Shown: piece by piece, positions 1 to 64,000 of the stretch
Layout: each line of letters begins with the position of its first letter
Position numbering within the stretch: the first letter of the stretch is position 1
Assembly: GCA_947258755.1 (NCBI GenBank)
Contig: CAMYJO010000001.1
Location: 1 to 64,000, forward strand
From: an uncultured Gammaproteobacteria bacterium
Lineage (GTDB): Bacteria > Pseudomonadota > Gammaproteobacteria > JAADHQ01
DNA: 64,000 nt
Direction of reading: 5' to 3'
The notes under the pieces: generated by a model
Told to the model about the DNA's origin: nothing
Databases searched by the model: none
Seen by the model: the letters and a program-made list of their open reading frames with translations, nothing else
Made by a program: the position numbers and the translations under genes

Positions 1-1148
1 GTTAATTCCTGTTTCCACAACATTAGCCCGGCACCTTGCCTTTTAACGAGAGAAATGTTGCCTGCCTGCTCTTGATGCATCGGAATTCCCACTAACGGAG
101 TGCCTGAATGAATGGCTGTCTGCACAGTGCCAGCACCACCGTGCGTAATCGCGATATCTGCCATCGGGTTCACCAAATGCGCAGGTACATGCGATTTGAA
201 AAGAACCTGATCGGAGGAGTCGCTATTATTATCATCTAGAATGGTCGTTGTCACGATCAGAGTCCGCAAGTCAAGTTCACGGACAATATCAATTATCGCA
301 CGTAGAACTTTGGGTGAGCCTGATACACCCATCGCACAGTAAAGTTTGGTTTGAGGAGTGTCGAAGTGCTCCCGCACTTGCTTAGACACTTCACCGGGAA
401 GTCGAGCGTAACATGGGCCACCGTATCTGTACTTGGGTACTTTGTGAAAGAATTCAGGATGGACTGGGCAATAGTTCTCAAGCTCTTCCGGGCTGATTCC
501 GAGAATGGACGGTGTATCCATTACCAGCGTGAGATCCCCCGCCATGAAATCGAGTGTGCTTTTGTATTGAGGCAAACCCAATTCCAATGCCAGTTGATTG
601 AAGGGCTTAATCCAGAGGCGCGCCCTCGGCATTACCCAATTCACAAACCTGTCCATTGGCAAATGGTGAAATAAACTTACTATACTCCCACCTGCAACGG
701 CAGGTGCGAACTCCGCCATCTTTCGATCAAAAAATGGTGCCGTCCAAGGGCCTGGTTGTTGTACAATAATCGGTATCCCTGCTAACTGAACGGACAAATA
801 AGATGGAAGATTCCATCCGATAAGTACAGCATCGGCATTTACCTGGCGTAAGGCATCGGCTTCTGCTGATACATACGCTTTCAGTTCTTCGTAGGTAAAG
901 AAGCTACTACTTAATGACTTGCTGCCCTCTCCCCGGTTGTATGTCATATATTCGTTCGCACGTTCCGGCGACATGGCAGGAGTGATCGAGACAAGCTCAA
1001 ACCCCGCCTCGCTCGCCAACGATTCATAGGGCCCACCGTGACTAAAGAAAACCACTTCCTGTTCTAGCTTACGGAGGGCATTAGCAATTTCGATCAGACG
1101 GGAGACCTCTGAAAGATAGAAAAAGTGTGGGAAACAAATGATTTTCAT
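1..1148 (-). CDS. UDP-glycosyltransferase (MGT/UGT-like), 3' end outside window
   Basis: The minus-strand frame is open from an ATG at 1148 to the window edge (382 codons, no stop). It starts MKIICFPHFFYLSEV and contains the UGT/MGT donor-site motif HGGAGTVQTAIHSGTP followed by GIPMHQEQAGN near the end, so this is a GT-B fold nucleotide-sugar glycosyltransferase of family 1 type. Such enzymes transfer a sugar to a lipid, macrolide or other small acceptor; the acceptor cannot be told here. Family members are about 400-430 residues, so only a short C-terminal tail is missing. It is the last of three same-strand genes in the 1-2.76 kb block, with 122 bp between it and the upstream DUF4336 gene. 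Base composition is closer to the core genome than that of its two neighbours. Confidence 0.85.
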   Translation of the reverse strand, partial: MKIICFPHFFYLSEVSRLIEIANALRKLEQEVVFFSHGGPYESLASEAGFELVSITPAMSPERANEYMTYNRGEGSKSLSSSFFTYEELKAYVSAEADALRQVNADAVLIGWNLPSYLSVQLAGIPIIVQQPGPWTAPFFDRKMAEFAPAVAGGSIVSLFHHLPMDRFVNWVMPRARLWIKPFNQLALELGLPQYKSTLDFMAGDLTLVMDTPSILGISPEELENYCPVHPEFFHKVPKYRYGGPCYARLPGEVSKQVREHFDTPQTKLYCAMGVSGSPKVLRAIIDIVRELDLRTLIVTTTILDDNNSDSSDQVLFKSHVPAHLVNPMADIAITHGGAGTVQTAIHSGTPLVGIPMHQEQAGNISLVKRQGAGLMLWKQEL

Positions 1149-1149
1149 T

Positions 1150-1276
1150 TTAAATCTATAGATCTCCGTAATATGATGCTATTGCGCTGCATAATGCCTA
1201 CATAACCGGCAAGCTTGCCGCAGGCCTGTCTTTTAGGCCGTAGCTCAAGGTTGTCGGGTTGATGTGATGGTTAGGC
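1150..1276 (-). repeat. attC-like intergenic element (weak)
   Basis: In the minus orientation the stop of the DUF4336 gene overlaps GCCTAAC (complement of GTTAGGC at 1270-1276). This is followed by TCAACCCGAC, a GGCCT/AGGCC hairpin, the 12-base palindrome GGCAAGCTTGCC and, at the far side, CCGGTTAT then GTAGGC. The order resembles R''-L''-hairpin-L'-R' of an integron attC, but the right-hand R' box is imperfect (one T short of GTTAGGC). The region also carries the leader of the glycosyltransferase gene. attC identity is inference; an ordinary spacer with a hairpin is the alternative. Confidence 0.3.
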
Positions 1277-1978
1277 ATTTAGCACCCTTTTCCAAGCAGT
1301 ACGAAGTATATTATTTACATTGTTTTCGATATTTTCTCCATGTGCGAGAATTACTCGCTCAGCATCCCAACTAAGTATTTTGTTTAGCCCAATTTTAACA
1401 ATATTTTTTTCACCCCAACCCATTTGATATTCTGGTGCTGCCTTTGGGTTGTTCCACATCCTAAAAATATATTTCCACCAGAATTGCAATAATAGGCCTG
1501 CTTTATGACGATAATCGTCTCCAATATTTTCTAATAGATCAACCAGAATGAGTGTCTTCGATGGTATGTGTAAAAATGCCACCTCCCAAATATACCTTGT
1601 CCCTTGTATGAGCGACTGCTCTAAAACCCCTTCCCACCTCGGATCAGGTTTAGCACCTAAAATCCAGTCAAATTTTACATCTGGTCGCTTTTTTTCTAAT
1701 CCAGGACACAAGAATGTTTCAGCGTTTGGGTATTTCTCCTGAAAATCAGTAACAAATAAATGATGATAATTTCCAGGGGCTATAATGAACTTAACTACAC
1801 CAAGAGAATCAATCTCCTTTTTTATAGAATCATCTATTCTACAGGGATCGTGAATTATTAATTCTCCATTATTCAACTTTATGATGGTAGTTCGGGCAAA
1901 CAAATCCATACCACCAAATCTTATAGGATACTCTAGCATCCATATTTGACCTTTTACATATTCAGTGAGCTGTCTCAT
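1271..1978 (-). CDS. DUF4336 family protein (metallo-beta-lactamase-like fold), copy 1
   Basis: This 235-residue protein has the features of DUF4336: an N-terminal beta-rich part (WMLEYPIRFGGMDL), the segment IIAPGNYHHLFVTDFQ, the ILVDLLENI segment and a terminal VILAHGENI. These match the order of strands and the HH and H-G positions of a reduced metallo-beta-lactamase fold. The function of DUF4336 proteins is not established, and no complete HxHxDH zinc motif is present. It is a paralogue of the next gene upstream (2066-2758); the two share overall length, the HHLF motif and the closing HGE. It is AT-rich compared with genes after 3 kb, which fits acquisition by transfer. The ATG at 1978 is the first good start after the spacer. 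Confidence 0.75.
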   Translation of the reverse strand: MRQLTEYVKGQIWMLEYPIRFGGMDLFARTTIIKLNNGELIIHDPCRIDDSIKKEIDSLGVVKFIIAPGNYHHLFVTDFQEKYPNAETFLCPGLEKKRPDVKFDWILGAKPDPRWEGVLEQSLIQGTRYIWEVAFLHIPSKTLILVDLLENIGDDYRHKAGLLLQFWWKYIFRMWNNPKAAPEYQMGWGEKNIVKIGLNKILSWDAERVILAHGENIENNVNNILRTAWKRVLNA

Positions 1979-2065
1979 TGATATCCGTTGTTAGTGCCTC
2001 AATATCCACTTAACTGACGGAGGTACACCTGCACCGGCGACCAGCTGAAGTGTTTGTTATGCCAT
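1979..2065 (-). repeat. attC-like intergenic element (weak), second site
   Basis: Read on the minus strand, the bases after the upstream stop are GGCATAAC (2056-2063), then CACTTCAGCTGG and, 40 bases on, GTTAAGT (2008-2014), which fits the integron core consensus GTTRRRY. The R''-like GGCATAAC is the exact complement of GTTATGCC found at the 5' end of the same unit (2774-2781), as expected for a cassette bounded by its own core site. The L''/L' pairing is poor and no integrase gene is visible. Confidence 0.3.
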
Positions 2066-2758
2066 TTAGTGCAACCATCTAAATGATTTAATAAGAAACT
2101 CAGAACCATTTCCAATTATGCACTCTCCATGTGAAATAATTATATTTGCAGGTTTCCAGTCAAGCATTTTATCAAACGTAACCCTGGCTTTGGCCTTTCC
2201 AAAAAGAAAACTCAGCCTCCAATCTATCGGGGTTTTTCCATTAGGCGATAATATACCAGTAAGCCATGCAATTGGTTTTTGCCACCAGTTAAATGCTGTC
2301 GAGTTAAAGTTTTCTATTAAATCAGTTAGTATTAATGTTTTTGAACTTACATGAAAAAATACTACTTCTTCCATGAGCGGGCTACCTTGAAATATTATTT
2401 GCTCTATTTCATCTTCCCATTCCTTTTCCGAAGAATTGGTCAATTGTTTTGTAAAGTTAATATCATGTCTCTTCTGCGCTAAACCAGACGCTGCATAGCA
2501 TTTTGCATCCGGGTATACGGATAGCCATTCAGACAAAAACAAGTGATGAAGTTTGTTTGGTGAAATTAAATATTCTACTTTACCAAGCTCTGCTAACTCT
2601 TCTTTAAGTGCTTTATTTAATTTTTCTGGCGAATGTATCCATAAAGAGCCATTCCGTAACTGAATAACAGTCATTCTTGTAGAAAATGGGAACCCATGAA
2701 AGTTGACAGTATCTCCATCATAAACCCAAATATTTTTATCTACATTTTTTAATTGCAT
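2066..2758 (-). CDS. DUF4336 family protein, copy 2
   Basis: The 230-residue product is a paralogue of the 1271-1978 gene, with the same landmarks: an N-terminal strand pair (NIWVYDGDTVNFHGFPF), LISPNKLHHLFLSEW, KTLILTDLIENF and a final IIISHGECI. The family has a metallo-beta-lactamase-like fold with unknown activity. Sequence AT content is high and codon choice differs from the core genes. It is the first gene of the three-gene block; a perfect TATAAT lies 28-33 bases before the start, so this gene probably carries the block's promoter. The tandem paralogue arrangement suggests duplication or stepwise capture. Confidence 0.75.
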   Translation of the reverse strand: MQLKNVDKNIWVYDGDTVNFHGFPFSTRMTVIQLRNGSLWIHSPEKLNKALKEELAELGKVEYLISPNKLHHLFLSEWLSVYPDAKCYAASGLAQKRHDINFTKQLTNSSEKEWEDEIEQIIFQGSPLMEEVVFFHVSSKTLILTDLIENFNSTAFNWWQKPIAWLTGILSPNGKTPIDWRLSFLFGKAKARVTFDKMLDWKPANIIISHGECIIGNGSEFLIKSFRWLH

Positions 2759-3156
2759 GGGTATTCCTACTTAGGCATAACTGTAATTATAGGACAAATC
2801 GTCCAATAACATTCGTTTCATCGATCAACTTTTTTTCTTCTTATTGATTGTGAATTAACACTTCATGTCACTCAACATCCAGTATACAAATGGGCAAAAG
2901 AGACAGGTTGCTATCTATCATGCATATTTACTAAAAACAATATCTTATAGAACAAAGTAGAAATCCCCGGTCGGCCACTTTAAGTCGATAGCAGCCTATA
3001 ATTCATTATGGCTGAAAGACCAAGAAAAACCAGGGCATTCAAGGCTGGGTAAATTGTGCAAAAGCAGATTTAAACACCTCACTGCAGACGGCGAAGAAAT
3101 CGGTAGCGAGCCGAATGTTGGATGGATGTGAAAATTAGCCACTCAGATCTACCACC
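2759..3156. promoter_or_regulatory. 398-bp spacer with likely minus-strand promoter
   Basis: On the minus strand a TATAAT box lies at 2786-2791, beside a GGAC-N5-GTCC dyad (2792-2804) that could be an operator. GTTATGCC (minus, 2774-2781) sits between the box and the DUF4336 start. No convincing -35 was found at 17 bases. The rest, up to the antiporter stop at 3157, holds no recognisable gene; short open frames of fewer than 20 codons have no family features. No integron integrase remnant was recognised. Confidence 0.4.
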
Positions 3157-4764
3157 TTACATTTCCTCTTCCACAAAAGACTTTAGTTCATTGGCGAAAC
3201 CCAGGCCGGCTTCCGCATAGATATTGAAAGTATAGCCGACACCAATAGCCTTCAAAGCTTCTTCCTCATCGGGGTATTTAGTCGTAGCAGCGATGTGACC
3301 ATGGTAGCCCAAATCTTTGAGTCGTAAAGCTGCATTCATATTGGCTTTATGCGTCGGCAAGGTCAGCAATACCCATTGCAGTCCGTCGAGCAACTCGGGC
3401 GCACGGACCCAGAAATCCGGGTTCGTTGCATCCCCGCGGACCACGTTCCTGCCCGCTGCACTGTGCTGTGTTGCCTTCTCCTGTTCGATTTCAACGCCGA
3501 CCAGGCGGCCCGGATAGTCCGGTTCCATCGCATTGTAGGCTGCCGTGCCCATACGCCCCATACCAAACACCACCACTTTGATGTGCGCCAGGTCCAGGTT
3601 CTCTTCGCCGAATAGACGCTTCGAGCGCTCGAAACATTTCAGCCTGGGTCGCCATGCATGGTACAAGCTGTCTCGGATATTGACCAATGGCGCTGAAAGG
3701 ATGAAGGAAATCGATATCACGACGGCGAACACCGCCAGCCATTCTTTCGGCAACCAACCCGCCGAGACTGCAATGGCACCTACGATCAAACCGAATTCAC
3801 TATAGTTCGCCAGGTTGAGCGAAGTACGCCACGAGGTGCTGGCCCTGAGGTAGAACAAGTTGAACAGACCGAAGTACAATGACACCTTGAGCGGCAGGAA
3901 CAGGATGAACAACAGTGCAATCATCAGTTCGGTCCAGCCAGGCACAGCGGTCATACCTACACTTAGGAAGAAACCCACCAGGAACAGCTCCTTGAAACCG
4001 AGCAGTGCTTTTGCCAGCTCGTTAGCCTTGGGATGGTTGGCGAGCAGCATGCCGAATACCAGCGCACCGACATCCTCTTTGATACCGGCCAGCTCGAAGA
4101 TATCCGCGCCGACCAGTGCCAGTGTGATACCGAACAGGATCAACAATTCACCATGCCCCACCCTGTCGAGCACCCTGTATATCAGGAAACGCAGTGGTAT
4201 CAGTACGACCAGCGCCAGCGCCAGCGGAGTTGGTAATTTGCCTATCGACACGGCGATAAACACCACCGCCGCGATATCCTGCACCACCAGCACACCAATC
4301 GCGATCCGACCATGCCTGGAATCAGTCGCACCGAGTTCATCGAGGGTCTTTACTGCGAACACGGTGCTGGAGAATGACATGGCGAAACCGATGAGCAAGG
4401 CGGTTTCAGTATCGAGGCCGGTCAGCAGCGGCAAGCTGGTAAACGATAGCAACAGCAACATCGCGGCCATCAGCAACGTCACCACCACTATGTGCAGGGT
4501 CGCCACGCCCCATACCTCGGGCCTCGCCAGCGACTTCAGCTTGAGCTTGAGCCCGATGGAGAATAGCAGCAGGGTGATACCCAGGTCAGCCATCGCATTG
4601 AGGAACTCGCCACCCTCCGCACCCAGCGCGTTGAGCATGAATCCGGCCACCAGGAAGCCGACAAGAGGCGGCAAGCCCACCACCTTTATCGCCAGACCAC
4701 AGAGAAAGGCGATAGCTATCCAGAGCGGGTCACTATAATGAATTGAGAGTAATTGTGGATCCAT
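3157..4764 (-). CDS. CPA2 monovalent cation:proton antiporter with TrkA-N domain (YbaL/KefB-like)
   Basis: The 535-residue protein has about 12 hydrophobic segments over residues 10-370 (Na+/H+ exchanger fold, with the VVQDIAAVVF segment typical of CPA2 transporters). A cytoplasmic Rossmann domain follows from about residue 394, with the nucleotide-binding GMGRMG motif. CPA2 transporters exchange K+ or Na+ for protons across the inner membrane, and the TrkA-N/RCK domain gates them through NAD(H) or similar ligands. The ligand and ion cannot be read from sequence. It is shorter than KefB/KefC and has no obvious ancillary KefF/G gene beside it, so it stands alone. The gap upstream carries the 147-bp inverted-repeat element. 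Confidence 0.88.
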   Translation of the reverse strand: MDPQLLSIHYSDPLWIAIAFLCGLAIKVVGLPPLVGFLVAGFMLNALGAEGGEFLNAMADLGITLLLFSIGLKLKLKSLARPEVWGVATLHIVVVTLLMAAMLLLLSFTSLPLLTGLDTETALLIGFAMSFSSTVFAVKTLDELGATDSRHGRIAIGVLVVQDIAAVVFIAVSIGKLPTPLALALVVLIPLRFLIYRVLDRVGHGELLILFGITLALVGADIFELAGIKEDVGALVFGMLLANHPKANELAKALLGFKELFLVGFFLSVGMTAVPGWTELMIALLFILFLPLKVSLYFGLFNLFYLRASTSWRTSLNLANYSEFGLIVGAIAVSAGWLPKEWLAVFAVVISISFILSAPLVNIRDSLYHAWRPRLKCFERSKRLFGEENLDLAHIKVVVFGMGRMGTAAYNAMEPDYPGRLVGVEIEQEKATQHSAAGRNVVRGDATNPDFWVRAPELLDGLQWVLLTLPTHKANMNAALRLKDLGYHGHIAATTKYPDEEEALKAIGVGYTFNIYAEAGLGFANELKSFVEEEM

Positions 4765-5015
4765 AGTACCCCGGCGAAATATTCACTGAGTCACAATATG
4801 CGCTAACAGTATCTGGATTACTCCATTCCATTGCAAGTGTATCATTACTAATGGTAACGCGCAGGCTACAATAAATACTAGCCCAGGTCTGCCCAGCGCT
4901 TTCCTTGATGCTACTTCAAGCTGGAATGGCGCGTACAAGGCATTTTCAGGATATAGCAAATTGGCAGTTTATACTTGTATTTTTCCATTGATACCAATTT
5001 CACACTAATGACTGT

Positions 5016-5162
5016 GGAGCCTCTGATTAATTCGAAATTCTAGGTCATTGCGAGTACCCTCTGGGGCATAAACTACGCGCGGCAATCTGTTAAATAGAAT
5101 CTTGTAGTTACAGATTGCTTCGTCGTTACTCTCCTCGCAATGACTAATTAATCAGAGGCTCC
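5016..5162. repeat. 147-bp MITE-like element with 17-bp perfect terminal inverted repeats
   Basis: GGAGCCTCTGATTAATT at 5016-5032 is repeated exactly in inverted form at 5146-5162. Inside are two further inverted pairs: GTCATTGCGAG (5044-5054) with its complement at 5134-5144, and GCAATCTGT (5082-5090) with its complement at 5110-5118. The whole unit can therefore fold into one long hairpin. It encodes nothing. The internal GTCATTGCGAG ... GCAATCTG pattern resembles dispersed repeats that I recall from several bacterial genomes. No clear target-site duplication flanks it. The neighbouring 4765-5015 holds nothing else recognisable. Confidence 0.75.
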
Positions 5163-5188
5163 TTGCAAATAACACTATGACTGTTATA

Positions 5189-5663
5189 TCAGCTTGCTGC
5201 AAATTTCAGGCGCAGCAGCTTATGTAATTCCATTGCTACCAACATCGTCAATGCGATTGCCAATAACTCCAACCAGTGCGATGGACTGACCGGCTTGATA
5301 TTGAGGACATCACTGATCCATGGGGTATACATCGCGCCAATGTGTATCAGTTATGCAGCCAGGGTCCCCATTAACAAGATCGGATTACTGAAAAAATTCA
5401 TACGCAAAACCGAATGCGTTTCCGAACGACAATTGAACACATGCACATTCTCGAACAATACCATTAGTAGCAGCGTGCCGTTACGCGCTTCATCGAGATT
5501 AAATCCTCTATGCAACAACCACTGGAAAACGATGAATGCCAAGACGCCAATCGTTATCGCCGAAATCAACACTCGCTCTATCATCAGACGGTTGAAGATC
5601 GACTCTGCCGGCGATCTTGGTGGATGCTTCAGCTCATCCCCTTCGGCAGGCCATTCAATAAAA
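5189..5663 (-). pseudogene. C-terminal fragment of a P-type cation ATPase, with an internal stop
   Basis: Read on the minus strand this is the C-terminal membrane part of a P2-type ATPase: PAEGDELKHPPRSP (end of the M5-M6 region), then FNRLMIERVLISA, then FENVHVFNCRSETHS, a hallmark of the cation-ATPase C domain. The frame is broken by a TAA right after MGTLAA, where relatives have Gln. It then resumes as LIHIGAMYTPWISDV and ends at a TGA at 5189-5191. The N-terminal side is cut by the palindromic element at 5664-5725. It has no catalytic domains and cannot work. The matching N-terminal fragment of such a protein lies at 8711-9190, on the far side of an intact ATPase gene. Confidence 0.8.
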
Positions 5664-5725
5664 AAAACTGGGTCAGAGAACAATTGTTGCCAATATTAGA
5701 GAATATTGTTCTCTGACCCGGTTTT
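5664..5725. repeat. 62-bp palindromic repeat (GGGTCAGAGAACAAT type)
   Basis: GGGTCAGAGAACAAT (5670-5684) is present inverted at 5705-5719. The arms extend outward into AAAAAC and GTTTTT with one mismatch, giving 21-base arms around a 20-base loop. GGGTCAGAG-type palindromes are, from memory, a dispersed family associated with REP-type or IS200-like transposases. Here it lies exactly at the break of the ATPase fragment, so it probably inserted there or marks the deletion end. The remaining 5726-5833 has only a short open frame of unknown origin, perhaps the tail of a lost gene. Confidence 0.65.
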
Positions 5726-5833
5726 TCCTGTCCACGCGATGCTTCATCCAGTCGGTATAGTTCGAGGCGCGTTGACCTTTGTCGATAATAAAGGACACCT
5801 GCCGGCCACACTTTTAAAATGGCTGTCTTTATT

Positions 5834-8680
5834 CTATTTATTTCTATCTATGTGGCGCACAAAATACTTCTCTAGCTCAACGAGAAATAGTACTGAGGAG
5901 GCGACTAACACAATACGCAACCATATAGTGAAGTCAATTGCCGTGGTGCCAAATAAGGATTGCATAGGTGTAAAATAAGTAAAAGCCAATTGAAAGATGG
6001 CAAGAATAGCAATGGCAATCAGTACATAACGATTACCTGTTAACCCTGCCCGATTAAATACCGTTGCTGTAATATAACGAGAATTGAATAGATAAAAAAT
6101 CTCGAACATAACCAGTGTATTTACAGCAACCGTTCGTGCATGCTCAATACTGACGCCTCGCTCCATTTCCCAAAGAAAGAGTCCGAATGTTCCACTCATC
6201 AGAATAACGGAGACAAAAGCAACACGCCAAATAAGATGAGGAGTCAACATCGCCTCATGGGCATCACGTGGTGGACGCCGCATCACATTCTGTTCTGGTG
6301 GCTCAAATGCCAACGACAACGCTAATGTAACAGCCGTCACCATATTCACCCAGAGAATCTGAACAGGCGTTAATGGTAGCTGGTGAAAACCAAACAAGAT
6401 GGCAACCAGGATAATCAGTGCCTCGCCACCATTGGTCGGCAAAATAAAAAGAATAGCCTTTTTGAGGTTATCGTAAACAGTGCGCCCTTCTTCCACGGCG
6501 TGAGTGATTGAGGCGAAATTATCATCGGCAAGCACCATTTCAGCGGCTTCCTTTGCTGCTTCTGTGCCGTTGTGACCCATAGCAGTACCTACATCGGCAC
6601 GTTTCAAGGCCGGAGCATCGTTTACGCCATCACCCGTCATCGCCACAATCAAACCCTGTTCCTGCATCAGTCTTACTAAAAGCAACTTGTGCTCAGGATT
6701 GACACGCGCATACACATCAACATCCTGCACGCATTGTCGCAACTCGTCCTCACTCATTAATTCCAGTTCTTGTCCGGTGAGTACGTCTTCGGCATTAGTG
6801 AGTTTCAGTTGCCGGGCGATGGCCCGCGCTGTGGCACCGTGATCACCTGTGATCATCTTTACGCGAATGCCTGCCATGCCACATGTTTTCACAGCCTCAA
6901 TGGCCTCCTCGCGAGGAGGGTCGATCAAGCCAAACATGCCCAACATAGTCAAGCCATTTTCCACATCACTGAAACTAAGCTCCATCTGCTGACTTGATAC
7001 TGGCTTGACCGCAATGGCCAGCACCCGCTGCCCGCTTTCTGCCATTGCCTCAATACGCGCCAGCCAATGATCTTTATCCAGTGGTTGATCACCATCAACA
7101 ATCCTCTGATGAGTACACATCTCTAACACACGCTCAGGCGCACCTTTAAGATAGATAAAAGCGTCACCCATGTGACTATGATGTAGAGTCGCCATAAAGC
7201 GATGCTCTGATTCAAAAGGGATGAGATCGGTGCGCGGGTAGTGCTTGACCTCTACCTCAATATCCAAACCCGCCTTTAAACCTGACACCAGCAACGCACC
7301 CTCCATAGGGTCTCCATAAACTAACCATTCACTATTATTCTGTTCCAATGAGGCATCGTTACAGAGTATTGCTGCACGCAGCACCTCCAACAGAAGGGGG
7401 CGCTCCTCTGGTAGTACGTCTCTGTTCGCAAGAGAAACCGCGCCGTGCGGATCATAGCCCGTGCCCCCAAGCTCAAACAGATTGGCGGTAGTTGCAATTG
7501 CACGAACAGTCATTTCATTACGTGTCAGGGTACCGGTTTTATCTGAGCAAATGACCGTCACTGCCCCCAAGGTCTCGACAGCAGGAAGTTTGCGAATTAT
7601 GGCATTTCGCCGGGCCATACGCTGTACACCCATAGCCAGTGTTATGGTCATGATGGCGGGCAATCCTTCGGGAATCGCAGCCACTGCCAGGCTGACAGCA
7701 GCAAGAAACATTTCTGCAATGGCGTAATCGCGTAGAAATACGCCGAATGCGAAGGTAGCTACAGCGATCACCAGGATGGCCACAGTAAGCCAGCGACCAA
7801 ACTGGGCCATCTGGCGTAATAGCGGCGTTGTCATAGATTCCACTTCCGCAACCAATGAGCTGATATGACCAAGCTCCGTTTGCGCGCCGGTCGCCACCAC
7901 TACCCCTGCCCCCTGGCCGTGCGTAACAAGGGTGCCTGAATGGGCCATGCAGCGGCGATCACCGATCACGGCTTCTTGAGCGACAGGATCGGTGGTCTTT
8001 TCCACGGCTACCGACTCTCCCGTCAAGGCCGATTCCTGAATTTGCAGTCCCTTGATCCGGAACAAGCGCAGGTCTGCCGGCACCTTATCGCCTGATTGCA
8101 GCAGGACGATATCACCGGGCACTAATTCTTCTGCCGGGACCGTCAGTTGTCGGCCATTACGCATGACCATTGCGTTCGGAGAAAGCATCTGTCGTATTGC
8201 TTTCAAAGCATTCTCGGCCTTGCCCTCCTGTACGAACCCGATCACTGCATTAATAAAAACTACAAAGAGGATCACACTGGCATCCACCCAATGTCCCAGC
8301 ATGGCTGTGACAGCACTTGCAATAATCAATACATAGATCAGCACATTGTGGAATTGGCAGAAAAACCGTACCAGTGGACCCCGTATTTTTGCTTCGGGAA
8401 GCTGATTCGGCCCGTGTTTGGCAAGTCTGTTAGTGATCTCTTCTGTGGATAGACCGTCCGGGGTTGTATCAAGCGATTCTTGTACCACTGTAGCGCTTTC
8501 GGAATGCCAACTTTCGAGTGTCGAATCCAGGGCAGCTGACTGATCATTTAGCTTCCTGAATGCCTTATGTGACCGGCGTGTGACCACAGCCCCAACAATA
8601 GCCAGAATGATTATCATGACAAGGGCAATCAACCATTCTATGACCGCAATATCAAAATGCCATGTAAGATCATCATTCAT
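5834..8680 (-). CDS. P-type cation-transporting ATPase (P2A, Ca2+-ATPase-like)
   Basis: The 948-residue protein contains the actuator TGES motif, IPEGLPA in M4, the phosphorylation motif DKTGTLT (Asp380), [12 protein letters not shown] in the hinge and the cation-ATPase C domain. IPEGLP and the cation_ATPase_N domain ([18 protein letters not shown]) place it in the P2 group near SERCA/PMCA-type calcium pumps; Mn2+ or Na+ specificity is possible. It has an extra N-terminal membrane helix and linker (residues 1-60) before the usual N domain, longer than common bacterial P2A pumps. The gene is intact but is flanked on both sides by pieces of a second ATPase, so the locus has recombined. The start at 8680 follows a purine-rich GAAAAAGG. 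Confidence 0.88.
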
Positions 8681-8710
8681 CTGAATACCTTTTTCATAGG
8701 ATAATTTTAT

Positions 8711-9190
8711 TTAGATTTGGAGTAATACGATATCACCGATGACCAGCTCATCGGAATCAATTTCATAGGTATCGGCATCACGCAGTACTCGGCTTTTTGA
8801 GGTCACCAGCTGATGCAAGGCCTCGGCTGCCTGTTGGGCCGAGTATTCCTGGAAGGTGCCGATGATGGCGTTGACAAGTAATACCGCGGTGATAAAGCCG
8901 GCGTCTGACCACTCCTGGATGGCGACGGATAACAGTGCCGCAGCCACCAGCATATAGATTAAAGGACTGGCAAACTGGTGTAGAAAAATTCTACCAATAC
9001 CCGGAGGCTTAGCCCTGGGCAAAGTATTGGCACCATCACGCTGTAAACGCACAGACGCTTCTGTCGTTGATAAGCCTTGAGTGGAACTGTGCACAGCATC
9101 GAGCACATCTGCTGTCGATGCCGCATGCGGCGCGATCAGCGGGTCGACGCCTGCCCAGTCTGGTTTTATTGAATGGCTATCGGCCTGCAT
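8711..9190 (-). pseudogene. N-terminal fragment of a P-type ATPase
   Basis: The 159-residue frame has the cation-ATPase N-terminal domain (GLSTTEASVRLQRDGANTL), M1-M2 (FLHQFASPLIYMLV; FITAVLLVNAIIGTFQE) and the beginning of the actuator domain, and stops at GDIVLLQI. In relatives, including the intact gene next to it, GDIVLLQ continues SGDKVPADL. It therefore breaks off in the A domain and lacks the phosphorylation, nucleotide and transport regions. Together with 5189-5663 it could be the two ends of one ancestral gene, whose middle was lost when the intact ATPase gene came to lie between them. Whether a short membrane protein is still made is unknown. Confidence 0.75.
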
Positions 9191-9233
9191 AGGTTATATA
9201 AACCATTGCGCTAACAGATGGCGTAAGCAATCA

Positions 9234-9785
9234 TCAGAACAAGGATTTGATCTTGGCTTCTATCTCAGGATGGGCAAAGTCACGACCACCTGTAGCGCGA
9301 TACACAACCCTGCCTTGTTTGTCGAGAATATAACTGGAAGGCAGGCCCTTGACGCCAAATGCAGCAGACACCTTACTGTCAGGGTCAAACAGGATAGGAA
9401 ATGTCGGGATGGTCTTCAACTGCCCCATGAATTCGAATACCCGCTCTTCATCTTCCCATTGATTAATGGCCAGCATCACAAATGGCTTTCCCTTGAGTTT
9501 CAGATAGAGCTTTTCCAGTGACGGCATTTCACGGATACACGGAGGACACCAGGTACCCCAGAAGTTAATCAACACCACCTTACCCCTGTACTGTTTTAGT
9601 GTATGCGTATCCTCATCCATATCCAGCAATTTAAAATCAGGTGCAGGCATTGGCTTCGCGAGTTGCGTGAGCTTGTAATCATTGATCGATGCCTGCTGCT
9701 CGGCTGCAGTAGCATTGATCGGCAATAATGCGGTCAATAGTAAAAACAGATAACGATTATGGTGTCGCAGGCTTAACAGGCGCAC
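9234..9785 (-). CDS. TlpA/ResA-type thiol-disulfide oxidoreductase, exported
   Basis: The thioredoxin-fold domain carries WGTWCPPC, the CPPC motif of TlpA/ResA proteins, and a cis-Pro segment (GLPSSYILD). These proteins reduce cytochrome c apoprotein or other envelope thiols. I chose the GTG at 9785: it follows AAGGGG at good spacing and gives an N-terminal signal peptide (RYLFLLLTALLPINATA), while an upstream ATG at 9851 would place 22 charged residues before it. The gene overlaps the end of the preceding gene by 29 bases, so the two are probably translationally coupled. Length (183 residues) is normal for the family. Confidence 0.82.
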   Translation of the reverse strand: MRLLSLRHHNRYLFLLLTALLPINATAAEQQASINDYKLTQLAKPMPAPDFKLLDMDEDTHTLKQYRGKVVLINFWGTWCPPCIREMPSLEKLYLKLKGKPFVMLAINQWEDEERVFEFMGQLKTIPTFPILFDPDSKVSAAFGVKGLPSSYILDKQGRVVYRATGGRDFAHPEIEAKIKSLF

Positions 9786-10317
9786 ATTGCATCCCCTTGA
9801 TTTCGTGGTTATAGGTTTTTCCTTCACGACTCCATGAATAACTGAGATCAAATTTTTCTCCCGGCTTCAGTGCGATGGTAGTGAAACCCTGCATCCAGTC
9901 ACCTTCATCAAAGGTCTGCGCATCAGCCAGTAACAGCCAGCGAAATCCGACACCCTTGGCGCTCCACTCTTTGATCCATTCTGATTTCAGTTTGAATTTG
10001 TGCTCGACACCGCCGCCAGTGCGTACGCGCCATTCGGGCAGGCGATAGGATACCGGTGACTTGGTACGATTTTTGACAATCGTACCGAACATACAATAAC
10101 GACTAATCTCCTCAACCACATCAGTAGGCAGACCACGCGCGAAAAATACCGCACGTGCATAATCCGCATTCACCTGCACAAGCTCCAGACTAAAACCCTG
10201 TTCATTCATTGTCCATTTAGAAGGACCTGAATCCGGATTCTTGCTGCGCTGCTCAGCCGACATGGCTATACAGGAAGCCATTAGTAACGAGAAAAAACAA
10301 AGGATGGTACGCGTCAT
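9757..10317 (-). CDS. Conserved exported protein of unknown function
   Basis: The 186-residue protein starts with a typical signal sequence (MTRTILCFFSLLMASCIAMSA). The LMASC stretch could also be read as a weak lipobox. The mature part is rich in beta-prone, aromatic sequence (WMQGFTTIALKPGEKFDLSYSW) and has two cysteines, one in SRYCMFGT and one near the end in GMQCAP. I do not recognise the family. It is the first gene of a two-gene unit with the TlpA-like protein, so a substrate or partner role in envelope thiol chemistry or metal handling is possible but unproven. Confidence 0.6.
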   Translation of the reverse strand: MTRTILCFFSLLMASCIAMSAEQRSKNPDSGPSKWTMNEQGFSLELVQVNADYARAVFFARGLPTDVVEEISRYCMFGTIVKNRTKSPVSYRLPEWRVRTGGGVEHKFKLKSEWIKEWSAKGVGFRWLLLADAQTFDEGDWMQGFTTIALKPGEKFDLSYSWSREGKTYNHEIKGMQCAPVKPATP

Positions 10318-10374
10318 AATATTTTCACATTCAATGAGAAATGCTACTGCCTGATGTTATCGCTGTTCGCTGAT

Positions 10375-10401
10375 AGTAACAAGCTATCGATAGCCGTTAC
10401 T
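10375..10401. promoter_or_regulatory. Extended inverted repeat between divergent genes
   Basis: AGTAAC-AA-GCTATC joined to GATAGC-C-GTTACT forms a 27-base dyad in the 186-bp gap between the exported-protein gene (minus) and hypE (plus). Its central 12 bases, GCTATCGATAGC, are a perfect palindrome. A dimeric regulator site between divergent promoters fits the position; no known operator consensus was recognised. Confidence 0.4.
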
Positions 10402-10503
10402 AATAACGAATATTGCTTTGTTCAGCAATAACACGCGACTGAACTATAAAATATATAGCATTAGTTGATTTTGCTACCTAAAAAGATGATAACCTTTATA
10501 CCC

Positions 10504-11502
10504 ATGGATCATCAATACATTACGCTTGCGCATGGCAACGGCGGCCGTCTGATGCGAGAACTGATTGAAGAAATCTTTGCCCGCCACCTTGGCAACCCGG
10601 ATTTGAATACTCATGCGGATGCCGCCAGCCTGGCACAGATCAATGGCGAAATCATGATGACAACCGATGGCTTCAGCGTCCAGCCGCTGGAATTTCCCGG
10701 TGGTAATATCGGCTCTCTGGCTGTGCATGGCACCATTAACGACCTGGCCGTAGCCGGTGCCAAACCACTATATCTAAGCCTGAATGCCTTTATCGAAGAA
10801 GGCCTGGAGATTGCCTTGCTGGAGCGCATCATCAGTAGCCTGGCAAAGGCCGCCAGTCAGGCAGGGGTGAATGTTGTTGCCGGCGACACCAAGGTGCTCA
10901 GACGAGGAGAAGGCGGCGGCCTGTATCTTGCCACCACTGGCATCGGCGTGAAATGTATTTCCAACCTGAGCATGGACAGGATTCACCTCGGCGACCATAT
11001 TCTTGTCAGCGGACCCATTGGTGATCACGGCACTGCGGTCATGCTGGCGCGTGAACAGTTCGGACTACGCGGCGACCTGCAATCTGATGCCAACAGCGTA
11101 CTATCACTAACACGAGCGCTTGAAACTCTGGATGGCTTGCATTTCATGCGCGACCCAACGCGCGGTGGACTGGCCTCTGTCTTGCACGAAGTACATCAGT
11201 TTAGTGGCCTCGGCATACGCGTTCAACAACATCGCATACCGGTACGCGACCCGGTCAATGCCGTTTGCGAAATGCTCGGCTATGATCCACTGCAATTGGC
11301 TTGCGAAGGACGTGTCGTTGCCTTTGTTGACCCTGCCAGTTCAGAACAGGCTTTAAGCCTCTGGCAGAACACAGAGGATGGCGTTGATGCCGCTATCATC
11401 GGCTCTGTAGACAGTCAACAACGGGTCATCCTTGAAACCGAGCTCGGCGGTGAACGTATACTGGAAGAATTAGAAGATGAACCTTTACCACGAATTTGTT
11501 GA
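10504..11502 (+). CDS. hypE: Hydrogenase maturation protein HypE
   Basis: HypE dehydrates the thiocarboxamide made by HypF on its own C-terminal cysteine to a thiocyanate, the source of the CN- ligands of [NiFe]-hydrogenase. The sequence has the PurM-like motifs (LAHGNGGRLM near the start, TTDGFSV, VAGDTKV) and ends PRIC, the conserved C-terminal Pro-Arg-Ile-Cys with the modified cysteine. I use the ATG at 10504 (MDHQYITLAHG); a TTG at 10465 and an ATG at 10486 lie upstream in frame. Length 332 fits the family. No other hyp or hydrogenase gene lies within the window, which is unusual because hypE is normally in a hyp cluster. Confidence 0.9.
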   Translation: MDHQYITLAHGNGGRLMRELIEEIFARHLGNPDLNTHADAASLAQINGEIMMTTDGFSVQPLEFPGGNIGSLAVHGTINDLAVAGAKPLYLSLNAFIEEGLEIALLERIISSLAKAASQAGVNVVAGDTKVLRRGEGGGLYLATTGIGVKCISNLSMDRIHLGDHILVSGPIGDHGTAVMLAREQFGLRGDLQSDANSVLSLTRALETLDGLHFMRDPTRGGLASVLHEVHQFSGLGIRVQQHRIPVRDPVNAVCEMLGYDPLQLACEGRVVAFVDPASSEQALSLWQNTEDGVDAAIIGSVDSQQRVILETELGGERILEELEDEPLPRIC

Positions 11503-11551
11503 AATGAACATGGCTTGCTTTTTGAGTCTCGTCTGAACAGCAAATAACAGG

Positions 11552-13507
11552 CTAACTTTTACCCGACCCACCCTGCATTTTAGGTAATGCATCACACACG
11601 GCCTGATAGAATACTTCGGCGTCGCAAGACCCGTCACGAGCGGCCCGGAAACCTGCGGCTACGTGCGACTTCGTCTGCGTATCCTGTCCCGCATGCAAAG
11701 AGATGACTGGAACGAGACTGGCCGACGGGTCAGATTTAAGTTGCGCAATCATTTCGTCGACGCTCTTTTTCTGCATACTTGAACCAAGCATGACAATATC
11801 CGGACTGTACGACCTGATCAAACTGAGGCACTGCCCTGTATCTGTTGTTCCTATAAAATCCAAATCCGGCCTACTGATGACCAGGCGACGGACAAGATCC
11901 TGATTCATCATGTTATTGTCAACATACAACAGCGTACAGCGCTGCTTGTTGGCAGACGTTTCCAGCGAAGAGACCATGCGCACACCGATAGTATCAGTTT
12001 GAAGAACAGACATGGGCAACTCAATCTTGAATTCCGTCCCGACCCCCTGCCGACTGGATACATGTATTTGACCCTGCATTCTTTCAATCAACATATGACA
12101 AATGGAAAGGCCTATACCAGCACCCTGGTTTTTATATCCGCTGAGATGCATGTCGGTGAAAGGAATAAATAACTGATCAAGTTGTTCCTCGGCTAAACCC
12201 ACACCGGTATCACGTACCTGAAAGCTCATGAGTCCATCGGCATGATGCGTTTCAATATAAACATCACCACCCGCCTTGTTAAATTTAATGGCATTACTAA
12301 GCAGATTGCTAATGACCTGCTTTAAATGCAAGCTGTCTGCATCGACCATCAATGGCTCACCCTTATCGTAATTAAAATGCAGACTGATATTTTTCGCATT
12401 GGCAGAAGGCTTAATCAACCTGATACACTCATCACTGAGCTTATGTATATCAACTGGGGCAATAATCATCTCCAGACGACCGCTCTCAATGATCGATAGT
12501 TGTAAAATATCTGCGATCAATTGCTGTTGATATAAGGCCGCAGCATACAGGTCTTCCAGGTTTTCTTGCTGATCTTTGTTTAGCCGGGTCTGTCGCAACA
12601 ACTGGGCAAACCCCAGGATTGCATGTAATGGCGTACACAACTCATGATTCAGTCTGGACAGAAATTCAGTCTTACGATGATTTAGCTTTTCGAGCTCCTC
12701 CACTTTATCCAATAACTGCAATCTATTAGCCTTCTCTCTGTCACGCTCGATCTGAAAACTATGTTCAAGATCCTTATATCTGGATTGCAGTTCATTTATT
12801 TTTTTCTCGGCCATAGCCAGGTCGCTGACACTATCTTGATCAGCACCTATATTGAAATGTTGCGCAGTCATTTTAACGCCTCCTGAGCCTGACGGACGAT
12901 GTCGATAAATAAATATCAATATCGACATGATAATTGACACAAGCACTGCTAAACCAACAAGCCATGGCATCACCACTTGACGCCATTGTGTCTGCACTGA
13001 ATCAGAAGGGACATGGATTGACACGAGTGCATCCAGCGATGGCACATAGGAGAAAGCAGCCAACTGTTGTTGACCAGAACGAGATCGGTAAGTACCACTA
13101 TAATCCTGACGATTGGCAAACAATTCCGCTAGCCTTGCCGGATTTTCACTGCGGTCAACACTGCCATTGAATTGGCTACTGTCTGCATTCTGGCCACGTG
13201 TATCCATTATCGCCCTACCCTGCTCATCCAGCACGGATAAATAGGCGCCATGATAGGGGCTGCCGGCCCGCCTCCACAAATCATGCAGATGCATTAACAC
13301 ATCGTCAGCATGAATCTGTTTTGAATTTAGTTCGACATAGGATTTATACGTATGCGTCAGCGCCAGATTACTACTATTGATTTGCGACAGCATGGCACTG
13401 CGGCCGCCCGCATATAAAGTGTATCCGAACAGTAATACAGCAACGATGCCAATGAACGTTATCAGCAATAGTTTTTTTCCTGTCCCCTGTTTAAACACTT
13501 CGCGCAT
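11552..13507 (-). CDS. Membrane sensor histidine kinase with degenerate receiver domain
   Basis: Two membrane helices (about residues 9-32 and 177-200) enclose a periplasmic sensor region. A coiled linker (about 230-275), HisKA with phospho-acceptor His288 (NHELCTPLHA) and a HATPase domain follow (the N box lies in LLSNAIKFN, the G box in GAGIGLSIC). The last 120 residues resemble a receiver (LLYVDNNMMNQDLVRR), but the phospho-acceptor position in PDIVMLGSSM is Gly instead of Asp and the conserved Lys region reads AARDGSC, so it cannot be phosphorylated in the usual way. The start at 13507 follows GAGAGG; an ATG 58 codons upstream would add an unlikely leader. No partner regulator is adjacent. 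The signal is unknown. Confidence 0.85.
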   Translation of the reverse strand: MREVFKQGTGKKLLLITFIGIVAVLLFGYTLYAGGRSAMLSQINSSNLALTHTYKSYVELNSKQIHADDVLMHLHDLWRRAGSPYHGAYLSVLDEQGRAIMDTRGQNADSSQFNGSVDRSENPARLAELFANRQDYSGTYRSRSGQQQLAAFSYVPSLDALVSIHVPSDSVQTQWRQVVMPWLVGLAVLVSIIMSILIFIYRHRPSGSGGVKMTAQHFNIGADQDSVSDLAMAEKKINELQSRYKDLEHSFQIERDREKANRLQLLDKVEELEKLNHRKTEFLSRLNHELCTPLHAILGFAQLLRQTRLNKDQQENLEDLYAAALYQQQLIADILQLSIIESGRLEMIIAPVDIHKLSDECIRLIKPSANAKNISLHFNYDKGEPLMVDADSLHLKQVISNLLSNAIKFNKAGGDVYIETHHADGLMSFQVRDTGVGLAEEQLDQLFIPFTDMHLSGYKNQGAGIGLSICHMLIERMQGQIHVSSRQGVGTEFKIELPMSVLQTDTIGVRMVSSLETSANKQRCTLLYVDNNMMNQDLVRRLVISRPDLDFIGTTDTGQCLSLIRSYSPDIVMLGSSMQKKSVDEMIAQLKSDPSASLVPVISLHAGQDTQTKSHVAAGFRAARDGSCDAEVFYQAVCDALPKMQGGSGKS

Positions 13508-13846
13508 AAGCCTCTCAATCCTGTGCAGACTATTCGGATAATTAATTAAATTGTTAGTCACGGTAAACACGTATCCAGTCAGAACTCCTGCGACCTGAAG
13601 GTGTAGTACATAAGACAATACAAAGTGATGGATATTTGCGCTAGAATTGTCAACAATGATCAAGCTTGGCAAGTAGCGCATCCGGATTGCTGAGATTGCC
13701 TTACTGTTTTTAGTTTAGTGACTCGAACAAGACACAACCATGTCTTTGGGACTGAAATGACAATCGTTAACATTCACAAATTAAATGAGGGCGTAAAAAT
13801 GACATTTCTTTACATTTACCCTGTTTACTTTACTGTGGCATAACAC

Positions 13847-14377
13847 ATGGTCAAACCTTGCAAAACACTTGTCACACAATACGGGGCCTCACCACAAGGT
13901 CGCGTGATTGTGGTTGATATCAGCAGGCAATTATTAAGCCTGTATCAGGATGATAAATGTCTACATAGCTGGCCGGTATCGACCTCGGCACGCGGTAGTG
14001 GCAACCGCATGGATAGCCTACAGACACCCCTCGGCGCACACCGCATAGCCGAAAAAATCGGTGCTGACAGCCCGGCCAACACAATCTTTAAGGGACGACA
14101 GGACTGTGGTGAATTAGCCAATATTACTCAACGGCCAGAGCCAACAGGCGAAGACCTGATTACCAGTCGTATTCTGTGGCTCAAGGGTATCGAGCCTGGC
14201 AAGAACCTCGATGGCGACGTCGATAGCCAGCAACGTTACATCTATATACACGGCACGGCTGAAGAAGGTCTGATTGGACAAGCGGTATCACACGGCTGTA
14301 TTCGTATGCGCAATGCGGATGTGATCGAACTGTTTGCACTGGTCGACCCGGAAACACTGGTCTATATCACCGATTAG
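13847..14377 (+). CDS. L,D-transpeptidase (YkuD) domain protein
   Basis: The 176-residue protein is essentially one YkuD domain, with the motif IHGT (from residue 134) and catalytic SHGCIRMRN (Cys151). L,D-transpeptidases cross-link peptidoglycan 3-3 or attach lipoproteins, using a tetrapeptide donor. The N-terminus (VKPCKTLVTQYGASPQGRV) has no signal peptide or membrane anchor, which is unexpected for an enzyme that works in the periplasm; a start further upstream is blocked. Small signal-less YkuD proteins are known in this group of bacteria, so the start is probably right. It has its own promoter region and no evident operon partner. Confidence 0.82.
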   Translation: MVKPCKTLVTQYGASPQGRVIVVDISRQLLSLYQDDKCLHSWPVSTSARGSGNRMDSLQTPLGAHRIAEKIGADSPANTIFKGRQDCGELANITQRPEPTGEDLITSRILWLKGIEPGKNLDGDVDSQQRYIYIHGTAEEGLIGQAVSHGCIRMRNADVIELFALVDPETLVYITD

Positions 14378-14560
14378 CATAGCGCGACATGCCCGACCAC
14401 TTAACGACCATGATCAGTGCGTGCCACTATTTCTGCAGCCGTAAATAATACCCTCCGCAAAAAAAGCCAATAGAGACATAGCCCTAGCGGACTATGATGA
14501 ATCCGGCCGTGTCACATGCTAAAATGCTCGCATCGAAAATATAGAGCTTATATAGAAGTT

Positions 14561-14761
14561 ATGGATATAACCCTAAATGGCGAGCAACGTCAGCTACCGG
14601 ATCATTTCACTGCGGCCCAGCTGGTTGATTTACTTGAGTTAAGCGGCAAGCGCATGGCTATGGAGATTAACCGTGAAATTGTCCCACGCAGTACCTTCGC
14701 CGAGCATGTCATACGCGCGGGCGACCAAATTGAGATTGTCGGCGCCATTGGTGGCGGTTAA
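14561..14761 (+). CDS. thiS: Sulfur carrier protein ThiS
   Basis: The 66-residue protein has a ubiquitin-like fold and ends in the Gly-Gly tail (VGAIGGG) that is thiocarboxylated to carry sulfur into the thiazole ring of thiamine. I use the ATG at 14561 (MDITLNGEQ); an ATG at 14516 would add 15 basic residues absent in the family. It lies 24 bp before thiG, an obvious co-transcribed pair. No ThiF, ThiH or ThiO gene is in the window, and no TPP riboswitch was recognised in the 183-bp leader. Confidence 0.93.
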   Translation: MDITLNGEQRQLPDHFTAAQLVDLLELSGKRMAMEINREIVPRSTFAEHVIRAGDQIEIVGAIGGG

Positions 14762-14785
14762 TCGACGACACAGGATCAGAGACAC

Positions 14786-15598
14786 ATGAGCACACAAATA
14801 CAACAGCAAGGCAGCGCCAGCAAAGACCCCCTGGTCATTGATGGTATTGAATATCAGTCACGACTGCTGGTCGGCACCGCCAAGTATGAGAATTTACAGC
14901 AGGCCAAGCAGGCCATCGATATCAGCGGCGCCGAGATCATTACCATGGCAGTCCGACGTACCAATCTTGGTCAACAGGAAGGCGAACCCAACCTGCTCGA
15001 TATCCTGTCGCCGCAAGACTACACCTACCTGCCCAATACCGCAGGCTGTTACAGCGCCGATGATGCCGTGCGCACCTGTCGTCTGGCACGCGAACTGCTC
15101 GATGGCCATAGCCTGGTCAAACTCGAAGTCCTCGGCGATGAAAAAACACTGTTCCCGGATGTCGCAGAAACCTTCAAGGCCGCTGAAACTCTGATCAAGG
15201 AAGGCTTCAAGATCATGGTCTATACCAATGACGACCCGATTGCCGCCAAGCAGCTGGAGGAAATGGGCTGTGTTGCGGTCATGCCGCTGGCGGCACCGAT
15301 CGGCTCCGGCCTCGGCATACGCAACCCGTACAATATCGCCACCATCGTTGAAAATGCCGGCGTACCGATCCTGGTCGACGCCGGTGTTGGCACAGCCTCG
15401 GATGCGGCCATTGCCATGGAGCTGGGCTGTGACGGCCTGCTGATGCAAACCGCCATTGCCGGGGCCAGGGACCCATTATTAATGGCATCGGCAATGAAAA
15501 AGGCCGTACAGGCGGGACGCGAGGCCTACCATGCGGGACGCATCCCGAAGAAGCGTTATGCGACCGCATCTTCACCGGTGGATGGTCTGTTCTTCTAG
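14786..15598 (+). CDS. thiG: Thiazole synthase ThiG
   Basis: ThiG condenses deoxyxylulose 5-phosphate, dehydroglycine and the ThiS thiocarboxylate to the thiazole phosphate of thiamine, on a TIM barrel. Seen here: [15 protein letters not shown] at the start, TMAVRRTN with the conserved basic residues, the Schiff-base region LVKLEVLGD, and the phosphate-binding [11 protein letters not shown] and GARDP. Length (270) is full. It directly follows thiS. Confidence 0.95.
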
Positions 15599-15637
15599 CC
15601 GTAAAATAATCTTACTGGTTGAAAAACAATGTGTATC

Positions 15638-15732
15638 ACCACGAAGGCGCGAAGTCACGAAGAAAACACATTCTGGATTTCCGCTCCTATTACGAAGGGG
15701 AGCATGTCTGGCAATGCCCTTCGTGCCTTAGC
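15638..15732. repeat. CACGAAGGC repeat element, copy 1
   Basis: CACCACGAAGGCGCGAAG at 15638-15655 and an inverted CCCTTCGTGCC near 15718-15728 bracket about 90 bases that carry no gene. A related element with the same ends occurs at 44829-44935. The element lies immediately before trmB, and a read-through frame from it into trmB would give a false 47-residue N-terminal extension. Confidence 0.5.
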
Positions 15733-15759
15733 TGTATCGAATCATGTTCACTACCCAGC

Positions 15760-16446
15760 ATGAGTCAAACTAAACACCGCCCCATCCGCAGTTTTGTCAA
15801 ACGTGAAGGCCGCATGACACAGGCTCAGCAGCATGCGCTTGAAGAACTACTTCCCAAGTATGGCATTGACGGTATTACTACCGTGCTTGATATGGATCAG
15901 TTGTTTCCGCGTCGCGCGCCGCGCTACCTGGAAATCGGTTTTGGCATGGGCACTTCATTGATTCAAATGCTTGAAGGCAATCCCGACAAAGATTATATCG
16001 GCATCGAAGTACATCGCCCTGGCGTTGGCAGTGTACTGATTAAGGCGGAAGAAAAAAAACTACAGAACCTGAAAGTTATTAATGAGGATGCCGTGCAGGT
16101 ATTACAGCAAGCGATACCTGAGAACAGCCTGGATGGTATCTACCTCTTTTTTCCCGATCCCTGGCCAAAAAAGAAACATTGCAAGCGGCGTATCGTGCAG
16201 CCGGGCTTTGTCGAACAGGTGCGCCGTTGTCTTAAGCCTGACGGCGTCTTCCACATCGCCACTGACTGGGAGGACTATGCCCAGCATATATTAAAGGTCA
16301 TGTCGTCAGCACAGGGGTTCAGCAACAGCACTGCTGACACACTCTATGCCGATAGGGGGCAACGACCTGAAACCAAATATGAACGGCGCGGTGTTGGCCT
16401 CGGGCATCGTGTCTGGGATATTGTTTTCAGGAAAACCGATAGCTAA
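15760..16446 (+). CDS. trmB: tRNA (guanine-N7-)-methyltransferase TrmB
   Basis: TrmB methylates G46 in the variable loop of tRNA using SAM. Visible are the family start (RPIRSFVKREGRMT), the SAM-binding YLEIGFGMG, the NEDA segment and the C-terminal FPDPWPKKKHCKRRIVQ, the TrmB signature. Length 228 is typical from the ATG at 15760. A longer frame from 15619 runs through the upstream repeat element and was rejected as start. It ends 26 bp from the convergent HD-GYP gene. Confidence 0.95.
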   Translation: MSQTKHRPIRSFVKREGRMTQAQQHALEELLPKYGIDGITTVLDMDQLFPRRAPRYLEIGFGMGTSLIQMLEGNPDKDYIGIEVHRPGVGSVLIKAEEKKLQNLKVINEDAVQVLQQAIPENSLDGIYLFFPDPWPKKKHCKRRIVQPGFVEQVRRCLKPDGVFHIATDWEDYAQHILKVMSSAQGFSNSTADTLYADRGQRPETKYERRGVGLGHRVWDIVFRKTDS

Positions 16447-16472
16447 TCTGGCACTGATAGAGCCCGCCTACA

Positions 16473-17615
16473 TCAGCCATACGGGTCTTGCTTGTACTGC
16501 TGCTGGATCGCCTCCACCTCAGCCTGATTATCGATCAGTGCGTACACACAGTCCTCGTCTAACTTGCTATTCAGCTGCTGCATCAACATCTCGAAGGCCT
16601 TTTCATTGGTCCAGGCCTCTTTATAAGGGCGCACACTCGTGAGTGCATCAAAAATATCGGCCACCGCAACAATACGCGCCTCAAGTGGAATCGCGTCACC
16701 CTGCAAGCCTTGCGGATAACCACTGCCATTCATGGCCTCATGATGGTATTCGGTTATATTGCGCAGGATATTGACATACTGAACGTCCTCAAACCCGAAA
16801 TTGGCCAATAGCCGGTCGACCATTTCCCGACCCAACACTGAATGTGTTTTCATGATCTCATATTCTTTTTCAGTCAAACGGCCGGCCTTAAGCAGGATGC
16901 TATCCGGTATGCTGACTTTGCCTATATCATGCAGCGGCGAGAATATGGCTACCTTTTCTATATACTCATCACTAAGATCGTACTTACCGGCAAGCTTTGT
17001 CGCAATCAGGCGAGCATAGCGAGACATCCTGTCATTATGTGAACCCGTATCCGGATCACGCTGCTGCACTATTTCTTCTGTCGTTTTCAGTGCCGCATTC
17101 ATAGCATAGGCACAGCTAAGCTCATTCATGACCATCAAAGAAATCATATGCCCGAACAGGTCCATTTGATGAAGTACCTTTTCTTCAAAAACATTTGCAT
17201 GGATAGAATTAAAAAACACAAAACCAAAGAAACTACCATGCTGATAGACCGGCATCGTGTAGCTGGCTGCAAACTTCATCTCTGCGATGCACCTTGTATG
17301 CGCATGACGGCCTGCGGAAAATATCTCCAGGTCATTAACCACTCGCGGCCTGCCTTGCTCCAGGATTTCGAGCAGTGATGGAGAATCCTTAAGGCGGGCA
17401 CGGTAATGCCTGAGTATATTTTCGCCATGACAGCTGGCGACAAAGGTTTTCAGCTCTTCGGTATCTTGTTCATATACTGCAATAGCGATGCGATCGATAA
17501 AATCAAAGGTGGTCGTAATGACTTCATGGATGCTGGTCAACTTGTCCTGCAAAGTCCCGTCATTATTCAATACCGCCAGGCTGTCCTGGTAATCGAACAG
17601 TTTTTTCAACATCAA
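16473..17615 (-). CDS. GAF-like and HD-GYP domain protein (probable c-di-GMP phosphodiesterase)
   Basis: HD-GYP enzymes hydrolyse c-di-GMP (to pGpG or GMP). The C-terminal half has the metal-binding HD (His229-Asp230 in PLHDIGKVSIPD), the HHEAMNGSGYP motif that stands for HHExxDGxGYP, and the downstream VAVADIFDALTS. Residues 20-165 are GAF-like (IHEVITTTFDFIDRIAIAVYEQ) and probably sense a small ligand. The GYP motif is complete, so activity is likely. The protein is soluble, with no membrane segment. It is a single gene. Together with the two GGDEF proteins of this window it points to active c-di-GMP control. Confidence 0.88.
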   Translation of the reverse strand: MMLKKLFDYQDSLAVLNNDGTLQDKLTSIHEVITTTFDFIDRIAIAVYEQDTEELKTFVASCHGENILRHYRARLKDSPSLLEILEQGRPRVVNDLEIFSAGRHAHTRCIAEMKFAASYTMPVYQHGSFFGFVFFNSIHANVFEEKVLHQMDLFGHMISLMVMNELSCAYAMNAALKTTEEIVQQRDPDTGSHNDRMSRYARLIATKLAGKYDLSDEYIEKVAIFSPLHDIGKVSIPDSILLKAGRLTEKEYEIMKTHSVLGREMVDRLLANFGFEDVQYVNILRNITEYHHEAMNGSGYPQGLQGDAIPLEARIVAVADIFDALTSVRPYKEAWTNEKAFEMLMQQLNSKLDEDCVYALIDNQAEVEAIQQQYKQDPYG

Positions 17616-18013
17616 TTTTTACGCCTTGTTTATTATCGTCGATTTACTATAGATAGCGGCCCCGGCGGGTCAATTTTAAATACCCTCTGCTGTAAACGTG
17701 AACCGGGTCTCTGTCTGCATGTGATCCAGACAAGCCTTTCCCTGTATTCACCTTAAGGTTTACAATAGGCCCTGATATTTGTGCGTTTTCCGCTTATGTC
17801 TTTGTTATTATTGAATATTGTAAAATTCCAATGGGTCATGAGCAGCGCAGAGCCATAAAATAACTAGCACTTTTCCTTGTCTGGATACGGTAAAAAATGG
17901 TTCAATACGCAATCTTGTGGATCGGGCACGCACTTTCGATTGAAACCGATTTCAGCTTGTTAATTAAAAGCAGGCATCCAGGGTCATTCATAGAACAAGA
18001 CGATACATAACCT
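17616..18013. other. Spacer upstream of phosphoribulokinase; no gene seen
   Basis: This 398-bp stretch between the divergent HD-GYP and phosphoribulokinase genes holds promoters for both but no frame with family features. A LysR-type (CbbR) site is expected in such a place; no T-N11-A dyad that stands out was found by eye. Confidence 0.35.
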
Positions 18014-18055
18014 GGTAGTGACAACGCTCACTACCTGTACAGATTTTTTATTTTT
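18014..18055 (+). promoter_or_regulatory. Leader hairpin with T-rich tail before prk
   Basis: GGTAGTGA (18014-18021) pairs with TCACTACC (18028-18035) around a 6-base loop. It is followed after 7 bases by a TTTTTTATTTTTA run (18043-18055). It sits 18 bp before the phosphoribulokinase start codon and could act as a weak attenuator or mRNA-stability element. The spacing between stem and T run is wide for a classical terminator. Confidence 0.4.
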
Positions 18056-18072
18056 ATGCTTAGGAGTTAGGA

Positions 18073-18966
18073 ATGTCTAAAAAACATCCCGTTGTCGCAG
18101 TCACTGGTTCATCCGGTGCCGGCACCACTACAGTTAAGGTTGCATTCGAACATATTTTCAGACGTGAGGGCATTAATCCGGTTGTTGTCGAGGGCGATAG
18201 TTTTCATCGCTATGACAGGGCAGCCATGAAAGGTGCTATCGAGGAATTTGCTGCTAAAGGCAAGCAATTGAGTCACTTTGGTCCAGATTCCAACCTGTTT
18301 AACAAGATCGAAGAACTGTTCAAACAATACGGCGAATCAGGAACCGGCACCAAGCGTTACTATTTGCATAGTGAAGAAGAAGCAGACGAGCATAATGCCC
18401 GCCTCAACACTGAGCTTGGTCCCGGTCAGTTCACTCCCTGGGAAGATATTTCGGCCGGTAGTGACCTGCTTTTTTATGAAGGACTGCATGGCGGCGTCGT
18501 CACCGAAGACGCGAATGTTGCCAAGTATGTTGACTTGCTGATTGGTGTTGTACCTATCGTCAATCTGGAATGGATACAGAAAATTTTCCGCGATAATGCC
18601 CAGCGTGGTTATAGCGCCGAGGCCATCGTCGATACCATTCTGCGTCGTATGCCAGATTATGTAAATTACATCACACCACAATTTTCGCGCACGGACATCA
18701 ATTTCCAACGTGTACCCACTGTCGATACATCCAATCCATTCATCGCGCGTGATATCCCCACGCCGGATGAAAGCTTCGTTGTTATTCGCTTTCGCGATCC
18801 AGCGAAATTCAGTGTCGACTTCCCTTACCTGCTCAGCATGCTGGATAATTCATTTATGTCCAGACGCAATACCATTGTGGTTCCGGGCAGCAAAATGGGT
18901 TTTGCCATGGAGATTATTCTGGCGCCAATCATTGAACAAATTTTGGCGGAAAAGCGACAATCTTAA
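18073..18966 (+). CDS. prk: Phosphoribulokinase (class I, proteobacterial)
   Basis: The enzyme phosphorylates ribulose 5-phosphate to ribulose 1,5-bisphosphate, the committed step of the Calvin cycle beside RuBisCO. The 297-residue sequence has the class I P-loop (GSSGAGTTTVK), the VEGDSFHRYDR substrate loop, YEGLHGG and the C-terminal VPGSKMGFAMEII. Length and motifs match proteobacterial hexa- or octameric enzymes. A strong GGAG lies before the ATG, and an intrinsic terminator follows. No RuBisCO, cbbR or other Calvin gene is adjacent, so it is transcribed alone. This is the best evidence for autotrophy in the window. Confidence 0.95.
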   Translation: MSKKHPVVAVTGSSGAGTTTVKVAFEHIFRREGINPVVVEGDSFHRYDRAAMKGAIEEFAAKGKQLSHFGPDSNLFNKIEELFKQYGESGTGTKRYYLHSEEEADEHNARLNTELGPGQFTPWEDISAGSDLLFYEGLHGGVVTEDANVAKYVDLLIGVVPIVNLEWIQKIFRDNAQRGYSAEAIVDTILRRMPDYVNYITPQFSRTDINFQRVPTVDTSNPFIARDIPTPDESFVVIRFRDPAKFSVDFPYLLSMLDNSFMSRRNTIVVPGSKMGFAMEIILAPIIEQILAEKRQS

Positions 18967-18986
18967 TCAACATCCCGTTAATTCAA

Positions 18987-19010
18987 GGGCTGCTTAGGCA
19001 GCCCTTTTTT
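18987..19010 (+). terminator. Intrinsic terminator of prk
   Basis: GGGCTGC (18987-18993), loop TTAG, GCAGCCC (18998-19004), then six T. It lies 21 bp after the prk stop. Confidence 0.9.
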
Positions 19011-19343
19011 ATGCATATATTATTCCCTCACACAGTACAAACTGACCGATGTATGATGCATTAAACATTCTGTCACCGACTGCAACTGGACATCGCCCAC
19101 GGCAGCAACATTAAAACCATCCTATTCAACAACGTAGATAACATTACCAATATTTTACTGAAATAATCTATTACATATCCTTGCGTCCACATAAAAATTC
19201 CGACTGTAGTGATAGGTTATCGCTACTATAGTTTTTTCAATATTTCACTTGAAGAGTGGAACAGTTGCCTCTATACATTAAAGAGAACATAACCCATTTT
19301 ACCAACAACACATCGACAGACGTTCCAATAACAGGTATAGAAA
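19011..19343. other. 333-bp spacer, promoter region of the 97-residue protein
   Basis: AT-rich, with no recognisable gene or RNA. A dyad-like GATAGGTTATCGCTACTATAG (19210-19230 region) could be part of a promoter, but no strong box was identified. Confidence 0.3.
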
Positions 19344-19637
19344 ATGACTTTGGAAATGACACCGAATGTAGGTGACTGGTATCAAAATGCCAGCGGCGAA
19401 TCCTTCGAAATCGTTGCCTACGATATGAGCCGGGGGCTGATAGAAATCCAGTACTTCGACGGAACCATTGAAGAAATTGATGTGGATTCCTGGCATGAAC
19501 AGTTTATGGTCGCTATCGAGCCGCCGGAAGACTGGTCTGGATCGATGGATATGGACAGGCAGGACTATGGTGTTGATCTGGAGGAAAATCAACACTTGAA
19601 TTTTGAGAATCCCCTGGACACCTTTGAAGAACGTTAG
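19344..19637 (+). CDS. Small acidic protein, DUF6763-like
   Basis: The 97-residue acidic protein starts TPNVGDWYQNASGESFEIVAYD and has IEIQYFDGTIEEIDVDSW followed by EPPEDWSGS. From memory this pattern matches a small family (DUF6763) found mainly in sulfur-oxidising and related gammaproteobacteria; no function is known. The first part looks like a small beta-barrel domain. It is a single gene with its own leader. No membrane segment is present. Confidence 0.7.
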   Translation: MTLEMTPNVGDWYQNASGESFEIVAYDMSRGLIEIQYFDGTIEEIDVDSWHEQFMVAIEPPEDWSGSMDMDRQDYGVDLEENQHLNFENPLDTFEER

Positions 19638-19846
19638 GCTGGGCACTGCAGTAGCCCCGTCCAAATTCTTATAAATTTATTTAATGATGATGCGAAAATT
19701 TCATCTTATAGAAACAATCTATCAAAACAGCGCCGTATAACCGTCATCTAGTTCATCAACCAGCGCCATCTCTACTATACTGACTAATAACAATACGCAT
19801 TTCTCTACACAGACATTTTCTGGTTATTCCAGAATAGGAGGCTAGC

Positions 19847-20356
19847 ATGAGAAGACGGCTGTATTTCCTTTTACCAAACAGTGGCACCACCCGTGAGATC
19901 GTTAATGAGCTTTTATTGGCCAGGATTGACATCGGCCATATCCACGTCATGGCCCGCTCCGGCACTTCGATGGGAGGCCTGCCCGAAGCGAATATCATGC
20001 AAAAAAGTGACCTTGTGTATGGCCTTGAAAAAGGACTGCTCATTGGTGGCTTTACCGGCATTATTGCCGGGGTCATTGCCACCTTATTACCCACGGTCGG
20101 ACTGGGTGGCGGCGGCCTGATACTGGCCTGCGCACTCGCAGGTGCGGCTATTGGCGCCTGGGCATCCGGCATGATTGGCAGCGACGTCATCAATAGCCGG
20201 GTCAAACCATTTGAGGAAGCCATCGAAAAAGGTGAGTATTTGCTGATGATTGATGTCCCCAAGGACGACGTCGAAAAGATCACGCAAATGGTCAAAAGCC
20301 ATCATCCCGAAGCGCATCACGAGCAGGTCGACCCGACCATACCCGCGTTCCCCTGA
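19847..20356 (+). CDS. DUF1269 family membrane protein
   Basis: The 169-residue protein begins RRRLYFLLPNSGTTREIVNELL and has a central glycine-rich double membrane segment (about residues 62-112: LLIGGFTGIIAGVIATLL and LILACALAGAAIGAW). A soluble C-terminal part (LLMIDVPKDDVEKI) resembles the small alpha/beta domain of DUF1269 proteins. Function is unknown; the family is often stress-related. A perfect AGGAGG sits 7 bases before the ATG. A strong GC hairpin follows the gene. Confidence 0.8.
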   Translation: MRRRLYFLLPNSGTTREIVNELLLARIDIGHIHVMARSGTSMGGLPEANIMQKSDLVYGLEKGLLIGGFTGIIAGVIATLLPTVGLGGGGLILACALAGAAIGAWASGMIGSDVINSRVKPFEEAIEKGEYLLMIDVPKDDVEKITQMVKSHHPEAHHEQVDPTIPAFP

Positions 20357-20389
20357 GCGCGGCCCATGCCCCCTAGGTGCCTGGATAAA

Positions 20390-20412
20390 CCGGGCCTGAT
20401 TCACAGGCCCGG
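20390..20412 (+). terminator. GC hairpin after the DUF1269 gene
   Basis: CCGGGCCTG (20390-20398) and CAGGCCCGG (20404-20412) form a 9-bp stem with a 5-base loop. It lacks a T run, so it may be a 3' stabiliser or a factor-assisted terminator. Confidence 0.6.
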
Positions 20413-20661
20413 CACTTAAACCCTCTCAAATCAGGCGTCTTTTTCCTTACAATTAATATTATTGTTAATTGTTAATTAACATCTGATGAGTGACATCCTA
20501 TTGTTTTATATGATATTTATTAGCTTGGTGTATTAGAATTTCCATATTTATTCAAATTGTGATACAAAAGAATTGAACTGACAAGTAGTTGCCGGTTCTA
20601 AATATTCAGGTAAGGCCGCCGATATAGAATATATGGATTTGATACAATTTGGAGGTGAGGC

Positions 20662-20883
20662 ATGATTACAGTCTACGACATGACATCAGGCACACTTCGA
20701 AAGGAATTCGAAGAAGGTCGTCAAACGGAGCGTTCAGAGCAGCCAGAGCAGCATGAAGCACTCTATGCTCCAGCAGCAGCACAACTTCAAGAAATTGAAG
20801 TAGCAAGCCCTAACAGCCGCGATACCCTGCCAGAACACTTGCTGGGCATCCAGGTAGAAGACTTCATTGATAACATGAAGTAA
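20662..20883 (+). CDS. Small hypothetical protein, 73 residues
   Basis: The frame is supported by a strong GGAGGTGA 5 bases before the ATG, and is followed by a GC-rich stretch that is not a clear terminator. The protein is acidic and Glu/Gln-rich (RQTERSEQPEQHEAL), probably largely disordered, with a possible short motif at the end (LGIQVEDFIDNMK). I do not recognise a family. The AT-rich 250 bp before it probably hold its promoter; they contain the repeats TTGTTAATTGTTAATTAAC but no other gene. Confidence 0.6.
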   Translation: MITVYDMTSGTLRKEFEEGRQTERSEQPEQHEALYAPAAAQLQEIEVASPNSRDTLPEHLLGIQVEDFIDNMK

Positions 20884-20932
20884 CGCCGGGCTGACGCAAT
20901 GTCGGCCCGCCCATTGTAACGACCTAGGCGGA

Positions 20933-21301
20933 CTATTGATCGGCCGACGGAACCCCATTCCCATCAAATTCCACAAGCAAATTACCGCGTAACAGCTTGA
21001 ATGGCTCTTTTTTCAAAGACTCGCCTTTACAAGGCCCGGAAACACACAGGCCGTCCTCAATCCTGAACAAGGCATGATGAGTGGAACACTGAATATGTGT
21101 TTTATCCAGGTTTAGGAATTGCTCAGGCATCCAATCCAACGGCGCGCCGGTATGCGGGCAGCTATTCTGATAGAGGACTATCTGAGCGTCCTTGCAAACC
21201 GCAAAGACCTCTCTGCTAAAGCGACCATCGGCAAGCCTGAATGTCCTGCACTCGCCATCACCCAGCTCAGCAATGTTGAGCAAGACGGTTTCTTTTTTCA
21301 T
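20933..21301 (-). CDS. Rieske [2Fe-2S] protein, small ferredoxin-like
   Basis: The Rieske cluster ligands are clear: Cys48-Pro-His50 (SCPHTGAPLDW) and Cys72-Ser-Thr-His75 (CSTHHALF). The 122-residue protein has no signal peptide or membrane helix, so it is a soluble Rieske ferredoxin of the type that feeds oxygenases or acts as a small redox adaptor. The start at 21301 overlaps the stop of the sugar kinase by 4 bases (ATGA), hence translational coupling. An upstream extension to 21388 was rejected. It is the last gene of a unit that begins with the 1756-residue protein. Confidence 0.85.
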   Translation of the reverse strand: MKKETVLLNIAELGDGECRTFRLADGRFSREVFAVCKDAQIVLYQNSCPHTGAPLDWMPEQFLNLDKTHIQCSTHHALFRIEDGLCVSGPCKGESLKKEPFKLLRGNLLVEFDGNGVPSADQ

Positions 21302-22176
21302 TGCTGCTCCTCGACAACACCTGCGAATCCATACTGCATACACTTCCTGGCCGCCAGTTTGCAGGCAGCTTGTAAACCCTGCTGACACTCAAGCCCGCTT
21401 AAATTTGCATCTATGACGCCGGCATTAAAGGCATCACCTGCACCGACCGTATCAACCACTTCGATATCCTGTTGCGCCTGTGCATGTGACAACATACCCT
21501 GACGATCTATGGCATACGCCCCGCCCTTACCCCAGGCGCAATAAAGTACGATATCGGGGTGTAGTCTATGCATCTCACCCAGGAACGCGCTCGCATCATT
21601 AAAACCCGCATGCTGTGCATAGCCTTTAGAAAAAATCAGAATATCGGCATAAGCAAACAAACGTTCTATATCCTGACGTGGTTTTTCGATCTCGATAGAT
21701 ACCTTGTTCGGAAAGTTTGATGCTCGCATATACTCAAGCATCACGATCGTTTGTTCTACATTACGGCCTTCGAAATGCAGCCAGTCATACTCATTGATAT
21801 CAACAGACTTAAAATCGGCAAAGGAATATTCACGTACATCCCGGTAATGCACAATACTGCGCTTTCCTGAACCCTGTGCAAGGGTGATACAGGACAATGG
21901 TGATGAGGATTGATGCTGTACAACGGCATGATCGATATTGATATCATTTTTCATCAGGTCATCACGAATAAAGTCAGCGTATAGATCATCTGCCAACACC
22001 CCGGCCCAACTGCATTGATAGCCCAACGCCGCAAGCAGCACCAGGGTATTACTGGCATTACCGCCACGCCTTATCGACTGCTCCTGCGCGCGCACTTCCT
22101 CATCTTCACCCGGGTAATGCTCTACCGTATTGATGATATCGACTGTGGCTATGCCTACTGCAAGGATCTTATTCAT
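21298..22176 (-). CDS. PfkB-family carbohydrate kinase (ketohexokinase-like)
   Basis: This ribokinase-fold enzyme phosphorylates a sugar or nucleoside with ATP. It has the N-terminal GGNASNT signature (RRGGNASNTLVLLAALG) and the anion-hole motif DTVGAGDAFNAG, whose last Asp is the catalytic base. The sequence between resembles ketohexokinase-like members (HFEGRNVEQT; SIEIEKPRQDIERL). The substrate cannot be fixed. Length (292) is normal. It lies 121 bp downstream of the giant CNB-rhodanese gene and overlaps the Rieske gene. Confidence 0.85.
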   Translation of the reverse strand: MNKILAVGIATVDIINTVEHYPGEDEEVRAQEQSIRRGGNASNTLVLLAALGYQCSWAGVLADDLYADFIRDDLMKNDINIDHAVVQHQSSSPLSCITLAQGSGKRSIVHYRDVREYSFADFKSVDINEYDWLHFEGRNVEQTIVMLEYMRASNFPNKVSIEIEKPRQDIERLFAYADILIFSKGYAQHAGFNDASAFLGEMHRLHPDIVLYCAWGKGGAYAIDRQGMLSHAQAQQDIEVVDTVGAGDAFNAGVIDANLSGLECQQGLQAACKLAARKCMQYGFAGVVEEQQ

Positions 22177-22297
22177 AAGGGTTTTATAACTTGAATGCTA
22201 AAGGCCTGCTATTTTCTCAAGGCCATAGAGGATGTCAACAGCATTCTGCCATCACAGATAAGAAAGGAAGAAATTGAGGCGCTTAGCGCAGCAGATA

Positions 22298-25200
22298 CTA
22301 ACGTGAACGTACTACACGGAAACCAATCTGGTCCACCGCCTTATCAGCAGCGAACTCGCTACGCACGCTGGCTCTGATCTCCTCGATAGGACTAAGATAA
22401 GAGCCGCCGCGGACAACATGCTGACTACAGCCAATTTGTGACCAGCTGCTGCCATCATTTGGCGCGCCTTCAAAGTTCGGACGATAACAATCAGTGACCC
22501 ATTCTTTAACATTACCAGACATATCGTGCAAACCCAGTGTACTGGCCTTAAAGTTGCCTACCGGGGCTGTACTGACACTATCCCATTGACTGCCACAATC
22601 GAAACAATTTGCGCGATTGGATATATACTCAGCACCCCACCAGTATTTTTCTTTCGAGCCTGCGCGCGCAGCATATTCCCATTCAGCCTCACTGGGCAAG
22701 CGATACCAATGCCCTGTCTGGTCCGACAACCAACGGGTGTAGGCCATTGCATCTTCCCAACTCACATTGATGACCGGGCGTTTACCACGACCCCAACCAT
22801 TATCAGAGGGGAGGGGCCGGTCCGTATCCTCAGCAAAACGATCATACTCATCAAAACTGACTTCATATTTCGCAATTGAGAATTTTCTGAGCGACACCTG
22901 GTGCTGCGGTCTTTCATTAAAATGTACAGAATTGTCCGGACTGCCCATTGTAAAGCTACCTCCGGGCACACCTACCATGACCGGGCCATTCCCACCAGAT
23001 TGCAGAAAATCGCTGTATACACGAGTAGGCTTCAGGGCTTTTTGTTGCGCACGGCTAACATTGATCTTTCCGATATTTTTCTTAGCTGCAGCAACTACCT
23101 TCTTCGGAACTATCGGTGCAGCATTCGGTTTACTATTAACCTTGGCAATAGTAGATGGTTTAACACTAGAATCTGTTTTAATTTTAGCAACAGCTGGCTT
23201 GTCATCTTCTGTCACTGCTAACGTATCATTGCTGCGACTTTCCGCGTTCATGACAAAATACCAGTACACAGCACCGGCAGATAACAGTGAAAATAGCATC
23301 ACCAGTATTAGCGTCATCATAGTGTTACTTTTACGTACCACTTTGGCGCCATCAGCATTAAACAGGTTCTTATCAATATCGGGCAAGTTAAACAGGGTTG
23401 AATTTTCCTGTAATACAGACTTACTGCCTTCTTCTTCAACAGCGGAATCATTGCCTGTCGGTAAATGCCCGTCTCTTACCGCCTGTTCTTGCTGCTGATA
23501 AAGCTTCTGCAACTCATCGCGCAAGCGCTCATTATCTTTTCTTAGCTCACTGGATTCGCCCTCGTGTCCTGACTTATACTGCTCCAGTTGATTTTCCATA
23601 TCATGCTTGAGCTGCTCCATTTTTTTATTAAAATCCTGCTCCAGGTTTGACTGCTTGAGCTGACGTATCTCTGCCTCAAGCCCCTTGATCTTGACCTGTG
23701 ATTGCTCCAGTTCAGCCTGGTTATCCATGTCATGTTCAGTAATACGCCAGGTCTTCTGTTCTTCTCTTAATTTTTCCAGCTCAAGTTGCAACTGCTGAAT
23801 CTGCGCTTCCCCTGCTTGTAATGACTGCCGGTAATCGTCGCATTCGCCATGCAACTTCCCCATCTCCTCTTCCATGACCTTAAAGGCAGACTCAGCATCG
23901 CTACGCAGGGTATTTTCATTCATCACCTGCTTTTCATGCTCAATCAATAAATTGTCTTTTTCCTGCAGACCCTTTTCCAGTCCAAGGATGATTTCCTTGC
24001 TTTCAATTTCTGACTGTTCAAACCGCTCTCTTACTAATTTAAGCTCTTCCTCCGCTGCCCGCCTTTCCTTATCAGAGTCACCATCCTTATGCTTATAACT
24101 TTCCACTTCCTGTTTTGATGATAGCAACTCATCCTGCAAAATCATTAACGCTGTTTCTTTTTCAGCAAATGCAGCTCGCAATGTATCCAGCTCACGTTGC
24201 ACTTCATCACTCTCGCTGGATTTTTCTGCCAGCACACTGGAATTTTCCAGTAATTTATTCTCGGCGTCATCAAGCGAGTCTCTGAGCAAGCGCAACTCAT
24301 CATGCAAGGCTTCATCACTCGCGCCCGATTCCATTTTTGTATTAATCTTAACGAGCTCTTCAATACGTTTTTGCGCTTGCTGATATCTTTCATCAACCGC
24401 AGCACGTTCGATTTTTTGCAGCTCTAGTGCCTGACGGTACTCTATTATTTTATCTTCTTGTTCTTGCTCAGAAACACCATGCTGTTCCTGCATGGCTTGC
24501 AACTCATTATTGAGTGCCTGCAAATCTGTTTCCAGTTGCTGCCTGACTCCCTGCCCCTGCTCCAGCTCCAACTGGTACTGCTGCACCTTCGTATCGAGTT
24601 GCAGTTTGGCACTTTCGGACATTTCTAATTTGTCATGGACTGCGCGTAATGCCGCCTCCAGATCATTGATTTTTGCCAGACTTTGCTGACCCTGCTCTTC
24701 AGCATGCGCCCTCTCTGCCAGTAACTTCGCCTCATAATCCTCAACTGTGCTCTTGAGCTTGTCTAGCTCCTGAGCCTGCTCTTCATTTATTTTGTTAGAG
24801 GATGATAACTGCGCTTGTAAATCAGACTCCATTGAGCCCTGTTGTTGCTTTAAGGCCTCGTGCTCAGATTGCATAGCACTGAGCTTTTCCTGATGCGACA
24901 GGATTTGCTGCTCTAAGGCTTGTTTTTCAGCCTGGTACATTGCCTCATAATCAGCAGATCTTTCCTTAAGTGCGTTGACCTCTGCATCCAACAGTCTGCG
25001 CGCATCTCCATGCTCGGCCAATTGCGACATCAGCTCTGCCTCGCGCGCCTCACTATCTTTTACCGTGGACTGCAACTCGGATTCCAGCTTGCTGATTGAT
25101 TGCTGATATTCCTGTTGCTGCTGAGCAAACGAACTTTTTTCACCATTAAGAGTCTGCAACTCGGCCTGCAACTGCTGCTGTTTCTTTTCCAATTCAATGG

Positions 25201-27568
25201 TATGCGCGCGATGCTCTTCGCCAGCTTTCGCCAACTCAGCTTCCAGGGCCTTAATATTTTCAAGCCCGTCACCCTTTTCCAAATCCCTTGCCTTCTTCAG
25301 GCTAACGAGATTTGACTCGGCTTCTTGCAACTGACTATTGAGCACATTAATTTCTGACTCGAGCTTTTCGCGCTGCTGCTCTGAAGTCTGCAGCTTGTCT
25401 TGCATTTGACGAGTACTTTCCTTGCTTTCACCAAGGATCGTCTCTTTTTCATCTGCGCGCTGCTTTAATTCTATTTCAAGCGTTCCAATACGGGCCGCAG
25501 AAGACTGCAACTCTTTTTCTATACAGTCCTTCTGTTCGCTGACTTCCCGCATTTGCTGTTGTAGGTCCGTTGTTTCCTGCAATCTGGCTTGGCTTTCCTG
25601 CTCGATCTTTTCCTGTAAAGATTCCACCTCAGCACTTCGTGTTGCCGTACCAGACTGCAACTGCTCGACTTGCTGACGCTGGCCTTCAAGCGCCTGATTG
25701 GCTTCGAGAACCTTATTTTCAAGCTTTAGCTGCGCATCTATTTTCTCCTGCAACTGATCTTGCAATGTTTCCCGTTGCTGCCGCTCTTGTTGCAATTCAC
25801 GCTCAAGGCCAGACTTGCTATCTCGTAGTTCATTCAGCGACTCACGTAACTTGCCAATTTCTTCATTCAACGATGCCACACTGGCATTAACGTTTTCACC
25901 CAGCGCTTCTTTTTCACGCTCGATAGTCTCAAGTTTCTGTTCTAAATTATTTCTTTCAGATTTCAACCCAGACATTTCTGTACGCAGGGCTTCCAGCTCA
26001 CTTAAACTGGTATTATGCTGTGCTTGTATTGCTGCCGAATCTGCCACAGCACTGTGAAGCTCCTGCTCCAGCGCTGCTATTCTCTGCTCCTGTGTTTTTA
26101 GGGTTTTTTGTGCATTTTCGTCTGACTGCTGGGCAGACATCAGGACTACGTCTTGCTTTAGTGCGGCAGCTTGCAATTCCTCTAATTGCCGCTTAAAACC
26201 ACCCGACTCGACCTCCAGTTCACGCAACCCATCTAGCTCATCTTCCAGGCCCTTAACCCTGACCTGCTCGGCGCGCACGGATTCAAGTGTCTGCTCGAGC
26301 TCCGCCTCCTGTTGCGCTATTTTCTGCTCTGATTCCGAAATTTTATTTTTCAGTGCATCGACTTCGGTAGACAATTCACTAACATTACCTTCCAGCTTGT
26401 TTTTTTCGTTTTTTACTTCATTCAGCTCTTCAAGCAAATATTTATTACTGTCGTCTTCTTTTTTTGCTCTGTTGATATCGATAACTTCTGCATTTTCCGC
26501 TTCTTTTTCCTTGATAGGTGCGTAGTTTTCCAAAGGCACATTACTGAGCCCATCTTTTAACACATGCGCATCTATACCAAACTGCCCCAATAGAAATACA
26601 GCACTGGTACTACGCCTCCCGGTATCACAATAGGCGATATATTCTTTATCTCGATCAATGGAGGTTATTTCACTACGAATAGCTGCCAAAGGTATATTGA
26701 TGCTACCCTCTAAATGGGCATTGCCATATTCACCCGGAAGGCGCACATCCAGGAAAATGGCGCCATTTTCAAGTTTCTGTATCGATTCCTCATAGTTTAG
26801 CTGACTTAATAAGGGCGCTTTCAAAAGTTCGTTAAAATCTTTTTTCGCCAGGCGCATCATTTTTCCATTGGTCAACATCGTAACCGATGCATTACGCTTG
26901 GCTCCAGACAACAGGGATTCCTCACCGAAGCTATCACCGTCCTTCAATTCTGCCAGCTTCACTTCGCGCGCGTTGGCTGACGGCTTGCGACTGACGATAC
27001 AAGTACCTTCTTTGATAATGTAATAAAAATCGCCTTCATCGTTTTGATTGACGATCACTTCACTGGCCTTGACCTCAATCTCCTCCATTCGCATGAATAG
27101 TTGCTGCAGGTTATTGGCAGGAAGTTTCTGCAGCAATTCAGACTGCATCATGCGCGTCATCCAGTCCTCATCATCGGACTCGTAATCATCAACTGCATAA
27201 CTGCTTGTCTGCTCATAGGCCAGCATCACATCCAACAAACCTGAATCGATGCTTACAATCGTACAACGACTTTTAGCACGGGCGCCGAGTTGCCTGGGTT
27301 GTTGTGCCGCAATCGGATGCTTGGCTTCCTCAGTACCACCCTCGATAGTCAACTTGATATCACTGCCATCGACCAGGGCGATCTCGCCTGCAAGGATGAA
27401 GCAGGTGGAATTGTCCCGCTCGCCTTTCTTAAATAAATATTTTCCCGGCTTCAGCTCAAGAATAGTGGCCTTCTTCGCCAACTCCTCAAAATGCGTCGCT
27501 GACAGGCCATTTAATGGCACTAGGTTTTTAAGCGATTTCTTATCCGCCAGTTTTGGCACTGCACTCAT
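22298..27568 (-). CDS. 1756-residue CNB-CNB-rhodanese-coiled coil-TM-SUMF1-like protein
   Basis: One uninterrupted frame. Order seen: degenerate cyclic-nucleotide-binding domain (residues 10-115), a second, better conserved one (140-250, with FGEESLLSGAKRNASV as phosphate cassette), rhodanese domain (260-352, catalytic Cys314 in AYCDTGRRST), a Gln/Glu/Leu/Lys-rich coiled coil (about 370-1360), one membrane helix (1416-1440) after a Lys/Arg stretch, a Lys/Pro linker, and a SUMF1/formylglycine-enzyme-like domain (1525-1754: VGVPGGSFTMGSP, RLPSEAEWEYAAR, GNVKEW, VVRGGSY). The Cys pair of active formylglycine enzymes after RGGS is absent (LSPIEEIRASVR), so a binding or structural role is likelier. 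Topology: N-terminus inside, SUMF1-like domain in the periplasm. CNB-rhodanese proteins of about 360 residues exist in this bacterial group as I recall; this long fusion I do not know. It lies upstream of the kinase and Rieske genes. Confidence 0.88.
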   Translation of the reverse strand: MSAVPKLADKKSLKNLVPLNGLSATHFEELAKKATILELKPGKYLFKKGERDNSTCFILAGEIALVDGSDIKLTIEGGTEEAKHPIAAQQPRQLGARAKSRCTIVSIDSGLLDVMLAYEQTSSYAVDDYESDDEDWMTRMMQSELLQKLPANNLQQLFMRMEEIEVKASEVIVNQNDEGDFYYIIKEGTCIVSRKPSANAREVKLAELKDGDSFGEESLLSGAKRNASVTMLTNGKMMRLAKKDFNELLKAPLLSQLNYEESIQKLENGAIFLDVRLPGEYGNAHLEGSINIPLAAIRSEITSIDRDKEYIAYCDTGRRSTSAVFLLGQFGIDAHVLKDGLSNVPLENYAPIKEKEAENAEVIDINRAKKEDDSNKYLLEELNEVKNEKNKLEGNVSELSTEVDALKNKISESEQKIAQQEAELEQTLESVRAEQVRVKGLEDELDGLRELEVESGGFKRQLEELQAAALKQDVVLMSAQQSDENAQKTLKTQEQRIAALEQELHSAVADSAAIQAQHNTSLSELEALRTEMSGLKSERNNLEQKLETIEREKEALGENVNASVASLNEEIGKLRESLNELRDSKSGLERELQQERQQRETLQDQLQEKIDAQLKLENKVLEANQALEGQRQQVEQLQSGTATRSAEVESLQEKIEQESQARLQETTDLQQQMREVSEQKDCIEKELQSSAARIGTLEIELKQRADEKETILGESKESTRQMQDKLQTSEQQREKLESEINVLNSQLQEAESNLVSLKKARDLEKGDGLENIKALEAELAKAGEEHRAHTIELEKKQQQLQAELQTLNGEKSSFAQQQQEYQQSISKLESELQSTVKDSEAREAELMSQLAEHGDARRLLDAEVNALKERSADYEAMYQAEKQALEQQILSHQEKLSAMQSEHEALKQQQGSMESDLQAQLSSSNKINEEQAQELDKLKSTVEDYEAKLLAERAHAEEQGQQSLAKINDLEAALRAVHDKLEMSESAKLQLDTKVQQYQLELEQGQGVRQQLETDLQALNNELQAMQEQHGVSEQEQEDKIIEYRQALELQKIERAAVDERYQQAQKRIEELVKINTKMESGASDEALHDELRLLRDSLDDAENKLLENSSVLAEKSSESDEVQRELDTLRAAFAEKETALMILQDELLSSKQEVESYKHKDGDSDKERRAAEEELKLVRERFEQSEIESKEIILGLEKGLQEKDNLLIEHEKQVMNENTLRSDAESAFKVMEEEMGKLHGECDDYRQSLQAGEAQIQQLQLELEKLREEQKTWRITEHDMDNQAELEQSQVKIKGLEAEIRQLKQSNLEQDFNKKMEQLKHDMENQLEQYKSGHEGESSELRKDNERLRDELQKLYQQQEQAVRDGHLPTGNDSAVEEEGSKSVLQENSTLFNLPDIDKNLFNADGAKVVRKSNTMMTLILVMLFSLLSAGAVYWYFVMNAESRSNDTLAVTEDDKPAVAKIKTDSSVKPSTIAKVNSKPNAAPIVPKKVVAAAKKNIGKINVSRAQQKALKPTRVYSDFLQSGGNGPVMVGVPGGSFTMGSPDNSVHFNERPQHQVSLRKFSIAKYEVSFDEYDRFAEDTDRPLPSDNGWGRGKRPVINVSWEDAMAYTRWLSDQTGHWYRLPSEAEWEYAARAGSKEKYWWGAEYISNRANCFDCGSQWDSVSTAPVGNFKASTLGLHDMSGNVKEWVTDCYRPNFEGAPNDGSSWSQIGCSQHVVRGGSYLSPIEEIRASVRSEFAADKAVDQIGFRVVRSR

Positions 27569-27828
27569 GTAGGATTCCAGTCTGATTATTCAGCCCCAGG
27601 ACCGCGCTGGTCGCAGGGGACAATTCACTAATATCTCATCCGCAATGCGCACTTTATCAGTGCGCGGGGAAAGGTTTTGCATACTGATTACTTATATTGA
27701 TTTAACGGCCGCAGGACGGTGAATATTTAGGGCCTTGGCGGAAAAACAAGATCACGTCACACTTCTTATCTTTTACATTAAATTATGCATGGAAATTGGG
27801 CTTTTTCGGCATATTTTATGTCACAGGC
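27569..27828. other. Spacer, promoter region of the giant gene; no gene seen
   Basis: A 260-bp stretch between the start of the giant minus-strand gene and the rpmG terminator. No gene or RNA recognised. Confidence 0.3.
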
Positions 27829-27860
27829 AAAAAAAAACCCGCCACATCTGTGGCGGGTTC
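27829..27860 (-). terminator. Terminator of rpmB-rpmG
   Basis: Minus strand: CCCGCCAC and GTGGCGGG (27838-27857) around ATCT, followed by nine T (27829-27837). The plus strand also ends in TTCTTTT, so it may work both ways. It lies 17 bp after the rpmG stop. Confidence 0.88.
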
Positions 27861-27876
27861 TTTTAACGGAAACCAT

Positions 27877-28032
27877 TTATTTGATCTTGGCTTCCTTGTA
27901 CATCACATGCTGACGGACAACGGGATCATATTTCTTGATCTCCATCTTGTCTGGCATGGTGCGCTTATTTTTGGTCGTCGTATAGAAGTGCCCTGTACCT
28001 GCACTGGAAACCAGCCTGATTTTGTCTCGCAT
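27877..28032 (-). CDS. rpmG: 50S ribosomal protein L33
   Basis: The 51-residue protein ([20 protein letters not shown] start, [13 protein letters not shown] end) is L33 of the cysteine-free (C-minus) type, so it binds no zinc. GGAG stands before the ATG at 28032. It follows rpmB by 10 bp in the classical order. Confidence 0.95.
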
Positions 28033-28042
28033 AATGGGCTCC

Positions 28043-28279
28043 TTATACCTTCTCGCCGCGGGTACGCATATCAGCCAATACGGCATCAATACCCAGCTTA
28101 TCAATAATACGCATACCTTTGGATGATAGGCGCAGGCGCACAAAGCGGTTCTCGCTTTCAACCCAAAAACGATGGGTATGAAGATTGGGCAGGAAACGCC
28201 TTCTTGTTCTGTTCTTGGCATGGGAAACATTGTTTCCACTCATCGGCTTTTTGCCGGTTACCTGACATACTCTGGACAT
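28043..28279 (-). CDS. rpmB: 50S ribosomal protein L28
   Basis: The 78-residue protein begins [20 protein letters not shown], with the L28 signature [12 protein letters not shown]. It is a basic protein of the large ribosomal subunit. It is co-transcribed with rpmG. Confidence 0.96.
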
Positions 28280-28406
28280 GACTTTATTTCTCCAACACTA
28301 AATCGATTCATCATCAAGATGAAGGCGGGCAATTGTACAGATTAACACAGAAAGATACAAGCATCGAAGCTCTTATATCTATAAAACAACAGCTTACGGA
28401 GTAATT

Positions 28407-29081
28407 TCAGACCTGCCCGCGTTCTGCCAACGAGATAGGCTCGCCATCACCGATGATAAAATGGTCAAGCAGACGAATATCCACCAGTGCCAGTGCCTGT
28501 TTCAGATGGCGGGTGATCTGAATATCGGCCTCGCTGGGCTCGGCAACGCCGGAGGGGTGATTATGCGACAAGATCACCGCTGCTGCGTTCAGCTTCAGGG
28601 CCCGTTTGACCACCTCACGCGGATGCACGGTGGCGCTATTTATCGTGCCGAAAAACAGCTTTTCAAAGGTCAAAACGCGATGACGGTTATCCAGGAACAG
28701 GCATGAAAACACCTCGCAATCATAACCGCGTAACTCGCAGCTGAGATAATCGCGGGTCTGTTGCGGGTTTTCCAGCACAGTGCCGCGGCGCAGACTCTCA
28801 CGCAAATGGCGGCGGGACATCTCAAGGATAGCCTGTAGTTGTGTGTATTTGGCCATTCCGAGCCCAGGAGCGCTACAAAACTCACTATAATCGGCCTGTA
28901 ATATCGGCCCCAGCCCGCCATACTGACTAATCAGGTCACGCGCCAGGTCGACGGCCGACTTACCGGCAATGCCACTACGTAAAAATATGGCCAGTAATTC
29001 GGCATCTGACAGTGCACCTGCCCCCTGCTGTAACAACTTTTCGCGCGGCCGTTCGAATTCCGGCCAGTCCCTGATCGCCAT
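28407..29081 (-). CDS. radC: RadC family JAMM-domain protein
   Basis: The 224-residue protein has an N-terminal helix-hairpin-helix-like part ([14 protein letters not shown]) and a C-terminal MPN/JAMM domain with [14 protein letters not shown]. Its metal site matches other RadC proteins. The historic role in recombination repair is doubtful; a DNA-linked peptidase or nuclease role is suggested in the literature. It lies next to rpmB as in many gammaproteobacteria. Confidence 0.92.
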
Positions 29082-29272
29082 ACACCCTCCTTAGCGTTTG
29101 TATTAGTCATGACTGCAAGCTACACCCTCACTCACCGGTCAAGCTTAGCGTAGACGCCACCTTAAAAACAGCTACTTGCTTAGTCATGATTTTTTCTAGA
29201 ATAAAGATATCCTAGCTCTGATCACGGCCCAACGCTATTGTTCCGAAGCCGGTAATGCTACAATCTGGTGAC

Positions 29273-30502
29273 ATGAATACTATATATAACAAGCGCATAA
29301 TCGTTGGAATCAGCGGTAGTATCGCGGCCTATAAGAGCGCCGAGCTGACCCGGCGCCTACGCGATGCAGGTGCCGATGTCAGGGTGGTCATGACCCGCTC
29401 AGCGACAGAATTCATTACCCCGCTGACCCTGCAGGCCTTATCCGGTAAACCGGTGCATACGGATTTAATGGACGCTGATGCCGAAGCGGCCATGGGACAT
29501 ATCGAATTGGCCCGTTGGGCCGACCTGATCCTGGTGGCCCCGGCCAGCGCGGCCTTTATTGCCCGTTTGACTAGTGGCGATGCCAGTGACCTGCTCAGCG
29601 CCCTGTGCCTGGCCTGCCAGGCACCGATAGCGATTGCCCCGGCCATGAACCAGGCGATGTGGAGCAATGCCGCCACCCAGGCCAACATCGACACCCTGAA
29701 GCAACGTCAGCTAAACATTCTGGGCCCTGCCCAGGGAAGCCAGGCCTGCGGCGAAACCGGACCGGGGCGAATGCTCGAAGTCGAGCAACTGATCACGTCT
29801 TGTGCCGAACTGTTCCAGTCTGGTGTGCTCGCCGGCCGTCGAGTTCTGATCACAGCAGGACCCACGCGCGAGCCATTGGATCCCGTACGTTACATCAGTA
29901 ATCGCAGTTCCGGGAAAATGGGCTTTGCGATTGCCGAGGCGGCCGCCGAGGCCGGTGCCGACGTCACCCTGGTAGCTGGGCCGGTGCTGTTAAACACACC
30001 TGAACGGGTGACACGTGTAGATGTCGAGACTGCCAGTCAGATGCACCAAGCGGTGCTCGAACAGGCCAGCGCCTGCGATATATTCATCGCCACTGCCGCT
30101 GTTGCTGATTATCGCCCCGGCCTGCAAGCGGTCAACAAGATCAAAAAACAAGCTGAGGAAATGCAGCTTAAACTGGTTAAAACCCAGGATATCCTCGCCA
30201 CTGTCGCTGCCCTGGAAACGCCGCCGTTTACGGTAGGCTTTGCTGCAGAAACTGACCGCCTACTGGACTATGCGCGCAGTAAGATGGAACGCAAGAATCT
30301 GCACATGATTGTCGCCAACCCGGTCGGCCCAACTCAGGGATTTAATCAGGATACAAATGAACTTGATATTCTTTGGCCAAATGGTCATATTCACCTTGAC
30401 CTGGACAGTAAAAAAACACTCGCCAGAAAACTGATCACTATCATCGCTGAGAGAACGAATGCAATCGATACAACTGAAAATACTGGACGCAAGACTCGGT
30501 AA
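29273..30502 (+). CDS. coaBC: Bifunctional phosphopantothenoylcysteine decarboxylase / phosphopantothenate-cysteine ligase
   Basis: CoaBC makes 4'-phosphopantetheine in CoA synthesis. The N-terminal flavodoxin-like CoaC half has the ISGSIAAYK start, the [10 protein letters not shown] segment and [10 protein letters not shown]; the C-terminal CoaB half has [20 protein letters not shown] and AAVADYRP. The ATG at 29273 (MNTIYNKR) is preferred over one 6 codons upstream. Length about 409. Its end overlaps dut by 44 bases, so the two are coupled. Confidence 0.94.
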
Positions 30503-30914
30503 GGACATACCACTCCCTGATTACGCTACTGAGGGTTCGGCTGGCCTCGACCTACGCGCATGCCTGGACAAACCGATGCAAATTCAGGGCGGTGAAACCC
30601 AACTGATCCCCACTGGTATTTCTATTTACATTGAAGACCCGTCCCTATGTGCGATGCTGCTACCGCGTTCAGGTCTGGGCCACAAGCATGGGATTGTTCT
30701 CGGCAATCTGGTCGGACTGATAGATTCCGATTACCAGGGTCAACTATTTGTATCCTGCTGGAATCGCGGCACAGACTCTTTTACAATCGAAATCGGTGAA
30801 CGCATCGCGCAAATGGTTATTGTCCCGGTCGTGCGTGCGCATTTTGAACACGTCGAAGAGTTTACAGAATCGCAGCGCGGTACCGGTGGGTTTGGGCATA
30901 CCGGGCGGCAATAA
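30459..30914 (+). CDS. dut: Deoxyuridine 5'-triphosphate nucleotidohydrolase
   Basis: The enzyme hydrolyses dUTP to dUMP, keeping uracil out of DNA and feeding thymidylate synthesis. All five motifs are seen: [41 protein letters not shown] and the Gly-rich C-terminal [10 protein letters not shown]. The 151-residue trimeric-type enzyme is complete. It starts within coaBC. Confidence 0.96.
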
Positions 30915-31038
30915 AAGACTAGACTGTGCATAGGCAAACAGCCTACGCCCTTTTCTTTCGCCAGGAACAGATAAATCGACTATAATTTTACTGACATAAT
31001 AACGACAAATTGAGCACTGAATCAGGATAAATATCATA

Positions 31039-33576
31039 ATGAAGTCAGGATTAAAGCGCGGCCGCAAAGACAAGAAATTGAAAAAAACCAGCAGCAAATT
31101 TAAAGCTAAATCAGGCTCTACCAGTCTCGAATCCATTTTTTTGACGCTATTCATCGCCATCAGTGTTTTCCTGTTTGCCGGCGCCTTTATCGTCTATCAA
31201 CAACAGCATGGCAAAATTGCGAATGCATTAGATGCCAGCAAACTGCAGCTACTCGATAGCTATTCCCAACAAATTCAACAGAGCATGAATCATTACATCG
31301 ACATCATGGATCTTGCCGTCAAGGAACCCGGCCTGCTGCAGGCCCTAGCTAATCAGAACGAAACTGCATTACATCAACGTGAAACGCTACTGGAGTATAT
31401 GTTCCCAGCCGCATTACGCGTTAGAATACTGCCGCCTGATTTTGATGAAATCGATAACAGCATCAACCCGCCTATCAGTTACTCATGTCTCGATCTGTTG
31501 CATAAATCACGCACCGAAGGCAACTCCGTCGCAGAAGTCCACCTGCTTGGCAAGCCCGAACAACACATCGACATTACACGAACGATTAAAGACAAAAATA
31601 ATACATCCCTAGGCGATCTTTTACTGACCCTGCCTGTGCAAACCATCAAGCAATCGTTCAAGCAAATCAATTTTAGCGGGGGGCTGCTGCTGCTCCAGCA
31701 AACCAATAGCCGCGGCCAAACTATCACTATCGCCAGTCGCGGCAACAATGAAAACAAATCCGGTAAGGCCCCTTTCAGCAAGCCCGTTAACAACACTTTA
31801 CTCAGCTTTGCCTACTGGCCTGATCAATCCTCTGGCAGTGTCTCCGAGAACGACACCCTGATGTATTGGGGTATTGTCGCCGCCATTTGGTTACTGTTCA
31901 GCTTGATATTATTGTTTATGTACAAAAAGGCTTATAAGGCCCTGTTAAATGACCAGGTCATGGTTATCAAACTGGTCAAGGATATCCAGCAAGGCAGTAT
32001 GAGCAACAAGTATCCTATTGCACTTAAAAATTGTCTGGGTGCCATGGAGCAGTTACGCATGATTGCCGGCCAGATGACCGGGCTGCGTGAAAAAAATAAG
32101 GAGCCATCAAACCAGGATGCATCGACATCCCAGCTTTCAGCCATTGACACAAGTAGTAGCGATGCCCTAGAGGTCCGTGAGTTAGGCGCCGCCAGCATGG
32201 AAACAGATATCAGTAGCTCTATTTTCAAGGCCTATGATATCCGCGGCATCGTTGATAAAACCCTGACACCCGAGGTTACCCAGCAGATAGGACAGGCCAT
32301 TGGCAGTGAGGCACAAGACCAGGGGCAGGCCAAAATTGTGGTCGCACGCGATGGCCGCTTATCTGGCCCGGAGTTGAGTGAGGCCTTGATAGCCGGTCTA
32401 CAACAGGCTGGCAGAGAAGTTATCGATATAGGCAGAGTGCCGACACCTGTACTGTATTTTGCCTGTCATTACCTCGGCAATGGCTCCGGGGTGATGCTCA
32501 CCGGCAGCCACAATCCACCTGAGTACAACGGCATGAAAATGATGCTCAGCGGTAATACCCTGCATGGTGATGCCATCATGGCGCTAAAGGATCGTATTGA
32601 CACGGATAAGCTGATTAACGAACAAGGTAGCCTGCAAACTATTGACGTGCTTCCCAGTTACATCGAACGCGTCACCAATGATGTCCGGCTCGAACGTCAC
32701 CTCAAGATTGTCGTCGATTGTGGCAATGGCGTTGCCGGCGAAGTGGCACCGCAACTATACAGTGCTTTGGGCTGCGAGGTCATCGACATGTATTGTGATG
32801 TCGATGGCAACTTCCCCAACCACCACCCGGATCCGAGCAAACCGGAAAACATGATGCCCCTGGCGCGCGCTGTCACTGAACAGGGCGCCGATCTGGGTCT
32901 GGCGTTTGATGGCGACGGTGACCGCCTCGGCGTCATCGATTCCGAAGGTAAAATCATCTGGCCCGACCGTTACCTGATGCTGATGGCCATGGATGTACTG
33001 ACTCGACAGCCCGGTGCACAAATCATCTATGATGTGAAATGCACCAATCATCTGGAAAAAATTATTTCTGATCACGGCGGTCAACCGCTGATGTGGAAAA
33101 CCGGCCATTCCCTGATCAAGGCTAAAATGCTGGAAACCGGCGCGCAGCTGGCCGGTGAAATGAGCGGCCATATCTTCTTCAAGGAACGCTGGTTGGGTTT
33201 TGATGACGCCTTATATGCTGGCGCCAGATTGTTGGAGATCGTGTCAGCTGAAATTGGGAGTAGCAGTAAATTATTTGCCTCCCTGCCGGAAAGTGTCAGT
33301 ACGCCTGAGCTTAATATCAGTATGAATGATGGCGAAAATTTCAAATTGATGGAGCAACTCAAGTCCAGCGCCCATTTCCCCGGCGCACGCCTGATCGATA
33401 TCGACGGTATGCGCCTGGAGTTTGAAGATGGCTGGGCCCTGGTGCGAGCCTCGAACACCACACCTTCCATAGTGTTGCGCTTTGAGGCCAATAACGCCGC
33501 TGCGTTGGGCAGAATACAAGACCTTATTCGTTCACAACTACTGTCCATTAACCCCGAACTCGACCTGCCGTTCTAA
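31039..33576 (+). CDS. algC: Phosphomannomutase/phosphoglucomutase AlgC with N-terminal membrane sensor part
   Basis: Residues 395-845 are a full alpha-D-phosphohexomutase: SSIFKAYDIRG, active Ser490 in TGSHNPPEYNG, metal loop AFDGDGDRLG, and the sugar-phosphate loop at the end (VRASNTTPSI). It interconverts mannose or glucose 6- and 1-phosphates for polysaccharide and LPS synthesis. The first 390 residues are extra: a basic N-terminus, a membrane helix (31-52), a periplasmic region, a second helix (about 275-300), and a linker. Long AlgC forms with a membrane part are known in pseudomonads. Place in the coaBC-dut-algC-argB order is conserved in gammaproteobacteria. Confidence 0.92.
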   Translation: MKSGLKRGRKDKKLKKTSSKFKAKSGSTSLESIFLTLFIAISVFLFAGAFIVYQQQHGKIANALDASKLQLLDSYSQQIQQSMNHYIDIMDLAVKEPGLLQALANQNETALHQRETLLEYMFPAALRVRILPPDFDEIDNSINPPISYSCLDLLHKSRTEGNSVAEVHLLGKPEQHIDITRTIKDKNNTSLGDLLLTLPVQTIKQSFKQINFSGGLLLLQQTNSRGQTITIASRGNNENKSGKAPFSKPVNNTLLSFAYWPDQSSGSVSENDTLMYWGIVAAIWLLFSLILLFMYKKAYKALLNDQVMVIKLVKDIQQGSMSNKYPIALKNCLGAMEQLRMIAGQMTGLREKNKEPSNQDASTSQLSAIDTSSSDALEVRELGAASMETDISSSIFKAYDIRGIVDKTLTPEVTQQIGQAIGSEAQDQGQAKIVVARDGRLSGPELSEALIAGLQQAGREVIDIGRVPTPVLYFACHYLGNGSGVMLTGSHNPPEYNGMKMMLSGNTLHGDAIMALKDRIDTDKLINEQGSLQTIDVLPSYIERVTNDVRLERHLKIVVDCGNGVAGEVAPQLYSALGCEVIDMYCDVDGNFPNHHPDPSKPENMMPLARAVTEQGADLGLAFDGDGDRLGVIDSEGKIIWPDRYLMLMAMDVLTRQPGAQIIYDVKCTNHLEKIISDHGGQPLMWKTGHSLIKAKMLETGAQLAGEMSGHIFFKERWLGFDDALYAGARLLEIVSAEIGSSSKLFASLPESVSTPELNISMNDGENFKLMEQLKSSAHFPGARLIDIDGMRLEFEDGWALVRASNTTPSIVLRFEANNAAALGRIQDLIRSQLLSINPELDLPF

Positions 33577-33677
33577 CAGCAGCAGTGTGCCAATGCCGTT
33601 TGCCTGCATATAGCAGATGGCATTTAAACACTTATATTTCGGACAGGACTTTCCAGCACATCGAAACAGGGTCATAA

Positions 33678-34607
<930 letters not shown>

Positions 34608-34608
34608 C

Positions 34609-34632
34609 ACAGGGCGCCAAGGCGCGCCCTGT
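34609..34632 (+). terminator. GC hairpin after argB
   Basis: ACAGGGCGC (34609-34617), loop CAAGGC, GCGCCCTGT (34624-34632). It lacks a T run, so terminator function is probable but not certain; it stands between convergent genes. Confidence 0.55.
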
Positions 34633-34650
34633 AGAACGCGGCGGCGTTTG

Positions 34651-35265
34651 TTACTCTCCAGTCATCTCCTTGTAACGACTAATATAGGCCGCAAATTCTG
34701 TGCGAATCTGGCGCTGCTCCTGGCGTTTTCTATTAATGTATTGATTGGTCTTGGCGATCTGCTCATGCAGGCTATTAACCTGATCCAATACCGATTGCGG
34801 GATCGGCTTCGACGCCCTTTCATAGTCGGCAGCGCTACCGCGCGCTTCCTTCAGTTTGGCATCTTGTGCCTTGCGGTTATCGAGCGCATGCTGGATCGAT
34901 GTTTCTATGGTCGCAACCTTGGTATGGCGGGCGGCGATTATCTCATCGACGCTTTGATAAGTTAACAATAACACCCTGTCCCTGTTGCGCTGTAACTCCT
35001 CCTGCCGTCTTTGCTCTGCACGAAGCCTTTTCAGCTCCCGTAGCTCTTCCAATTCCGTCCGAGTCTTGCTGCGCTCGATGGTCTCGATGGTGCGACCGGA
35101 TCGATCCAGCTTCTTTTTTTCTTGCGGGGCATATTCAGGTGGCACATGATCACCGTAGTGCACCTTGCCTGCAGAATCGACCCAGCGATACATAGCCGCC
35201 TGAGATGCATAGGGCACCATCAGCAACAACACAAAACTATATACAAAGACTCTCATAACATACAA
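34651..35265 (-). CDS. Exported DUF4124 domain protein with coiled coil
   Basis: A signal peptide (MRVFVYSFVLLLMVPYASQA) precedes a DUF4124 domain (AMYRWVDSAGKVHYGDHVPP), a small periplasmic domain of unknown function with a typical W-D-x-G pattern. Then come about 150 residues of charged helix/coiled coil (KTRTELEELRELKRLRAEQR). The in-frame ATG three codons inside (35256) may be the true start. It is the only gene on this strand between argB and pyrE, with no partner. Confidence 0.78.
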   Translation of the reverse strand: MYVMRVFVYSFVLLLMVPYASQAAMYRWVDSAGKVHYGDHVPPEYAPQEKKKLDRSGRTIETIERSKTRTELEELRELKRLRAEQRRQEELQRNRDRVLLLTYQSVDEIIAARHTKVATIETSIQHALDNRKAQDAKLKEARGSAADYERASKPIPQSVLDQVNSLHEQIAKTNQYINRKRQEQRQIRTEFAAYISRYKEMTGE

Positions 35266-35337
35266 ACTCTAATTTTAGATACTGCTCTCGCTCGGTAGTT
35301 CCACAAAAATTATAGCGTAGATATCTGACAATATAAC

Positions 35338-36093
35338 ATGGACTATAGTTCACAGCTGCTTTTATTCATCATATCCCTGATAGCCAATGTGTTTTCCGCT
35401 TTTTCCGGCGGTGGCGCTGGCCTCATACAGCTACCGGTATTGCTATTTCTGGGCCTGCCATTCTCGGTTGCCCTGGCGACCCACAAGGTCGCCAGCGTCG
35501 CCCTCGGTATTGGCGCTACCCTGCGCCATCTTAAGGAAAACACGCTCGAACGCCGCTTTACATTATTCATACTCGCCACCGGACTGCCCGGTGTCATCGT
35601 CGGTGCCAATCTCATTCTGAACATCCCTGATCAGTACGCCAAACTGGCCTTGGGTATCCTGATCATGGGGCTCGGCATTTATTCCAGCCTGAACCGCGAG
35701 CTGGGACAACACTATCAACCACAACAGCGAGACGCCTATGGTTATGTTATCGGCGGCCTGGTGCTTTTTTTAATAGGCTGCCTGAATGGCTCACTAACTT
35801 CTGGCACTGGACTGTTTGTGACCTTATGGCTGGTGCGCTGGTTCGGCCTGGATTACAAGCGTGCCGTCGCTTATACCCTGGTTCTGGTAGGTTTGTTCTG
35901 GAATGGCACCGGTGCCCTGACCCTCGGCATACTCACCCGCATTCAATGGGACTGGCTACCGGCGCTATTACTAGGCTCGCTATTGGGTGGTTATATCGGC
36001 GCCCACCTGTCGATTACCAAAGGTAACAGACTGATTAAAAGGACCTTTGAAATCATTACCATCCTGCTTGGTATCAAGCTGATCCTCGGCTGA
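35338..36093 (+). CDS. TauE/SafE family membrane transporter
   Basis: The 251-residue membrane protein has about 8 helices in two halves and the family motifs (AFSGGGAGLIQLPVLL and ATHKVASVALG in the first half; GSLTSGTGLFVTL and KRAVAYTL in the second). TauE/SafE proteins export anions such as sulfite, sulfoacetate or related organosulfur compounds. In a presumed sulfur oxidiser sulfite export is plausible; substrate is inference. It converges with pyrE at a gap of 8 bp. Confidence 0.8.
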   Translation: MDYSSQLLLFIISLIANVFSAFSGGGAGLIQLPVLLFLGLPFSVALATHKVASVALGIGATLRHLKENTLERRFTLFILATGLPGVIVGANLILNIPDQYAKLALGILIMGLGIYSSLNRELGQHYQPQQRDAYGYVIGGLVLFLIGCLNGSLTSGTGLFVTLWLVRWFGLDYKRAVAYTLVLVGLFWNGTGALTLGILTRIQWDWLPALLLGSLLGGYIGAHLSITKGNRLIKRTFEIITILLGIKLILG

Positions 36094-36101
36094 CGGGAGC
36101 C

Positions 36102-36752
36102 TCAGACACCATAATTTTCACGGTATTGCTGAATCGAGGCCAGCGCCTGTTTCTGTCCCGGTAAAAAGGTCAGATACGCGATCAGGTCATTCAGGGTGAC
36201 AATATTGGCGACCGAGACCCGATATTGCTGCTCAACCTCCTGAATCGCCGATATCGGTCCCGTACCCTTTTCCTGCCGATCCAGCGAAATCACCACTCCC
36301 GCCAACTCAGCGCCGGCGCCATCCAGAATGGCGACCGATTCACGGATCGCAGTACCGGCCGTGATCACATCGTCGATCACCAACACCTTACCCTTTAACG
36401 GTGAACCGACGATACTACCGCCCTCGCCATGGGTCTTGGCCTCCTTGCGGTTGAAGGCATAGGGGACATCACGCCCATGGCCATCGGCCAGTGCAATGGC
36501 CGCACTCGCCGCCAGGGGTATGCCTTTATAGGCTGGGCCAAAGATCATGTCGAACTCGATACCGGAGGCCATGATCGCCTCGGCATAGTAACGGCCCAGG
36601 CGTGCCAGGCTGGCGCCAGTATTGAACAGGCCACTATTGAAAAAATACGGACTGACTCGCCCCGATTTCAGCGTGAATTCACCAAAACGCAATACGCCGA
36701 TATCGATTGCAAATTCGAGAAAATCCCGTTTGTAGTCCTGCATCTTTTTCAC
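36102..36752 (-). CDS. pyrE: Orotate phosphoribosyltransferase
   Basis: PyrE makes OMP from orotate and PRPP in pyrimidine synthesis. The PRPP loop [17 protein letters not shown] and the catalytic lysine region ([17 protein letters not shown]) are clear. The 216-residue length is normal. The pyrE upstream gap of 488 bp carries REP-like repeats. Confidence 0.96.
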
Positions 36753-36850
36753 CTTGATGTAATGTTAACTGCGGCCATCAATATACTAGAGGCAGGTAAA
36801 AGGGTAAAGGTACAAGAGGAAAGTTAAGAAAAACACTACTGACTGTTTTA

Positions 36851-37223
36851 TCGCGACCAAGGGACCGTTTTATTATTGCTTCCAAGGCATGCTTTGTTAA
36901 CCGCTACCACAAACACAAATAATCAAGACCAATGATTCTAATTCAGTCAGGCGATAGCCCACACCACCCATTGCACCTTTAACCTTGTATCTGAGCTGTA
37001 GGAGCGGCCCTTGGCCGCGATATTTGAGTCGCCAGGGGTGAGTCGGTAGTGGTTAGAAAAAGACTAAGAGACCCTATCCTGTTTTACCTCGCTACTAGCC
37101 ACTAGTAACCCGCTACTGTTTTATCGCGGCCAAGGGCCGCTCCCACAAACACAAACATTAAAGACCACAAAATCTATTTAGCCAGGCGATAGCCTGCGCC
37201 AGCCCTTGTATCTTGTATCTTTT
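36851..37223. repeat. REP/REPIN-like repeats and a ~90-bp imperfect direct repeat between pyrE and xthA
   Basis: TGTAGGAGCGGCCCTTGGCC plus GCGA at 36997-37020 is matched, inverted and with one mismatch, at 37124-37147. A shorter third copy lies at 36851-36867 (TCGCGACCAAGGGACCG). The inverted pair about 100 bp apart resembles a REPIN (REP doublet), with a core like the pseudomonad GGAGCGG..GCCGCG type. After each of two copies stands a related stretch: 36907-36992 and 37142-37223 share CACAAACACAAA, AAGACCA, CAGGCGATAGCC and CTTGTATCT, so a larger unit was duplicated. No gene is present in 36753-37240 beyond these repeats. Confidence 0.65.
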
Positions 37224-37240
37224 ATCTTTAACCTGCTCCT

Positions 37241-38020
37241 ATGAAAATCATAAGCGCCAACCTCAATGGCATTCGTGCCGCCGCCAAGAAAGGCTTTTTC
37301 GACTGGATGAAACGACAACGGGCCGATGTCATTTGCATCCAGGAAACCAAGGCCCAGGAAGACCAACTCAGTGACAAGATTTTCCACCCCAAGGGTTATC
37401 ACGTTTATTTCCATGACGCAGAAAAAAAAGGCTATAGCGGTACTGCCCTGTACTGCCGCCATGAACCGGACCGTATCAGCTTTGGCCTCGGTTGGGATCA
37501 TTGCGATACCGAGGGTCGTTATATCCAGGCCGATTTTGGTAAATTGAGCGTCGCCTCACTGTACTTGCCATCCGGCTCATCCAGCGAAACACGGCACAGC
37601 AACAAACTCGATTTCATGCGGCGTTTTGCCCTTGAGCTGAGAAAAATGCGTAAACAGAAACAGGAATTTATTATTTGTGGCGACTTGAATACCGTCCACA
37701 AGGAAATCGATATAAAAAACTGGAAAAGTAACCAAAAAAATTCCGGTTGCACTCCCGAGGAACGCGCCTGGCTTGATGAAGTATTTGGCCCCATCGGCTT
37801 TGTCGATTCATTTCGGGTCGTTAACCAGAAGCCCGATCAATATACCTGGTGGTCAAACCGCGGTCAGGCCTGGGATAAAAATGTCGGTTGGCGTATCGAC
37901 TATCAGATCACCACTCCCGGGCTCAAGGACAAGATCGTCAAGGCGTCCATTTATAAAAACAAACGCTTCTCCGACCATGCGCCACTGATTACAGAATATG
38001 ATGTCGATATCAATAGCTAA
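37241..38020 (+). CDS. xthA: Exodeoxyribonuclease III (AP endonuclease)
   Basis: This EEP-fold enzyme cleaves DNA at abasic sites and trims 3' ends in base excision repair. Seen are MKIISANLNGIRAAAKKG, the metal Glu in ICIQETKAQ, CGDLNTVH and the final FSDHAPLITEYD. The 259-residue length is typical. It lies next to mutM-type repair genes only at a distance; here it is monocistronic. Confidence 0.94.
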   Translation: MKIISANLNGIRAAAKKGFFDWMKRQRADVICIQETKAQEDQLSDKIFHPKGYHVYFHDAEKKGYSGTALYCRHEPDRISFGLGWDHCDTEGRYIQADFGKLSVASLYLPSGSSSETRHSNKLDFMRRFALELRKMRKQKQEFIICGDLNTVHKEIDIKNWKSNQKNSGCTPEERAWLDEVFGPIGFVDSFRVVNQKPDQYTWWSNRGQAWDKNVGWRIDYQITTPGLKDKIVKASIYKNKRFSDHAPLITEYDVDINS

Positions 38021-38128
38021 AGCCGCACACGCATCTACACCAGGTCAATGCAGGCAATGCATGACGGTCGTGTGTGGCTGCGAAAACGGGATTTTGTACG
38101 TTAAGAAATATGTGCAGAGAATAAAAAA

Positions 38129-38155
38129 GTAAGGACGGGCTGATCCCGTCCTTAC
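38129..38155 (-). terminator. Terminator of the desaturase gene
   Basis: GTAAGGACGGG (38129-38139) and CCCGTCCTTAC (38145-38155) form an 11-bp stem with a 5-base loop. On the minus strand six T follow, ending the desaturase transcript that stops at 38166. It may also help stop xthA. Confidence 0.85.
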
Positions 38156-38165
38156 GCTTACATCA

Positions 38166-39368
38166 TTATGCTGCTGTCGGCATTGGCGTATAATTACGCA
38201 GACTTTTGGCAAAGTCCTGCAGGACCTTGATGCCCGTGGCCTCGGCCTGTGTACACCATTCCTTCAATGCCAGAACCAATGTTTCATGATTGGCCGCCGC
38301 GCGCCCCCAGACATCCTGTAACTGCATACGGAATTTATAGACTGTCTCAAGCTCACGGTTAGTGCTCAACACCTGATCGAGCTCAGACTTTGAGGCTTCA
38401 TCCAGCTGCGGGTACTCACGCACCAACAAGGTTTTTGCCTTGCGTAATGCCTTCTGACAAGCACCGTCATTACAGGTCTGTTGGCTCAATACCGGCAGTG
38501 TAACCTGCTTGGCATAGTTGGCCATGACATGCAGACGATTGGCGAATACGGCCTTGATCGTTTCCAGATCGATGGTATCGCGATTGACATCCAGATGCGG
38601 TTTTGGCGCAACCTTCTTGACCTTGACCAAACCCAGTGCGGACAGGACCTTGATATACATCCAGCCGATATCAAACTCCCACCACTTCATGGAAAACTTG
38701 GCTGAGCTTGGGAAGGCATGATGGTTATTGTGCAGTTCTTCACCGCCAATCCAGATACCGAGTGGCCACAGATTGGTGGCCGCATCCTGAGTCTCGTAAT
38801 TACGATAACCCCAGTAGTGGCCCAGGCCATTAATCACACCGGCCGCATGGAACGGGATCCATATCATTTGCACGGCCCAGACGGCAATACCGGCAACACC
38901 AAACAGCAGGATGTCAATTAGCAGGTTCAGGTAGATACCTCCCTGCTTGAAACGGGTATAGACCTTGTTCTCCATCCAGTCATCCGGCGTGCCGTGACCG
39001 TACTCGTCAAGGGTGCGCTGTTTTTTGGCTTCTGCCTTGTACAAAGACACACCATCCCACAGTACCTTGTTGATACCATCGATCATCGGGCTGTGCGGAT
39101 CATCTTCGGTTTCACATTTGGCATGATGCTTACGGTGAATAGCGACCCACTGTTTGGTCAGCATACCGGTGGTGGTCCACAACCAGAAACGGAAAAAATG
39201 CGCGAGCACTGGGTTCATGTCCAGTCCACGGTGGGCCTGATGGCGATGCAAATAAATGGTCACTCCGGCAATGGTGATTTGTACCAATACTAGTGTGACC
39301 AATACGATCTGCCAGACGCTGAGTTCAAGGATACCTTGACTCAGAAAAGTTAGAATTTGATCAAGCAT
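38166..39368 (-). CDS. Membrane fatty acid desaturase (delta-9 acyl-CoA type)
   Basis: The di-iron, oxygen-dependent desaturase introduces a cis double bond in acyl chains. Three histidine boxes are clear: HRHQAHRG, HRKHH and HNNHHAFP, with four membrane helices around them. The first 270 residues are the catalytic core. About 120 C-terminal residues (from VKKVAPKPH) are extra compared with many bacterial enzymes and are helical, with two cysteines in QQTCNDGACQ. A minus-strand terminator follows the gene. The enzyme fits membrane-fluidity control in an aerobic or microaerobic organism. Confidence 0.88.
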   Translation of the reverse strand: MLDQILTFLSQGILELSVWQIVLVTLVLVQITIAGVTIYLHRHQAHRGLDMNPVLAHFFRFWLWTTTGMLTKQWVAIHRKHHAKCETEDDPHSPMIDGINKVLWDGVSLYKAEAKKQRTLDEYGHGTPDDWMENKVYTRFKQGGIYLNLLIDILLFGVAGIAVWAVQMIWIPFHAAGVINGLGHYWGYRNYETQDAATNLWPLGIWIGGEELHNNHHAFPSSAKFSMKWWEFDIGWMYIKVLSALGLVKVKKVAPKPHLDVNRDTIDLETIKAVFANRLHVMANYAKQVTLPVLSQQTCNDGACQKALRKAKTLLVREYPQLDEASKSELDQVLSTNRELETVYKFRMQLQDVWGRAAANHETLVLALKEWCTQAEATGIKVLQDFAKSLRNYTPMPTAA

Positions 39369-39574
39369 TCGGGCTTACTCTCTATTTTGATTAACATATG
39401 AAACATTGTGTTCATGAGCTAATGTTACTTGGTGCAGGCATAATATAGTATTCATGATACCCATGTCCAGTACAGGTTATTCAGTCAGTTGAAAAAATAC
39501 CCGTTAAATCAATTACTTTTAATAATCTTACCTAGCCATGACCTGGATCAAATATGCGGCCATTAGCGATAATT

Positions 39575-41575
39575 TCAAGTCCTGCTCAGCACCAGGTTAG
39601 CAAATTCGTCTTTATAGCATTGCCAGCCCGGGGCGACATAAGTCGTTGAAACCTCTTCCAACACCAGCGCTGGCCCGTGCAGGTATTGATCGCAACCGAG
39701 TTCAGCCCGCCAGTACACCGGCACCGCAGCGCTAATGCCTGCCAGTGCTACCTGACGGCAGGGCTCGGCCCTGGCTGCCTGTGCGCAACCCGGCAATACC
39801 ACATCCGGCTCAGGCCCGGCGACCGCTACCCGGATATTAACCAGTTCGATAGGCTCGTTCAGGGCGTGGCCGTAGATCCGTTCGTGCTGCGCATGAAAGT
39901 CCTGCTGGCACTGAAGCAAATCCGCCGCATCCGGATCGACATCGACATTCAGGTAGTAAGACTGGCCGATATATCGTAGATCCATGCTGCATGTCACCAT
40001 CATAGCGGCCGATTGCAGCCCCTCTTGATCCATTTCAGCAGTGCCATGCTCGATAAGTCGTTGATAATAGCCGAGCAGACGCTGCCGATTTAGGTCTTGC
40101 AGGGGCATGGTCAGGGTTTGCGAGTAGTGCCGGCTCATGGGTGCGACCAACATCCCCAGTGCCGATAACACCCCGGCATGCGCTGGCACCAGCGCCTGCT
40201 GCATTTGCATGGCCTCGGCCAATGCACACACATGCAGACCACCGGCCCCTCCGAACGAGGTCAGCACATAGTCGCGTGGGTCGCATCCACGGTGCAGGGA
40301 AATCACCCTGAGCGCACGCACCATATGTTCATTGGCCAGATCGACAATCCCCTGCGCGGCTTGTTCGGTGCCCATATGCATCGCCGTTGCCAGCGTCGAC
40401 AGCGCAACACGGGCGGCCTCGATATCGAGCTGCATACGCCCGCCGAGAAAGGCATCGGCCTGGAGTCGCCCGAGAATCAGATTGGCATCAGTGACGGTGG
40501 GACGCTCTCCACCCTGACCATAGCAGGCAGGCCCCGGACTCGCACCTGCGGATTCCGGGCCGACATGCAGCATGCCACCATCATCGAGATAGGCGATTGA
40601 GCCGCCGCCGGCACCAATGGTATGCATATCAACCATCGGCACTGCGACCGGAAAATCACCAATGCTGCCTTCCGAGGTCAGACTGATGCGCCCATCAACC
40701 AGGGCCACATCCGTTGACGTGCCACCCATATCAAAGGTCAACAGGCGTGCTTGCGACAGCTGCTTGCCGATATGTTGCGCCGCCATCAATCCACCAGCCG
40801 GTCCGGATAACAACATGTTGACTGCCAGCCGACCGGCCTTGGACGCGCTGACGGTACCGGCAGAACTCTGCATCACAGCTACGCGTGCAGGTGTCACGGC
40901 CTGTTCAAGCCGTTGCAGATAACCCTGCAACAAAGGCCCGACATAGGCATTCAACCAGGTGGCGATTCCGCGCTCATATTCCCTGTATTCGGGCAATACC
41001 GTCGATGAACAGGCAACAAACAAATCATCCGGCAAGGCTGCGGCGATACGTTGCTCAAGACTCGGATCCAGATAGGAAAATAACAGGTTCACAGCCACCG
41101 CCTGTGGCTGTAGCTGTTGTATTTGCGCGCATAGCGTATCGATATCTTCGGCCGTCAAGGGCTCCAGCACAGCGCCTTGCGCCGACAAGCGCCCACCCGT
41201 CTCCAGACAAAGTTCGGCAGCAACAGGTGGGGATGTTAACGGCGGTTGCAGATCATAGAGTGACTGACGCGCCTGCCGCCCGATTGTTAAAATATCGCCA
41301 AAACCACGATTGCCAATATATACCGTGCGCACACCCCGGCGCTGTAATACGGCATTGGTGGCCACAGTAGAACCATGCACAATCTGCAATTCGGCCAGTG
41401 ATAAACCCAACTCGGTAATGCCCTGCAAAATGGCTTGCTCGGGAGCCTCTGGTGTCGATAGCACCTTGTGCACTCGGACCTGGCCGTTCTGGTAGTGGAT
41501 AAAATCGGTAAAGGTACCGCCGGTATCAATCCCGAGCAGTGACGACACAGTTCCGGCCACGATCTTTGGCTTCAT
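39575..41575 (-). CDS. Hydantoinase/oxoprolinase family protein (HyuA-like)
   Basis: The N-terminal ASKHA-type ATPase fold begins LLGIDTGGTFTDFIHY, then VHGSTVATNAVLQRRG, TFDMGGTSTDVALV and TIGAGGGSIA, the hallmarks of hydantoinase A / 5-oxoprolinase subunit A. These enzymes open hydantoins or 5-oxoproline using ATP, normally with a HyuB subunit; none is adjacent here. A related N-methylhydantoinase or carboxylase role is possible. The start at 41575 (MKPKIVAG) is preferred over one at 41722, whose 49 extra residues overlap the GGDEF gene in another frame. The gene still overlaps the GGDEF gene by 50 bases. Length 666. Confidence 0.82.
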   Translation of the reverse strand: MKPKIVAGTVSSLLGIDTGGTFTDFIHYQNGQVRVHKVLSTPEAPEQAILQGITELGLSLAELQIVHGSTVATNAVLQRRGVRTVYIGNRGFGDILTIGRQARQSLYDLQPPLTSPPVAAELCLETGGRLSAQGAVLEPLTAEDIDTLCAQIQQLQPQAVAVNLLFSYLDPSLEQRIAAALPDDLFVACSSTVLPEYREYERGIATWLNAYVGPLLQGYLQRLEQAVTPARVAVMQSSAGTVSASKAGRLAVNMLLSGPAGGLMAAQHIGKQLSQARLLTFDMGGTSTDVALVDGRISLTSEGSIGDFPVAVPMVDMHTIGAGGGSIAYLDDGGMLHVGPESAGASPGPACYGQGGERPTVTDANLILGRLQADAFLGGRMQLDIEAARVALSTLATAMHMGTEQAAQGIVDLANEHMVRALRVISLHRGCDPRDYVLTSFGGAGGLHVCALAEAMQMQQALVPAHAGVLSALGMLVAPMSRHYSQTLTMPLQDLNRQRLLGYYQRLIEHGTAEMDQEGLQSAAMMVTCSMDLRYIGQSYYLNVDVDPDAADLLQCQQDFHAQHERIYGHALNEPIELVNIRVAVAGPEPDVVLPGCAQAARAEPCRQVALAGISAAVPVYWRAELGCDQYLHGPALVLEEVSTTYVAPGWQCYKDEFANLVLSRT

Positions 41576-42611
41576 ATAATGCCTTGTCCGCTCGTTCAAA
41601 CAGACTCTCTGCAGTATCAGAACTCGTGGCCCCAGCCAGCCCCTGACTAAGGGTGATACTAATTTCCTGGCCATTGGCGTTATAGGGAGCGTCAGCGATA
41701 TGCGCGCGTATACGCTCGGCAATCTGCTCGGCCTGCTGACGACTTTTATTGATCAGTAGAATAGAAAATTCCTCGCCACCGTAGCGGCCGACCATATCGG
41801 TACCACGTAGCGACTGGCGGATACGCGCCGCCACACCCTTAAGCATGTAATCACCGGTGACATGCCCGTATTCATCATTGACACGTTTGAAAAAATCCAG
41901 GTCGGCCATAATCAGGTAGATGCCATGTTTATGTTTATCCAGATCAACCAACTCCCGCTGCAACCTCATTTTAACCACCTCGCGGTTGGGCAAGCCGGTT
42001 AGTGCATCGGTATTGGCTTTTTGCATTAACTGCATACGATCAGAGTGAATATTCCTGATTGAGTCCTCTAGATTGCTCACGTGAGAATCATGATAGGCCG
42101 TTATTGCCAGTGACATATCGAGACAGGAAATACGCTGAGCATAGCTCATCATCACCTGACGTTCCGCGTCATCAGCGATGACGCTGCAAATAATGCGAAG
42201 AAATATTTCCTGTAATATCCGGTACGCGGTCTGGTACAGACACAAGGACACACCCACCTTGAAATGCACCCATCCTATTTTCAGGCGCGCCTCAAAATAG
42301 GCCTGTGTATTAAATGACCTGCCAAGATTAGCCAGATACTCTGTCTGCGTCTTTTTCAGACCGGCCAGATCGACACGACCTTTGTGAATAATATGCATGA
42401 ATTCCGGCTTTCTCATCAACTCGACATAAAACTCGTCGACAATCTGCCCCAGCGAGGGATGTATGATCAAGTCCAGAAAACGTTCGGAATATTCGAGTTC
42501 CGTATCGCCCATATCCGTCAATAGCAGACGTTGCTCAATGGCCTCCTGGTTGAAGCCAAACAACGCACAATACGGATATTCTTCATTCATGGTTACGTTG
42601 TCATCGTTCAT
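41526..42611 (-). CDS. Globin-coupled diguanylate cyclase
   Basis: Residues about 25-170 form a protoglobin/globin-coupled-sensor domain: YSERFLDLIIHPSLG, then KIGWVHFKVGVSL with the likely proximal haem ligand His116. Residues 195-355 are a GGDEF domain with TDALTGLPNRE, the active GGEEF and the inhibitory RxxD site (RGTD) five residues before it. The haem sensor probably binds oxygen and tunes synthesis of c-di-GMP; DosC of Escherichia coli is the known example. The gene overlaps the hydantoinase-type gene. The start is AT-rich and lies 93 bp from mutM on the other strand. Confidence 0.9.
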   Translation of the reverse strand: MNDDNVTMNEEYPYCALFGFNQEAIEQRLLLTDMGDTELEYSERFLDLIIHPSLGQIVDEFYVELMRKPEFMHIIHKGRVDLAGLKKTQTEYLANLGRSFNTQAYFEARLKIGWVHFKVGVSLCLYQTAYRILQEIFLRIICSVIADDAERQVMMSYAQRISCLDMSLAITAYHDSHVSNLEDSIRNIHSDRMQLMQKANTDALTGLPNREVVKMRLQRELVDLDKHKHGIYLIMADLDFFKRVNDEYGHVTGDYMLKGVAARIRQSLRGTDMVGRYGGEEFSILLINKSRQQAEQIAERIRAHIADAPYNANGQEISITLSQGLAGATSSDTAESLFERADKALYEAKDRGRNCVVTARD

Positions 42612-42704
42612 TATTATTATGTATAGGCAATTAACACTAATTCAATATAGCATATGAAAGCAGAATCGGGTTTAATTGATGTTCAGCTTAGCAAGAAAAC
42701 AGAC

Positions 42705-43523
42705 ATGCCGGAACTACCTGAAGTCGAAACCACGCGCCGCGGCATTGAGCCGCATCTGCTCGGCCAACAAATTACACGCATTGAGATCCGTAATCGTCAG
42801 TTACGCTGGCCGATCAGCCCGCTGTTACAGAACGAGGCAAGCAAGGCACAAATCCACTCAGTCGGGCGGCGAGCGAAGTACCTGCTAATTGAAACCAGTC
42901 ACGGCAGCATGATCATCCACCTCGGCATGTCCGGTAGCCTGCGCATTGTCGATAGCACCTGTCGCGCTGAAAAACATGATCATGTCGATATTGTATTGGC
43001 TAACAACAAGATCATGCGTTTCAGGGATCCGCGTCGTTTCGGCGCCATCTTCTGGACCCGCAAGGACCCATTGAAGCATAAGCGCCTGCTGGGTTTAGGG
43101 CCGGAGCCCTTGGAGGATGACTTTAACAGCGACTATATGCTGGAACGGGCGCGTGGCCGTCAACAAGCCATCAAGACCTTCATCATGAACGGCAACATCG
43201 TCGTCGGCGTCGGCAATATCTATGCCTGCGAGGCACTGTTCCTGGCACGCATCAATCCGAAAACAGCGGCCGGTAAACTGTCGGCGGCACGCTGGCAAAC
43301 ATTGGTCACGGCCATTAAAACGGTATTGAACAATGCCATCAGCCAGGGCGGCACCACACTCAGGGACTTTACCGGTAGCGACGGGCAACCCGGGTATTTT
43401 GCTCAGTCGCTGAACGTCTATGGCCGCGAGGGTGAGGCCTGCCCAGGCTGCCAACGGCCGTTGCGCAAGATCACGCAGGGGCAACGCTCAAGCTTCTATT
43501 GTAGCCACTGCCAACGCCGCTAA
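42705..43523 (+). CDS. mutM: Formamidopyrimidine-DNA glycosylase
   Basis: MutM removes 8-oxoguanine and ring-opened purines and cuts at the lesion. The start MPELPEVETTRR carries the catalytic Pro2 and Glu3 after removal of Met, and the C-terminal zinc finger (CPGC...CSHC) is present, as is GNIYACEALFLARI. The ATG at 42705 is the only start that exposes Pro2; an upstream start at 42654 was rejected. Length 272. Confidence 0.96.
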   Translation: MPELPEVETTRRGIEPHLLGQQITRIEIRNRQLRWPISPLLQNEASKAQIHSVGRRAKYLLIETSHGSMIIHLGMSGSLRIVDSTCRAEKHDHVDIVLANNKIMRFRDPRRFGAIFWTRKDPLKHKRLLGLGPEPLEDDFNSDYMLERARGRQQAIKTFIMNGNIVVGVGNIYACEALFLARINPKTAAGKLSAARWQTLVTAIKTVLNNAISQGGTTLRDFTGSDGQPGYFAQSLNVYGREGEACPGCQRPLRKITQGQRSSFYCSHCQRR

Positions 43524-43617
43524 CAGCTAATTATCTATATAAAACAGCTTGTTAGCCAAATATCGAGTAAAATGCTATGATACCGGCAGTGTATGATTCC
43601 AGTATTGAGGTTCCCAA

Positions 43618-43971
43618 ATGAGTTCAATTCCGTTCGACAGCGGCTCTGATGTCAGTGCCTGCGCATCCAATTCACCGTTTGCACTGCAGGTTCTGGGTAA
43701 CAGTATGGAGCCCGAATTCAGGGATGGCGCCATTATCATTGTCGATCCCAGCGTGCCATTACACCATGGCGCCTATGTCGTTATCGATTATCAGGGAGAG
43801 ACCACGTTCAGGCAATTTATCGTACGCGATGACAAACATTACCTGGTCGCCCTGAACGACAACTATCCCGAAGTACTGATCACTGAAGAATATAATATCC
43901 GAGGTATTGTTTCGCAACAGGCCCGCAGTCGTAAACTGGGCATTAAAAAAGCAATTCATTATCTTAAATAA
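43618..43971 (+). CDS. LexA/S24-like domain protein without HTH and without catalytic lysine
   Basis: The 117-residue protein is a stand-alone S24/LexA C-terminal fold. GNSMEPEFRDG gives the nucleophile-position Ser29, followed by IIVDPSVPLHHGAYVVIDYQG. In LexA and UmuD the general-base lysine stands in a T-V-K-R segment; here the matching TTFRQFI has Arg65. Self-cleavage is therefore unlikely. There is no DNA-binding helix-turn-helix, so it is not a repressor in the usual sense. Possible roles are a dead-protease binding partner or a UmuD-like accessory. It sits after mutM and before an FNR-type site. Function unknown. Confidence 0.7.
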   Translation: MSSIPFDSGSDVSACASNSPFALQVLGNSMEPEFRDGAIIIVDPSVPLHHGAYVVIDYQGETTFRQFIVRDDKHYLVALNDNYPEVLITEEYNIRGIVSQQARSRKLGIKKAIHYLK

Positions 43972-44035
43972 GGCATGGCATTATAGCCACATAGGCGCAT
44001 CTCAGCGCGGACAGCGTCATAACATCCATTGCGCT

Positions 44036-44049
44036 TTGATCCAGATCAA
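44036..44049 (+). promoter_or_regulatory. FNR/ANR-type site, exact consensus
   Basis: TTGAT-CCAG-ATCAA matches the FNR consensus TTGAT-N4-ATCAA in all ten positions. Its centre at 44042.5 is about 41 bases before an expected start site near 44084, and a TTATCT candidate -10 stands at 44071-44076. That is the class II activation geometry. The regulated gene would be the small membrane protein at 44110. Confidence 0.75.
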
Positions 44050-44109
44050 TAATGCTATGTAGTAAATACTTTATCTTGATTAATGAGAAAATTATTAAAG
44101 AGGTAAATA

Positions 44110-44310
44110 ATGTCCTGGTTACGATCACTGTTTATCACTGCAATAATAGCAGCCGGCATCGCACTGGTGATCTGGCTGGTATCCATGATCACCGGTGAAC
44201 AAAACTACCTGATGATCGGTTTATTGATTGTCGTATTTGCTATTGTGTGGTTCTGGGTTCATCGCAGCATGAATGATCCTGAACTGGACCCCAAACATCG
44301 AAAGCACTAG
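44110..44310 (+). CDS. Small two-helix membrane protein, probably FNR-regulated
   Basis: The 66-residue protein has two hydrophobic segments (about residues 6-28, LFITAIIAAGIALVIWLV, and 33-50, MIGLLIVVFAIVWFWV) and a basic tail (DPKHRKH). I do not recognise a family. AAAGAGG stands before the ATG. The exact FNR site upstream suggests expression when oxygen is low. A role in respiratory-complex assembly is a guess, in keeping with small membrane proteins of cbb3 oxidase systems elsewhere in the window. Confidence 0.7.
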   Translation: MSWLRSLFITAIIAAGIALVIWLVSMITGEQNYLMIGLLIVVFAIVWFWVHRSMNDPELDPKHRKH

Positions 44311-44325
44311 CTCATACACTAACGA

Positions 44326-44760
44326 TCAGCATTGCTCCCAGGGCAAACCACGGAAACGCCAGCCGCCGACTGTACTTCGTTGATGGTGTTCATCCAGCTC
44401 ACCTTCAAAGCCTTCGCCGACATGGTAGATATTCTCCAAACCATCCTCGATCAGCTTATGACCAGCCTCTTTGGAACGCTTGCCACTGCGACATATCAGT
44501 ATAATCGGCGCACAGTCATCACCCGGCTCACAGGCTACGCCGCCAAGCATTAGCTTGCGAATGTCGGTAGCGAAATGCGGGTTCACAACCCAGTCCGGTT
44601 CATCGATCCAGGCTACGTGCACAGCACCGCTGGGATGACCGACAAACAGGTACTCCATTGATGAACGTATATCCACCAACATGGCGCGATGATCTTCCTG
44701 AAACATGTCCCAGGCTTGTTGCGGCGTCAGCTTGCCAAGTTTGTCATTTTCGTCTGTCAT
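44326..44760 (-). CDS. Rhodanese-like sulfurtransferase
   Basis: The single-domain, 144-residue rhodanese has the active-site Cys90 in LICRSGKRSKEAG, the typical six-residue loop. Rhodaneses carry sulfane sulfur as a persulfide, here in the cytoplasm (no signal). It has the extended DUF-like middle (WIDEPDWVVNPHFATDIRK) and the end GGWRFRGLPWEQ seen in proteobacterial rhodaneses of this subgroup. It converges with the small membrane protein gene. Confidence 0.85.
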   Translation of the reverse strand: MTDENDKLGKLTPQQAWDMFQEDHRAMLVDIRSSMEYLFVGHPSGAVHVAWIDEPDWVVNPHFATDIRKLMLGGVACEPGDDCAPIILICRSGKRSKEAGHKLIEDGLENIYHVGEGFEGELDEHHQRSTVGGWRFRGLPWEQC

Positions 44761-44828
44761 TCAATACACCCTGAAGTAATACGCGATTTAAGTGTAGTCC
44801 GCCGCATTCGATATCTCAAATCAGGATT

Positions 44829-44935
44829 TACCACGAAGGCACAAAGAAAAAATTTTCCTGGTCATCTTCCGTTCGGCCTGACGCCAGGGAGGATTTGCCC
44901 TGCAAGTATTGGGCTTTCACCGTGCCTTCGTGGTG
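44829..44935. repeat. CACGAAGGC repeat element, copy 2
   Basis: ACCACGAAGGCA (44830-44841) is repeated inverted as TGCCTTCGTGGT (44923-44934), bracketing about 80 bases without a gene. It shares its ends and the following AAAGAAAA run with the copy at 15638-15732. It lies between the rhodanese gene and the ferredoxin terminator. Confidence 0.55.
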
Positions 44936-44971
44936 CAATGTCTTTTGTTTAATTATTATTCCCACAAAAAC

Positions 44972-44995
44972 AAAAGGCCCCGAAACGGGGCCTTG
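44972..44995 (-). terminator. Terminator of the ferredoxin gene
   Basis: AAGGCCCCG (44974-44982), AAA, CGGGGCCTT (44986-44994). On the minus strand it is followed by TTGTTTTTG, and it lies 24 bp after the ferredoxin stop. Confidence 0.88.
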
Positions 44996-45018
44996 ATACG
45001 AAGCTTAAACAGGAAAAA

Positions 45019-45279
<261 letters not shown>

Positions 45280-45345
45280 TTACTCCTGGCCCCGCTGGGC
45301 GATCCATTACATTCTTCGACTAATTAAACGTTATAACTGAGTATA

Positions 45346-46430
<1,085 letters not shown>

Positions 46431-46436
46431 GAAGCG

Positions 46437-47750
46437 CTAGCCTTCGCCACCGACAATGACCGTCACCATACGATCCGTATGCAGGCGCCGACGTAGCGTA
46501 TCCTGTATCTGCTGTAGCGACACGGCCTCGATATTTTTATTGAAGTCGTCGAGATAAGTCAGCGGTAATTTGTAAAAACTAAGCATCGCCAAGTAACCGA
46601 GGATCTTTTTATTGCTGTCGATACGCAGCGGAAAGCCACCGGTAATATTTTTACGTGAGGCCTGCAACTCCTTTTCCGACATACCCTTGTCTACATACTC
46701 ACTAATAGTCTTACGCAACACCTTCAACCCCTGTTCAGCCTGGTCATTACGGGTTTGCATGCTTACTTGAAAAATCCCTTTACGCGCCAGTGGTGAAAAA
46801 TAGCTATAGACACTATAGGAAAGACCGCGCTTCTCGCGCACCTCGTCGCTCAGGCGCGACACCAGACCACTGCCACCGAGGGCATGATTGCCGACATACA
46901 TGGCAAAATAATCCGGATCGCCACGGTAGTTACCAGGATGCCCCATCAGGATATGAGTTTGTGTGGATGGGTGTGCAATGCGGATAAGCTTGGCCTTTTG
47001 CAGTTCTGCCACCATGGGTAAGGGCTTGGCTGGCGCGCCGACAGCAACCTTTTTCAGCAACCGTTCTACCAGGGCTTCGGCGGCCTTGCGATCGATATCT
47101 CCGACAATGGCCACACTGGCATTGCTGGCAACATAATAGCTGGCAAAAAATCGCTTTAGATCTGCAACCGACATTGCCTTTAAAGTGTCCTCGGTGCCAT
47201 TCGGCATATTGGCATAGGGATGATTGCCATAGACAGCCTTGTAAAAAATCCGCGAAGCGACACTTTCCGGATTCTGTTTTTCACGCTTCAAACTGCTAAG
47301 ATAACGCTTACGTTCGCGTTCAAACACCTGCTTGTCAAATGTCGGCCCCGACAAGATCAGAGCCATGGTATCCAGGGCCGGATCAAGCCACTTGCCCTGT
47401 GACAAGCTTCGCAACTTCAACCACGCCATGTCGCGGTCAGAACCGCGACTGAATTCCGCACCAACACCTTCGAAGCGTTGCGCAATCTTGGTAGCATCAA
47501 GGCTACCGGCGCCCAGGTCGAGCATATGATTGGTGATCGATGACAATCCGGATTGCTGACCGTCACGCGCACTACCGGCATTGAAGGTGATTTGCAGATC
47601 AACAATCGGCAATCCCGGCGCATGCACATAATACACCTGTGCACCGCGCGCACTCTGCCAATGCTGTATCTCCGGCGCCGCCTGCGCGGCGGACATAAAC
47701 AGCGACACAGCGGCTAATAAAATCGCCGTCAGAAACCTAGTGCTTTCCAT
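46437..47750 (-). CDS. M16 family peptidase subunit without zinc motif
   Basis: After a signal peptide (FLTAILLAAVSLFMSAAQA) the protein shows the two-domain M16 fold (FNAGSARDGQQSGLSS; VGGSGLVSRLSDEVREKRGLSYSV), but the HxxEH zinc site is replaced by NHMLDLG. It is thus the non-catalytic partner of the gene upstream, as in processing-peptidase-like pairs. The start at 47750 follows GGAGGT closely. It overlaps the upstream gene by 14 bases, so they are coupled. Length 437. The pair probably acts in the periplasm. Confidence 0.86.
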   Translation of the reverse strand: MESTRFLTAILLAAVSLFMSAAQAAPEIQHWQSARGAQVYYVHAPGLPIVDLQITFNAGSARDGQQSGLSSITNHMLDLGAGSLDATKIAQRFEGVGAEFSRGSDRDMAWLKLRSLSQGKWLDPALDTMALILSGPTFDKQVFERERKRYLSSLKREKQNPESVASRIFYKAVYGNHPYANMPNGTEDTLKAMSVADLKRFFASYYVASNASVAIVGDIDRKAAEALVERLLKKVAVGAPAKPLPMVAELQKAKLIRIAHPSTQTHILMGHPGNYRGDPDYFAMYVGNHALGGSGLVSRLSDEVREKRGLSYSVYSYFSPLARKGIFQVSMQTRNDQAEQGLKVLRKTISEYVDKGMSEKELQASRKNITGGFPLRIDSNKKILGYLAMLSFYKLPLTYLDDFNKNIEAVSLQQIQDTLRRRLHTDRMVTVIVGGEG

Positions 47751-49113
47751 GCTGACCTCCAGTGGTTTTTTTAGCGCTGGATTTTTTATCCATAGGTAAT
47801 GGTACCAATTCTGCAATCGTTAGATGATCTTCAATGAAATATTTACGCGCAACTGCCTGTACCTGCTGCGGCGTTATGGCTTGTACCTTATCAACATACT
47901 CATCCAGGCGTTTCCAGCCCAAACCAATCGTCTCATACACACCCGTTTGCATAGCCTGATAAAAAATTGAATCCCGCTCAAACACGTTACTAGCGACGAC
48001 TTGGGCCTTAATACGCTCCAGCTCCTCAGCGGCTACCGGTGTTTTCTGCAATTCTTTAATTTCCTTTAGCACGGCCTGCTGTGCCTGTTCAATGCTGTAG
48101 CCCTGCGCCGGTACGGCCTCCAACAGGAACTGTCCGGATAAGCGGCTGGCGAGGCTGTAACCGGCACCGGTACTGGTCAGTATGCCCTGATCCCTGACCA
48201 ATCGGGTCGGCAGACGCGCACTGCTACCACCATCAAGCACACCGGCCAATACCTCGAGCGCATAGGCCTCCCATTCATGCTCAGCGACGTTCAGTGACGG
48301 CACTGCATAACCCATCAGCAGATACGGCAATTGCGCCGGCATCTTCACCTGAATTCGACGCAGGCCCTTCTGCTTCGGCTCGGTTTGCGGCTTCGGCGCC
48401 TGTAGGTTTTTGGATGGTTTCAGCGGTGCAAAATATTGCTTGGCCAACTGGTAAACTTCCTCGGGATCAACATCACCGGAGACGACCACGGTGGCATTGT
48501 TGGGGGCATACCAGCGTTGGTACCAATCTTTCAGATCGTCCACGCTCATACTTTCAAGGTCTGCCATCCAGCCGATCACCGGGGTGCGATACGGACTGCT
48601 TAATTGAGCGACGGCATTAAATTGTTCATAGGTATAGGACTCGGGTTTGTCTTCAGTGCGCAGACGTCGCTCCTCCATCACCACCTTAACTTCCTTCTGA
48701 AATTCTTCATCGGTCATCTGCAAACCACGCATGCGATCGGCCTCGAGTTCAAAACTAACCTTAAGACGGGATTTTTCCAGGCGCTGGAAATAGGCGGTGT
48801 AATCACGACTGGTAAAGGCATTTTCACGGCCACCATTGGCTGCGATGATGCGTGAAAATTCACCCGGGGCAAGCTTGCCGGTACCTTTGAACATCATGTG
48901 CTCGAGCACATGTGATGCGCCGGTGATACCATTATATTCATAGCTTGAACCCACCTTGTACCAAACCTGCGAGACTACCACCGGGGCGCGGTGATCCTCG
49001 CGCACGATCAGCTTGAGGCCGTTATCGAAACTGTATTCGGACACCTTTGCCTGGACTGTCGACAGTAGACCCATACCCAGGACCAGCATGGCCATGGCTT
49101 TTGTGATTCGCAT
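47737..49113 (-). CDS. M16 family zinc peptidase (catalytic)
   Basis: A signal peptide (MRITKAMAMLVLGMGLLSTV) leads into a full M16 peptidase with the inverted zinc motif His68-Val-Leu-Glu71-His72 and the second Glu region further on (VVMEERRLRTED). It cuts peptides in the envelope; the substrate is unknown. I use the ATG at 49113, nine bases after AAGGA; an upstream start at 49236 would add a non-family leader. Length 458. It is divergent from ftsY across 66 bp. Confidence 0.9.
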   Translation of the reverse strand: MRITKAMAMLVLGMGLLSTVQAKVSEYSFDNGLKLIVREDHRAPVVVSQVWYKVGSSYEYNGITGASHVLEHMMFKGTGKLAPGEFSRIIAANGGRENAFTSRDYTAYFQRLEKSRLKVSFELEADRMRGLQMTDEEFQKEVKVVMEERRLRTEDKPESYTYEQFNAVAQLSSPYRTPVIGWMADLESMSVDDLKDWYQRWYAPNNATVVVSGDVDPEEVYQLAKQYFAPLKPSKNLQAPKPQTEPKQKGLRRIQVKMPAQLPYLLMGYAVPSLNVAEHEWEAYALEVLAGVLDGGSSARLPTRLVRDQGILTSTGAGYSLASRLSGQFLLEAVPAQGYSIEQAQQAVLKEIKELQKTPVAAEELERIKAQVVASNVFERDSIFYQAMQTGVYETIGLGWKRLDEYVDKVQAITPQQVQAVARKYFIEDHLTIAELVPLPMDKKSSAKKTTGGQHGKH

Positions 49114-49179
49114 AAGATTCATTCCTTGCTCAAAGAAGTGATAGAATATACCAAATTTACTGATATGACCCACAACATT

Positions 49180-50148
49180 ATGTTTGGTTTCAAAAAAGAC
49201 AAAACCGCAAAAAATCCCGACAAAGATCAGGGCCAAGGGCTGTTCGCACGTCTGAAGAATGGCTTGTCACGCACCCGCTCCGGCCTGACTGACGGGATCA
49301 GTGGCCTGCTGCAGGGACGCAAGCAAATTGACGATGAACTGCTCGAAGAGCTTGAGACCCAGTTACTGACCGCCGATGTCGGCGTCGAAGTCACCCAGCG
49401 CATTATTGCCGACCTAACCCAGCAGGTCTCACGCAAGCAATTGGCCGACGGTGAGGCCTTGATGCATGCCTTGCAGCAGTCCATGAGCGAGATCCTGACA
49501 CCGTGCAGTCAGCCACTCGAAATAAAGACCAAACACCAACCGTTCGTGATCCTGGTCGTCGGCGTCAATGGTGTCGGTAAAACCACCACCATCGGCAAGC
49601 TGGCAAAGCGCCTGCAGCAACAGGGGCATTCTGTCATGCTCGCGGCCGGCGACACCTTCCGCGCCGCCGCTGTCGAGCAGCTGCAGACCTGGGGGGAGCG
49701 CAACGATGTCGCCGTGGTCGCCCAGCACACCGGCGCCGATTCGGCTTCGGTCATCTTTGATGCCCTGGATTCGGCACGCGCGCGCCAGGTCGATGTCCTT
49801 ATTGCCGACACCGCCGGTCGTCTGCACACTCAGGACAACCTGATGGAAGAACTGAAAAAAATCCGTCGCGTGCTTGGCAAGATTGATGGCGCTGCACCAC
49901 ATGAAGTAATGCTGGTAGTCGATGCCGGTACCGGCCAGAATGCCTTATCACAGGCCAAACAGTTTCATGCCGCAGTTGATCTGAGCGGCATCACGATTAC
50001 AAAACTGGATGGTACGGCCAAAGGCGGTATTATTTTTGCGATTGCCAATCAGCTGAAAATACCCATCCGCTTTATCGGTGTCGGCGAAGGCATCGATGAC
50101 CTGCGCAGCTTTGATGCAGATGAGTTTACCCGCGCATTGTTTGATTAA
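49180..50148 (+). CDS. ftsY: Signal recognition particle receptor FtsY
   Basis: The SRP GTPase targets ribosomes to the translocon. Seen: the charged N-terminal helix (MFGFKKDKTAKNPDKDQGQG), the NG domain with GVNGVGKTTTIGKLA, DTAGRLHTQDNL, TKLDGTAKGG and the end FDADEFTRALFD. The acidic A domain is short compared with that of E. coli, as usual in many relatives. The start at 49180 is preferred over ATGs at 49165 and 49126. It is the head of the ftsY-ftsE-ftsX unit. Confidence 0.95.
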   Translation: MFGFKKDKTAKNPDKDQGQGLFARLKNGLSRTRSGLTDGISGLLQGRKQIDDELLEELETQLLTADVGVEVTQRIIADLTQQVSRKQLADGEALMHALQQSMSEILTPCSQPLEIKTKHQPFVILVVGVNGVGKTTTIGKLAKRLQQQGHSVMLAAGDTFRAAAVEQLQTWGERNDVAVVAQHTGADSASVIFDALDSARARQVDVLIADTAGRLHTQDNLMEELKKIRRVLGKIDGAAPHEVMLVVDAGTGQNALSQAKQFHAAVDLSGITITKLDGTAKGGIIFAIANQLKIPIRFIGVGEGIDDLRSFDADEFTRALFD

Positions 50149-50219
50149 TTTGACCTGAATTATCTGAATTGCTGGCCTGGCCCTTGTGTCAGCTCCCGCT
50201 TAACCTGTATCTTATCCAC

Positions 50220-50894
50220 ATGATTCATTTTCAGAACCTGTTCAAACGTTACCCGGGTGGTCATGATGCACTCAGCGACGTCTGCTTCGAACTGGCAGAT
50301 GCCGAGATGGCATTCCTGACCGGCCACTCCGGTGCAGGCAAGAGTACATTATTAAAAATCATCTCATTGATCGAACGTCCCTCGCGCGGCCAGGCCCTGC
50401 TCAATAACGTTAACCTCGCCAAGATCAGCCGCCGGCGCATCCCTTATCTGCGCCGCCAGATTGGGATTATCTTTCAGGACCATCAATTATTAATGGATCG
50501 CAGCGTGTTTGATAATGTCGCCCTGCCACTGGTGATTGCCGGTTTCAGGCACCAGGAAATCGGCCGTCGTGTACGCGCCGCACTCGACAAGGTCGGCCTG
50601 CTGGACAAGGAAAAACAAAATCCGCTGACCCTGTCAGGTGGCGAACAGCAGCGCGTCGGTATCGCCCGTGCAGTAGTCAACAAACCACCGTTATTACTGG
50701 CGGATGAGCCGACCGGTAATCTCGACCCGGAACTGTCCTGGGATATCATGCAATTGTTCGAGAATTTCAACCAGGTCGGCGTCTCGGTGTTGATTGCCTC
50801 GCATGACCTGGAGCTGATCAAGCGCATGGACCATCGCATCCTGACTCTGAACCAGGGCCGTATGCATGAACAATCCAGCTGGGATCTCGATTAA
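50220..50894 (+). CDS. ftsE: Cell division ATP-binding protein FtsE
   Basis: The ABC ATPase partners FtsX to activate peptidoglycan hydrolases at the septum. It has Walker A GHSGAGKST, signature LSGGEQQR, Walker B LLLADEPTGNLD and the MIHFQNLFKRYPGG start. Length 224. It stands immediately before ftsX (stop and start adjacent). Confidence 0.96.
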   Translation: MIHFQNLFKRYPGGHDALSDVCFELADAEMAFLTGHSGAGKSTLLKIISLIERPSRGQALLNNVNLAKISRRRIPYLRRQIGIIFQDHQLLMDRSVFDNVALPLVIAGFRHQEIGRRVRAALDKVGLLDKEKQNPLTLSGGEQQRVGIARAVVNKPPLLLADEPTGNLDPELSWDIMQLFENFNQVGVSVLIASHDLELIKRMDHRILTLNQGRMHEQSSWDLD

Positions 50895-51875
50895 ATGAGC
50901 GCCAACAAAACGGCATCCAGCAATCGCGGTGCGGCCGATGCCAGCAAACCGAACGGCCGCTTGCTGGCTTATTGCCTGAACCATGCCCAGGTCGTGGTAT
51001 CGAGCCTGGGCAAACTGTACCGCACACCGGTGTCCACCTTGATGACGGTAGCCGTCATCGGCATCGCCCTGGCTTTCCCGACCGGCTTGTATGTACTACT
51101 GAAGAATATGCAGGTCGTCAGTGGCGGCTGGGACGGCGCCACGCAGATCTCTCTGTTCGCCAGCATGGATGTCAGCGACGAGCGCGCCGCCGAACTCGGC
51201 CAGGAATTACGTCAAATGCCCGAAATCGACAAATTACATGTGCTTACACGTAATGAGGCGATGCAGGAATTCCAGGCACTGTCAGGCTTTGGCGAGGCCC
51301 TGGAAGCTTTGGAGAATAATCCGCTGCCGGCAGTCCTGATCATTCACCCCGACAAAGCCCACAGTGCTCCGGCACAGATCGAGCTACTGACACAAAAACT
51401 ACGCGCGATACCGGAAATCGAGCTTGCACAACTGGACATGCAATGGGTTGAGCGTCTTTATACGATGATGGAGATCGGCGAACGCGGCATCCTGGTCATT
51501 GCAGTCTTACTGGCCCTGGCCGTGCTACTGACCGTTGGTAACACCATCCGTCTCGATATTCAGGGACGCCGTGATGAGATTGTCATCATCAAATTGATCG
51601 GCGCCACCGATGCCTTTATCCGCAGACCCTTCCTCTATACCGGACTGTGGTACGGCGTCCTCGGTGGCGCCATCGCCTGGGTGATGGTAGTGGCCTCACT
51701 GGGGGTACTGTCTGACCCGGTCCAACGTCTGGCTGGCCTGTATGGCAGCAGCTTTAGCCTGTCTTCGCTGGGTCTAGGCACCGGTACTGCATTGCTCGCC
51801 GTCAGTATCCTGCTCGGCCTGACCGGTTCCTGGATAGCTGTCAGTAGACATTTGCACCAAATTGAGCCTACCTGA
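50895..51875 (+). CDS. ftsX: Cell division protein FtsX
   Basis: FtsX is the membrane partner of FtsE. Four helices are seen: one near residues 44-66 (LMTVAVIGIALAFPTGLYVLL), then after a large periplasmic loop three more in the C-terminal half (VIAVLLALAVLLTVGNTIRL and following). The NTIRLDIQGRRDEIVIIKLIGATDAFIRRPFLY coupling region is characteristic. It is 326 residues long and directly follows ftsE. Confidence 0.94.
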   Translation: MSANKTASSNRGAADASKPNGRLLAYCLNHAQVVVSSLGKLYRTPVSTLMTVAVIGIALAFPTGLYVLLKNMQVVSGGWDGATQISLFASMDVSDERAAELGQELRQMPEIDKLHVLTRNEAMQEFQALSGFGEALEALENNPLPAVLIIHPDKAHSAPAQIELLTQKLRAIPEIELAQLDMQWVERLYTMMEIGERGILVIAVLLALAVLLTVGNTIRLDIQGRRDEIVIIKLIGATDAFIRRPFLYTGLWYGVLGGAIAWVMVVASLGVLSDPVQRLAGLYGSSFSLSSLGLGTGTALLAVSILLGLTGSWIAVSRHLHQIEPT

Positions 51876-51996
51876 GCAGTTGACGGATTAAACAGGGACG
51901 AATCCATCAGCAACCCGCAGCCGCAGCAAATGCTCTAAAAGCAGACCGGCTTATCACTTTGGCCAAGCAATAATAAAAATAGTCCATTTTCGCTAA

Positions 51997-52013
51997 ACAT
52001 TGGGCCCCAATGT
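51997..52013. promoter_or_regulatory. Palindrome upstream of the REC-REC-GGDEF gene
   Basis: ACATTGGG-C-CCCAATGT is a perfect 8+1+8 dyad 67 bp before the start codon, followed by CTATAAAGG that could include a -10 box. No known operator recognised. Confidence 0.35.
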
Positions 52014-52079
52014 GCGCTATAAAGGGTTACACCACAAAAATACTAAGGAACTAAGCACGACACATTCGCCGTATAGACC

Positions 52080-53492
52080 ATGACCTATTCCAATCATAAA
52101 AAAAATAATAGCATCCTGGTCGTAGATGGCTCCGAGGTATCGCGGACCATCATCTCACGCATCATCAACACCGAGATGAAAAACACCCGCATCGTCACCT
52201 GTGGTGGCGGTGAGGAGGCACTTGCCCATCTCAGTCTGGAACACTTCGATCTGATCACCACTTCATTGATGTTGCCAGACATGGATGGACTTGATCTGGC
52301 GCGCCAGGCACGCCAATCGGATAATCATCACTACACACCCATCGTTGTCGTCTCCGGCGATGCCGATAGCCGCTTGCTGCGCGAAGGCTTCGATGCCGGC
52401 GTCACTGACTATTTTGATAAATCACTCGGCTACCAGCCCTTTGTCGAATTCATCAAGTCCCTGACGCGGCGAACCGCCGGTCTCGTCGGCCGCGTACTGT
52501 ATGTCGAAGACAGCAAAACTGCTGCCATGATCACGCGTCATATCATGGAAAAACAGGGGCTTAAAATCACCCATACCAGCAATGCTGAAACGGCACTGGA
52601 GTTACTCGAAAATGCGGCCAGCAGTAATGATCCTAACGTCGGCTATGACATTATCGTCACGGACTTTTATTTGAAAGGTAAACTGACTGGTGGCGATTTG
52701 TTACATGCGGTCAGGAACCGCCTGCACTACTCACAACAGGAAATGCCGGTGCTGATTGTCACGGTTCCTGACAATGCACAAAAACAGGCCGAGGTCTTTC
52801 ATGCCGGTGCCAATGATTTTGTCACCAAGCCCGTCATCGAGGAGATCCTGATAGCACGTATCCATTCACTGTTACTGATCAAACAACAGTTCAATGCACT
52901 CAAACGCCAGGCCGAGGAAATGCGCCAGATTGCAGCGACCGACAGCCTCACCGGTGTCAGGAGCAAGCGCTACCTGTTAGATAACGGGGAAAAATTTGTT
53001 TCAGACATTGAGAACCAGCCGGCTTGTGCTTTTTTGCTTGATATCGATCATTTCAAATTGATCAATGATAAAAAGGGCCATATCAGCGGCGACCACGTGC
53101 TATCCGAATTAGGTGATCTGCTCAATGACAGCTTTTCCAAGGATTCGATGATTGTCCGTTTTGGCGGTGAGGAATTTGCCATTATCCTGCCCAAGACCAG
53201 CATCGAAATGGCCAAAATCAAGGCCGAGGCGATTCGCCGTAAAGTCGAGCGCCTGATGCCGGTTAATATTCCAATCACGATCAGCATCGGTGTGGCATCG
53301 ACGCTCGATCACCCCAACATTGACCTCAACGCCCTACTGCAATTGACTGACAAGGCCTTATACGCAGCCAAGGAGGGTGGTAGAAACCGCATCTGCATCC
53401 ATTCCGCACAAACGGTCGAACATCTGATATTACCCGATATGGACTCAGGGATTTTTGAGTTTTTTAATCAGGGCGACTCAAATTATTCGTAA
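52080..53492 (+). CDS. Response regulator with two receiver domains and a GGDEF domain
   Basis: Residues 10-130 are a first receiver (SILVVDGSEVSRTIIS) where the phospho-acceptor position is occupied by Ser in DLITTSLMLPDMDG. Residues 140-270 are a second receiver (RVLYVEDSKTAAMI) with an intact Asp in IIVTDFYLKG and a following VTKP lysine. Residues 290-450 form a diguanylate cyclase with TDSLTGVRSKR and active FGGEEF. It should make c-di-GMP under control of the second receiver; the first may be a fixed dimerisation unit. The kinase partner is not adjacent. Confidence 0.88.
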   Translation: MTYSNHKKNNSILVVDGSEVSRTIISRIINTEMKNTRIVTCGGGEEALAHLSLEHFDLITTSLMLPDMDGLDLARQARQSDNHHYTPIVVVSGDADSRLLREGFDAGVTDYFDKSLGYQPFVEFIKSLTRRTAGLVGRVLYVEDSKTAAMITRHIMEKQGLKITHTSNAETALELLENAASSNDPNVGYDIIVTDFYLKGKLTGGDLLHAVRNRLHYSQQEMPVLIVTVPDNAQKQAEVFHAGANDFVTKPVIEEILIARIHSLLLIKQQFNALKRQAEEMRQIAATDSLTGVRSKRYLLDNGEKFVSDIENQPACAFLLDIDHFKLINDKKGHISGDHVLSELGDLLNDSFSKDSMIVRFGGEEFAIILPKTSIEMAKIKAEAIRRKVERLMPVNIPITISIGVASTLDHPNIDLNALLQLTDKALYAAKEGGRNRICIHSAQTVEHLILPDMDSGIFEFFNQGDSNYS

Positions 53493-53521
53493 GTTACTAA
53501 TATTAATATAATTACTACAAA

Positions 53522-53551
53522 TTGAACTAAACCCCGACTTATCCTTCTAAT
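53522..53551 (+). promoter_or_regulatory. Sigma-70-type promoter of rpoH
   Basis: TTGAAC (53522-53527) and TCTAAT (53546-53551) are separated by 18 bases; the transcript would begin at about 53558, inside the left arm of the CIRCE element. Read by eye, so moderate certainty. Confidence 0.5.
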
Positions 53552-53553
53552 TG

Positions 53554-53580
53554 TTAGCACTCTTTACAATAGAGTGCTAA
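53554..53580 (+). promoter_or_regulatory. CIRCE operator (HrcA binding site), perfect match
   Basis: TTAGCACTC (53554-53562), nine bases, GAGTGCTAA (53572-53580) equals the CIRCE consensus in every position. It is the site where HrcA represses groESL and dnaK in many bacteria. Here it stands 39 bp before the rpoH start codon, at the expected transcription start. Confidence 0.92.
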
Positions 53581-53619
53581 AATAACTTATAGCATTGAAA
53601 GATGAGGAGAATACATACG

Positions 53620-54483
53620 ATGAGTAATGCCCTGAGCACCACCACATACAATGACACCATGCGGGCATTGACGGGCAATATTGAGTCTTATATCCAGTCG
53701 GTCAATAATTTCCCAGTGCTGAGCCGCGAAGACGAGCATGACCTGGCAGTGCAGCTGCAACAAGACAATGACCTACAGGCAGCACGTAAGCTGATCCTGC
53801 CCCATCTACGCTTTGTCGTTTATATTGCGCGCGGCTACAAGGGCTATGGGTTGCCCCTGGCCGACCTCATTCAGGAAGGCAACATTGGCCTGATGAAAGC
53901 CATCAAACGTTTTGATCCGGAGCGCGGCGTACGCCTGGTGTCCTTTGCCGTGCACTGGATCCGGGCAGAAATCCATGAGTATATCTTACGCAATTGGCGC
54001 ATCGTCAAGGTTGCTACGACCAAGGCACAGCGCAAGCTGTTCTTCAATCTGCGTAGCGCCAAAAATCGTCTCGGCTGGCTGAATACCGAAGAGGTCAATA
54101 CAGTGGCCAGGGACCTGGGAGTTAAACCGGAAACCGTTGTCGAAATGGAATCCCGTCTGAGTGGCCAGGACGTCGGTTTTGATGGTTATAGCGACGATGA
54201 CGATGATCGTGACTATATGGCACCGGCTGCTTTTCTTACTCATGACAGCGAAGACCCAGCAGCCGCTATCGAGCGTGATGACCTATCTGTTCAGCAAAAC
54301 CAGAGTCTGCACTCGGCTATATCAGCGCTGGATGCACGTAGTCAGGATATTCTGAACGCGCGCTGGTTACAGGAAGACAAACAAACCCTGCATCAGCTGG
54401 CAGCAAAATACGGCATCTCCGCAGAGCGTATCAGACAGCTCGAAAAAAATGCCATGAATAAACTCAAGCAAGCTATGTCCTAA
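53620..54483 (+). CDS. rpoH: Heat-shock sigma factor RpoH (sigma-32)
   Basis: The 287-residue sigma factor has region 1.2/2.1 ([14 protein letters not shown]), region 2.2-2.4 ([39 protein letters not shown]), the RpoH box ([14 protein letters not shown]) and region 4 ([14 protein letters not shown]). The start at 53620 follows GAGGAG; an ATG 6 codons upstream overlaps this site. rpoH downstream of ftsYEX is a standard gammaproteobacterial order, but a diguanylate cyclase gene now lies between. It directs the heat-shock regulon; a CIRCE site before it adds HrcA control. Confidence 0.95.
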
Positions 54484-54642
54484 AGACAGTATCGCGGGCG
54501 CCTTAAGGTGCCCGCCAATACCAATTCTTTTCTCACCCCTGCAAACACAGCGACAGGCTGAATATCATTTGATGACATTCACCGTTTCATGACGTGCTCT
54601 GTATTCAAACAGTGGCGAGACACAAACTAGCCGACCATAAAA

Positions 54643-54670
54643 AACGGCCTCACCCGAAGGTGAGGCCGTT
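54643..54670 (-). terminator. Intrinsic terminator of the 29-codon gene
   Basis: On the minus strand AACGGCCTCACC and GGTGAGGCCGTT form a 12-bp stem with loop TTCG, followed by TTTTTT. The plus strand has no T run, so it serves the minus strand, where the only gene is the small one at 54697-54786, ending 26 bp before it. Confidence 0.88.
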
Positions 54671-54696
54671 AAAGAGCAAATGATACTTGCCCGTTA

Positions 54697-54786
54697 TTAC
54701 GCTAGTACGACTGACAGGAATGACAACCAACTAGTAACAACAAGCGCTATTATTATCACCAGAGGTAAATTCTGAAATGTAAACAT
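54697..54786 (-). CDS. Small membrane peptide, 29 residues
   Basis: On the minus strand TTTAGGAGCT lies 4 bases before an ATG (54786), followed by 29 codons and TAA. A strong intrinsic terminator follows at once. The peptide is nearly all one membrane helix (LPLVIIIALVVTSWLSFLSV) with only Gln5 and Asn6 as clearly polar residues near the N-terminus. Such a set (ribosome site, frame, terminator, one helix) is typical of real small membrane proteins. No family is recognised. The AT-rich region 54787-55065 upstream contains its promoter and nothing else recognisable. Confidence 0.7.
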   Translation of the reverse strand: MFTFQNLPLVIIIALVVTSWLSFLSVVLA

Positions 54787-55065
54787 GGGTAGCTCCTAAA
54801 TCTATATAAGAGATATCTTATATTACATCTCTTTCTGGTGCAATAATTGTGAACGTCATAGAAATTATTGCAAGGGCAAATCCGCTCTATTTTTAAAAAA
54901 ATATGGAAATTAAATACCTATAACAATCAGTTAGATAGCATAGTCAATGGGAATATTTCTCGTAAAATCAGGAAGCTACAGCAAGTCAATGCATGCCATT
55001 AAAAGCAGCTCTTAACCATTATTTTTTTAGCGGTTAAAATAGACTTCCTTCATTTCCAAGCGCCC

Positions 55066-55734
55066 TTAGCTGACGTGGATAAACTCCATCTGAAAACCGG
55101 CAATTTCTATGATGTCATGCTCATGCAATTTCTCTGAATCAGTTGCCAACGGCGCACCATTGATCAATGGAATGATGTTAGATGAACTCCTCTTGCTATG
55201 ATACGCCGAAATACTATAGCCCTCCGAGTCCCTGGCAATGGTGGCCATCTTCTTACCCTTAAAGCCAATGGTGTTGTGCGGTTTGCGCATTTCCATAACG
55301 ACATTGGCACAGGGGCCGTTCAATAACTTAGCTGCCCCCAACGGCATACCCTTAAGGTCATCACTGACGGGATTATTGGTATCGATCATGCGCGTTTCAT
55401 CCATCTCGGCCTTGATAAACATAGTCGGCTCATATTCGACATTATCTTCCGAGAAATAGGTGAATTGATGGGAGCCAATCTGGATAATATCGCCATGCAT
55501 CAATAACAATTTGTTGATGTAGTTTCCATTAACAAGAGTACCATTGGTCGTGCGCAGGTCTTCAATAAAGGTATCGTTACCAATATTAGTCAATAACGCA
55601 TGGCGGCCACTGATGGTCATATCATTCACCTGGATATCATTGCCATTGCGTCGACCTATAGAGATACTGTCCTTGTTAACAGGGTATTCCCTGATGATCG
55701 CGCCGTCCAACGTCATGATGAGTTTTACAGTCAT
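55066..55734 (-). CDS. FHA domain protein (one full, one degenerate FHA)
   Basis: Residues 20-95 are a classical FHA domain (ISIGRRNGNDI, ISGRHALL, DLRTTNGTLVNG), which binds phosphothreonine. A linker with possible phosphosites (EPTMFIKAEMDETRMIDT) follows, then a second FHA-like fold (MATIARDSEGYSIS, LINGAPLATDSEKLHEHDIIEIAG) without the usual SxxH. It is the last gene of the kinase-pilT operon and the natural reader of phosphorylation by the kinase encoded three genes upstream. Length 222. Confidence 0.88.
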   Translation of the reverse strand: MTVKLIMTLDGAIIREYPVNKDSISIGRRNGNDIQVNDMTISGRHALLTNIGNDTFIEDLRTTNGTLVNGNYINKLLLMHGDIIQIGSHQFTYFSEDNVEYEPTMFIKAEMDETRMIDTNNPVSDDLKGMPLGAAKLLNGPCANVVMEMRKPHNTIGFKGKKMATIARDSEGYSISAYHSKRSSSNIIPLINGAPLATDSEKLHEHDIIEIAGFQMEFIHVS

Positions 55735-55759
55735 GTGATAACCTTGTTAATTGATTCAG

Positions 55760-56848
55760 TTAACTGAACACCTCGTCCTGTAACAGACGGTATTGTTCAA
55801 ATTGTGATTTATTCTGTGCGTGCTTGTAAGCCTCGACACCGGAAATCAGTTTTTCGTCCAGCAGTTTACGTAAGGCGTAGTCGAGTGTCTGCATGCCCTG
55901 CATGGCACTGCTCTGGATAACATTATCCAGTTGTTCGGGACGGCCGTCGCGAACAATGTTGGCAATAGCAGAATTATTCACCATTACTTCTATAGCTGCA
56001 ATTCTGCCACGGTTATCGACCGTACGCACCAGTTTCTGCGATATCACCCCACACAATGACGTTGACAGCATGGTACGGATGTAGGGCTCATCGGCCGCCG
56101 GAAATACATTGATAATGCGCTCGACGGTTGCCGCCGCACTGTTGGTGTGCAGCGTGCCCAATACCAGGATACCCATCTCGGCGGCCGTGACCGCCAGACT
56201 GATGGTATCATGGTCACGCATTTCCCCGACCAGGACTGCATCAGGGTCCTCACGCAAGGCCGACCTTAGTGCATGCGCAAAGCTATCGGTGTGCGTGCCA
56301 ATTTCACGCTGACTAACCAGACAGCCCTTATTTTTATGACTATACTCGATCGGGTCCTCGATGGTAATTATGTGTCCCTTGCGGGCGGTATTAATGTAGT
56401 CAATGACCGCGGCCAGGGTTGTCGATTTCCCTGAACCGGTTGGCCCGGTAACAAGGATAAGTCCTTTCTTGCTGTTCGCCATGCTCTTAACTACCGATGG
56501 CAGGCGTAACTCCTCCAGTGACATGATTTGCTCGGGGATGGTTCTGAAAACCGCACCGACACCGCCTACATGGCGAAACAGATTGACCCTGAAGCGCGAC
56601 AAATTTTTTACTTCATAGGAAAAATCGACGCCGCCATGCTGTTCAAACTCGGCCCTCTTCTTATCACTCATGACCTGAAAGATAAGATCCTTGACCTCAT
56701 CCTCACTAAGATCACGATATTTAATCGGATAAATATCACCAAACAAGCGCATGCGCGGCGGATTACCAGAGACCAGATGCAGGTCAGAACCGCCCTGCTC
56801 TACCACCAGTTCGAGGAATGCGTTAATACGTTGGCTGCTGGATTCCAT
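55760..56848 (-). CDS. PilT/PilU-family twitching ATPase, copy 1
   Basis: A hexameric secretion-type ATPase for type IV pilus retraction. Seen are the N-terminal PAS-like part (INAFLELVVEQGGSDLHLVSG), Walker A GPTGSGKSTTLAA, Asp box (IITIEDPIEYSH), Walker B (DAVLVGEMRD) and His box (GTLHTNSAAAT). The C-terminal motif of canonical PilT (AIRNLIRE) reads AIANIVRDGR, so it is a PilT-like paralogue rather than the main PilT. Length 362. It starts 2 bp after the next gene's stop. Confidence 0.87.
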   Translation of the reverse strand: MESSSQRINAFLELVVEQGGSDLHLVSGNPPRMRLFGDIYPIKYRDLSEDEVKDLIFQVMSDKKRAEFEQHGGVDFSYEVKNLSRFRVNLFRHVGGVGAVFRTIPEQIMSLEELRLPSVVKSMANSKKGLILVTGPTGSGKSTTLAAVIDYINTARKGHIITIEDPIEYSHKNKGCLVSQREIGTHTDSFAHALRSALREDPDAVLVGEMRDHDTISLAVTAAEMGILVLGTLHTNSAAATVERIINVFPAADEPYIRTMLSTSLCGVISQKLVRTVDNRGRIAAIEVMVNNSAIANIVRDGRPEQLDNVIQSSAMQGMQTLDYALRKLLDEKLISGVEAYKHAQNKSQFEQYRLLQDEVFS

Positions 56849-56850
56849 GG

Positions 56851-57945
56851 CTAGTTAATGGATAAATTAATGGACGGAATAAGATCAGCATTGTTAACAA
56901 ACTGCTGGAACTGCTTCTTATCATTAGCATGGACGTAGGCATCGTCAGGGTCAATCTCCTTGTTTTTCAGCGCTTCCAATAAGGCCTGATCCATCAGTTG
57001 CATGCCTTTATCAGATCCGGTCTGCAGTACCGCTGGGATCTGGTGGATCTTACCACTCATGATCAGGCTGGAGATAGCCGGGACATTAACCATGACTTCA
57101 AGGATCGCTTTACGTGCACGACCATCGGCTGTGCGCACCAGTTTTTGACTAATGACGCCACGTAAATTCTGCGCCATAAACGTCGCGGTCTGCGCCTTCT
57201 GCTCGGTGGGCATGGCGTCAATAATTCTATCCAGCGACTTGATCGCTGAAGAGGTATGCAAGGTGCCTAAAACCAGATGTCCGGTTTCAGCGGCCATCAT
57301 CGCCAGTGACACTGTTTCCGAATCACGCAATTCGCCTACCAGTATAACATCCGGATCTTCACGCAGGGCCGAACGCAGGCCATCAGCGAAGGTTTCGACA
57401 TGGCGGCCGACTTCACGCTGCACGACCAGGGAAAGCTTGCTTTTATAGACAAACTCGACTGGGTCTTCAAGGGTGATGATATTCAGTCGACGATTACTGT
57501 TCAGATAATTGATCATCGCCGCCAGCGTCGTCGATTTACCGGTACCGGTCGTTCCGGTCACCAGCACCAGGCCATTATTGGTCTGGATCAGGCTCTCAAC
57601 GATTTTCGGCAGACCAAGATCCTCAAAGCTGGGGATGGTCGGTGCAATGACCCTGAAGGTAGCGCCAAGCCCCCCTACCTTGTGAAATACATTGACACGG
57701 AAACGACCCACTTCCGCATGCTCGTAGGAAAAATCGAGGTCTTCGCCATTATCACTGCGGGTCTTCATGTCCGGGGACATGATTTCGTAAAGTAGATCCT
57801 GTAATTCGGCAGCCGTCAGGTCACGATATTTTATCGGGTTTAACTCACCTAGCTGCCGCAGCAGCGGCGGCGCACCCACGGCGAAATGTATGTCGGAGCA
57901 ATTCTGCTCCCTGCCCAATTGTAGAAATGCGTTGATTCTCGACAT
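56851..57945 (-). CDS. PilT/PilU-family twitching ATPase, copy 2
   Basis: A paralogue of the preceding gene: INAFLQLGREQNCSDIHFAVG, Walker A GTTGTGKSTTLAA, LITLEDPVEF-like Asp box, Walker B DVILVGELRD and GTLHTSSAIK. The C-terminal stretch (AISSLIMSGK) also differs from canonical PilT. The ATG at 57945 overlaps the kinase stop codon (TGATG), which makes coupled translation likely; an upstream start at 58032 would lie inside the kinase gene. Length 364. Two PilT paralogues next to a Ser/Thr kinase suggest control of retraction or of a related machine. Confidence 0.87.
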   Translation of the reverse strand: MSRINAFLQLGREQNCSDIHFAVGAPPLLRQLGELNPIKYRDLTAAELQDLLYEIMSPDMKTRSDNGEDLDFSYEHAEVGRFRVNVFHKVGGLGATFRVIAPTIPSFEDLGLPKIVESLIQTNNGLVLVTGTTGTGKSTTLAAMINYLNSNRRLNIITLEDPVEFVYKSKLSLVVQREVGRHVETFADGLRSALREDPDVILVGELRDSETVSLAMMAAETGHLVLGTLHTSSAIKSLDRIIDAMPTEQKAQTATFMAQNLRGVISQKLVRTADGRARKAILEVMVNVPAISSLIMSGKIHQIPAVLQTGSDKGMQLMDQALLEALKNKEIDPDDAYVHANDKKQFQQFVNNADLIPSINLSIN

Positions 57946-60356
57946 CAGGACATGGTCTCCAGCAATAATTCGAGGTCTGCCGTTAACGCGGTAAATGTCT
58001 GATAGCGATTGGATGGTGACACCGCCATGCATTTGCGAATGATCGCCTCAAGTTTTTCCGGTATCTCTGCATTCAACTTTCTGGGAGGTGTCACCTTACC
58101 TTCAACATGTTTCAGCAAGGTCGACATCGGATCTTTTTCATCATACGGCGCACGCCCGGTAAAGATACGATACATAATAACACCCAGACTATAGATGTCA
58201 GTACGTGAATCGATATCTTCACCACGGGCCTGCTCCGGCGCCATATAGGTCGGCGTACCGACCAATATACCTGTCTTGGTAATACGGCCGTCCATATTCG
58301 ACGCTGCGGCGGCCAGCCCGAAATCCACTATTTTTACTTGATTATGATCATTGATCAGTATATTGGCCGGTTTTAAATCACGATGCACGACATTCACCTG
58401 CTGCGCTGTCGACATACCGCGACAAAGATCACGGGCGATCTTGACCATACGTTTCATATCGGTTATTGCACCGCTATCGAGCTCATCGGCAAGTGAATGA
58501 CTTTCAAAGTATTCCATCGAGATCGCATAGGACATACCAAATGTCAGGAAATCATAAATACGAATAATATTTTCATGGGTAACCTTACGCGCATAACGCA
58601 ACTCATGGGTAAAACGCTGCACCACTGATTCATCGCTGGCAAATGACGGATTCAGGAACTTGAGTATATACTTGTCATCAACCACCTTATCGTGCACCAG
58701 TATGACCGTGCCAAAACCACCCTTACCGACACGTTTGATCACCTGATAACGATCAGCAATGGAATCCCCCTCACGTAAGCGATCGGCATCTATCAGGGTG
58801 ACAGAGTGTTTGTCTTTCTCGGGCTTCTTGTTGAATTTAATCGCCGCCGAGCTCTTTTCTTCATTGCCGGCGTTGGGAACTGCTCGCTCGCCAAGTAAAT
58901 CCAGACTGGCGCGACTGATCACCTGGGTCCTGCCGGCAAAGCGGTCTGCCAAATCGGCAGCAGCATCACTGGCCAAGGCCTTAATCTCCGAATCGTCGAG
59001 CGTGATCATCTGGGTCATGGCCTGTTGCACCTGTTCAGCATTTTTATCATCCGCCAACTGCGACAATGCAGCAATGGCCTCTTTTTGCACAGAGGGATGA
59101 CTGGTGGTCATGGCCCTGATCAGGTCCTGCACGGAGTCACGGTCACCCAAACTGGCAAGGGCGCGTATCGCGACCTGCACAGTCTGCGGATCTTTATCCA
59201 ACAGTTCGCGCAGCGGCTTGACTGCTTTTTCATTACCCATCGAGGCAAGTGCATCTGCAGCGCGTTCGCGCACCCACCAGTCCTCATCCTTAAGCGCATT
59301 GACGAGGCTATCAAAGGCGCGTTCATCCTTGCTGGTATTCAATATCTCTACAGCGGTGCGGCGCAGGAATGGATCTTCATCTTTGATCAGTGCCAGCACT
59401 GCATCGACAACCCTGGGACCGCCGATAGAACCTAAGGCATCGGCGGAGCGCACCCGCACCCACCAGTCCTGATCACGTAAGGCCATCAGCAGGTCCTTGA
59501 TCGCACGCGTATCGCCCACTTCATTCAGAACTTCGACCGCAGCACGGCGGATATATTCGGATTCATCCTGCAGGTATTCGATCAGGAATTTAACGGTATT
59601 GGCATCATTCAGCTTTATCAGCACCTCAATGGCCTTGGACTGCACCATCAAGTCAGGGTCGCGCAACAACTTGCAGATGGTCTGGGTCGGCACCGGGATA
59701 TCCATCCCTGACAGCCCTTCAAGCGCTGCCATGCGTACATTCTTGTTCGGGTCCTTGAGCAATTGAAACAAGGCCGTCCTGATGGCCTCGCTGCTGAAGG
59801 CAGACATCAAGCGCACAACCCGGTAACGGGTATCCGGCGATTCGCTTCTAGAGTAGGTAATCAGGCTCGGCACCAGGTCTTCGCTGGCGGTCGATTGCAA
59901 TATCTTGAACACAGTCTGGCCCATGCTCGAGCTACCGCTGTGCAGCAGGTCAAGTAATTGGCGCTGATTGATCCTGGCTGCCTGCTGCTTGATGATGTCG
60001 ATAACGTATTCCTTGCGGATATCGTCACGATCAAGTACATCAATCATGAGATTGGCATCATACTTATCGGAGGTAGCCAGTACTCTTTTAATGACAGGTA
60101 CTGCCGAATGATCGTCCTCGGCCAGGGCATCAAGGTAATATCCGAGAGTTTTATCACTGACAAGCCCCTGTAACAGAGAATCAAATACCTCGGTATTGAC
60201 ACCTTCAGAAAGGGCGTCTATCAGCAAAGGCAAGGCTGGCTCGCCAATTTTCTTCAGCGTTATGCCCGCCTGAATGACGTCTGTGGCGGCAGGAGACACA
60301 GACGTCATGATAGTTGCGATCGCCTTTTTCGCTTTTACTGTATCGAAAAATCCCAT
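57945..60356 (-). CDS. HEAT-repeat Ser/Thr protein kinase
   Basis: Residues 1 to about 480 are HEAT/PBS-lyase-type helical repeats with a steady 31-residue spacing (KDEDWWVRERAADALASMG is one unit), a surface for protein partners. Residues 531-803 are a Hanks-type kinase: GKGGFGTV, Lys566 (YILKF), HRDLKPAN, DFGLA, GTPTYMAPEQ. All catalytic residues are present. No membrane helix follows, so it is a cytoplasmic kinase. It is co-transcribed with the PilT-like and FHA genes; substrates may be the PilT-like ATPases or the FHA protein linker. A PP2C phosphatase lies opposite. Confidence 0.9.
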   Translation of the reverse strand: MGFFDTVKAKKAIATIMTSVSPAATDVIQAGITLKKIGEPALPLLIDALSEGVNTEVFDSLLQGLVSDKTLGYYLDALAEDDHSAVPVIKRVLATSDKYDANLMIDVLDRDDIRKEYVIDIIKQQAARINQRQLLDLLHSGSSSMGQTVFKILQSTASEDLVPSLITYSRSESPDTRYRVVRLMSAFSSEAIRTALFQLLKDPNKNVRMAALEGLSGMDIPVPTQTICKLLRDPDLMVQSKAIEVLIKLNDANTVKFLIEYLQDESEYIRRAAVEVLNEVGDTRAIKDLLMALRDQDWWVRVRSADALGSIGGPRVVDAVLALIKDEDPFLRRTAVEILNTSKDERAFDSLVNALKDEDWWVRERAADALASMGNEKAVKPLRELLDKDPQTVQVAIRALASLGDRDSVQDLIRAMTTSHPSVQKEAIAALSQLADDKNAEQVQQAMTQMITLDDSEIKALASDAAADLADRFAGRTQVISRASLDLLGERAVPNAGNEEKSSAAIKFNKKPEKDKHSVTLIDADRLREGDSIADRYQVIKRVGKGGFGTVILVHDKVVDDKYILKFLNPSFASDESVVQRFTHELRYARKVTHENIIRIYDFLTFGMSYAISMEYFESHSLADELDSGAITDMKRMVKIARDLCRGMSTAQQVNVVHRDLKPANILINDHNQVKIVDFGLAAAASNMDGRITKTGILVGTPTYMAPEQARGEDIDSRTDIYSLGVIMYRIFTGRAPYDEKDPMSTLLKHVEGKVTPPRKLNAEIPEKLEAIIRKCMAVSPSNRYQTFTALTADLELLLETMS

Positions 60357-60476
60357 TTCTTATTCTAGTAGCCTACCCGTATTTTATCGCTCAAACACCT
60401 ACCCGAAACAAGGCACGGTGTGAAGACTGTAGGAAATCCGCTTTGCAACATATTTCTGTTTGGCGGAAAACTCGGA

Positions 60477-60938
60477 CTAGAGGCTCTTTGCATAAATAAT
60501 ATAACTTTTATTGATCAAGCTTACTTGACCATTGTCCAGATGTAATGGGATGAATGTACTATCCTCTCTGTTCAGATGATCATACAGTCGCCGCTGCTCC
60601 GGCGGAAAAGCTCCGCAAATTTTTCCAGTCATCAATGAGCCATCCATCATATGCAGTTCGCAGTCGATCGCCTCACTACCAGGCATCAGATCAAATTCAT
60701 TTTCATAGGCAACGCGCACGATCGACGATTTGCTGTAAAAACGGTATTCACCCAGGTCTTCGCGATGGATAACGACAAAGTTTTCACCCTGGTTAAACAG
60801 CTCGGCAGGCGTCTCTTCTCCTGAATGGTGCAGGCTCTGTTGACGAACAAAGACGGAACCCAACACACGTCCCTCGGGATGCACCCAAAGACTGACTGGC
60901 TTTTCGTGCTTTGGTACCTTAAAAAATTCCGCTGACAT
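60477..60938 (-). CDS. Conserved hypothetical protein of the kinase-pilT operon
   Basis: The 153-residue protein (start MSAEFFKVPKHEKP) is soluble and largely beta-stranded (ELHMMDGSLMTGKICGAFP; DSTFIPLHLDNGQVSLINKSYI), with two similar halves of a beta-barrel kind. I do not know the family. It is the first gene of the operon, 120 bp before the kinase, so a role as adaptor or input for the kinase is plausible. Confidence 0.6.
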   Translation of the reverse strand: MSAEFFKVPKHEKPVSLWVHPEGRVLGSVFVRQQSLHHSGEETPAELFNQGENFVVIHREDLGEYRFYSKSSIVRVAYENEFDLMPGSEAIDCELHMMDGSLMTGKICGAFPPEQRRLYDHLNREDSTFIPLHLDNGQVSLINKSYIIYAKSL

Positions 60939-61335
60939 AGATTTTTTACCTGAATAAAAGGGCTAATAAATGATCATTAAAACAACAAGAGTTTTAGAAT
61001 ACACTATAAATCAATGATTTATATAATCCGCCCGAGGGATATTGCTTTACATCATCATCTTTTTGCTATACTTAATATGATGTTAACAGAAAAACAAGCT
61101 GTTAACGCAAAATACTAGTACCTCTATCGTCTAAAAATACTAATTATTAAGTCCATGAATAACGCATATTATTGTCAATTATCAGGAATGCATATAAATT
61201 AGGTGCTTGCCATCCATTTAATTGGCATGAACACTAAAGATTTACCAGTACCTGCCGAAAATTTTAATAAAAGCAGGTTCTTATAGCAATAACGCATATG
61301 AACGTCACAACCCAGATGGATTGATTTACACTAAC
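60939..61335. promoter_or_regulatory. Divergent promoter region of the kinase operon and PP2C gene
   Basis: The gap is AT-rich and holds an inverted repeat GTTAACAG (61082-61089) / CTGTTAAC (61099-61106) with a 9-base loop, and a 12-base direct repeat AATAACGCATAT at 61158-61169 and 61288-61299. Both could be regulator sites for the divergent signalling genes. No gene seen. Confidence 0.4.
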
Positions 61336-62070
61336 ATGCACAAATATGCCCACATGACACACCCTGGCCTGATACGCCAGCATAATGAAGACAACTACCT
61401 GATCAATGAGGAGCAGGGTCTGTGGGTGGTTGCCGATGGTATGGGTGGTCATGCCTGCGGCGAAGTCGCCAGCCAGATTGTCGTCGACCTGATCAACGAC
61501 AAGATCAATAGTGGTGCAGACCTAAAAGAGGCCGTTGCCACGGCGCACCATATTGTATTGATTGCAGCGGATCAACGCATGGGACTACCCGGTATGGGCT
61601 CGACTGTGGTCGCGGCGCGACTGCATCGCGATCACTATGAGATTGCCTGGGTCGGCGATAGCCGGGCCTATCTATGGGAACAAGGCAAACTCAAGCAAGT
61701 CACACGCGATCACTCCTATGTGCAACAGATGGTCGATGCCGGCACTATTAGCCGTCGCGAAGCCTCTATCCATCCACAACGCAATGTTATTACCCAGGCC
61801 ATTGGCGCAGATGACCTCGAGCATGTCGATGTCGGCACTGTTCGCATACCGATGTACGCGGGACAAAGCCTGTTACTTTGCAGCGATGGCCTGACCGATG
61901 AAATCGGTGACGATGTGATCGCAAACATCCTCGCCAATGACGATAGTGAAGAGGATAAGGTCAAACAACTGATGCAAAGTGCGCTGGCGGCAGGAGGCAG
62001 TGACAACATCACGATTTTATTGGTTGCCGCCTCTGACTCGGCACCGGAAAGACTGGTTAGTCTTGCCTGA
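61336..62070 (+). CDS. PP2C-type Ser/Thr protein phosphatase
   Basis: Metal-dependent PPM phosphatase with all acidic motifs: RQHNEDNYL, VADGMGGHACGE, WVGDSRAYL, CSDGLTDEI and GGSDNITILLV. It removes phosphate from Ser/Thr and is the counterpart of the HEAT-repeat kinase in the divergent operon. The ATG at 61336 is used (MHKYAHMTHPG); a TTG at 61321 is an alternative 5 codons upstream. Length about 244. No membrane segment. Confidence 0.92.
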   Translation: MHKYAHMTHPGLIRQHNEDNYLINEEQGLWVVADGMGGHACGEVASQIVVDLINDKINSGADLKEAVATAHHIVLIAADQRMGLPGMGSTVVAARLHRDHYEIAWVGDSRAYLWEQGKLKQVTRDHSYVQQMVDAGTISRREASIHPQRNVITQAIGADDLEHVDVGTVRIPMYAGQSLLLCSDGLTDEIGDDVIANILANDDSEEDKVKQLMQSALAAGGSDNITILLVAASDSAPERLVSLA

Positions 62071-62091
62071 GCCCATCCCCGCGCTTAACAT

Positions 62092-62289
62092 TTATTCCTG
62101 CTGTTTTTTTTCACGCGCCTTTTTCGCTGCATTCTCCGGGATCATCGGGTCATCATCATCCATCAGAATCCTGTGTGCGGGCCCTTCCAGATCCTCATAT
62201 TGACCACTGCGAACGGCCCATATAAACAACCAGATTGCGGCACCAAGAATAATCAGGCCAATCGGAATCAATAAATAAAGAATATTCAT
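62092..62289 (-). CDS. ccoS: cbb3-type cytochrome oxidase assembly protein CcoS
   Basis: The 65-residue protein has one N-terminal membrane helix (ILYLLIPIGLIILGAAIWLFIW), then SGQYEDLEGPAHRILMDDD, the CcoS signature. It is needed to insert cofactors (haem b and Cu-B) into cbb3 oxidase. It lies 25 bp after ccoI in the usual ccoI-ccoS order. Confidence 0.92.
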   Translation of the reverse strand: MNILYLLIPIGLIILGAAIWLFIWAVRSGQYEDLEGPAHRILMDDDDPMIPENAAKKAREKKQQE

Positions 62290-62314
62290 ATCAATTTTTG
62301 CTCTATTGCCTTCC

Positions 62315-64000
62315 CTAACGGGTCAACCTTAATGCATTCAGGACCACGACCAGCGAACTGGCGGACATGCCGATAGCAGCCATCCACGGTGCGATCATAC
62401 CCATGGCGGCCAGCGGTAATGCCAGCAAATTATAACCCAATGCCCAGATCAGGTTCTGTCTAATAACGGCCAGACTGCGGCGTGCCATAACCACGCCATC
62501 GACAATATGCGGCAACTGTTCAGATAACAGCACCAGGTCGGCACTGGCGTGTGCTATCTGTGAGCCCCCACCCATGGCGACCGAGACCTGCGCGGCTGCC
62601 AGCACCGGTGCATCATTGACGCCATCGCCTATCATGACAACGACGTCTCCGCTCTGCTGCATCGCCTGTATGTGTGCCAGTTTCTGATCAGGTAGTAGTC
62701 CGGCATGCGCATCCTCGATCCCCAGCTGCTCGGCAACATGACTGACTACAGGCCCCTGATCTCCGCTTAATAAAGTAATGTTCAGACCCAGGTCACGCAA
62801 TGCCTGCAGCGTGTCATATGCATCTTCGCGTACCACATCGGCCAGCACAAACAAGGCCAGCAGGTGTTGTTCATCGGCCAGCGCAACCACGGTTTTCTGT
62901 TGCCGAAAGGCTTCATGCTGGCCGATGTCAGCACCCAACTCGGCGACAAAGTCGGGTTTCCCCAGCCTGTATAGCCTACCATCTATGTAGCCTTGCATGC
63001 CGCGCCCGGTTATCGCGCTAATATCTGTCGCCGTTAATTGCTCTTTATCGGCAGCCTCTATGATTGCTTTTGCCAACGGGTGTTCCGACGCACTCTCCAG
63101 GGCAGCGGCAATTTTCAATACTTGCTGACGGGGTTGATCTTGCAGCGTTATCACATCCTCTAGTTGTAATCGCCCATGCGTTAACGTACCGGTTTTATCA
63201 AACACTACATGCGTGGCCCTGGCCAACGTCTCCAGGGCATGCCCACGTGTCGTCAGTAAACCCATGCGTGTCAATTGGCCGGTGGCTGCCACCAGTGCTG
63301 CCGGGGTCGCCAGTGACAAAGCACAGGGGCAAGTGACCACCAACACAGACAAACTGATCCAGAAGGCATTGGCCGGATCATGTTGCCACCAGTACCAGCC
63401 AATGGCTGTAGCCAGCAGCAAGATAACAGCAACAAACCAGCCGGCCACGCGGTCCGCTAACTGTGCCAGCCGGGGCTTTTCCGTTTGCGCCCTGTCTAAC
63501 AGGCGCACAATTGAGGACAAGATGGTATCTTCACCGATCTTATCGATGCGCATCAGAATAGGGCTTTCGATATTGATACTGCCGCCGATAATCTCGCTGC
63601 CTTCGCTCCTTGAAACCGGCACACTCTCTCCGGTCAATAAGGATTCATCAATCGAACTCTTGCCTTCAACGATGACACCATCGGCAGGCACGGTTTCCCC
63701 CGGTTTAATCCTGACCAGGTCGGCAAGCTGTAACTCACTGGCGCTAACCACCTGTTCTTCACCTTCGCTGACCCGGGTCGCGGTAACCGGTAGCAACCTG
63801 ATCAACTCCTCCGAGGCCTGGCCGGCGCGATGACGCGCCATCATTTCCAGGTAACGCCCGGTCAATAGAAAGAAAGTAAACATCGTCACCGAATCGAAAT
63901 AGACCTCACCCTGATTTAGCAGGGTTGCCCAACAGCTGGCAATGAAGGCAATGCCGATCGCCAGCGAGACCGGCACGTCCATACCAAGTTGACGGTATTT
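62315..64000 (-). CDS. ccoI: Copper-translocating P1B-type ATPase CcoI (FixI), N-terminus outside window
   Basis: The frame is open to the right-hand edge (561 residues seen). It has the transmembrane CPC copper motif (VTCPCALSLAT), the TGES actuator motif, DKTGTLTHG, the His-Pro pair (SASEHPLAKA) and [10 protein letters not shown]. With ccoS downstream it is CcoI, which delivers copper to the cbb3 oxidase. The N-terminal metal-binding part and the first membrane helices lie outside the window. The cbb3 oxidase genes themselves probably continue to the right. Confidence 0.92.
   Translation of the reverse strand, partial: KYRQLGMDVPVSLAIGIAFIASCWATLLNQGEVYFDSVTMFTFFLLTGRYLEMMARHRAGQASEELIRLLPVTATRVSEGEEQVVSASELQLADLVRIKPGETVPADGVIVEGKSSIDESLLTGESVPVSRSEGSEIIGGSINIESPILMRIDKIGEDTILSSIVRLLDRAQTEKPRLAQLADRVAGWFVAVILLLATAIGWYWWQHDPANAFWISLSVLVVTCPCALSLATPAALVAATGQLTRMGLLTTRGHALETLARATHVVFDKTGTLTHGRLQLEDVITLQDQPRQQVLKIAAALESASEHPLAKAIIEAADKEQLTATDISAITGRGMQGYIDGRLYRLGKPDFVAELGADIGQHEAFRQQKTVVALADEQHLLALFVLADVVREDAYDTLQALRDLGLNITLLSGDQGPVVSHVAEQLGIEDAHAGLLPDQKLAHIQAMQQSGDVVVMIGDGVNDAPVLAAAQVSVAMGGGSQIAHASADLVLLSEQLPHIVDGVVMARRSLAVIRQNLIWALGYNLLALPLAAMGMIAPWMAAIGMSASSLVVVLNALRLTR

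Follow-up and report, generated by a model that had tools for sequence, protein, structure and literature searches.

A conserved giant CNB-CNB-rhodanese-coiled coil-TM-SUMF1 protein found mainly in sulfur-oxidizing, CO2-fixing gammaproteobacteria

The 64,000-nucleotide stretch of gammaproteobacterial DNA analyzed here (the window) carries a long gene at 22298..27568 on the minus strand, a single uninterrupted frame (27568→22298, ATG at 27568) encoding a protein of 1756 amino acids. The coordinates and length given in a preliminary description of the locus are correct, and the strand, which it left unstated, is minus. Its domain identities are borne out by a Pfam profile search, which matched cNMP_binding (two stretches), Rhodanese, and FGE-sulfatase on the protein, together with three weak matches to eukaryotic coiled-coil models, all below cut-offs. 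Two further minus-strand genes lie downstream: a ketohexokinase-like PfkB kinase gene (21298..22176) begins 122 nt after the long gene, and a gene for a Rieske [2Fe-2S] protein (20933..21301) has an in-frame ATG at about 21301 that overlaps the PfkB stop. The kinase is close to human ketohexokinase (1.4e-66), and the C-x-H...C-x-x-H ligands of the small Rieske protein are intact in 21/22 homologs.

The protein begins with two cyclic nucleotide-binding (CNB) domains followed by a rhodanese domain (all coordinates of its parts refer to the minus strand). The better of the two cNMP_binding stretches (residues 164-250, 3.2e-22) falls in the second domain, CNB2 (residues about 136-253; 26810..27163), which is canonical: in its phosphate-binding cassette, GDSFGEESLLSGAKRNASV (residues 211-229; 26882..26938), F214, G215, E216, and R225 are present in 30/30 full-length proteins. 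The first domain, CNB1 (residues about 10-121; 27206..27541), is degenerate; it keeps the beta-roll and P91-R92 (P91 in 143/144 and R92 in 140/144 modules), but when searched for the FGE...R cassette it shows the P-R part without FGE, so conventional cNMP binding by CNB1 is improbable. The earlier claim of two cyclic-nucleotide domains stands, with the refinement that CNB1 is degenerate. The rhodanese domain (residues 263-343, Pfam 1.5e-12; 26540..26782) has the loop CDTGRRS, which fits CxxGxR[ST], with the active-site cysteine at Cys314 (26627-26629), as first described; this cysteine is kept in 29/30 full-length proteins. The loop arginine, Arg319, is found in 24/30 full-length proteins versus 74/74 short forms, so some full-length proteins may be under less constraint to act as sulfurtransferases. 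In a PDB profile search the head was nearest to the regulatory domains of PKG and PKA, and an AlphaFold model of the CNB-CNB-rhodanese part (pLDDT 81.6) matched PKA regulatory subunits in fold. The genome itself encodes several class III cyclase domains.

Behind the head extends a coiled-coil rod (residues about 360-1390; 23399..26491). Proline is almost absent from residues 361-1360, and entirely absent from about 391 to 1340, while E, K, R, and Q make up 34-56% of each 50-residue block. The heptad signal at period 3.5 reaches a power of 0.875, compared with 0.183±0.036 (maximum 0.299) in shuffled sequences; this periodicity and the proline and glycine content bear out the coiled coil of about 1000 residues proposed earlier. 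No internal repeats or duplication were found within the rod. Among relatives, the shortest rod has 319 residues and the longest 1248 (median 864), an almost four-fold spread that does not support a fixed ruler; since such a rod would also be a poor signal conduit, reach or dimerization seems a likelier function. The rod leads to a single transmembrane helix (residues 1416-1440; 23249..23323), the only hydrophobic helix detected, with its core at 1416-1434, an extension to about 1440, and the basic segment KVVRK ahead of it, as the preliminary description had stated. A Lys/Ala/Pro-rich linker, predicted to be periplasmic, follows (residues 1441-1502; 23063..23248). Net charge is higher on the N-terminal side of the helix in 21/28 informative cases (p=0.013), and this positive-inside bias, together with invariant cysteines in the C-terminal domain that fit an oxidizing compartment, gives good support, from the predicted protein sequences, to an N-in, C-out topology and hence to the cytoplasmic head and periplasmic C-terminal domain suggested earlier.

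The C-terminal domain (residues 1503-1756; 22301..23062) is SUMF1/FGE-like and belongs to the SUMF1-fold superfamily according to its Pfam FGE-sulfatase match (residues 1529-1754, 1.9e-60). Its nearest relative is PvdO, both among NCBIfam models and in a PDB profile search, in which PvdO (5hha) was the best match (2.7e-50). When the domain was aligned to the FGE structures 6muj and 2q17, no catalytic cysteines were found at the corresponding positions (GGSYLSPIEEIRASVRSEF); the cysteine pair of the GGSY...C....C segment is absent, as had been noted, and an active FGE is rejected. Four other cysteines, Cys1655, 1658, 1694, and 1714, are invariant in 31/31 SUMF1 domains, from which we infer a disulfide-bonded, periplasmic domain. 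Its AlphaFold model, built from six sequences only, was poor (pLDDT 61). Homologous SUMF1 domains that share the C-x-x-C and DC...C cysteine pattern stand C-terminal to a transmembrane helix in PP2C phosphatases (L045-L047), and one is apparently fused to a kinase (L053, where the locus holds only the kinase end and Pfam gave no confirmation). The domain thus serves signaling proteins as a portable envelope module.

Contig and whole-genome searches, following the census suggested in the preliminary description, verified 30 distinct proteins with the complete CNB-CNB-rhodanese-rod-TM-SUMF1 order, and a further case is split across two contig ends (G004, L026+L027). All three other genomes of the same genus that were examined show an identical domain order, and full-length proteins occur across many gammaproteobacterial families, 17 families in the sampled set; the recurrence in four species of one genus and in many other families rejects an assembly or annotation artefact. 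This is a real, conserved giant bacterial protein. An SMC-like protein was also considered and rejected, because ATPase heads are absent and the ends of the protein are CNB and SUMF1; SMC/Rad50 models of NCBIfam match the rod alone, far below cut-off. A variable protein of a diversity-generating retroelement (DGR) was likewise rejected, since its own genome contains no second copy of the gene's 3' end, which a template repeat would provide. No record of this domain order was found in the non-subscription literature searched. The earlier statement that no protein with this order had been described therefore holds as far as we could find, and the architecture seems undescribed, yet it is widespread and not singular.

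The N-terminal module has a wider distribution than the full-length protein. At E<=1e-70 its profile matched 165 of the 369 genomes sampled from the class, and in a thin draw over the phylum 9/9 module matches fell in the same class. The module also occurs as a stand-alone protein of 350 amino acids, as a CNB-CNB-rhodanese-rod protein of roughly 700-950 amino acids without a transmembrane helix, and, in the same genome as the long gene, on a SulP-STAS-CNB-CNB-rhodanese transporter (L042 9669-12473; G000:C1, about 115 kb); it is a portable cytoplasmic head. Some long relatives lack the TM-SUMF1 part (L061 and L063, the latter from Thiohalobacter thiocyanaticus). Full-length forms clustered strongly in a tree of 144 modules, where 25/30 fell in one 35-row group together with coiled-coil-only and contig-cut forms (SH-aLRT 94); the architecture is therefore old, with losses or a few separate gains.

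Among the 23 testable full-length loci, i.e., those with enough downstream sequence, PfkB lies downstream at 11 and Rieske at 13; both are present at 8/23 and at least one at 16/23. Neither gene was found beside a short form (0/58 loci), and the association of the long gene with PfkB and Rieske is specific to the long form. No description of this three-gene association was found in the literature searched, and no dsr or sox genes adjoining the long gene were identified.

Several other genes were seen around these loci. A Phosphoribulokinase/uridine-kinase family gene (18073-18966, plus strand) is a few kb away from the long gene in the window, and homologs occur near the long gene in L023-L025, L027, L028, L168, and L194; a TauE/SafE sulfite-exporter-family gene (35338-36093, plus strand) likewise has homologs near the long gene in L026, L059, and L062. 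A block encoding a GspA-like AAA/peptidoglycan-binding protein, TerB, and an HU-like DNA-binding protein recurs upstream of the long gene (L063, L061, L085, L088, L100, and L065). Two stand-alone module genes (L029 7774-8844 and L032 5301-6368) adjoin P-II and ammonium-transporter genes (amtB-glnB), which hints that the short form is connected with nitrogen. The window also encodes an 803-amino acid protein in which HEAT repeats precede a Ser/Thr protein kinase domain (57945-60356, minus strand) and a Protoglobin-GGDEF protein, a likely gas-sensing diguanylate cyclase (41526-42611, minus strand).

The genomes carrying the long form were compared with other genomes containing the module, a group of 136 that may include a few full-length carriers (carriers were taken among the matches listed), which would make the contrast conservative. 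RuBisCO was detected in 26/29 sampled carriers versus 88/136 other module genomes (p=0.0076), soxB in 24/29 versus 69/136 (p=0.0017), and dsrA in 23/29 versus 61/136 (p=0.00088), each with an odds ratio of 4.7, the p-values being optimistic since related genomes are not independent. Counted by family, RuBisCO was found in 17/17 carrier families versus 41/66. The dsrA enrichment was not significant once RuBisCO was given, so the safe statement is that carriers are lithoautotrophs, mostly sulfur oxidizers; four sampled carriers (G025, G172, G146, and G353) lack both dsrA and soxB. The genome studied here contains dsrA, soxB, and RuBisCO, and its RuBisCO gene (G000:C7 2030-4543) has a weak BMC-domain match nearby, though the genome has no CsoSCA. 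A role as a carboxysome tether is not supported, CsoSCA being found in 5/29 carriers versus 20/51 RuBisCO-positive controls. The long form is thus found mainly in sulfur-oxidizing, CO2-fixing gammaproteobacteria.

The reading that we favor, with a probability of roughly 40%, is that the protein may be a scaffold or receptor of sulfur lithoautotrophs that is anchored in the inner membrane, binds cNMP, and can carry persulfide. It would probably dimerize through the coiled coil; the disulfide-bonded SUMF1 domain would act in the periplasm as a ligand- or partner-binding anchor, and the head, held by the rod, would reach into the cytoplasm by as much as about 100-150 nm. Binding of cNMP at CNB2 and persulfidation of the rhodanese cysteine would alter what the head binds, and the head might thereby tie carbon or redox metabolism to the status of nucleotide and sulfane sulfur in sulfur-oxidizing autotrophs, possibly by way of the co-encoded ketohexokinase-like kinase and Rieske protein. 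The SulP-STAS transporter, a membrane protein to which the module is fused, sets a precedent for the module as a regulatory head. Several observations weaken the scaffold or receptor reading: not every full-length locus has PfkB and Rieske, rods differ in length, some long relatives lack TM-SUMF1, Arg319 is partly lost, and four carriers have neither dsrA nor soxB.

The variable rod and the fusions of homologous SUMF1 domains through a transmembrane helix to PP2C phosphatases, and apparently to a kinase, make outside-in signaling or simple anchoring serious alternatives to the inside-out sensor suggested earlier. The main rival concerns the direction of the signal: the periplasmic SUMF1 domain would sense a ligand, the cytoplasmic part would be the output, and the CNB-rhodanese head would merely tune it. 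The position of homologous SUMF1 domains behind the membrane helix of PP2C phosphatases, and apparently of a kinase (L053), fits such a receptor, but a conformational signal is poorly conducted by a rod several hundred residues long and, the rhodanese aside, there is no enzymatic output domain; we regard this alternative as possible, though rather unlikely.

A sulfur-relay tether, in which a membrane-held rhodanese would pass sulfane sulfur from oxidation in the envelope to cytoplasmic reverse-Dsr under a cNMP gate, could account for the enrichment of dsrA and soxB in carriers and for the near-invariant rhodanese cysteine. Reverse Dsr occurs without DsrEFH in Thiohalobacter (PMC6504805), whose relative of the protein lacks TM-SUMF1, and this also speaks for a relay. 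Against it stand the four sampled full-length carriers without dsrA and soxB, the partial loss of the loop arginine, the lack of TM-SUMF1 in the Thiohalobacter form itself, and the lack of identified dsr or sox neighbors, and we consider a relay improbable. A mainly structural role, as a long membrane-anchored coiled coil serving as a polar or division scaffold or as an organelle (carboxysome) tether, agrees with the low-proline rod of hundreds of residues in every full-length form and with the autotrophy of the carriers but is equally doubtful, because it leaves the strictly kept CNB2 cassette and rhodanese cysteine unexplained and, in its carboxysome version, conflicts with the CsoSCA counts and with the absence of CsoSCA from the protein's own genome.

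The scaffold or receptor reading can be taken further, to a regulatory tether of a new class that would span the envelope of sulfur lithoautotrophs: its head, reading cNMP and persulfide, would sit on a rod about 100-150 nm long, be anchored through the inner membrane to SUMF1 in the periplasm, and couple sulfur oxidation to carbon metabolism by controlling the ketohexokinase-like kinase and the Rieske protein encoded with it; in this full form we think it unlikely to be correct. On a single membrane-anchored rod, the protein nevertheless unites a sensor of second messengers with a sulfur-carrier domain, and it does so in environmentally important sulfur-oxidizing autotrophs, and its operon partners and taxonomic range lead to testable hypotheses on sulfur status, cyclic nucleotides, and carbon metabolism.

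All constituent domains were already known, and two neighboring architectures exist. The SulP-STAS transporter (L042) is likewise a membrane protein that bears the CNB-CNB-rhodanese module, with a transporter body replacing the rod, transmembrane helix, and SUMF1 domain. The PP2C-TM-SUMF1 membrane proteins (L045-L047) also join a cytoplasmic signaling part through a transmembrane helix to a homologous SUMF1 domain but have a PP2C phosphatase where the long protein has CNB-rhodanese-rod. The stand-alone 350-amino acid CNB-CNB-rhodanese proteins of Gammaproteobacteria are about 35-50% identical to the N-terminal module, and differ in lacking the rod, transmembrane helix, and SUMF1 domain as well as PfkB/Rieske neighbors (0/58). 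The PKA regulatory subunit and PKG resemble the head in their tandem CNB fold and, for CNB2, in the FGE...R cassette, whereas the long protein has no kinase, has a degenerate CNB1, and adds the rhodanese, rod, transmembrane helix, and SUMF1 domain. Family 2B encapsulin offers an analogy only: its CNB gave a weak NCBIfam match, but the long protein has no capsid fold; cysteine desulfurases, rhodaneses, and xylulose kinases have been described in Family 2 encapsulin operons (PMC8346489). At the other end of the protein, PvdO, FGE, and GldK-PorK share the SUMF1 family with the C-terminus, which differs from FGE in lacking the cysteine pair and from all three in being membrane-anchored on a giant rod.
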